A DNA stretch of 35,154 nucleotides from an uncultured Opitutia bacterium (lineage in GTDB: Bacteria; Verrucomicrobiota; Verrucomicrobiia; Opitutales; Puniceicoccaceae), in contig CAJXLM010000031.1 in assembly GCA_913056175.1 (NCBI GenBank), positions 1 to 35,154 of the forward strand, read 5' to 3'. Each line of letters opens with the position of its first letter. Within the stretch, counting starts at the first letter, position 1. The notes under the pieces are model-generated. The model had not been told where the DNA came from and made no database searches. It worked only from the letters and a program-made list of their open reading frames with translations. Of the stretch, positions 1 through 35,154 are shown piece after piece. Position numbers and translations under genes: made by a program.

Positions 1-73
1 GCAACCGGTCCACCAGCTCACTCCGCACGTAGTACACCCCACTCCCCTCCACCTTGTAACGCGCCATCCGCAT
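1..73 (-). CDS. Probable REP-associated tyrosine transposase, N-terminal fragment
   Basis: Only the first 24 codons are inside the window; the gene runs off the left edge. Read leftward from the ATG at 73 (a second ATG lies two codons later), the peptide begins MRMARYKVEGSGVYYVRS and continues with a VDR motif. This resembles the start of Y1-type (Transposase_17/TnpA-REP) proteins, which usually open with a short basic segment, then a hydrophobic strand of the type VYHVxSRxVD. Such enzymes are HUH-type single-strand nucleases tied to short palindromic repeats. A hairpin-forming sequence lies just upstream at 107-142. The catalytic HUH and Tyr residues are outside the window, so the assignment rests on a short N-terminus and gene context. 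It could instead be an unrelated small protein. Confidence 0.45.
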   Translation of the reverse strand, partial: MRMARYKVEGSGVYYVRSELVDRL

Positions 74-106
74 CGTACCTCCATTCAAAACGAAACTTCC
101 CTCTTT

Positions 107-142
107 GCAAGCTGAATGTGGGGGACAGACCTGCAGACTTGC
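107..142. repeat. Imperfect inverted repeat, possible REP-like element
   Basis: The arms GCAAGCTG (107-114) and CAGACTTGC (134-142) pair with one bulged base around a 19-base loop that contains GGGGGACAGACC. It sits in the 5' region of the probable TnpA-REP gene, where such enzymes often have their cognate palindromes. Only one copy was noticed in the window, so its status as a genome repeat is an inference. Confidence 0.3.
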
Positions 143-175
143 CTTGTTTTTGCCGAGGAGGGGCGTGTGGTGGTT

Positions 176-237
176 GGGGGGGCTTTTCCCGGGGCGAGGG
201 TTTCGCGTTTTTTTGGGGGGGGCGGGGGTTTGCCGGG
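176..237 (+). other. G-run cluster, potential G-quadruplex
   Basis: Six runs of three or more G occur within 62 bases on the plus strand, at 176-182, 191-194, 198-200, 215-222, 224-228 and 235-237. The run at 215-222 is preceded by seven T. The tract lies between the probable transposase start and the stop of the lipoprotein gene, outside any gene called here. The sequence meets the usual pattern for a quadruplex-forming tract; any function is unknown. Confidence 0.4.
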
Positions 238-298
238 TGGAGCGTCGTGGTTTGATCGGTTGGAAGGAACGGGCGTGGGGGCGGAAAGTGGGGGTGGG

Positions 299-733
299 TC
301 AGGGGAGAGCGGGGAGGAGCAGGCGGAGGCCTTGGGGGGGGGGGCCGGCGAGCCACTGGGAGGTGAGGCGGTCGTCGGTGTCGAGAGTGACGGTGACCGT
401 GTATTCGGGCGGGTAGGGGAGGGTGGCGCCTTTGGGGAGGAGGTTCTGGAGGTCCTCGGGGGTGGCCGGCTGGATGAGGATCCGGCGGAGGGGCCAGCGG
501 GTTTCCTCGCGGAGGGCGAGGCGGGCGTGCTGTCGGGTGGCGGGGGGGACTCCCGGGGCGAAGGCGATCAGCTCGTAGAGTTCGGCGGCTTTTCCCGCGT
601 TGTGGAGGCGTTGGTAGGTTTCGCGGAAGGCGCGGACTTCCGGAGGTTCGGTGGGACCGCAGGCCGGGAGGGCGATGGCGAGGAGAAGGGCCCAAAGAAT
701 GGGGGGAGTAAGGCGCGGGCGGACGGTGGGCAT
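299..733 (-). CDS. Small lipoprotein of unknown function
   Basis: A 144-residue protein is predicted. The start at 733 gives an N-terminus typical of an exported lipoprotein: basic residues, a hydrophobic stretch (WALLLAIALPAC) and a lipobox LPAC ending in the Cys that would be lipidated at about residue 25. The mature part has a helical segment (VRAFRETYQRLHNAGKAAEL) followed by a proline-rich C-terminal third. No family was recognised. The reading frame stays open upstream to 967, but that extension is arginine/proline-rich without recognisable structure, so the lipobox-proximal ATG is preferred. No Shine-Dalgarno sequence precedes it; the leader is C-rich. The coding strand has a run of eleven C at 344-334 near the 3' end, encoding Gly-Pro-Pro-Pro-Gln. 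Slippage there would change only the last dozen or so residues. The gene follows the SCO1 block after a 700-base gap and is probably a separate unit. Confidence 0.65.
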   Translation of the reverse strand: MPTVRPRLTPPILWALLLAIALPACGPTEPPEVRAFRETYQRLHNAGKAAELYELIAFAPGVPPATRQHARLALREETRWPLRRILIQPATPEDLQNLLPKGATLPYPPEYTVTVTLDTDDRLTSQWLAGPPPQGLRLLLPALP

Positions 734-1432
734 GGGAGGGTGGGGCAAGAGGAGCAGTCGTGTTCTTTGGTGGACTCGTGCCATCCTTACTGGGCTCGCG
801 GGAGATCGGGGCCGTGTTGGCAGGTTCCGGGCAGGCGTGTCCGGGGAGGCGACGGATGGCTGAGGCCCATCCTGGCAGTGCGGAGTGGTAGAGAAAGGTG
901 GAAGGGATCTGGCGCTTCTTCCCGGGGGGCAGGGCGATGGGTTCCTGGGCAGAGGTTCATGATCCACGCATTGTGGAGTGGGTGGACCCTCCGGAGGTTG
1001 GGTTGGATTTATCGGCCGATCCGTGGGGAAGTCGGTTCTTGGAAGGGGGGGTGCGGGATGGCCCGTTCGGCCCGCTCCCTCCCTCGGGATCGGTGAAGAG
1101 GACGGAGGGAAGTGCCGCGGGGGCTGGCCGGGAGCCTTGCATGCGGACGTTTGGGGGGGAGGGAGAGGGGCGGGATGCTTCCCGGCGGGAAGGAGGGTGG
1201 GTCCGGAAAGAGCGGGCTTTTCCGGCGGGCGGGCGGGCGAGTGATCCCGCTCGCCCGAGGTGCCATCGCGGGCAAGGTCCTGACCGGCGTCCGGGGTGGG
1301 CGAGACTCTTTCCCGGGAAAAAGGTCGAGATGGATCGTGCTCCCCCGCGGGAGTGGGGAGGAAGCGGGACCCGGCTGTCGAGGAGCGCGAAGCCGGACGG
1401 GAGGGAGTCCGGGAGTGTGGCTGGGGAGCGCC
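734..1432. other. Gene-free gap of about 700 bases with hairpins
   Basis: No convincing gene was found on either strand; the long open frames here are GC-driven and give arginine/proline/glycine-rich translations. The plus strand is G-rich. Two inverted repeats lie near the middle: CCGGAAA/TTTCCGG at 1203-1209 and 1219-1225, and CGGGCGAG/CTCGCCCG at 1234-1241 and 1250-1257. They could end leftward transcription from the SCO1 block, but neither is followed by a U-tract. A further self-complementary TTTCCCGGGAAA lies at 1309-1320. Confidence 0.35.
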
Positions 1433-2311
1433 TCAGAGAACTTCGACGTCGAAGGAGCGGAAGTGGTCGCGGCCGTTGGCGAAAATCTGGACCCAGATGC
1501 GGAAATGGCCCGGCTTGGTGGGGTGGAAGAGGAACTCCATCTCGGCTTCCTCGGTGATTGCGGGGTCGACGGTGAGCGGATGCATGTGGGCGTAGCCCGA
1601 GAGAGTGTCTTCGAAGGCGACCAGGTGGGCGTAGGCGTTCATGGTCTTCCCCAGAGGAAGCGGTTTCCCGTCCTCGTGGCGCAGTCGCAGCTTGATCCGG
1701 TGGTCGCGATTGGCGCGCACCCGGGAGTCGAGTCCCTCCAGGGACATTTCGATGGGAAGATCGACCAACCAATTTTCCGGGTTGCGGACCCCCGTGTCGA
1801 GGAAGCCGTCCGCAATGGCGAGTTGGCGGGTGCGTTTGGGGACGAATTCGGCGAAGTAGCGGTAATCCTCGGAGCGAGGGTGGAAGCGGACCCGGTAGAG
1901 ACCGCTGTTGCCGAGGGGTTCCGGGTGGAGGTGGTGGTAGGAACCCAGTTGCCCGTCGATCAACATGAAGTGGACGCGCTTGGTATGGGTGAGAGCGAGC
2001 TCGTGGGGAAGCAGGTCCTCTCCCGAGGGATCCAGGAGGCGGAAGAGCAGTTCCATCCGACCGTCGGGGAGGCGCTCGAAGGACTCTTCCTCCAGCGCGA
2101 CCGGGAAGGGTTGCTCGGCGACATTGAGGAAGGGCACTGGCGCGACGCTGCAAAGTTCTTCCTCCCCACTGAGGGAGGCGGCATTCGGGTCGGTGTCGTA
2201 GTGGAGAAACTCGCACTGACTGACCGGGATGGAGCGCAACCCGACAAAGAGGCCGGCGAAGAGGAGAGTGAGGAGCGCGGCGGTGCCGCGTCGGCGCAGG
2301 CGGGGGCTCAT
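1433..2311 (-). CDS. Secreted histidine-rich two-repeat protein next to SCO1
   Basis: A 292-residue protein whose N-terminus (residues 9-28) is a signal peptide or membrane anchor after an arginine-rich start. The rest is predicted to be periplasmic. Two segments resemble each other. Residues 105-158 contain VHFMLIDGQLGSYHHLHP, then a YR..F strand. Residues 223-280 contain AHLVAFEDTLSGYAHMHP, then FLFHPTKPGHFRIW. The shared pattern is His, six to ten residues, Tyr-x-His-x-His-Pro, followed by a beta-strand-like tail. Clustered His pairs (126, 127, 129; 242, 244) plus Cys33 and Cys54 could bind metal; this is inference. The start codon overlaps the stop of the upstream SCO1 gene (ATGA at 2311-2308), indicating translational coupling and a shared role, probably in copper delivery or oxidase assembly. 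No named family was identified with certainty. Confidence 0.75.
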   Translation of the reverse strand: MSPRLRRRGTAALLTLLFAGLFVGLRSIPVSQCEFLHYDTDPNAASLSGEEELCSVAPVPFLNVAEQPFPVALEEESFERLPDGRMELLFRLLDPSGEDLLPHELALTHTKRVHFMLIDGQLGSYHHLHPEPLGNSGLYRVRFHPRSEDYRYFAEFVPKRTRQLAIADGFLDTGVRNPENWLVDLPIEMSLEGLDSRVRANRDHRIKLRLRHEDGKPLPLGKTMNAYAHLVAFEDTLSGYAHMHPLTVDPAITEEAEMEFLFHPTKPGHFRIWVQIFANGRDHFRSFDVEVL

Positions 2312-3153
2312 CCCTCGATCCTTTGCAGTTGTTGCAGCATGGCTTCCGGTGACCAGAGGCTGCCGTCCTCGCGGAGGACGATCCTCCCGTGGTCATCCAG
2401 GAGGAAGGCGGCCATGTTGTGGTTGAGGGTGCCGTCCTCGGCAAAGGCGCGGATGCCCACGGTGCGGAGGAGGGCGTCGACGGCGTCCGGAGGCCCGGTT
2501 AACAAGTCGAACTGTTCCCGGTCCATCCCATAGCTGTCCGCGTACTGGCGCAGGATGCCCGGGGAGTCGTACTCCGGGTCGAAGGAAACCAGGGCGAAGC
2601 GGACTCCGTCGATCCCGGCTTCCTCGACCTCGCGGCTGAGCCGGACCATCCGCTGGGAGGTGGCCGGGCACATGTTCGGCATGTTGCAGCGGGTAAAAAT
2701 GAAGGCGACGACCGTCGGTTGCTGCTTGAACTCCCGGGCGAAGACGACCTCCCCGTCCTCGTTGAACAGAGCGACCTCCGGCCAGTAGTCACCCCTCGCG
2801 AGGATCTCCCCGCGACCGCGGCCGGCAGCCTCGCGGATGAGGCCCCGGTTCGCGCGTTGCATGGCCTGCACGCGCGGGCCGTCGAGCGGGTAGATGGTGT
2901 CGAGGCGCGGGATTTCCCCGCGGCGGTTGAGGGTGCCCTGCACCTTGCGGCCCGTGTAGTCGATCCCGGCATCGCCCGGGGAGATCCGGACCCCCTCCAC
3001 GATCTCTCCGGAGGGTAGTTCCAGACGAACGGCCTGGTTTTCCTCGTCCATGGCGACCACCCGTGCCTCCACCCGCTCGATCGAGCCGGCCAGCAGGAAC
3101 GTGGGGAGGACCAGCGGGGCGAGGACAAGGAGCCAGCGAAAACCGGAGAACAT
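2308..3153 (-). CDS. SCO1/SenC-family copper chaperone
   Basis: A 281-residue protein with an N-terminal hydrophobic segment (residues 7-22, signal or anchor), an extra domain of about 80-100 residues, and a C-terminal thioredoxin-fold SCO domain (about 118-281). SCO proteins bind copper through two Cys and one His and help build the CuA centre of cytochrome c oxidase in the periplasm. The Cys pair is visible as FTRCNMPNMCP (Cys156, Cys162), a CX5C spacing instead of the commoner CXXXC. The ligand His is in TLNHNMAAF (His245). The N-terminal domain (RVEARVVAMDEENQAVRLEL, then an acidic loop) resembles small beta-barrel extensions seen on some SCO-like proteins, but was not identified. The gene is divergent from ctaA and overlaps the following histidine-rich gene by ATGA. 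No Shine-Dalgarno sequence is seen before the ATG at 3153. Confidence 0.92.
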   Translation of the reverse strand: MFSGFRWLLVLAPLVLPTFLLAGSIERVEARVVAMDEENQAVRLELPSGEIVEGVRISPGDAGIDYTGRKVQGTLNRRGEIPRLDTIYPLDGPRVQAMQRANRGLIREAAGRGRGEILARGDYWPEVALFNEDGEVVFAREFKQQPTVVAFIFTRCNMPNMCPATSQRMVRLSREVEEAGIDGVRFALVSFDPEYDSPGILRQYADSYGMDREQFDLLTGPPDAVDALLRTVGIRAFAEDGTLNHNMAAFLLDDHGRIVLREDGSLWSPEAMLQQLQRIEG

Positions 3154-3180
3154 AAGAGGAATAAGCCAGATTTCCCTCGC

Positions 3181-3211
3181 GCGGGCAAGCCTGACCGCTT
3201 GGAATGCCCGC
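3181..3211. promoter_or_regulatory. Hairpin in the SCO1/ctaA divergent promoter region
   Basis: GCGGGC (3181-3186) pairs with GCCCGC (3206-3211), and AAGC (3187-3190) pairs with GCTT (3197-3200), with a five-base bulge on one side. The 116 bases between the divergent starts must hold both promoters, but no convincing -35/-10 pair was found. The element could be an operator or a leader hairpin. Confidence 0.25.
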
Positions 3212-3269
3212 CGACTTCTTGACTTCCCCGTAGCACTGGCAGAGCTTCCTGCTCCTCATTCCATCGGTT

Positions 3270-4313
3270 ATGGCCGCCCGAGTTTCCACTCCTCCCTCCC
3301 CTGTTTCCGAGTCCTCGACGGAGGGCAGCCCCTTCCGCTTCGGGCTCGTTCTCTTCGCCCTGGTCTGGTCTTCCGTGCTTTTATTCGCGGGTGGTTTCAC
3401 CACCAGCATCGGGGCGGGCATGGCCTTCCTCGACTGGCCCCTCTCGAACGGATCCCTGAATCCCGCGGGCTGGATGCAGGATCAGGACCAGTTGGCCGAG
3501 CATTCGCATCGGCTCGCTGGGATGAAGATGGGCTTCCTTGCCCTCGTCATCGCCGGGGTCTTTGCGTGGCGGGAGAAGCGCCGGAGTGTACGGTTGCTCG
3601 CCTACGCGTTGCTGGTGGTCGTCGTCGTGCAGGGTCTTCTCGGAGGGTTACGGGTGCTGCTCGACCAGCTGAACACCGGGGCGGACTCGAACGCCGTCGC
3701 CCTCAATTTCGCGATCGCCCATGCGATCGGGGCGCAGGTGGTCGTGCTCCTCCTCGCCACCCTCTGCGTCCTCTGTGCGCGCGGCTGGTGGCGCGGGCGG
3801 GAGCAGGCCGGGCGTCCGACCTTCCTCTCCACCGGCGGAGTGGCCTTCCTCCTCCTCAGCGTGGCGATTCTCGTGGGCGCGATGACCCGGCACTACGGGG
3901 CCGGCCTCGCCATCCCCACCTTCCCGGCGGCGGAGGCCAATGGCTCGTGGATTCCCGACGGGGGAGGGTTTGCCGTGTGGGTGCACTTCACCCACCGCAC
4001 CCTCGGCATCCTCGGGGGTGTGCTCGTACTCGTCTACGCTTTGCAGACCCTGGCTACCCCCGTGGCCGCTCCTCGTGTGCGGGCCTTCGCGTGGACCGCG
4101 GTGGCCCTGGTCGTGCTCCAGGTCTGGCTGGGCATCCTCATCCTGCAGACCTTCCGCAATCCCCACGTGGCCACCCTGCACATGCTCAATGGGGCGGCCC
4201 TTCTCGCCTGCCTGTGGACTTCGCTCTGCTGGCGCTACCGCGAGTGGCCCGCGGCGGTGGCGGCATCTTCCCCCTCTCCCCAGCTTTCCCAGCAGGAACA
4301 ACATGCGAGCTGA
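3270..4313 (+). CDS. ctaA: Heme A synthase (COX15/CtaA)
   Basis: A 347-residue membrane protein with about eight transmembrane helices in two similar halves. CtaA oxidises the C8 methyl of heme O to a formyl group, making heme A for terminal oxidases. The diagnostic segment GGFTTSIGAGMAFLDWPL is at residues 41-58. The four heme-binding His positions are visible in EHSHRLAG (78/80), AIAHAIG (151), VHFTHRTLG (239/242) and TLHMLNGA (304), at the positions expected for paired helices. The ATG at 3270 is the first start after the divergent region and has no Shine-Dalgarno sequence. The end overlaps the ctaB start by 11 bases, so the two are co-translated. The order ctaA-ctaB-DUF420 fits an oxidase-assembly operon. 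Confidence 0.95.
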   Translation: MAARVSTPPSPVSESSTEGSPFRFGLVLFALVWSSVLLFAGGFTTSIGAGMAFLDWPLSNGSLNPAGWMQDQDQLAEHSHRLAGMKMGFLALVIAGVFAWREKRRSVRLLAYALLVVVVVQGLLGGLRVLLDQLNTGADSNAVALNFAIAHAIGAQVVVLLLATLCVLCARGWWRGREQAGRPTFLSTGGVAFLLLSVAILVGAMTRHYGAGLAIPTFPAAEANGSWIPDGGGFAVWVHFTHRTLGILGGVLVLVYALQTLATPVAAPRVRAFAWTAVALVVLQVWLGILILQTFRNPHVATLHMLNGAALLACLWTSLCWRYREWPAAVAASSPSPQLSQQEQHAS

Positions 4314-5238
4314 AGAAGAATCCCTGAAGCCCGGACTCTCCGAGGAAGTGGCGGATCCCCCGGCAACGGCGGCGGGCGCACCTCCGCTCCCTGCGCTGCT
4401 CCTTTCCCTGACCAAGCCCCGGCTGGCCCTGCTCTCCACCCTTACCGGCGTTGCCGGTTATCTCGCGGCACCCGTCGCGGTGAGCTGGACCGCCTTTCTC
4501 GCCCTCTTTGCCGTACTCTTCCTCTCGGCCGCCGGGGCTCTCGCCCTCAACCAGTACATGGAGAGGGACGCGGACGGGAAAATGGCGCGCACCCGCGAGC
4601 GGGCTCTCCCGGCCGGACAGCTCCCGGCGCCGGCGGCCCTGGCGACCGGGCTCGGTGCCCTCGGGCTGAGCCTCCTGCTTTCCGTTGCCCTGTTTCCCTT
4701 CCTGACGACAGGTCTCGTCCTCGCGACGGTTGGCATCTACCTCCTCGTTTACACCCCGCTCAAGCAGGTCACCCCGTGGTGCACCCACCTCGGAGCGATT
4801 CCCGGCGCCCTGCCCCCGCTCATCGGCTGGTCGGCGGCGACGGGCGGGGCCGGGGGTCTCGGACTCTGGCTCTTCCTCATCGTCCTCCTCTGGCAGATGC
4901 CGCACTTCTTCGCGATCGCATGGATGTGCCGGGAGGACTACGCGGCGGGTGGGATGAAGATGTTGTCGGTGACCCACGGAGGTGGGAGTCGTCTTGTGGC
5001 CGAGAACTATCTCTATCTCGGACTCCTCTTCCCCGTATCCCTTGCCCCGGTGCTTCTCGGTCAGGCCGGATGGGTTTATGGAGCGATCGCCCTCCTTCTC
5101 AACGCGGTTTTCCTCCGGGAGGGCATTCGCTTTGCCCGCGGTGTGCGGGGGGAGGGCGGGCGGAACCGCCTCTTCACCTTCAGCTTGCTCTATTTACCCC
5201 TGCTCCTCGTGGCCCTTCTCCTGAATCGGGTCGGGTGA
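4303..5238 (+). CDS. ctaB: Protoheme IX farnesyltransferase (heme O synthase, CtaB/COX10)
   Basis: A 311-residue UbiA-superfamily prenyltransferase with about nine transmembrane helices. It attaches a farnesyl group to heme B to give heme O, the substrate of CtaA. The first Asp-rich motif is NQYMERDADGKMARTRERAL (N83, D89, D91). The second conserved region is YTPLKQVTPWCTHLGAIPGA, typical of COX10 proteins. WQMPHFFAIAWMCREDYAAG is also family-typical. The start ATG at 4303 lies inside the last codons of ctaA and is preceded by AGCAGGAAC, an acceptable ribosome-binding site. The same frame stays open further upstream, but that part overlaps ctaA and is not conserved in type. This is the only heme O synthase gene in the window; the cyo operon at 30.8 kb has none. 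Confidence 0.95.
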   Translation: MRAEEESLKPGLSEEVADPPATAAGAPPLPALLLSLTKPRLALLSTLTGVAGYLAAPVAVSWTAFLALFAVLFLSAAGALALNQYMERDADGKMARTRERALPAGQLPAPAALATGLGALGLSLLLSVALFPFLTTGLVLATVGIYLLVYTPLKQVTPWCTHLGAIPGALPPLIGWSAATGGAGGLGLWLFLIVLLWQMPHFFAIAWMCREDYAAGGMKMLSVTHGGGSRLVAENYLYLGLLFPVSLAPVLLGQAGWVYGAIALLLNAVFLREGIRFARGVRGEGGRNRLFTFSLLYLPLLLVALLLNRVG

Positions 5239-5287
5239 GGCGTCCGGTGGTCGTTTCAACCCTTTTCCTGCGGCCCGGCTCCGTCCC

Positions 5288-5707
5288 GTGAACTTCTCGC
5301 TTCCCGCGTTCAACGCCTTTCTCAACGGGACCGCCACCGTCCTCCTTACGCTCGGCTTTGTCTTCATCAAGTTCGGGCGCTGGAAGGCCCACCGCAACTC
5401 GATGGTGGGAGCGCTCGTGGTGAGCGCGTTCTTCCTCTTCTTCTACGTGCTGGACAAAATCCTGCGCCAAGGCGTGCACACCCAGTTCGGGGGCGAGGGC
5501 TTCTGGCAGGTCTTCTACTACGTGATGCTCATCAGCCACGTGATCCTGGCGATGATCATCCTGCCCCTGATCTTCCGGACCCTCTATCTCGCGGTGAAGC
5601 AGCGCTACCAGGACCACCGGCGCTGGGCCCGCTTCACCTATCCCGCGTGGTACTATGTCTCGGTGACCGGGGTGCTCGTGTACTTCTTCCTGTACCAGTG
5701 GTTCTGA
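5288..5707 (+). CDS. DUF420 membrane protein (CtaM/YozB-like)
   Basis: A 139-residue protein with four predicted membrane helices (about 13-30, 40-57, 75-97 and 118-138). Conserved-looking polar positions are KAHRNSM (about 34-40), the His-containing ISHVILAMIILP, and RRWARFTYPAWYYVSVTG near the C-terminus; these match DUF420 proteins. Members of this family (CtaM in staphylococci, YozB in Bacillus) are needed for function of certain heme-copper oxidases, but the mechanism is not settled. The start is GTG at 5288, 49 bases after ctaB, with no Shine-Dalgarno sequence. Its position closes the ctaAB assembly operon. Confidence 0.88.
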   Translation: MNFSLPAFNAFLNGTATVLLTLGFVFIKFGRWKAHRNSMVGALVVSAFFLFFYVLDKILRQGVHTQFGGEGFWQVFYYVMLISHVILAMIILPLIFRTLYLAVKQRYQDHRRWARFTYPAWYYVSVTGVLVYFFLYQWF

Positions 5708-5788
5708 GCGGGCGGGCGTAGCGAGGGATTCCGTGGAGGGATGGCCGCCGCGGGGAGGGTCCCGTGGCGTGGGGCGGCAAAACCGGTA

Positions 5789-5809
5789 GGTGCCGACCGC
5801 CGCGGCACC
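5789..5809. other. Seven-base-pair hairpin after the ctaAB-DUF420 operon
   Basis: GGTGCCG (5789-5795) and CGGCACC (5803-5809) pair around a seven-base loop between DUF420 and the ATPase gene. There is no T-tract after it, so it is at best a weak terminator or a leader hairpin of the ATPase mRNA. Confidence 0.2.
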
Positions 5810-5864
5810 CCTCGATCCCATCCCGTCCTTGTCGGGCGTCGCCCCGGCGTCCCATGCTCCCGCC

Positions 5865-7583
5865 ATGAACAGCGTGGAAGATCTCCGGAGGACTCTCGAA
5901 CGCCTCGACGGGAAGCCGTACCCCGCCTACAAGGACATCCGGGGGCGTTACCGGGCCGATTGGGGGGAACTGAGCGTGGACCGCGTGCAGGGGGATCCCT
6001 TCGCGTCGCCTTCCCGCCTCTCCGTGCGCCTTTCCTCGGACGGCCTCGGGCTCGACGCCAGCCTGCGGGAATCCCCCTCGCGTCGAACCGGCGCCGAGAA
6101 TTTCCTGGCGGAGACCCTCGCCCGCGGATTGGCCGGTCGCGAGGGCCGGTCCGGCTCCGGCTCCTCCGGACTCCTCCGGATCGACCGACCCGGGCAGGAG
6201 ATGTTGCGGCGCACCTGTGTGGAGATCCGTGGCCCGGTCACGATTCTCCGGTTTTCCGTCGGCCTACCCGCGCAGGGGCGACGGATCCTCGGGCGGCGGG
6301 CGGCGGGACTTCTCGCCGACGAGCTTCCCGGCGAGCTCGGCCGCCTCCTTCCCGGCCGGCTCGATCGAGCGGCGCTCCAGCGGTGGGCGGACACGGTGGA
6401 GGACGCTGACTTCCTGCGGGGGGAGCTGGCGGATCGAGGCTGGGTGGCCTTTGTGGCGGCCGGGTCGGTACTTCCCCGCCGCTCGGGCGTGGACGAGCGT
6501 CCCCTCGAGGGCGCCGTGCCCTTCCTCGCCCCCGCGGAGCTCCGCGCCGAGGTGGACCTGCCGCACGCCGGACGGGTGGCCGGGATGGCCCTGCCCGAGG
6601 GGGTGACGCTTCTTGCCGGGGGCGGCTACCACGGCAAGAGCACCCTCCTGCGGGCCCTCGAGCGGGGGGTCTACAACCATCGGCCCGGGGACGGCCGGGA
6701 GCTGGTGGTGACCCGGGCGGACGCCGTGAAGGTACGGGCGGAGGACGGGCGCGCGGTGACCGGTGTGGACCTGCGCCCCTTTATCAACGACCTGCCCGGC
6801 GGTGTCTCCACCGAGTCCTTCACGACCACGAATGCCTCCGGCTCGACCTCGCAGGCGGCGGGGATTCTCGAGGCGATGGAGGTGGGGGCTCGAGTTCTTC
6901 TCCTCGACGAGGACATTTCGGCGACCAATTTCCTCATCCGCGACGCCCGCATGCAGCGGCTCGTGGCGGAGGACCGCGAGCCGATCACCCCCCTCGTGCA
7001 GCGGGTACGCGAGCTGCACGACGCGCACGGAGTGTCCACCGTTCTCGTCCTGGGCGGATCCGGGGACTACTTTGCGGTCGCCGACCGGATCCTCGTGCTC
7101 GACGAGTACCGGGTGGACGACCGCACGGACGAGGCGCACGCCCTTGCGGCGGGGGAAGGGCCCGGGCAACCCCGGCGCCCCGCGCATCTCCCGCCGGTGG
7201 CGCGGGTGCCCGATCCGGCCTCCATTCGTCCCGAGAAAGAGAGTGGGCGGGGGCGGGCGGGTCGACCGCCCAAGCGGATCGTGCGCGGCCACGACACCCG
7301 CGGGCTGACTCTCGGCGGCGAGGAAATCGATCTCTCCCTCGTGTCCCAGCTCGTCGACCCCGCCCAAGTGCGGGCCATCGGTGGGGCGCTGGTAGCGGCG
7401 CGGGACCGCGGGATCCTGGACGGGCGGCGAACCGTGGCGGAAGCGGCCCATGCCCTCCGGGATTGGCTCGAGGAAGAGGGTCTCTCGGTCCTGCCCGGCG
7501 AGGACCTGGCCGCCTTTCGACCGCACGAGTGGGCGGCGGCCCTCAACCGTCTACGCAGCCTGCGCCTGCGGGCGGGCGCGTAG
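5865..7583 (+). CDS. Predicted ATPase of the ABC class (PF09818-like)
   Basis: A 572-residue soluble protein. The N-terminal part (residues 1-215) opens with LRRTLERLDGKPYPAYKDIR, the hallmark of the 'ABC-class ATPase' family (COG3044). The ATPase core has Walker A GGGYHGKST (252-260), a signature-like TTTNASGSTSQAAG (320-333) and Walker B VLLLDED (344-350), followed by SATNFLIRD. A switch-like VLVLGGSGDYFAVAD is at about 393-407. The C-terminal 170 residues include a basic linker (about 465-485). The function of the family is unknown. It has no membrane segments or transporter partner, so it is unlikely to be an importer subunit. The ATG at 5865 is chosen because the family motif starts at once; the frame is open 25 codons further up. 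The 3' end overlaps the convergent MFS gene by 33 bases. Confidence 0.9.
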   Translation: MNSVEDLRRTLERLDGKPYPAYKDIRGRYRADWGELSVDRVQGDPFASPSRLSVRLSSDGLGLDASLRESPSRRTGAENFLAETLARGLAGREGRSGSGSSGLLRIDRPGQEMLRRTCVEIRGPVTILRFSVGLPAQGRRILGRRAAGLLADELPGELGRLLPGRLDRAALQRWADTVEDADFLRGELADRGWVAFVAAGSVLPRRSGVDERPLEGAVPFLAPAELRAEVDLPHAGRVAGMALPEGVTLLAGGGYHGKSTLLRALERGVYNHRPGDGRELVVTRADAVKVRAEDGRAVTGVDLRPFINDLPGGVSTESFTTTNASGSTSQAAGILEAMEVGARVLLLDEDISATNFLIRDARMQRLVAEDREPITPLVQRVRELHDAHGVSTVLVLGGSGDYFAVADRILVLDEYRVDDRTDEAHALAAGEGPGQPRRPAHLPPVARVPDPASIRPEKESGRGRAGRPPKRIVRGHDTRGLTLGGEEIDLSLVSQLVDPAQVRAIGGALVAARDRGILDGRRTVAEAAHALRDWLEEEGLSVLPGEDLAAFRPHEWAAALNRLRSLRLRAGA

Positions 7584-8762
7584 CCGGCTACCCAGCAGGC
7601 CAACCGCGGCAAGGAGGAGAATCCCGAAGTACAGGTTCACCTGCCAGAGTTGGTGGGACTCGATCTTCATGGTGAGGGCAGAGAGGAGGGAGCTGAGCCC
7701 GAAGATGGCGAGAGTGAGGACGGCCGAGGCCGTGCCGGCGGCCTTCGGGTGGGAGGTCATGGCGGCGGCGCTGGAGGACGGCATCATCCAGCCGGCGACC
7801 CATCCGTAGAGGGAGGCGGAGGTGACCAGCGTGTAGACCGAGGCGGGCAGGAGGGCGAGCGCGGCGAGGACCGCGCAGAGCCCGAGGAGGAGCCACAGGC
7901 CGATGCGGTTGACCGACTCGAGGCCGCGCTGCCGCACGAAGTGGCGGCTGGAGAGAGTGCCGGTGATGTAGAGGAGAGCCGTGACGAGGGCGAAATAGGA
8001 GAAGACGGTCTCCGAGAAGCCGAGCTGGAAGACATACCAGAAAGGCGTGGCCGCGTAGTAGGCGATCAGCCCGCCCGTGAGGAGGGCGTAGAGGAGGGTG
8101 GGAATCCAGAAGGCGCGGCTGGCGAGAACCGTCCGGTACTGGAGGAGGAGATCGCGGAGGGAGGGTCGTCGCCGGTCCGGAAGGGTCTCCGGAAGTCGGC
8201 GGAGGGTGAGCAGGAAGAGAGCGAGCGTCATCCCGAGGAAAAGGACGAACACGGACCTCCAGCCCAGGGATTGCACCAGGTAGCCGGCCACCAGCGGGCC
8301 GACCGTGGGCATGAGGGCGACCACGCTGGAGATGACCGCCATCTTCCGGGCGAGGGTGGCCCGGTCGAAGGTATCGACAAAGAGGGCCCGGCAGACCGGG
8401 CTGATCGCACCGGCGCCGATCCCCTCGAGGCAGCGGCCGGCGATGTAGGTCGGCATGTTTGCGGAGAGGAGGATGACGATCGTGCCGGCCATGCAGACGA
8501 TCAGGCTGACGAGGAGGACCGGCTTGCGCCCGTGGCGTTCGGAGAGGGATCCCCAGAAGGGTTGGGCAAGGGAGTAGCAGGCGAGGAAGGCGATGATGGA
8601 CACCTGCAGGGCCGCCTTATCCGTCCCGAACTGCCGGAGGAGATCGGGAAAGGCGGGCAGGACGAACTTGAGGGCGAACCAGCCGAGGATCCAGAGGAGG
8701 GCGGGGAGGAGGTTGAGTTCCCAGCCCGGTCCACGCGAGGAAGGATCGACCGCACGGCTCAT
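7551..8762 (-). CDS. MFS transporter, Bcr/CflA drug-resistance type
   Basis: A 403-residue protein with 12 predicted transmembrane helices. Loop 2-3 carries the MFS motif GSLSERHGRKPVLL, and the helix 4-5 region has GRCLEGIGAGAISPVCRALF, close to the drug:H+ antiporter DHA1 group that includes Bcr and CflA. Arg in RCLEGIG and the helix 5 motif VGPLVAGYLVQSLGWRSVF (motif C-like) support an exporter. The substrate cannot be read from the sequence. The start at 8762 is preceded by C-rich sequence without a Shine-Dalgarno motif. It is the last leftward gene after the glycerol transporter cluster, 100 bases from DUF2160, and may or may not share its transcript. Its stop lies inside the end of the convergent ATPase gene. 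Confidence 0.88.
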   Translation of the reverse strand: MSRAVDPSSRGPGWELNLLPALLWILGWFALKFVLPAFPDLLRQFGTDKAALQVSIIAFLACYSLAQPFWGSLSERHGRKPVLLVSLIVCMAGTIVILLSANMPTYIAGRCLEGIGAGAISPVCRALFVDTFDRATLARKMAVISSVVALMPTVGPLVAGYLVQSLGWRSVFVLFLGMTLALFLLTLRRLPETLPDRRRPSLRDLLLQYRTVLASRAFWIPTLLYALLTGGLIAYYAATPFWYVFQLGFSETVFSYFALVTALLYITGTLSSRHFVRQRGLESVNRIGLWLLLGLCAVLAALALLPASVYTLVTSASLYGWVAGWMMPSSSAAAMTSHPKAAGTASAVLTLAIFGLSSLLSALTMKIESHQLWQVNLYFGILLLAAVGLLGSRLRARPQAQAA

Positions 8763-8862
8763 CGGGCGGAGGCAGGCGGGCTCAGGTAGCCCCTGCTCCC
8801 GCCACGGCTCGGAGAGGGGCCATCGCCGGAGGCCGGACGGTCGGACCGGGGAGCGGTTTTCG

Positions 8863-9147
8863 TCAGACGAACCGGAAGACCAGGGCGACCCAGATCGCGC
8901 CCACCACCACCGCGCCGAGAAGGGGGGCGCTGATCAGGGCGAGCCAAAGAAGGTTGATCCACAGGAAGCCGATGATGGAAATGAAGAGCCGGTCGCCGCG
9001 GGTGGTGTCGAGGCCGAGAATCCCGTGCTTGGGAGAGCCGCCCGGGCGAAAGATCTCGATGATGCCCATCAGGGTGATCGACCCCACGATCGCGACAATA
9101 AAAAGGCCGGTCTGCCATGTCCAGGCCATCCAGGTGAAGAAGTCCAT
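8863..9147 (-). CDS. DUF2160 small membrane protein of the glycerol ABC cluster
   Basis: A 94-residue protein with three hydrophobic segments (about 8-32, 52-70 and 73-92). The visible family features are the Trp-rich start FTWMAWTWQT, then MGIIEIFRPGG and GLDTTRGDRLFISIIG. Members of DUF2160 are nearly always encoded beside glpSTPQV-type glycerol transporters, as here, so a role in assembly or stability of that transporter is inferred; no activity is known. AAGGA lies eight bases before the ATG at 9147, one of the few clear ribosome-binding sites in this cluster. It is 57 bases after glpQ and co-directional. Confidence 0.88.
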   Translation of the reverse strand: MDFFTWMAWTWQTGLFIVAIVGSITLMGIIEIFRPGGSPKHGILGLDTTRGDRLFISIIGFLWINLLWLALISAPLLGAVVVGAIWVALVFRFV

Positions 9148-9204
9148 GGTCGGGATTCCTTGGTATGAAGGGAAGGTTGGGGGGGGACGAAGCCCGGGCG
9201 GTTC

Positions 9205-10005
9205 TCAGACCCGCCCGAGGGCGAAGCCCTTGGCGATGTAGTTGCGCACGAAGTAGATGACGACGGCCCCGGGGATCAGGGTGAGGGAGCCGGCGGCGGC
9301 GAGGAGGCCCAGCTGGTAGCCGGAGGTAGAGGCCGTGCGGGTCATGGTGGCGGCGATCGGCTTGGCGTCGACCGCGGTGAGGGTCTTGGCGAGAAGCAGC
9401 TCGACCCAGCTGAACATGAAGCAGAAGAAGGCGGCCACCCCGATGCCCGCGGTGATCGTGGGCACGAAGATTTTCACGAAGAACTTGGGGAAGCTGTAGC
9501 CGTCCACGTAGGCGGTCTCGTCGAGCTCGGTGGGAACCCCCCGCATGAAGCCCTCGAGGATCCAGACCGCGAGGGGAATGTTGAAGAGGGTGTGGGCGAG
9601 GGCGACGGCAATGTGGGTGTCGAAGAGGCCGACGGAGGAGTAGAGCTGGAAGAAGGGGAGGGCGAAGACGGCGGCCGGTGCCATCCGGTTGGTGAGGAGC
9701 CAGAAGAAGAGGTGCTTGTCCCCGAGGAAGCGGTAGCGGGAGAAGGCGTAGGCGGCGGGCAGGGCGGCGGCCACCGAGATGATCGTGTTCAGCACCACGT
9801 AGGTGATGCTGTTCACGTAGCCCATGTACCAGGTGCTGTCGGTAAAGATGGTGGCGTAGTTTTCCAGCGTGAAGTTCTGCGGCCAGAGGGTGAGCCCGGA
9901 GAGGATCTCGTTGGTCGTCTTGAAGGACATGCTGACCAGCCAGTAGATCGGCAGCATGAGGAAGAGGATGTAGAGCAGGGGGACGTAGCGAGTGAGGCGG
10001 GCCAT
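9205..10005 (-). CDS. glpQ: Glycerol ABC transporter permease GlpQ
   Basis: A 266-residue permease with six predicted membrane helices, of the MalG/UgpE type (second subunit of carbohydrate importers). The cytoplasmic EAA-type loop that docks on the ATPase is LDETAYVDGYSFPKFFVKIF (residues 161-180). The sequence FMLPIYWLVSMSFKT at the N-terminus and NRMAPAAVFALPFFQLY match this group. With GlpP it forms the membrane channel that lets glycerol in. It is not the E. coli glycerophosphodiesterase also called GlpQ. The ATG at 10005 has a weak GGAA upstream, after a C-rich leader. It lies 64 bases behind glpP. Confidence 0.93.
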   Translation of the reverse strand: MARLTRYVPLLYILFLMLPIYWLVSMSFKTTNEILSGLTLWPQNFTLENYATIFTDSTWYMGYVNSITYVVLNTIISVAAALPAAYAFSRYRFLGDKHLFFWLLTNRMAPAAVFALPFFQLYSSVGLFDTHIAVALAHTLFNIPLAVWILEGFMRGVPTELDETAYVDGYSFPKFFVKIFVPTITAGIGVAAFFCFMFSWVELLLAKTLTAVDAKPIAATMTRTASTSGYQLGLLAAAGSLTLIPGAVVIYFVRNYIAKGFALGRV

Positions 10006-10069
10006 GGTTCGTTTCCGTAGAGGGTGGGGGTCGGGAGGTTGGACGACGGGATCGGGCGGACCCGTCTGC

Positions 10070-10936
10070 TCACATGGGATCGTTCTTCGTCATCAGTGTG
10101 TAGAAGATCCAACTGAAGGTGAGGACGATGAGGAAGTAGATGAGGGACATGGCCGCGGCCGGCCCGAGGTCGAACTGGCCGAGGCCGATCTTGACCAGAT
10201 CGATGGAGAGGAGGGTCGTCGAATTGCCCGGCCCGCCCCCGGTGAGCACGAAGGGCTCGGTGTAGATCTTGAAGCTGTCCATGAAGCGCAGCAGGACCGC
10301 AATGGTGAGCACGTGCTTCATCTTGGGCAGCTCGATGAAGCGGAACACGGAGAGCCGGCTGGCCCCGTCGATGCGGGCGGCCTGGTAGAAGGCGTCGGGG
10401 ATGGAGACGAGGCCGGCGTAGGAAAGCAGCACGACCAGCGAGGTCCAGTGCCAGACATCCATGAGGATCATGGTGAACCAGGCATCGAAGGGGTCGGAGG
10501 TCATGTTGTACTCCCAGCCGAATCCGTTGAGGGTGGCCCCGAGGAGGCCGAGGTCGGGGAGGGCGAAGATGTTCCACATTGCGCCGACCACATTCCACGG
10601 TACGAGGAGGGGGAGGGCCATGAGGACCAGGCAGACCGGCACCCAGAAGCCCTTTTTCGGCATGGTGAGGGCGATGGCCACTCCGAGGGGCAGCTCGATG
10701 GCGAGGATGATGAAGGTGAAGAAGCCCTGGCGGAGGAGGGTCGCCTGGAACCGCTCCGAGTTCATGATCTGCTCGAACCAACCGATGCCGTGCCAGAAGA
10801 AGAGGTTGTTCCCGAAGCTCTCCTGCACGGAGTAGTTGATCACCGCCATCAACGGGATGAAGGCGTTGAAGGCGACCAGGAGGAGGACCGGGGCGACGAA
10901 CAGCCAGGCGCGGGGGTTTTCGGTCTTGTGGGCCAT
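10070..10936 (-). CDS. glpP: Glycerol ABC transporter permease GlpP
   Basis: A 288-residue MalF/UgpA-type permease with six predicted membrane helices. Its EAA loop is YQAARIDGASRLSVFRFIEL (residues 184-203), the coupling segment for the ATPase subunits. The N-terminus WLFVAPVLLLVAFNAFIPLM and the segment FVLTGGGPGNST are typical of this subunit. It pairs with GlpQ. The start at 10936 has a C-rich leader and no Shine-Dalgarno sequence. Thirty-nine bases separate it from glpT, consistent with one operon. Confidence 0.93.
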   Translation of the reverse strand: MAHKTENPRAWLFVAPVLLLVAFNAFIPLMAVINYSVQESFGNNLFFWHGIGWFEQIMNSERFQATLLRQGFFTFIILAIELPLGVAIALTMPKKGFWVPVCLVLMALPLLVPWNVVGAMWNIFALPDLGLLGATLNGFGWEYNMTSDPFDAWFTMILMDVWHWTSLVVLLSYAGLVSIPDAFYQAARIDGASRLSVFRFIELPKMKHVLTIAVLLRFMDSFKIYTEPFVLTGGGPGNSTTLLSIDLVKIGLGQFDLGPAAAMSLIYFLIVLTFSWIFYTLMTKNDPM

Positions 10937-10975
10937 GGGAAAACGGGGTCGTTGGTGCGGTGCGGGCAGGAGGGG

Positions 10976-12058
<1,083 letters not shown>

Positions 12059-12068
12059 GAGTCCGCCT

Positions 12069-13157
12069 TTAGAGAGTTGCCATTTCCGCCGCCGCGCTCA
12101 CCCGGGTCCCATCGGTGCGGAAGTAGAGGAAGCCGGCGGGGTTGATGTAGAACTTGTGGTCCTCGCCGATCTGGAAGGGATGGACACCGTGGCTCTGGGA
12201 GACCCAGGTGTTGCCGGAGGGGGTGGTGAAGTGGGCGACCGATTCGGAGCCGGAGAGCTCGGTCACGAGGACCTTGCCGACCAGCTCCACCGGGCTCTCG
12301 ACTTCCTCCCGCGGGGAGACGAAGTGGGGCCGGATGCCGACGCGGTAGGGACCGTCCGGCTCGTCGCGGAGGAAGGCGGGGGCCTCCCAGGTGATCGTGT
12401 TCAGCTCGAGGCGGCTGCCCTCCTTGCGGATCTCGCCGGAGTTGATGGGGGGATCGGAGAAGACATCGGCCGTCTCGAAGAACTCGGGCCGGCGGTACAG
12501 CTCCTCGGTGCGGCCGAACTCGGTGACCCGGCCCTGCCGGACGGTGGCGGTGTGCCCCTCGAGGAGGAGCGCCTCGGTGGGCTCGGAGGTGGCGTAGACC
12601 ACGGTGGCGCCGCGGTCGGCAAAGATGCGGGGGAGTTCCTCGCGGAGGTCCTCGCGGAGCTTGTAGTCGAGATTGGCGAGCGGCTCGTCGAGGAGGACGA
12701 GGTCGGACTCCTTGACGATGGCCCGGGCGAGGGCGGTGCGCTGCTGCTGTCCGCCGGAAAGTTGCTGGGGGCGGCGCTCGAGCATGGGCCCGAGCTTCAT
12801 GACCTCGGCGGCCTCGCGGACGCGCCGGTCGATTTCCTTGCGGTCGTACTTCGCCACCCGCAGCGGGGAGGCGATGTTCTCGTAGACCGTCATGTTCGGG
12901 TAGTTGATGAAGAACTGGTGGACCAGGGAGATGTTCCGCTTCTGGGGGGAGAGCTTGGTGACATCGGCCCCGCCGAAGAGGACGCGGCCGCTGGTCGGCT
13001 TCTCCAGCCCCGCCATCAGCTTGATCAGCGTGGTCTTGCCGGCCCCGGTCTCGCCGAGGAGGACGTTGAAGCCCTCCGGGTAGAGCTGGAGGTCGGTCGC
13101 GTGGATGTGCATCTCACCGGCGACCTTCTTGGTGACTTGCTGGAGCTCGATGGCCAT
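12069..13157 (-). CDS. glpS: Glycerol ABC transporter ATPase GlpS (switch His lost)
   Basis: A 362-residue MalK-type ATPase. Walker A is GETGAGKTT (35-43), the signature is a full LSGGQQQR (133-140) and Walker B is LVLLDEPLANLD (153-164). The switch-loop position that carries His in active ABC ATPases reads YATSEPTEAL, with Ser191 in place of His. The C-terminal domain (about 240-362) is the usual regulatory fold of this group. GlpS and GlpT together form the heterodimeric motor. The start at 13157 is preceded by a C-rich leader lacking a Shine-Dalgarno sequence. It follows glpV after 263 bases that contain a very stable hairpin (13341-13380). Confidence 0.93.
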   Translation of the reverse strand: MAIELQQVTKKVAGEMHIHATDLQLYPEGFNVLLGETGAGKTTLIKLMAGLEKPTSGRVLFGGADVTKLSPQKRNISLVHQFFINYPNMTVYENIASPLRVAKYDRKEIDRRVREAAEVMKLGPMLERRPQQLSGGQQQRTALARAIVKESDLVLLDEPLANLDYKLREDLREELPRIFADRGATVVYATSEPTEALLLEGHTATVRQGRVTEFGRTEELYRRPEFFETADVFSDPPINSGEIRKEGSRLELNTITWEAPAFLRDEPDGPYRVGIRPHFVSPREEVESPVELVGKVLVTELSGSESVAHFTTPSGNTWVSQSHGVHPFQIGEDHKFYINPAGFLYFRTDGTRVSAAAEMATL

Positions 13158-13340
13158 GGGTGCGGGGGTTCGGAAGTCGGGAGGGGCGGATAAGAAAAAG
13201 GGGGCGGTGGTGCGGAAGGAATCGGAAAAGGAGGGAAACAGCAGAAAAGGAGGGGAGCGGGGAAGGGAAAACCCGGAGAGGGGCCGTGGGGTGACGTTGG
13301 GTAGGGCTGAGAGGACGCGAAGAGGGGCGGAGAAAGGGAT

Positions 13341-13380
13341 AACTGGGGGGCGCCCGGCGGGCCGGGCGCCCCGTTCAGTT
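13341..13380 (-). terminator. Strong GC hairpin between glpV and glpS (attenuator or mRNA stabiliser)
   Basis: GGGGCGCCCGGC (13347-13358) and GCCGGGCGCCCC (13361-13372) are perfectly complementary. AACTG and CAGTT flank them and extend the stem past a small internal loop. It follows the glpV stop by 41 bases. The transcript lacks a clean U-tract after it, so full termination is unlikely. A stem of this kind behind a binding-protein gene commonly lets that protein be made in excess; this role is inferred here. Confidence 0.6.
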
Positions 13381-13420
13381 ACCGTGGAATCAACGGATTC
13401 CGTTCAGCGCTGGGCAGCGT

Positions 13421-15208
<1,788 letters not shown>

Positions 15209-15650
15209 ATGTATTCTTAGGGGGTTGGGGGTTGGTGCCCGCAGGCCTACCACGAAGGGAGGTCCGGGCGGTTGGGATTCTCTCGCCCTACTTCCCCCCG
15301 CCACCGCCCCTTCCGGGAAAGCGAGCAGCTGCGGTGATGGGTTCGAGTAGGCTGAGAAAAATGGGGCGATGAAAAGCGCATGCAACAACAGGGCCGACGG
15401 GGTCGCAGGGGTACACCCGGGAACGTGAAGAGGTTGGCGTTTTCCGGAAGTGATCGGCAAGGGCCAAAGCCGGTTCTGCCCGAATTTGCCGGGTCGAGCC
15501 GTTCTTGCGTCCAAGCAGAGGCCCGGTATTGTCAAAACACAGGATCGAAGTCCAAAAACACGAAGAAATTTTGCCGGTTTTCTCCCCAAAATCCCAATCG
15601 ACCCTGCCTTTTCCAAGGGAATTCTGGGAAATCGGGTTGGGAACGGCCTT
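15209..15650 (-). promoter_or_regulatory. Upstream region of the glp transporter operon
   Basis: These 442 bases hold no gene. They lie after the EamA stop and before glpV, so the glp promoter should be here. The part at 15520-15610 is less GC-rich than its surroundings and has runs of A on the plus strand. A weak sigma-70-like pair on the minus strand is TTGGAC (15555-15550) and GACAAT (15533-15528), 16 bases apart. The leader next to the glpV ATG is C-rich (CACCAACCCCCAACCCCC). No operator or riboswitch was recognised. Confidence 0.3.
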
Positions 15651-16538
15651 TCAGCCCGAGGCGCGGAGCAGGAGGAAGATGGAGAGGAGGATCAGGCTGG
15701 CCCCGAGGAAGCGGGCGGCGAGCACCCATCGGCCGCGCTCGCCCTCGCGGTTGCCGATGAGCGGTCCCAGGGTGGAAACCAGGACCACGGACCAGAGAGC
15801 CCGGCTGGAGTAGAGGATATTGTTGGCGGTGGGGTCGGTGTAGCTGAGGGCGATGGCAAGGAGGAGGGCCTGGAGGGCGAGCACCACCGAGCTGAGGCCG
15901 ACCCAGGGGAGGGAGCGCCGGGGAAGGGTACGGAGAGGCTCGCGGAAGAACGGGATGAGGGCGAAGGAGAGGACGGCGGCGGAGAGAAAGGAGATGGGGA
16001 TGTAGAGCGGGCGTCCGAAGAGCGGGGACCACTCGGAGACGAGGTTGTCGCAGAGCCCGAAGAAGAAGGCGGCGAGGAGGGCCCAGCCGATGGCGGCGAA
16101 GATGGCACGGCGGTCGCCGGCCGTCTTGGGGGAGAATCCGAGGAGGCCCACGGCGAGGGCGGCGAGGAGGACGGCCCACCAGGCAACCGGGGGCAGGTCG
16201 CGTCCGAACAGGGCGGTGCTGATGAGGGCGACGAGGATGACCTTGGTGCCCATGGTAGGCGTGACGACGGAGACATCCCCGGTCTTGATGGCGAGCAGCT
16301 GGCTGGCCTGCCCGGCGAAGAAGGCGACCCCGGCGAGCAGGGGATAGGGGAGGTACTCCCAGTGGACCGGGGTGTTCTGGAACGGGATCAGGCCGAGATT
16401 GATAACGGCCATGGCCATGTTCGTGCAGAAGAGCGTGCGCACGTAGCCGGCCCCCTCGGCGAGGGTGCGTTTGAGGAAGAGGAGCCCGAGGGCGCTGCCG
16501 AGGCCGGCGAGGAGGGCCAGCAGGAAGAACGGGCTCAT
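15651..16538 (-). CDS. EamA/DMT-family transporter
   Basis: A 295-residue protein with ten predicted membrane helices in two EamA halves (about 1-137 and 146-293). The start MSPFFLLALLAGLGSALGLL and the helix 3-4 region TGDVSVVTPTMGTKVILVAL are typical of drug/metabolite transporters. The second half contains SYTDPTANNILYSSRALWS. The substrate is not evident. Its ATG overlaps the stop of the renalase-like gene upstream (ATGA at 16538-16535), so the two are translationally coupled. Confidence 0.85.
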   Translation of the reverse strand: MSPFFLLALLAGLGSALGLLFLKRTLAEGAGYVRTLFCTNMAMAVINLGLIPFQNTPVHWEYLPYPLLAGVAFFAGQASQLLAIKTGDVSVVTPTMGTKVILVALISTALFGRDLPPVAWWAVLLAALAVGLLGFSPKTAGDRRAIFAAIGWALLAAFFFGLCDNLVSEWSPLFGRPLYIPISFLSAAVLSFALIPFFREPLRTLPRRSLPWVGLSSVVLALQALLLAIALSYTDPTANNILYSSRALWSVVLVSTLGPLIGNREGERGRWVLAARFLGASLILLSIFLLLRASG

Positions 16539-17545
16539 GCGCGGGGTCGGCGGGCGAGGAGCCTTCCGAGGAGCATCCCGGATACCGCCGAGCCTTCCAC
16601 GCGGGGACCGCCAAAGGCGTCGCCGGCCATGCCCAGCCCGAGGTCCTCCTCCCAGAGGAAGTCCCTCCCGGCCGTGCGGATGGGCTGGTTGTAGCGCCAG
16701 CGGTGGATGCGGGCGGAGAGGACGCGGTGTCCCCCGAACCAGGGGCGGGCGGCCTCGAGGAGCGGGGCCAGTTGTTCCTCCTCGGGGGCTTCCCAGTGGG
16801 TGTCACCGAAGTGGCTCGTGGAGTGGAGGGTGAGCGCAGCGCGGTCCGGGGAGAGGCCCTTTCGCTGGTTGTCCCCGATCCAGGAGAGCGGCTCCCCTTC
16901 CGGCTTCACCCCGCCCGGGGCGGGCAGGTCGGCCGGGCCATCGAGGGTGACCAGGGCGGTGAGCGAGCGGACGTAGTCCACACTGAGGAGGGCGGGCAGG
17001 CTCTCCTCGGGCAGGCGGACCCCGCCCTTGCCGAGGAGGTGGAGGGACTGGGGAAGGGGCGCGGTGAGGACGAGGTGGCGGGCGGTCCACGCGAGGTCCC
17101 TGCCGCCGTACTCGCGGGCGTTCACCTGCCAGTGGCCGTCCTCGCTGCGGGTCACCCGTTCCACCCGCGTGCTCGGCTGGAAGGGCAGCTGGTCGGCGAG
17201 CCGGCGGGCCACCGTGCTCATCCCCTCCACGCCGACGTAGCGCGGGTGCCCCCCCGGGGAGGAGTCCCAGGGGGCCTCGCGAAACCACTCGCGGATCCAG
17301 CCGGCGGCGAGCCATTCGTCCACCCTTTCCTGGAGCAGCTCCGTGCGCACGGTGAAGAACTGGGCCCCGTGGTCGAAGGTGGCACCGGCCTCGGCGCGGG
17401 TGGCCATGCGGCCGCCGGGCCCCCGACCCTTGTCGAGGACCCGCACCTCGCGCCCGGCCCGTCGCAGGGTATCCGCGCAGAGAAGTCCGGCGATGCCGGC
17501 GCCGACGATGACGGTGTCTGCGGGGGGAGGGGAGGAAGCGGTCAT
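16535..17545 (-). CDS. Renalase-like FAD-dependent oxidoreductase
   Basis: A 336-residue flavoprotein of the amine-oxidase/renalase group. The dinucleotide fold is VIVGAGIAGLLCADTLRRAG (13-32), with the ribose-binding acidic Asp38, then GRGPGGRMATR (40-50) and FDHGAQFFT (57-65), the two signatures that mark bacterial renalase-like proteins. The FAD-closing segment near the C-terminus is LGMAGDAFGGPRVEGSAVSG. Bacterial renalases oxidise wrong-isomer dihydronicotinamides; whether this one does so is not known. It follows the TIGR01777 gene by 99 bases and overlaps the EamA start. The leader ends ACCTCCTC-ATG, which cannot pair with the 16S tail. Confidence 0.85.
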   Translation of the reverse strand: MTASSPPPADTVIVGAGIAGLLCADTLRRAGREVRVLDKGRGPGGRMATRAEAGATFDHGAQFFTVRTELLQERVDEWLAAGWIREWFREAPWDSSPGGHPRYVGVEGMSTVARRLADQLPFQPSTRVERVTRSEDGHWQVNAREYGGRDLAWTARHLVLTAPLPQSLHLLGKGGVRLPEESLPALLSVDYVRSLTALVTLDGPADLPAPGGVKPEGEPLSWIGDNQRKGLSPDRAALTLHSTSHFGDTHWEAPEEEQLAPLLEAARPWFGGHRVLSARIHRWRYNQPIRTAGRDFLWEEDLGLGMAGDAFGGPRVEGSAVSGMLLGRLLARRPRA

Positions 17546-17644
17546 GAGGAGGTCCGGATCAGGGGAGGAGGATGGCGGGAGGAAGCGGCTTGCGGGGAGG
17601 GCAGGGCAACGGATGCGGGGCGGCCGTGGGGGTCGGCGGTGCGC

Positions 17645-18568
17645 TCAGGCGAGCAAGTGGGCGAGGGCGGCCTCGAGTTGGGGAAAGCGGAAGGAGAAGC
17701 CGCTGGCCTCGAGGGCGGCCGGCCGCGCGTCGACCCCCTCGAGAAGGGTCGCACGGCCCATTTCCCCGAAGACGGTGCCCACCGCCAACCGGGGGACGGG
17801 GACCACCGAGGGTCGGCGCAGCTGGGCCGCGAGGGTGCGGGCAAAGGTGCGGTTGTCCACCATGCCCGGGGCGACCAGGTTGAAGGGGCCGCGGCATTCG
17901 GGGTGGTCGAGCAGGTGGAGGAGGGTGGCCACGTGGTCGTCGAGGGTGATCCAGGGGAACGGCTGGCGGCCGGAGCCGACCGGTCCGCCGAGCCCGGCGC
18001 GGAAGACGGGGAGGAGCTTGGCGAGGGCCCCGCCGCGCGGGCTGAGCACCACGGCCGTGCGGAGAAGACAGGTGCGGATCCCGCTCTCCTCGGCCCGTAG
18101 GGCCTGGGCTTCCCAGTGGCGGCAGACGCGGGCGAGGAAGGAGTCCCCGTGGGGGGCGGACTCGTCGATCCGGGCGCCCATCTCGGTGGAGGCGTAGTAG
18201 TTGATTCCGGAAGCGGAGAGGAGGACCTGCGGGGGCCGTTGCAGCTGGGAAAGGCTTTGGACCAGCAGCCGGGTGGACTCGACCCGGCTCGAATAGATCT
18301 TCTCGCGCGCCCGGCCCGTCCAGCGCTGGGCGATGGGTTCCCCGGCGAGGTGGAGGACTGCGTCGCTTCCCTCCAGACTGTCCCGGTCGAGATAGCTGGC
18401 CCCCGGATCCCAGCGGATGGCCCCGGCGTGTCGGCCCCGGGAAATCGGGAGGACCTCCCAGCCCTCCTCGCGCAGGCGCTGGCTCGCGGTTGCCCCGATG
18501 AGGCCGGTGGCTCCGGTGATCGCGATGCGTCGCGGCCCCGCGGACTCGGAAGCGTTCTCCTCCGTCAT
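17645..18568 (-). CDS. TIGR01777-family NAD-dependent epimerase-like protein (YfcH-like)
   Basis: A 307-residue short-chain dehydrogenase/epimerase-type protein. It has the nucleotide-binding GATGLIG (19-25), HLAGEPIAQRW (73-83), SASGINYYAS (118-127) and a C-terminal DUF1731-type end with VPRLAVGTVFGEM, followed by LLEGVDARPAALEASGF. These are diagnostic of the YfcH/SulA-like TIGR01777 family, whose function is poorly known. The ATG at 18568 is chosen because GGAGAAAG precedes it, one of the few good Shine-Dalgarno matches in this window; the frame extends 33 codons upstream without similarity. It lies between the carboxypeptidase-like and renalase-like genes in one leftward run. Confidence 0.9.
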   Translation of the reverse strand: MTEENASESAGPRRIAITGATGLIGATASQRLREEGWEVLPISRGRHAGAIRWDPGASYLDRDSLEGSDAVLHLAGEPIAQRWTGRAREKIYSSRVESTRLLVQSLSQLQRPPQVLLSASGINYYASTEMGARIDESAPHGDSFLARVCRHWEAQALRAEESGIRTCLLRTAVVLSPRGGALAKLLPVFRAGLGGPVGSGRQPFPWITLDDHVATLLHLLDHPECRGPFNLVAPGMVDNRTFARTLAAQLRRPSVVPVPRLAVGTVFGEMGRATLLEGVDARPAALEASGFSFRFPQLEAALAHLLA

Positions 18569-18626
18569 GCTTTCTCCGTGCCGCAAATCACGGATCGAGG
18601 CAAACCGGAGATGCGGAGAGGGGCCC

Positions 18627-19427
18627 TCAGGCGGCCGGTGGACTCTCCCAGCGGTGGAGGCAGGCAAAGGAGCGCACGCAGTCGGCCGCGCAGGCCACCC
18701 GGCGGAGGAAGGGGAGGGCGCTGGGGGTTTCGAGGGTGTAGCTCATCCTCGTGAAGCGGGAGAGGAGGAAGAGCTGCTCGGGCCACTCGGTGCGCAGCTC
18801 GATCTCGCTGGGCGGATGAATGAGGCCCGGTCCCGCGGTCGGCCAGCCGTCGATCTCCGGGCCGTCCTCCACCGGCCCGTGCGCGCCGAGGGTCTCGAGG
18901 AGGAGTCGGCAGGGGTGGGGTTGCCGGTCCGGGTTGTGCTCGTAGAGATAGGGACCGCGGGCCTCCCAGTCCTCGTGCAGGGCGAGGCTGGCGGCGAGGG
19001 ACCAGTCCTCCGCCTCGAGCAGGGCGCGATGGGCGCGGGTCTCGGCGGCGCGTTGGACCTGGTAGTCGCGGTTGAGGTCGATTCCCTCGGGATTTTCCCG
19101 GCTTCCCCTCCGCAGGCCGCCGGGATTGAGGAGGGGGAAGACGACCCAGCCGACCTCCTCGCGGAGTGCCCGCTCGCGCAACAGCTGTTCGATCGCCTTG
19201 GGTCCGGCCGGCTCGTCGCCGTGGATGCCGGCGGAGAGGTAAAGGACCTCCGGCCGGTCGGTCTCCCGGGTGAGGCAGAGGAGGGGGTGCCCGTCGATCT
19301 CTCCATAGACCCGCGGGGAGAAACCGGCGGATTCCGCGAGGGCGGGGATCCCGTCCAGAAAGTCCGCGATCGCGTAGCGCTCCTCTTCGCGGAGTTCGTT
19401 GCGGCCGAGATCGCGGTTACTGCCCAT
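18627..19427 (-). CDS. M14-family zinc carboxypeptidase/amidase-like protein
   Basis: A 266-residue predicted metallopeptidase without a signal peptide. Zinc ligands are visible as SAGIHGDEPAG (His69, Glu72) and LALHEDW (His151). The substrate-binding GIDLNRDY (116-122) and the catalytic Glu in MSYTLETPS near the C-terminus complete the M14 pattern. Proteins of this size and layout include the murein-peptide amidase MpaA and succinylglutamate desuccinylase/aspartoacylase relatives; the RD..GIDLNRDY arrangement favours a peptidase. A role in cell-wall peptide recycling is possible but inferred. It starts at 19427 and ends 58 bases before the TIGR01777 start. Confidence 0.85.
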   Translation of the reverse strand: MGSNRDLGRNELREEERYAIADFLDGIPALAESAGFSPRVYGEIDGHPLLCLTRETDRPEVLYLSAGIHGDEPAGPKAIEQLLRERALREEVGWVVFPLLNPGGLRRGSRENPEGIDLNRDYQVQRAAETRAHRALLEAEDWSLAASLALHEDWEARGPYLYEHNPDRQPHPCRLLLETLGAHGPVEDGPEIDGWPTAGPGLIHPPSEIELRTEWPEQLFLLSRFTRMSYTLETPSALPFLRRVACAADCVRSFACLHRWESPPAA

Positions 19428-19474
19428 ACCCAGTGAGCCTCGCCCCGCCCGGCGGGAAGGTCAATGCACGCGGG

Positions 19475-19510
19475 CCGGCCGGGGCGCCCGCGGGGGGACG
19501 CCCCGGCCGG
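19475..19510. terminator. Perfect 12-bp GC hairpin between two leftward genes
   Basis: CCGGCCGGGGCG (19475-19486) and CGCCCCGGCCGG (19499-19510) are exact complements around a 12-base loop. It lies 24 bases after the MFS stop (leftward) and before the M14 gene. It has no U-tract, so intrinsic termination would be atypical. It likely separates the MFS unit from the downstream run. Confidence 0.45.
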
Positions 19511-19534
19511 GGAGGACGGGCGACCGGGAAAGAA

Positions 19535-21067
19535 TCAGCCGCCGGCCGGCTCTCGGGTGGCGGCCAAGGCGGGTCCGGGCTCCAACCCGCGGGCCGCTCC
19601 CGGCAGGGGAATCTCCTCCTCGTCGAGGGTCTCGAGGGAGCGCCCCTTCGTCTCGATACCATTGAGTACGGTGATGGCGGCGCCGAGGATGGAGGTGCCC
19701 ACGAGGATGGAGAGAAGGTTCACCGTGCCGATGTCCTTGAGGAGGATCGGGAAGAGGAAGGCGGTGGTGACCGCCCCGATCTTGGCAAAGGAGGCGGCGA
19801 AGCCGGCCCCGCGCCCGCGGATCTTGGTGGGGAACACTTCGCCGGCGATCAGGTAGGTCTGCGCGTTCGGGCCGAGATTCGTCATGAAGTTGAAGAGCAT
19901 GAACCCGGCGAAGAGGAGGGTCAGGTTGGTGGAGCCGTCCGGCTTCACGGAGAGGGCGGCGAGGAGGAGCCCGAGGGCGCACCCGAGGAAGCCGAGGGTT
20001 TGCAGCCGGATCCGGCCGGCCCGCTCCACGAGGAAGATGGCCGCGAGCATGCCCACGATGAGGAGCACGTCGAGGGCCGCGGCTCCCTTGGCGGAGAGGA
20101 TGTCGTCGTGGATGACGGCCGCCAGGTTGTGCTGCCCGCTCTTCTGCCCGATGATCGTGGCGAGGATCGTGGGCGTGAAGATGCCGATCCCGTAGGTGCC
20201 GAGGTCCTGGAGGAACCAGGGCACGGAGGCGAGGATCGTGGCCCGGCGGTTCTTCTTGTTGAAGAGGTCGCCGTAGGAGGCCTTCTTCGCGTGTTTGTGC
20301 TTCTTCGGCTTCTTGATGTTGTCCTCCGTGACGACTCCGGCGAGGTGGGGGAGCAATTTGTGGAGGGAAGCGGCGGCCTCTTTCATCCGGCCCCGCGCGG
20401 CGAGGAAGTGGGGAGTCTCGGACACGCTGAAGCGGAGGGCGGCGAGCAGGAATCCGATCGGAACGAGGAGTCCGTACATCCAGCGCCAGACGGACGCGTC
20501 GGGATTCTGGGAAAGGAAGAGGTAGCCGAGCACCGTGCCGGCGAAGGCCCCGACCGCCTGGAAGGCGAAGGCCCCGAGCACCATTTTTCCGCGGATGCGG
20601 CTGGGCATGGTCTCGGAGATGATGACATTGGCGGTGGGATAGTCGCAGCCGAGGGCGGCACCGACCACGAACAGGCAGAGGATGAAGACCCAGATGTTCG
20701 GACTGAGGGCGACGAAGAGGGTGAACAAGCTGAAGAGGAAGAGCTCGAAAATGAACATCGGCCGCCGGCCGAACTTGTCGTCGAGCCCGCCGAGGAAGGT
20801 GGCCCCGATGAGGATGCCGAAGAGCGGGGCCGCTCCCACCAGGCCCTTCTGGAAGGCGGTGATGCTCCAGTCGAGGGTGAGCAGGGGGATGGCGATGCCG
20901 CCCATGAAGACGACGACCCCTTCGAAAAACTTGCCGGCGCAGGCCAGCCACCAGATCCGCATCTGGTGTCCGCTGAGGGCGGCCGACGTCGCCTGGGTCC
21001 CGTCGGACCAGCGGGGCGTTTCGTCGAGATAGGATTGGACAGAGCGTGGGTGGGTGGAAGAGCTCAT
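19535..21067 (-). CDS. MFS transporter, sugar-porter/metabolite:H+ symporter-like
   Basis: A 510-residue protein with 12 predicted membrane helices and a long central loop. The cytoplasmic motif DDKFGRRPMF (96-105) and its counterpart VERAGRIRLQT (347-357) are the paired MFS signatures. GCDYPTANVIISE (140-152), GEVFPTKIRGRGAGF and ETKGRSLE near the C-terminus place it with the sugar-porter superfamily and YgcS/NiaP-like symporters. The central loop is unusually basic: KKPKKHKHAKK at 252-262, followed by another Lys/Arg group. The substrate is unknown. AGAGGA lies about ten bases before the ATG at 21067. The gene is divergent from the PLP enzyme gene. Confidence 0.88.
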   Translation of the reverse strand: MSSSTHPRSVQSYLDETPRWSDGTQATSAALSGHQMRIWWLACAGKFFEGVVVFMGGIAIPLLTLDWSITAFQKGLVGAAPLFGILIGATFLGGLDDKFGRRPMFIFELFLFSLFTLFVALSPNIWVFILCLFVVGAALGCDYPTANVIISETMPSRIRGKMVLGAFAFQAVGAFAGTVLGYLFLSQNPDASVWRWMYGLLVPIGFLLAALRFSVSETPHFLAARGRMKEAAASLHKLLPHLAGVVTEDNIKKPKKHKHAKKASYGDLFNKKNRRATILASVPWFLQDLGTYGIGIFTPTILATIIGQKSGQHNLAAVIHDDILSAKGAAALDVLLIVGMLAAIFLVERAGRIRLQTLGFLGCALGLLLAALSVKPDGSTNLTLLFAGFMLFNFMTNLGPNAQTYLIAGEVFPTKIRGRGAGFAASFAKIGAVTTAFLFPILLKDIGTVNLLSILVGTSILGAAITVLNGIETKGRSLETLDEEEIPLPGAARGLEPGPALAATREPAGG

Positions 21068-21206
21068 AGGCGGGCGATCCTCTGGACGCCCCCGGAACCC
21101 GCAAGAGGGGAGGCGGAATGTTACGCGATTGTCACAAACGGCTATGACAGGGACCGCGGGTTCTTTGGGTTGGAGATCCGTCCCGCCTTCCTGCTAGTCG
21201 TAGGGA

Positions 21207-22400
21207 ATGAGTAGGGAGGATTCCTGTCGACCGGGGAACGGGGCCGCGTTGCCGACCCGGGCGGTGCACGCGGGCGTGGGCCGCGACCCGGTGTACGGCT
21301 CGGTGACGACTCCGATTTACCCTTCCTCGACCTACGACTATCCGCAGCCGGGGGACCCGCCCGAGTACGACTACGGCCGTTGCGACCATCCCACCCGGCG
21401 CTCGCTGGAGGAAAACCTCGCCTCCCTCGAGGGGGCGCACCGGGCCTGGGCCTGCGTGAGTGGGATGGCGGCCATCCAGGCCGTCCTCTTCCTGTTGCGG
21501 AGCGGGGACCACGTGGTCGCCCCGCGGGATGCCTACGCCGGCACGACCCGCCTCTTCCGCACCCTCCTCGCCCGTTCCGGGGTGGAAGCCAGCTTCGTTC
21601 CCATGGAGGATCCGGAGGCCGTGCGCGCGGCGATCCGGCCGGCCACCCGTCTCCTCTGGCTGGAGACCCCCACCAACCCGATGATGCGCCTCATCGACCT
21701 GCGGGAAATGGTAGCGATCGCCCGCGAGCACGGGCTGCTCACCGCCGCGGACAACACCTTCCTCTCCCCCGCCCGGCAGCGCCCGCTGGAGCACGGGGTC
21801 GATTTCGTCGTCCACTCCACTACCAAGTACCTCAACGGCCACAGCGACGTCATCGGGGGTGCGGTGCTCTGCCGGGAGAAAACCCACGCGGAGGCCCTCG
21901 ATGGGATTGTCCGGTCGGTCGGCGTCGGCCAGTCCCCCTTCGATGCGTGGCTGGTCCTGCGGGGGGTGAAGACGCTGGTCGTACGCATGGCCCAGCACGA
22001 AGCAAACGCCCGCCAAGCGGCCCAGTTCCTGGAGGAACGCCCGGAAGTGGCCGAGGTGCTCTATCCCGGCCTGCCCTCCCATCCTCAACACGATCTCGCC
22101 TCGCGCCAGCAGGACGGTCCCGGCGGCATGCTGTCGGCGGTCCTCGATCCGACCCGCGTCGATCCCGTCCGCTTCGTCCAGTCGACCCGGGTGTTCCGGC
22201 TGGCGGTGAGTCTTGGCGGGGTGGAATCCCTGCTCGAGCTTCCCTTCTCGATGAGCCACGGATCCCTGGAGGAAACGGAGAAGCGGGCGGTGGGACTGGT
22301 TCCGGAGTTGGTGCGGCTCTCCCCCGGGATCGAGGCATGGGAGGACCTCCGGGCGGACCTCGCGCAGGCCCTCGCCGCCGCGGCCGTCGCGAATTCCTGA
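21207..22400 (+). CDS. Cystathionine gamma-synthase/lyase-type PLP enzyme
   Basis: A 397-residue enzyme of the Cys/Met-metabolism PLP family, which includes MetB, MetC and gamma-lyases. The start of the fold is SVTTPIYPSSTYDYP (32-46). The tetramer-contributed active-site strand is YGRCDHPTRRSLE (56-68), the ring-stacking Tyr is in DAYAGTTRLF (Tyr110), the PLP-nitrogen Asp is in ADNTF (Asp182), and the Schiff-base Lys is in HSTTKYLNGHSD (Lys207). SLGGVESLLELPFSMSH fits the gamma-synthase/gamma-lyase side. Which reaction it performs cannot be fixed from sequence alone. A short TAGGGA lies directly before the ATG. It is divergent from the MFS gene and 45 bases before the efflux operon. Confidence 0.9.
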   Translation: MSREDSCRPGNGAALPTRAVHAGVGRDPVYGSVTTPIYPSSTYDYPQPGDPPEYDYGRCDHPTRRSLEENLASLEGAHRAWACVSGMAAIQAVLFLLRSGDHVVAPRDAYAGTTRLFRTLLARSGVEASFVPMEDPEAVRAAIRPATRLLWLETPTNPMMRLIDLREMVAIAREHGLLTAADNTFLSPARQRPLEHGVDFVVHSTTKYLNGHSDVIGGAVLCREKTHAEALDGIVRSVGVGQSPFDAWLVLRGVKTLVVRMAQHEANARQAAQFLEERPEVAEVLYPGLPSHPQHDLASRQQDGPGGMLSAVLDPTRVDPVRFVQSTRVFRLAVSLGGVESLLELPFSMSHGSLEETEKRAVGLVPELVRLSPGIEAWEDLRADLAQALAAAAVANS

Positions 22401-22445
22401 GGGGTGCGCTGGACAGGGTGCACCGGGACCGCCTAGGTTCCCGCG

Positions 22446-23891
22446 ATGCAGTCGGAGTCTCGCTCTCGAACGTGGCGGGTCACCGGTCTCCTCCTCGCCA
22501 GCGTGCTCCTGGCCTCCTGCACCAGTGGGCCCCCCGTGGATTGGGAGGAGATCGAGGGCGGCCGCGTGCCCGCGCTCGGGGAGACGGGTGCGGAGGAGCC
22601 GCTCCCGCCGGCGAGTCTCGACACCTCCTGGGTAGCGGATTTCGGGTCGACCCGGCTGGAGGACCTCGTCGGCACGACCCTCGCGGAGAATCCGGACGCG
22701 GCGGCGGCGGCCGCCCGGCTGCGGGCGGCCCGTGCCTTTGTGACCATCGCCGGGGCCGACCGCCTCCCCCAGTTGTCCGCGGGAGCCTCCGGCCAGCGGA
22801 GCCGCACGAACACGGAAGTCGGGGGGCGGGTGCAGTCGGCGACCAGCAACCGCTTTGGCTTGGACTTGAACCTGTCCTGGGAGATTGACCTGTGGGGCCG
22901 CATCGCGAATGAGCGCCGGGCGGCCCTCTTCGCGGAGGCGGAGGCGGCGGCCCTCGAGGAGGGCACCCGCCTCTCCCTGGCCGCTTCCGTCTCGCGGGCC
23001 TGGTTTCGCGCGGTGGCCGCCCAGCGACGGCTGGAGGTGGCGGAGCGCCGGGTCGAGCTGGCCCAGCGAAACCTCCGCGTGACCCGCAGCCGGGTCGACC
23101 GGGGGATCCTCGGGGCGCTCGACCTGAGTCTTGCCCGGAGCGACCTGGCCTCCGCGGAGACGACGCTGCGCCAACGCCAGCAGGCCCGCGGGGATGCCCT
23201 CCGGCTGGTGCAGACCCTGACGGGTGCCTATCCCTCCGGAGAGCTGGATCCTTCGGCCTCCCTGCCCGCCATCGAGAGTCCTCCCCCGCCCTTCGTGCCC
23301 TCCTCCGTGCTTGCCCGGCGCCCGGACCTCCGGGCCGGGGTGGCCCGGATCCGCGAGACCGACCAGCGGGTGAGCGCGGCGGCGAAGGCCCTCATCCCGA
23401 GCCTTTCCCTGAGCGGTGCCGCCGGTACCGCGAGCGACGAGTTGTCCAACCTCCTCGATTCCAACTACTCCATCTGGAATCTCGCCGGGAATGTGCTCCA
23501 GCCCCTCTTCCAGGGCGGGCGCCTGCGGGCCCGGGTGGAGGCCGAGAGGGCCGACCTCGCCCTGGCGATCGCGAACTACGAGGGCGAGCTCCTCACCGCG
23601 TTTCGCGAGGTGGAGGACGCCCTCGCCGGGGACCAGTTCCTGCGGGAGGCTCTCACCCGGGTCAGTGAAGCCTCCGCCGCGGCGGAGGAGGCCTCCCGGC
23701 TGGGCTTCCGCCAGTTCCAACAGGGTCTCCTCGACCTGATCCAGGTCCTCGACCTGCAGGACCGGGCCTTTGCTGCCGAATTGCAGCGCGTGGACCTTCA
23801 GCTGGCCGTCCTGCTCAACCGCATTGATCTCTACGCGGCCCTCGGCGGAGGTTTTCCCCGGCAGGCGGCTCCCGCTTCCGAGCAACCATGA
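22446..23891 (+). CDS. Outer-membrane efflux lipoprotein (NodT/OprM family)
   Basis: A 481-residue TolC-type channel protein. A basic start and hydrophobic stretch lead to the lipobox LASC (22-25), so it is lipidated and exported. Two outer-membrane-efflux repeats follow, with the family phrases WEIDLWGRIANERRAA (about 143-158) and the second-half counterpart LQPLFQGGRLRARVEAERAD. Long coiled-coil helices surround both. It forms the outer-membrane exit duct of the tripartite pump encoded directly downstream. The stop overlaps the next start by ATGA at 23888-23891. Confidence 0.93.
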   Translation: MQSESRSRTWRVTGLLLASVLLASCTSGPPVDWEEIEGGRVPALGETGAEEPLPPASLDTSWVADFGSTRLEDLVGTTLAENPDAAAAAARLRAARAFVTIAGADRLPQLSAGASGQRSRTNTEVGGRVQSATSNRFGLDLNLSWEIDLWGRIANERRAALFAEAEAAALEEGTRLSLAASVSRAWFRAVAAQRRLEVAERRVELAQRNLRVTRSRVDRGILGALDLSLARSDLASAETTLRQRQQARGDALRLVQTLTGAYPSGELDPSASLPAIESPPPPFVPSSVLARRPDLRAGVARIRETDQRVSAAAKALIPSLSLSGAAGTASDELSNLLDSNYSIWNLAGNVLQPLFQGGRLRARVEAERADLALAIANYEGELLTAFREVEDALAGDQFLREALTRVSEASAAAEEASRLGFRQFQQGLLDLIQVLDLQDRAFAAELQRVDLQLAVLLNRIDLYAALGGGFPRQAAPASEQP

Positions 23892-25099
23892 AGAAAGTTG
23901 TCCTCCCCCTTCTCGTCCTTGCCCTGGCCATCGGAGGGATGGTTTTCCTCTTTTCCCTGCGCCAGCCCCCGCCCTCCCAGCCTCTCGAGCGCGTGCCGGT
24001 ACCGGTCCTCTTCATGGAGGCTGAGCCGGAGGCCCTCACCCTCGAGGTAGAGAGCCAGGGCTTCCTCCAGCCGGCCCGGACGGCCCGCCTTGCCGCGGAG
24101 GTGGGCGGGCAGGTCGTCGAGCGCTCTCCGCGGGCGGAGTCGGGCGACTTCGTGGAGGAGGGCGAGGTTCTCGTCCGGATCGACCCGCGCGACTACGAAG
24201 CGGCGGTCGCCGAGGCGGAGGCGGCCTTCCGCTCGGCCGAGGCGGAGTTGCTCCGGGCGGAGGCGGATGCGGCCCAGGCGGAGGCGGATCTTCGGGAAAC
24301 GGGAGTGGACGATCCCTCGCCCCTCGCCCGTCGGATTCCCCAGCTGGAGGCTGCCCGCGTGGGGGTGGACTCGGCGAAGGCGGCCCTGCAACTCGCCCGC
24401 ACCAACCTCGCCCGCACCCGCATCCGGGCCCCCTTTGCGGCCCAGGTGGCGAGCGTTTCCGTGGAGGTGGGCGACGTGGTCGCGGGCCGGGGCGGGGAGG
24501 TCGCCCGCGTCCAGTCCACCGGGCGCGCGGAGATTCCCCTGCCGCTGTCGCGCCGCCAACTCGCGCTCCTCCAGTTGCCGGCGACCCCCGCGGCGATCGC
24601 CCGGCCGCCCGCGGAGAAGCCGCGGGTCCGCCTCACTCTCGGCACGGGCCCGGACGCCGCCCGGGCGGAGGGTTGGATCGACCGCCTCGAGGGCACGGTG
24701 GACGAGACCACGCGGCTGCGGAATGCGGTGGCCCTCCTGCCCGACCCCCTCGCCCTCGGCCCGGTGGACCGTCCGGCCTTTCCCTTTGGCTCCTTCGTGG
24801 AGGCCCGGATTGAGGGCCGCTCCCTCGAGCGGGCCTTCCGCCTGCCGGCAGTGGCGCTGGTCGGGGAGGACCGGGTGCGGGTGATCGACGGGCAGAGCCG
24901 GCTGCGCGAACGCGAGGTGCGGGTGGTCCAGCGGCGCGGCGGGGAGATCGTGGTCACCGAGGGGCTCGCCGCCGGGGACCGCGTCTGCCTGACCCCGCTG
25001 GAAATCTTCGTTCCAGGGATGGAGGTGGCGCCGGAACGGGTGGAAGACCCCTTCGCGGCCGGCCCGACCGGCAGGACAGCGGGGGGAGCCGGGGAATGA
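23888..25099 (+). CDS. RND efflux membrane-fusion protein (HlyD/AcrA family)
   Basis: A 403-residue periplasmic adaptor with an N-terminal membrane anchor (residues 4-23). The lipoyl-like half (about 65-100: LAAEVGGQVVERSP, then GDFVEEGEVLVRIDP) leads into an alanine/glutamate-rich coiled-coil hairpin (about 103-178). The second lipoyl half RTRIRAPFAAQVASVSVEVG (177-196) and beta-barrel and membrane-proximal domains to the end follow. It links the inner-membrane pump to the outer-membrane channel. Both its ends overlap their neighbours by ATGA, so the three genes are translationally coupled. Confidence 0.93.
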   Translation: MKKVVLPLLVLALAIGGMVFLFSLRQPPPSQPLERVPVPVLFMEAEPEALTLEVESQGFLQPARTARLAAEVGGQVVERSPRAESGDFVEEGEVLVRIDPRDYEAAVAEAEAAFRSAEAELLRAEADAAQAEADLRETGVDDPSPLARRIPQLEAARVGVDSAKAALQLARTNLARTRIRAPFAAQVASVSVEVGDVVAGRGGEVARVQSTGRAEIPLPLSRRQLALLQLPATPAAIARPPAEKPRVRLTLGTGPDAARAEGWIDRLEGTVDETTRLRNAVALLPDPLALGPVDRPAFPFGSFVEARIEGRSLERAFRLPAVALVGEDRVRVIDGQSRLREREVRVVQRRGGEIVVTEGLAAGDRVCLTPLEIFVPGMEVAPERVEDPFAAGPTGRTAGGAGE

Positions 25100-28000
25100 T
25101 TGCCTGGTTTGCCCGCAACGGGGTCGCGGCCAACCTGCTGGCCCTTCTCCTCGCGGTGGGCGGCATCCTCGTCGCCTTCGGGATCAAGCTCGAGCTCTTC
25201 CCGCAGTTCAACCTGGAGACGGTGGTGATCTCCGTCCCCTATCCGGGGGCCGCGCCCGAGGATGTGGAGGAGGGCATTCTCCTGCGGATCGAGGAGGAGG
25301 TGCAGGACCTGCAGGGAATCGACGAGATCTCCTCCACGGCCAGCGAGGGCTTCGGGGTGGTCACCCTCGACGTGGCCCGCAATTTCGACCCGCAGCAAGT
25401 CCTCGACAAGGTCAAGGTGCGCATCGACTCGATCGACAATTTCCCGGTGGAGGCGGAGGAGCCCATCGTGGAATTGCCGGAGATCGAGCGCGACACGATC
25501 ACCGTGGCCATCTTCGGTGACCTCTCCGAGCGGACCCGCAAGGCACTCGCCGAGGAGGTGCGCGACGAGGTCACCCTCCTCCCGGAGATCTCCTCGGCGA
25601 AGGTGACCGGGATACGCTCCTTCGAGGTGACCATCGAGCTGGAGGAGAGCCAGCTCCGCAAGTACGGGCTCACCTTCCCGCAGGTCGCCGCGATCCTGCG
25701 CTCGTCCTCGGTGGATCTGCCGGGGGGCAATATCCGGGCCGACCAGGGCCAGGTGCTCCTCCGGGCCAACACCCTCGCCAAGGACCGGGAGGCCCTCGGC
25801 CGGATCGTGCTGCTCTCCCAGCCGAACGGGGCCATCGTCCGCCTCGAGGATGTCGCCACCATCCGGGATGGCTTCACCACCGATCCGCTGGTCACCCTCT
25901 TCAAGGGTCGGCCCGCCGCGATGGTCCGGGTCTACGAGGTGGGCGACCAGAATCCCCTGACCATCAGCAAGGAGATCCGGGAGTACGTCGAGGAGAAGCG
26001 CCGGACCCTGCCGGCGGGGGTCAACATCGAGGTGTGGCGGGATTTTTCCGTCTACCTGCGCGACCGCCTGAATCTTCTCATCAACAACGGGCTGATCGGG
26101 TTCGGCCTCGTCCTGCTGGTACTCGCCCTCTTCCTGCGCCCGCTCCTCGCCCTCTTCGTGAGCATCGGCATCCCCATCTCCTTCCTGGCCACGCTTTTCG
26201 TGATGCCGGCGCTCGGGGTGACCATCAACCTCGTCACCCTATTCGGGTTCATCCTCGTGCTGGGGATCGTGGTCGACGACGCCATCGTGGTGGGGGAGAG
26301 TGTGTTCACGGAGTTCCAGGAACGGGGCCCGGGGGTGGACAGCTCGATCCGGGGAACCCAGCGGGTCTCCGTGCCGGTCACCTTTGCCATCCTCACCACG
26401 GTGGCCGCCTTCGCCCCGATCCTCTTCGTGCCGGGCACCTTCGGGAAACTCTTCATCGGGATCCCCATGATCGTGATCCCGACCCTCCTCTTCTCGCTGG
26501 TGCAGGCGAAGCTGATCCTGCCCTACCACCTCAGCCTCGTCCGGGTCGGCCAGCGGGATCGCGACCGGATCCGCGGCCTGCGGCGGCTCCAGCTCGGCAT
26601 TGCCGACGCCCTCGAGCGCTTCGTGGACCGCTTCTACCGGCCGGCGGTGGCCGGGGCGATCCGCAACCGCTACCTCACCCTCGCCCTCTTCGTGGCCACT
26701 CTCTTCCTCACCGCCGGGCTGGTGGGGAGTGGTTGGGTGCGCTCCATTTTCCTCGCGCCGGTCCCCTCCGACTATGTGGTCACCGTCCTGAACATGCCGG
26801 TCGGCTCTCCCTACCACCAGACGGTCTCCAATATGGAAAAGCTGAAGGCGGCCCTCGACCGCGTGCGTGCGGACCTCGCCGAGCAAGGGGTACCCGACCC
26901 CGTCCGGCATCTCAGCTACACCCTGGGCGGATCCCAGTTCCAGGGGGGCGGTCCGGGGGGCTCGGCCGGATCCGAGAGCAACCTCAGCCAGGGGGAAATC
27001 GCGCTCGAGCTGGTCAATCCGGAGATCCGGGAGATTTCCGCCCCGGACCTCGCCGACCTCTGGCGGGAGGAGGTGGGGGAGCTGCCGGGCGTGCAGGACC
27101 TGACCTTCTCCGCGGAGGCGGCCAACCCGGCCGGCACGGCCATCAACATCCGCCTCGTTGGCCAGGACTTCGACCGCCTCGAGGAGGCCGGCGACCTCCT
27201 CAAGGAGAAGCTGCGCACCTACGAGGGTATCTTTGACGTGCGCGACTCCTTTTCCGGGGGCAAGGACGAGATCAACCTGCGCCTCCGGCCGGAAGCCCGG
27301 GCCGCGGGGCTCACCCAGACGGAGCTGGCCCGCCAGGTCCGCGGCGCCTTCTTCGGCAGCGAAGTCCAGCGGGTCCAGCGGGGACGGGACGAGATCCGGG
27401 TGATGGTCCGCTACCCGGCGGGGGACCGCAGTCGGGTGGAAACGCTCGAGGACATGTACATCCGCACGGACGCGGGCGAGCCGGTTCCCCTCACCTCGGT
27501 GGCTGAACTGGAACGGGGCGAGGGATTCTCCTCGATCCGGCGCGTGGACCGGCGACGGACCGTGAGCGTCTTCGCCGACGCCGACGACGCCACCGCCAAC
27601 GTCAACGACGTGGTCGCCGACCTGCGAGTGAACTTCCTCCCGGAGTTGCGGAAGGAATTCCCGAAGCTGCAAATCTCCTTCGAGGGCGAGGCCCAGGAGC
27701 AACGGGAGATCCAGGGCGCGGTTTACCGGGGGGCCCTCCTCGCCGGGCTGGTCATCTATGCCCTGCTCGCCATCCCCTTTCGCTCCTACCTGCAACCCTT
27801 CATCGTCATGGCGACGATTCCCTTCGGCCTCGTCGGGGCGATTGGCGGGCACTGGATCACGGGGCAGGACTTCAGCATCCTTTCCTTTCTCGGCCTGGTC
27901 GCCCTCTCCGGGGTGGTCGTGAACGACTCGCTGGTGTTGGTCGACTACATCAACCAGGAGCTGCGCCGGGGACGGCCGCTCTTCGAGGCGATCCGCGACT

Positions 28001-28311
28001 CGGGGGCCCGGCGCTTCCGGCCCGTCCTCCTCACCTCGCTGACCACCTTTGTCGGCTTGGTTCCGATCCTTCTCGAGAAGAACCTCCAGGCCCAGTTCCT
28101 CATTCCCATGGCGACCTCCCTCGCCTTCGGGATCCTCTTCGCTACGTTCATGACCCTCTTCCTCGTGCCGGCCCTCTACCGCATCCTCGAGGACCTGCGC
28201 CGGATCATCGGCCTGCACCCGATCGGGGCGGCGGCCATGGAGGCGGAGGCGGCCGCGCAGGCAAAAGAGTCCGCCGGGCCGGCGGATGCGGGGGACGGGC
28301 GCGGGGCCTGA
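25096..28311 (+). CDS. RND-family efflux pump, inner-membrane subunit (AcrB/MexF-like superfamily)
   Basis: A 1071-residue proton-driven transporter, the usual length for the family. The start MIAWFARNGVAANLLALLLA is the first helix, followed by a large periplasmic domain with the porter motif FPQFNLETVVISVPYPGAAP. The proton-relay Asp pair in helix 4 is visible in LGIVVDDAIVVGE (about residues 388-400). A second helix cluster and periplasmic loop follow, ending in the helix 10-12 region with GLVALSGVVVNDSLVLVDY. Substrates could be drugs, solvents or metals; the sequence does not show which, and no heavy-metal Met cluster was noticed. The operon has no repressor gene beside it. Confidence 0.95.
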   Translation: MIAWFARNGVAANLLALLLAVGGILVAFGIKLELFPQFNLETVVISVPYPGAAPEDVEEGILLRIEEEVQDLQGIDEISSTASEGFGVVTLDVARNFDPQQVLDKVKVRIDSIDNFPVEAEEPIVELPEIERDTITVAIFGDLSERTRKALAEEVRDEVTLLPEISSAKVTGIRSFEVTIELEESQLRKYGLTFPQVAAILRSSSVDLPGGNIRADQGQVLLRANTLAKDREALGRIVLLSQPNGAIVRLEDVATIRDGFTTDPLVTLFKGRPAAMVRVYEVGDQNPLTISKEIREYVEEKRRTLPAGVNIEVWRDFSVYLRDRLNLLINNGLIGFGLVLLVLALFLRPLLALFVSIGIPISFLATLFVMPALGVTINLVTLFGFILVLGIVVDDAIVVGESVFTEFQERGPGVDSSIRGTQRVSVPVTFAILTTVAAFAPILFVPGTFGKLFIGIPMIVIPTLLFSLVQAKLILPYHLSLVRVGQRDRDRIRGLRRLQLGIADALERFVDRFYRPAVAGAIRNRYLTLALFVATLFLTAGLVGSGWVRSIFLAPVPSDYVVTVLNMPVGSPYHQTVSNMEKLKAALDRVRADLAEQGVPDPVRHLSYTLGGSQFQGGGPGGSAGSESNLSQGEIALELVNPEIREISAPDLADLWREEVGELPGVQDLTFSAEAANPAGTAINIRLVGQDFDRLEEAGDLLKEKLRTYEGIFDVRDSFSGGKDEINLRLRPEARAAGLTQTELARQVRGAFFGSEVQRVQRGRDEIRVMVRYPAGDRSRVETLEDMYIRTDAGEPVPLTSVAELERGEGFSSIRRVDRRRTVSVFADADDATANVNDVVADLRVNFLPELRKEFPKLQISFEGEAQEQREIQGAVYRGALLAGLVIYALLAIPFRSYLQPFIVMATIPFGLVGAIGGHWITGQDFSILSFLGLVALSGVVVNDSLVLVDYINQELRRGRPLFEAIRDSGARRFRPVLLTSLTTFVGLVPILLEKNLQAQFLIPMATSLAFGILFATFMTLFLVPALYRILEDLRRIIGLHPIGAAAMEAEAAAQAKESAGPADAGDGRGA

Positions 28312-28380
28312 GCGGGGAGGGGTAGGGTCCGGGCCGGGTGGCCTGCCGCTCCCCGTGCCGTCCCCCTGCTCCGATCCGGC

Positions 28381-29211
28381 CTAGAGCAGGCCGAGCAGAC
28401 GCTCCCTTCCCACGAGGAGGGCGAGCGAGGCGAGGGCCCCGAGCACGAGGGTGCCCGCGTAGAAGCGCAGGAGCGCCCGCTCACTGTACCGCCGGAAGAA
28501 CCAGTGTCCGGCCTGGCCGCCGAAGAGGGTGACCGGGAAGAGGAGCAGGGCGGTGCCGAGGTTGCCGAGGTGGAGGAGGTGGAGGAGGGCGAGGGGCACG
28601 AGTTTCACGGCGTTCTGCGCGGCGAGGAAGAAGGCCTGCGCGGGGACGAAGCTCTCCTTGGTCCGGTGGAAGCGCAGGAAGAAGACGGTGAGGAGGGGAC
28701 TGCCGGAGTTGGCGAGGACCTGGCTGATCGCGACGAGGTTGCCCGCCAGCCAGGTCTCCCGGGGCCGGGGGGGACGGTCGGGTCCACCCCGCGCGATGCG
28801 GTCGCGGGCGAGGACGAGACCGGTGTAGAGGAGGGTGAGAAAGGCGACGACCGTTTCCAGCCTGCGGTGCACGAGCGTTTCCTCCCCGGAGTACACGAGA
28901 AGGCCGAGGCCGACCCCCCCGAGAACCGTACCGGTGATCGCCGCGAGCAGGAGCGGCCGGAGGAGGCGGGGGTCGACCCCGTGGCGGTGCTGCCAGCAAC
29001 TGCGGGCACCGGCGGCCAGCATGAGGACGGCGATGAGGGCGAGGCCGTGGCGGGGGCCCACCGCGAGCACCATGAGCGGCGACACCACGAAACCGCCCCC
29101 CCCGAAACTGCTCCGCGCGAAGCCGAGCAGGAAGGCGGTGAACACGGCGAGGGTCCCGGCCGCCCAGGGGAGGGGTTCCGCGAGAAAGGGCCCGAAGAGG
29201 GTGTCGAGCAT
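28381..29211 (-). CDS. TSUP-family permease (TauE/SafE-like)
   Basis: A 276-residue protein with about eight predicted membrane helices in two halves. The first half has [27 protein letters not shown], split here by its Gly-rich hinge, which is the mark of the sulfite/sulfonate exporter TSUP family. The second half has [20 protein letters not shown] and [20 protein letters not shown], the mirrored signature. The substrate is uncertain (sulfur compounds are typical). The start at 29211 puts the first helix at the expected place; the frame is open 47 codons upstream without similarity. The leader is pyrimidine-rich with no Shine-Dalgarno sequence. It is convergent with the RND pump and divergent from adhP. 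Confidence 0.85.
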
Positions 29212-29561
29212 GGCGAGGACGAGGGAGACGGTGGGGAAGGGGGATGGCCCGCGGCTCGCCGTGGCCTCCGAACGGGAGGGGCAAGGCGACTCAGGCGCGG
29301 ATTTCCCCGGAAGATGCCAGCCGAACCGGGCAAAAGAAAGCCGTGAAACCACTCGGAAGGTTCGACGGGGGGAGGGGGCAATTCTCCGGAGTGCACGGTA
29401 TGAGATGGGTTAATAAAAACCGCAACCGGAATTTCCGGGTTGCCGCGCGGGAGCGGCGGGTAATCGACTATCGCGTCCACTTACAGGCTCCACCTTCGGC
29501 AGGGATTCTCCCGGCTCCGGAAGAGCTCCTCACCAACCCCCCGACCCCAACCCCGAGAACC
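29212..29561. promoter_or_regulatory. Divergent TSUP/adhP intergenic region
   Basis: These 350 bases hold no gene and must carry promoters for both directions. An AT-rich patch, GGTTAATAAAAACC (29408-29421), adjoins an inverted repeat GCAACCGGAA (29422-29431) / TTCCGGGTTGC (29433-29443) with one bulged base. This could be an operator or a leader hairpin for adhP. The last 40 bases before adhP are C-rich (CACCAACCCCCCGACCCC) with only a weak GAG as ribosome-binding site. Confidence 0.3.
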
Positions 29562-30587
29562 ATGGCAAACATGAAAGCTGCGGTCGTCCGTGAATTCGGC
29601 AAGCCGCTCGAGATCGAAGAAGTGCCCGTGCCCGAACCGGGCCCAGGCGAAATCCAGGTGAAGATGGAGGCGTGCGGCGTCTGCCATACCGACCTGCATG
29701 CCCGCGACGGCGATTGGCCCGTCAAACCGAGTCCCCCCTTCATTCCCGGCCACGAGGGCGTTGGCTTTGTGTCCGCCGTCGGCAAGGGCGTGACGGCCGT
29801 CCAGGAAGGTGACCGGGTCGGCATTCCCTGGCTCTACACGGCCTGCGGCGAGTGCGAATACTGCATGAGTGGCTGGGAAACCCTCTGCGAGAAGCAGCAG
29901 AATGCCGGTTATTCCGTGAACGGTGGTTTTGCCGAGTATGCGCTTGCCGACCCGAAGTACGTCGGCCATCTCCCGCCCTCGGTCGGCTTCGTGGAGATCG
30001 CTCCGGTCCTCTGCGCGGGGGTTACCGTCTACAAGGGGCTCAAGATGACCGAGACCAAGCCGGGCGACTGGGTGGTGATTTCCGGCATCGGCGGCCTCGG
30101 CCACCTCGCGGTGCAGTACGCCAAGGCCATGGGCCGCCACGTGATCGCCGTGGATGTGGACGACGCGAAGCTGGAGTTGGCGAAGAAGCTCGGTGCCGCC
30201 CACGGCGTGAACGCCATGAAGAACGACCCGGGTGAGTTCGTGAAGGACACGGTCGGCGGAGCCCATGGGGTGCTCGTCACCGCGGTCTCCCGCCCGGCCT
30301 TCTCCCAGGCGCTCACCATGGTCCGCCGCGGTGGCACCGTCGCCATGAATGGGCTGCCGCCCGGCGATTTCCCGCTCCCGATCTTCGACCTGATTCTCAA
30401 CGGGATCACGGTGCGCGGATCCATCGTTGGCACTCGCATGGACCTGCAGGAATCCCTCGCCTTCGCCGGCGAGAACTTGGTGCACGCCACCGTCCACCCC
30501 ACGGCGCTGGAAAAGGTCAACGATGTCTTCGACCGGATGGCCGAGGGCAAGATCGAGGGTCGTATGGTCCTCGATTTCCAGAACTGA
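29562..30587 (+). CDS. adhP: Zinc-dependent alcohol dehydrogenase (AdhP type)
   Basis: A 341-residue medium-chain dehydrogenase. Catalytic zinc ligands are Cys41 ([10 protein letters not shown]), His64 with Glu65 (PGHEGVG) and Cys151 ([12 protein letters not shown]). The structural zinc lobe is [15 protein letters not shown] (Cys95, 98, 101, 109). The Rossmann motif [17 protein letters not shown] (175-191) is followed by the acidic Asp198 in [14 protein letters not shown], which favours NAD over NADP. This matches AdhP, which oxidises ethanol and other primary alcohols to aldehydes and can run in reverse. The ATG at 29562 is preferred over the upstream frame extension because the family begins with MKAAVV. 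It forms a monocistronic unit closed by a terminator at 30640. Confidence 0.95.
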
Positions 30588-30639
30588 TTCCCCGGGACGG
30601 AGAGACGGTCGACTTGCGGTCGTCCGCCCGTTTGGATCC

Positions 30640-30676
30640 AAGCCCCCGACCTCGCCCGGTCGGGGGCTTTTGCTTT
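30640..30676 (+). terminator. Rho-independent terminator after adhP
   Basis: AAGCCCCCGACC (30640-30651) pairs perfectly with GGTCGGGGGCTT (30658-30669) around a six-base loop, and TTTTGCTTT overlaps and follows the stem. It is the clearest intrinsic terminator in the window and separates adhP from the cyo operon. Confidence 0.85.
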
Positions 30677-30810
30677 CCGGGTCGCCGGGAATTGCTAGAT
30701 CGGTCTTGCATTCCGGCCCATTCCCTTTTCCCCTCCTTGTCTCTTCCGTCGTTTCCGGGTTCCGACCCTCAAGTCTTCTTCCACCCCCCTCCTGATGTCC
30801 CTCCGACACC

Positions 30811-31797
30811 ATGCTTGACTCCTACCTCCAGCTGGCCGTTGCGGAGACCTTTCTGCAGCCGACCGGCCCGATCGCGAGGGCGCAGCTCGATCACCTGAAT
30901 TACGTGGTGATCCTCACCTGCATCGCCATCGTTCCCGCCCTCGTGGCGCTCCCGCTCATCCTCTTCCGCTACCGCCGGAAGAAGGCGGGGGATCGCTACC
31001 GGCCCAATTGGGACTCCAACCTTGGGCTGGAAGTCGCCATGTGGGGGCTTCCCATCGTCGTGATCTTCCTCATGGCGATCAGCCTGTGGAGCATCACCCA
31101 GCGACTCGATCCGTACGAGGAGCTGGGGAAGGATCCTCTCGAGATCAAGGTGATCGGTCTCGATTGGAAGTGGGTCTTCCTCTACCCGGAGGAAAAGGTG
31201 GCTTTTGTCGACGAGCTGATCGTTCCGGTGGGTCGGCCGGTCGAGTTGGAGATGACCAGCGACACGGTCATGCAGAGCCTGCGCATCTCCGCGCTGGTCG
31301 GGCAGATCTACGCGATGCCGGCGATGACCACGAAGCTCAACTTCATCGCCTCCGACGCGGGGGAGGCCCGCGGGATGAACACCCAATTTACGGGGAGGGG
31401 GATGTGGCGGCAGAAATTTTTGGTGCACTCGGTCCCCACGGACGAGTACCAGCAGCGGATCGCGGAGGCCCGCCAGTCGCCGATCACCCTGAACGAGCAG
31501 ACCTACGCGATTCTCGCCCAGCAGGGCACCGCCGAGGAGGCGAAGACTCCCCTCGGGATTACCGTCCTCGAGGGCCCTCTCGAGACCCAGGGGACGGCTA
31601 CCGTGGTCGCCGAGCGGGATGTCCCGGTCGGCCAGGGGATCGCCATGCGCCTGCCGGAGCCCAAGATTTTTCAGCGTGTGCTCGCCCGGTACAAGACGGG
31701 CGTGCCCATGACCCCCGAGACCCAGCCGGGAAGCCCTTCCTACGACCCGGCGAAGGCCTCCCTTCCGCCGCTGACAGCTGTCCGTATGGAGATGTGA
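30811..31797 (+). CDS. cyoA: Quinol oxidase subunit II (CyoA type, no CuA site)
   Basis: A 328-residue protein with two membrane helices (about 31-52 and 74-95) and a periplasmic cupredoxin-fold domain. VIGLDWKWVFLYPEE (114-128), QIYAMPAMTTKLNFIASDAG (165-184) and TQFTGRGMWRQKF (191-203) follow CyoA of bo3 oxidases closely. The CuA ligands of cytochrome c oxidases are absent: the first His position reads TVMQSLRIS, and no Cys-Glu-x-Cys or His/Met follow. It therefore takes electrons through the quinol site of subunit I. Unlike the E. coli protein it has no N-terminal lipobox Cys. The ATG at 30811 has no Shine-Dalgarno sequence, and an in-frame stop at 30793-30795 rules out a longer protein. 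It starts the cyoABCD operon. Confidence 0.92.
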   Translation: MLDSYLQLAVAETFLQPTGPIARAQLDHLNYVVILTCIAIVPALVALPLILFRYRRKKAGDRYRPNWDSNLGLEVAMWGLPIVVIFLMAISLWSITQRLDPYEELGKDPLEIKVIGLDWKWVFLYPEEKVAFVDELIVPVGRPVELEMTSDTVMQSLRISALVGQIYAMPAMTTKLNFIASDAGEARGMNTQFTGRGMWRQKFLVHSVPTDEYQQRIAEARQSPITLNEQTYAILAQQGTAEEAKTPLGITVLEGPLETQGTATVVAERDVPVGQGIAMRLPEPKIFQRVLARYKTGVPMTPETQPGSPSYDPAKASLPPLTAVRMEM

Positions 31798-31866
31798 TCC
31801 GGCTGCCGGGATTCCGACGACCCTTCCTCACCCACTCCACCTTTCCACCCCCACCGATTCCCCGCC

Positions 31867-33945
31867 ATGCTCGCCTCTCTCTTCGGCCGACTCAACTGGG
31901 ACTCGATCATTCTCGTCAAGGAGTTCGAGGATCCCGACCTCCAGCTCCTCATCACCTCGGGTGCCGCCGCCGCCATTCCTCTCGGGGGGATCTTTCTCGT
32001 GCTCCTCCTCTGGTACCTGAAGTGGTGGAAACCTCTCCTCGGATGGCTGACGAGCGTCGACCACAAGAAGATCGGGGTGATGTACATCATCTTCTCCGTG
32101 GTCATGCTTTTCCGCGGGGTGGTGGAGGCTGTCCTCATGCGGACGAACCAGGCCGTCGCCCTGAACGGGGGCTTCCTCTCCTCGGATCACTTCAACCAGC
32201 TCTTCACCACGCACGGCACGAACATGATCTTCTTCGTGGCGATGCCGTTCCTCATCGGGCTGATCAATGTGGCCGTGCCTCTGCAGATCGGGGCGCGGGA
32301 TGTGGCCTTCCCCAAGCTGAACTCGATCAGTCTGGGCCTGACGGGGGCCGGCGGCTTCCTGATCACGATTTCCCTCCTTATTGGCCAGTTCTCGACGGGC
32401 GGCTGGACCAACTACCCCTCCTACACCGGGAAGCTGGTGAATCCGGGTCCCGGGGTGGACTACTGGATCACCGCGATCGGCCTCTCCGGGATCGGGTCGA
32501 CCCTCACCGGGGTGAATTTCGCCGTCACCATCTACAAGATGCGGACCAAGGGCATGAAATTCATGCGGATGCCGCTGTTCACGTGGACGGCCCTCGCCAC
32601 CTCGATCCTCCTCATCTTCGCGATGCCCCCGCTCACCGCGGCGTGCGTGATGCTTGGGCTCGACCGCTACCTCGATTTCCACTTCTTCACCAACGACCAG
32701 GGCGGGAACCTGATGAACTTCATCAACCTGTTCTGGATGTTCGGCCATCCGGAGGTCTACATCCTCATCCTCCCGGCTTTCGGGGTGATGTCCGAGCTGT
32801 CCTCCACCTTCGCGGCCAAGCGGCTCTACGGCTACACCTCCATCGTGGCCGCCACGATGTGCATCGCCGTCCTCGCCTTCTTCGTCTGGCTCCACCACTT
32901 CTTCACCATGGGCCAGTCCACCACGGTGAACGCGGCCTTCGGGATCGCCACCCTCCTCATCTCCATCCCCACGGGCGTGAAGATCTTCGACTGGTTGGCC
33001 ACCCTGTGGGGCGGGCGAATCCGGCTGAACACCACTCCGGTAATCTACCTCTGCGGGTTCCTCGTCCTCTTTGTCCTCGGGGGATTCAGCGGGATCATCC
33101 TCGCCAACCCGACCCTCGATTACCAGGTGCACAACAGCCTTTTCCTGGTCGCTCACTTCCACAACGTGATCATCCCGGGAACCCTCTTCGGGATTCTCGC
33201 CGGGATCCACTACTGGTTCCCGAAGATGTTCGGTTTCCGCCTCATGGAGAGTTACGGGAAGGTGACGGCGTGGCTGTGGTCGATCGGCTTTGTCATCACC
33301 TTCATGCCGCTCTACCCGCTGGGGCTGATGGGGATGACCCGCCGGACGGTCGACTACACGGACCCCGCGTACGTTCCCCTCATGCTGGTCTCCGGAGCCG
33401 GTTCCCTGCTTCTCGGGCTGGCCTTCCTCTTCCTGATCATCACTTTCTGGCGGAGCATCGTGAACCGTAAGCAGCTGGTCACCCCCATCGGAGATCCATG
33501 GGACGGCCGGACCCTCGAATGGTGGACCCCTTGCCCGGTGCCGGAGTACAACTTTGCGGTCCTGCCGGAGGTCGACTCCCGGGACGCCTTCCACACCGCC
33601 AAGGAGCGGGGCGATGCCTACGCCCCGATCGAGAAGTACGAGGACATCAAGATTCCCTCGAACACCTACTTCGGCCTGATCATCGGGATCCTCGGCTGTG
33701 GGCTGGGCTTCGGCCTGGTCTGGTACATGTGGTGGATGGCCGCGGGCAGCTTCCTCGCCGCCCTCGCCACGATCATCGTGTACGCTTTCCTTCCCGAGCG
33801 GGAGCAGGTGATTCCCGCGGAGGAAGTTCGGCGCGTGGACGAGAACTGGCGGCGCGAGGCGCGGGAGACCTACGGGGTCACTCGTGATGATGAGATCACC
33901 GAAGCCAACAAGGGCCTCGCCCGACCCGATGTGGTCCCCGGATGA
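31867..33945 (+). CDS. cyoB: Quinol oxidase subunit I (CyoB type)
   Basis: A 692-residue heme-copper oxidase catalytic subunit with about 15 membrane helices. Low-spin heme His116 is in FTTHGTNM. The binuclear centre is formed by His294 with the Tyr298 crosslink partner in FGHPEVYI and by His343/344 in WLHHFF. The heme ligands His430/432 are in VAHFHN. D-channel Asp145 (IGARDVAFP), Glu296 and K-channel Lys372 (TGVKIFDW) mark an A-type proton pump. Three quinone-site residues known from the E. coli enzyme are kept (Arg83, His108, Gln111; E. coli R71, H98, Q101); the fourth, E. coli D75, is Glu87. The C-terminal end GDPWDGRTLEW is CyoB-typical. It reduces oxygen to water while pumping protons. 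It lies 69 bases after cyoA and overlaps cyoC by four bases. Confidence 0.95.
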   Translation: MLASLFGRLNWDSIILVKEFEDPDLQLLITSGAAAAIPLGGIFLVLLLWYLKWWKPLLGWLTSVDHKKIGVMYIIFSVVMLFRGVVEAVLMRTNQAVALNGGFLSSDHFNQLFTTHGTNMIFFVAMPFLIGLINVAVPLQIGARDVAFPKLNSISLGLTGAGGFLITISLLIGQFSTGGWTNYPSYTGKLVNPGPGVDYWITAIGLSGIGSTLTGVNFAVTIYKMRTKGMKFMRMPLFTWTALATSILLIFAMPPLTAACVMLGLDRYLDFHFFTNDQGGNLMNFINLFWMFGHPEVYILILPAFGVMSELSSTFAAKRLYGYTSIVAATMCIAVLAFFVWLHHFFTMGQSTTVNAAFGIATLLISIPTGVKIFDWLATLWGGRIRLNTTPVIYLCGFLVLFVLGGFSGIILANPTLDYQVHNSLFLVAHFHNVIIPGTLFGILAGIHYWFPKMFGFRLMESYGKVTAWLWSIGFVITFMPLYPLGLMGMTRRTVDYTDPAYVPLMLVSGAGSLLLGLAFLFLIITFWRSIVNRKQLVTPIGDPWDGRTLEWWTPCPVPEYNFAVLPEVDSRDAFHTAKERGDAYAPIEKYEDIKIPSNTYFGLIIGILGCGLGFGLVWYMWWMAAGSFLAALATIIVYAFLPEREQVIPAEEVRRVDENWRREARETYGVTRDDEITEANKGLARPDVVPG

Positions 33946-34595
33946 TGAGCAACCCGACCCCCGAATCCCTCCATCCGGGACTCAATCTCGGAGAAGAACA
34001 CGGCGAGGATCACCTCGAGGCCGAAACCTCGGTGTTCGGCTTCTGGGTCTTCGTGATGAGCGACCTCGTCACCTTCGGGATGTTCTTCGCCATTTTCGCG
34101 GCCAGTTCCGCCCCCATGTGGATGGCCGGTGGCCCGGGCCCGAAGGATTTCGTCGATATCGGCAGCATCGCCTGGCAGACGGGCTTCCTCCTCGCCTCGA
34201 GCCTGACGAGCGGCATGGCCGTTCTCAGCCTGAAGGAGCGCCACGCCGGGGAAGGAGCCTCCCGCGGCCGTCTCATCTTCTGGCTGCTTCTCACGGCCGT
34301 CCTCGGCTTCGGCTTCCTCTACCGGGAAATCGCTGACTTTGTCAGCATGGCCCAGATGGGAGCCGGTCCTACCCGCAGTGGCTACCTCACCGCGTTCTGG
34401 TCGCTGGTCGGTCTTCACGGGGCCCACGTGACCGCCGGGCTCCTCTGGTGCCTCACCATCGTGGTCGGTGTTCTCGTCCGCGGCGTCGACAAACGATGGA
34501 AACTCGCCCTTCTCCGCTGGGCCGTCTTCTGGCACTTCCTCGACGTGATCTGGATCGGCCTGTTCACCTTCGTCTTCCTCGGGGGGCTCATCTGA
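33942..34595 (+). CDS. cyoC: Quinol oxidase subunit III (CyoC type)
   Basis: A 217-residue protein with five predicted membrane helices after a polar N-terminal 28 residues. FGFWVFVMSDLVTFGMFFAI (about 32-51), WQTGFLLASSLTSGMAV and HGAHVTAGLLWCLTIVV are the subunit III signatures; the last carries the conserved His-x-x-His pair. The end WHFLDVIWIGLFTFVFL is also typical. The ATG at 33942 (or the next codon, also ATG) overlaps the cyoB stop, giving translational coupling. The stop overlaps the next start by one base (TGATG). Confidence 0.94.
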   Translation: MMSNPTPESLHPGLNLGEEHGEDHLEAETSVFGFWVFVMSDLVTFGMFFAIFAASSAPMWMAGGPGPKDFVDIGSIAWQTGFLLASSLTSGMAVLSLKERHAGEGASRGRLIFWLLLTAVLGFGFLYREIADFVSMAQMGAGPTRSGYLTAFWSLVGLHGAHVTAGLLWCLTIVVGVLVRGVDKRWKLALLRWAVFWHFLDVIWIGLFTFVFLGGLI

Positions 34596-34891
34596 TGGAA
34601 CGCGCCAAGGAATTTCACTCCTATCTCATCGGCTTCGGGCTGGCCACGGTCCTCACGGCCATCCCCTTCCTGCTGGTGGCCACCTCCACTCTCAGCCCGG
34701 GATGGACCTACGGGGCCCTGGTTCTTTGTGCGGCCGTCCAACTGGTCGTCCACCTGCGGTTCTTCCTCCATCTTTCCTTCCGCGGACAACAGAAGGAGGA
34801 CCTCCAGCTGGTCCTTTTCACGGGCTTCATCCTCCTCATCATGATCGGGGGGACGGTCTGGGTGCTCGGCAGCCTCTACACGAGGATGTGA
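34595..34891 (+). CDS. cyoD: Quinol oxidase subunit IV (CyoD type)
   Basis: A 98-residue protein with three predicted membrane helices (about 9-29, 36-56 and 72-94). The phrases SYLIGFGLATVLTAIPFLLV and QLVVHLRFFLHLSF match subunit IV (E. coli CyoD is 109 residues). It stabilises the oxidase and is not catalytic. It starts at the ATG sharing a base with the cyoC stop; the open frame further upstream is antiparallel noise inside cyoC. It ends the operon: no cyoE follows, and the next gene is convergent. Confidence 0.92.
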   Translation: MERAKEFHSYLIGFGLATVLTAIPFLLVATSTLSPGWTYGALVLCAAVQLVVHLRFFLHLSFRGQQKEDLQLVLFTGFILLIMIGGTVWVLGSLYTRM

Positions 34892-35000
34892 TCCGCGGGC
34901 CGGAGGGGCGCCCCGTGGACCGGGGAACCGTCCCTTCTCCTGCGGGCTGTGCTCAACCGAGCAGGGCGGCGGGGCAGGGTCCCGGGACAACCCCCGGCGA

Positions 35001-35154
35001 CTACTCCTTCTCGTCTCCGGCGCACCCGATGGCCTCCCGCAAATCGCGCGCCGATCGCTCCACACGGCCGGGGAGTTCCTCGGGGGGAAGCCCGGATCGC
35101 GTCAGCCAGGTCACCCGGAAGCCGAATCGGGCGGCCCCCGCCGCGTCCCAGGCG
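35001..35154 (-). CDS. Haloacid dehalogenase type II-like protein, C-terminal fragment
   Basis: The last 50 codons of a leftward gene that enters from the right edge. The peptide contains AWDAAGAARFGFRVTWLTR followed by SGLPPEELPGR, and ends in a charged tail before the TAG at 35003-35001. The AWDxxGAxxFGFRVxWxNR pattern is the motif IV region of (S)-2-haloacid dehalogenases of the HAD superfamily, where the Asp helps bind magnesium. The Asn usually found in the WxNR part is Thr here. The nucleophile Asp lies outside the window, so activity cannot be judged. It is convergent with cyoD, with 109 bases between the two stops. Confidence 0.75.
   Translation of the reverse strand, partial: AWDAAGAARFGFRVTWLTRSGLPPEELPGRVERSARDLREAIGCAGDEKE

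Follow-up and report, generated by a model that had tools for sequence, protein, structure and literature searches.

The gene that lies directly downstream of SCO1 in the window (the whole 35,154-nucleotide stretch of DNA analysed) codes for a protein with two homologous histidine-bearing repeats, and among the genomes of its order this two-repeat gene co-occurs best with caa3-type CtaG, ahead of COX2 and SCO1. The protein is probably a membrane-anchored, periplasm-facing copper chaperone with two metal sites that works with SCO1 in the assembly of the caa3-type cytochrome c oxidase. Under this reading we infer that copper is bound and in what oxidation state, which way it is transferred, that CuA is served over CuB, and what the phenotype is. 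The initial annotation had proposed, more generally, a non-standard periplasmic copper-handling partner or oxidase-assembly factor. The co-occurrence with CtaG, the missing Cox11 and PCuAC and the copper contexts of the homologues support such a function, and the proposal can be narrowed: what the gene follows is the caa3-type oxidase, and not SCO1 in itself.

Features of the two-repeat gene and its neighbours, in window positions
Feature	Position	Strand	Basis
Two-repeat histidine protein	1433..2311	-	ORF from ATG, 292 aa, translation
N-terminal membrane helix, residues 3-27	2231..2305	-	AlphaFold2 (AF2) model; hydrophobic sequence
C33-x3-H37 ... C54 segment after the helix	2150..2215	-	Conservation over 81 sequences
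Repeat 1, residues 62-180, beta-sandwich	1772..2128	-	AF2; hhalign against repeat 2
Candidate metal site 1: H109, H114, H127, H129 (then P130)	1925..1987	-	Conservation
Repeat 2, residues 181-292, beta-sandwich	1436..1771	-	AF2; hhalign
Candidate metal site 2: M224, H229, H242, H244 (then P245)	1580..1642	-	Conservation
ATGA overlap, SCO1 stop and start of two-repeat gene	2308..2311	-	Sequence
SCO1/SenC protein	2308..3153	-	PF02630, E=2.2e-18; CX5C motif CNMPNMC
Heme A synthase CtaA	3270..4313	+	PF02628, 1.9e-26; divergent neighbour
Heme O synthase CtaB	4336..5238	+	TIGR01473, above its cut-off
DUF420 protein (CtaM type)	5288..5707	+	PF04238, 5.7e-40

CtaA, CtaB and a DUF420 gene, whose product is identified with CtaM in PMC9145763, lie divergently upstream, and the window therefore bears a heme-copper oxidase assembly cluster. 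The ATGA coupling of the two-repeat gene to SCO1, proposed at the outset, is present in the sequence, and the SCO1 assignment itself is confirmed by PF02630. The same 4-base overlap was found in 19 of the other 73 loci in which the two genes are linked (20 of 74 in all, with gene starts picked mechanically). Among the genes read near the two-repeat gene in the window, no efflux gene was identified. Immediately 3' of it, an ORF of 222 aa (299-967, minus strand) is without a Pfam match at E<=0.01, and a stand-alone ABC-class ATPase (5790-7583; PF09818, PF20446, MRB1590_C) adjoins the DUF420 gene. A second heme-copper oxidase is found at 30811-33945; its subunit I matches COX1 (E 9e-140), while nothing in Pfam matches its subunit II-like protein at E<=0.01, so that this enzyme may be of the quinol type, without CuA. 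In the window's own genome, another contig, C62, holds an oxidase with subunits I, II and III together with CtaG, and its subunit II has a fused cytochrome c domain and what we take, from reading the sequence, to be a CuA-type motif.

The protein gave no match to Pfam or NCBIfam at E<=1, and searches of solved structures by sequence, with the protein and with a 48-member profile, returned no relevant match; thus no known family of unrelated function was found to contain it. The profile rests on alignment A1, with 48 of 81 members (54 of 78 full-length rows were chosen and six with unclear starts then excluded). When the two halves of A1 were compared with each other, hhalign gave a probability of 98.2 (E=4e-14), against at most 5.0 in 20 column-shuffled controls. 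In the AlphaFold2 model of the whole protein (pLDDT 89.7, pTM 0.80), a membrane helix is followed by a linker of poor model quality and then by a pair of beta-sandwich domains, and repeat 1 alone (residues 60-180) reached a pLDDT of 92.2. The two repeats are homologous, beyond chance, and their symmetry is seen both in the profile and in the model. Helix 3-27 is presumed to be an anchor that leaves the repeats in the periplasm, a topology we infer.

The two His...Tyr-x-His-x-His-Pro units described by the initial annotation, SYHHLHP (residues 124-130) and GYAHMHP (residues 239-245), are indeed present, and the repeated unit is wider than described, since it includes the upstream pairs H109/H114 and M224/H229. 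Spacing is identical in both repeats: H109-x4-H114-x12-H127-x-H129-P in the first and M224-x4-H229-x12-H242-x-H244-P in the second. H114, H127, H129, M224, H229, H242 and H244 are conserved in 81 of 81 sequences and H109 in 80. As judged from this conservation, the eight residues would make two copper sites, one His4 and one Met-His3. C54 is found in 80 of the 81 sequences, and as the remaining one is truncated, all that reach the position have it; C33 is present in 64 (missing in 17) and H37 in 75.

The expected conservation of the link to SCO1 was borne out. Reading 81 of the 82 loci (the split match of genome G143 was left out), we found that in 74 of them SCO1 immediately precedes the gene in the same orientation. 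Two of the other seven loci end at a contig edge and five are unlinked (5 of 79 testable), the five genomes concerned having SCO1 elsewhere. All 74 partner SCO proteins have the CX5C motif, with Met preceding the second Cys (CxxxxMCP), and CX3C was seen in two SCO proteins that belong to a different family within the order. The idea that a CX5C SCO1 is a special partner was refuted, because five of the seven SCO proteins listed without an adjacent same-strand family member also have CX5C; one of these five, in locus L141, stands divergently beside a class-level relative of the two-repeat protein. The SCO1 of locus L144 (6841-7758) has a fused N-terminal CusF copper domain (PF11604, 7e-15), and at the corresponding place about 100 N-terminal residues of the window SCO1 are without assignment.

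We determined the distribution of these genes in a sample of 177 genomes of the order. At E<=0.01 the two-repeat family matched 83 genomes, or 82 after G025 was dropped (E=0.0097, two stops). With caa3-type CtaG (PF09678), from whose set G004 was excluded as below cut-off, both genes were present in 80 genomes and neither in 94 (phi 0.97); G037 and G042 have the family without CtaG, and only G105, 67% complete, has CtaG without the family. For COX2 the counts were 80 with both, 2 with the family only, 13 with COX2 only and 82 with neither (phi 0.84), and for SCO1, whose set retains one below-cut-off match, they were 81, 1, 24 and 71 (phi 0.75). Such counts within one order partly reflect shared descent, an effect that contrasts within families lessen and do not remove. 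Seven SCO1-bearing genomes from three families (G046 and G075; G010 and G142; G020, G054 and G137) are without COX2, CtaG and the two-repeat gene, and all four genes are present in G039, a genome from the genus of G020, G054 and G137. As these seven genomes retain SCO1 and lack the other three together, it is the oxidase, not SCO1, that the two-repeat gene accompanies. The notion that it simply follows SCO1 is thereby refuted: 24 of 105 SCO1 genomes are without it, seven of them with relatives that carry the full caa3 set.

In a scan of the phylum, 53 of 387 genomes matched the profile, 50 of them in the order and 3 in the same class, a distribution that refutes a general trait of Verrucomicrobiota. 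A wider genome scan kept 80 of 333 confirmed loci, all titled as Opitutales-type or unspecified Verrucomicrobiota, and a scan of genome contigs with the single protein gave no confirmed match. Among 174 genomes searched outside the order, four have CtaG and none of the four has the family, so that CtaG does not generally require it. Two genomes of the same class, G209 and G227 (about 0.9 Mb each), have a long CtaG open frame, of 772 and 787 aa, possibly a fusion with another membrane domain.

The usual copper carriers are largely missing from these genomes. Cox11 (PF04442) was found in 0 of the 177 genomes, the window's own included, and the two-repeat protein itself does not match PF04442. 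PCuAC (PF04314) occurs in two of the 177, both without the two-repeat gene, and hence in 0 of the 82 family genomes; YtkA (PF13115) passes its cut-off in two, both of which also have the two-repeat gene. According to PMC9145763 and PMC13344008, B. subtilis also uses caa3-type CtaG and DUF420/CtaM, and its lipoprotein CtaK (YtkA) acts with Sco on CuA in place of PCuAC. The two-repeat protein would fit the empty place of CtaK or PCuAC. A 2022 review (PMC9145763) describes assembly factors as apparently diverse, with more to be expected.

Relatives were also found outside the order. In the three relatives of the same class the repeats occupy the C-terminal end of a longer protein, and the gene of one stands divergently beside a SCO gene. 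A search of plasmids recovered relatives from several phyla, in 227 of 72,556 records, where they are annotated as hypothetical or heavy-metal-binding proteins; in some of them an HMBD domain is present or a signal peptide is not evident. Copper-type genes lie near the homologue in eight of the nine annotated plasmid loci opened, which were chosen for spread and not randomly (a tenth, from Paenibacillus, is unannotated). The neighbours are an HMA protein, a P-type ATPase and a metal-sensitive regulator in Mycolicibacterium and Rhodococcus; a CsoR-type repressor, a P-type ATPase and CopZ in Staphylococcus capitis; a P-type ATPase and a cupredoxin in Hymenobacter and Nostoc; a multicopper oxidase in Cytobacillus and Haloprofundus; and CusA/CzcA in Legionella. 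No copper-type gene was found near the homologue in the Priestia locus. Shifted control stretches from eight of the same plasmids contained copper-type genes in two cases (CusA/CzcA in Hymenobacter, a multicopper oxidase in Haloprofundus), which indicates that these plasmids are metal-rich and the neighbourhood of the homologue more so. The S. capitis protein (L250, 4929-5585) is a 218-aa hypothetical protein with both repeats, encoded after the repressor, the ATPase and CopZ. As its sequence shows no evident signal peptide, this version may be cytosolic. Relatives were found in 96 Staphylococcus plasmid records.

Thirteen outside sequences, ten from plasmids and three from the same class, were aligned, and the A1 HMM recovers all 13 at E<=2.2e-24. 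H114, H127, H129, H229, H242 and H244 are retained in 12 of them. The exception is the class-level relative L142 (8741-10114), with a CPLH...CGRC segment of metal-binding-like appearance and degenerate sites (H114 to Q, H129 to T, H242 to Q); to judge by these replacements, its product perhaps no longer binds metal. Position 224 is M in the Legionella, L141 and L143 proteins and L in the other ten, and C54 is missing from most copper-context homologues. A tree of the repeats separated nine plasmid sequences, all with L at 224, from the other 52 with support of 100/100, and placed the Legionella and the three class-level proteins with the Opitutales family; its root is a midpoint root only, and L250, L254 and L142 are long branches.

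If the protein is indeed a chaperone acting with SCO1, it would most likely collect or buffer periplasmic copper and pass it to SCO1, translated just before it, and SCO1 would in turn pass the copper to the CuA centre of subunit II. It would then replace PCuAC or CtaK, mostly missing from these genomes. The efflux operon contexts in other phyla would suit sequestration or detoxification of copper equally, with the adjacency to SCO1 merely reflecting copper-linked regulation, and homologues do stand on plasmids with CopA, CopZ, CsoR, multicopper oxidases or CusA-type pumps. We nevertheless regard that role as unlikely for the family studied here, because in the order the gene tracks the caa3 oxidase, as its phi with CtaG indicates, and is missing with it while SCO1 stays, because the genes read around it in the window include no identified efflux gene, and because the tree sets the plasmid branch apart from the Opitutales branch. 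Copper might instead be delivered on the CuB side, to the polytopic caa3-type CtaG in replacement of soluble Cox11, the closeness to SCO1 being secondary. The strongest co-occurrence is with CtaG, tentatively named as a CuB factor in PMC9145763, and none of the 177 genomes of the order has Cox11. The partner gene is SCO1, however, rather than CtaG (in the window's genome SCO1 is adjacent and CtaG lies on C62), and the four CtaG genomes outside the order do without it, which makes such a delivery rather improbable.

A protein that carries no copper, whether it belongs to the mature caa3 oxidase as an accessory subunit or uses C54 as a thiol or electron-transfer partner of SCO1, would be consistent with the membrane anchor, with the conservation of C54 (kept by all 80 sequences long enough to include it, against 17 without C33), and with CX5C in every SCO1 partner. 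We give this very little credence, as it leaves unexplained the two symmetric sets of four conserved candidate ligands each, and also the copper-context homologues, mostly without C54. Nor is the metal at all likely to be zinc, iron or nickel: His4 sets also suit zinc or iron, and superoxide reductases, which are iron proteins, occur further down the structural list, but the genomic contexts are copper-linked and no zinc or iron gene recurs among those read.

The family provides, in a large aerobic group, a concrete and testable candidate with named candidate ligands. It is possible, though we would not go so far as to call it probable, that the family is part of an unnamed superfamily of copper proteins with two HxxxxH-x12-HxHP repeats, found in an archaeon and in several phyla of bacteria, for the most part in copper-efflux settings, and that one branch, distinguished by Met among the ligands of site 2, has been taken over in Opitutales-type Verrucomicrobiota to supply copper specifically for caa3 assembly beside SCO1. 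Two homologous repeats and conserved His sets, the features that define such a superfamily, were found. If true, this would be a third solution for CuA loading, beside PCuAC and CtaK. Unannotated "hypothetical proteins" of copper operons, including those of staphylococcal plasmids, are united as one recognisable module, so that a single binding experiment would inform many annotations.

Searches of open-access paper listings showed no description of the two-repeat family. Among the closest known systems is CtaK/YtkA. Both proteins are membrane-tethered, extracytoplasmic and His/Met-bearing, and go with Sco and with an oxidase that needs caa3-type CtaG (PMC9145763 and PMC13344008). They differ in that CtaK is a lipoprotein with one repeat, whereas the two-repeat protein has a transmembrane anchor, two repeats and another ligand motif. 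The window protein has no match to PF13115, whose cut-off is 25.9 bits. At E<=1 two of 48 family members match it (best 3.5e-4, 21.6 bits), and such sub-threshold YtkA matches in several relatives suggest a hint of homology; hhalign against a seven-sequence YtkA-type alignment gave 16% for repeat 1 and 57% for repeat 2. PCuAC would likewise donate copper for CuA alongside SCO1, but PF04314 is matched neither by the window protein (E<=1) nor by the 48 members, among 25 of 27 families listed.

As to fold, the whole model retrieved generic Ig-like proteins (antibodies, transglutaminase, complement), and repeat 1 was therefore modelled alone. Foldseek gave no match for it at E<=0.001. A second look with VIA placed H. 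pylori CrdA first (9ll4, Z 8.5, rmsd 3.2 A, 95 aligned; 9ll2, Z 8.4), weakly above copper-bound FetP (Z 8.0) and unrelated folds also at 8.0, with superoxide reductases lower in the list; PCuAC and CopC were not in the structural lists, which is no evidence against either. CrdA is a beta-barrel copper protein and the best structural match for repeat 1. According to PMC9182242, it is a copper binder whose ligands are presumed to be the methionines of a Met-rich loop, and it has no histidine, so its ligands differ from those of the two-repeat protein. The plasmid-borne two-repeat proteins share the same repeats and differ in their setting, with CopA/CopZ/CsoR or a multicopper oxidase in place of oxidase assembly.
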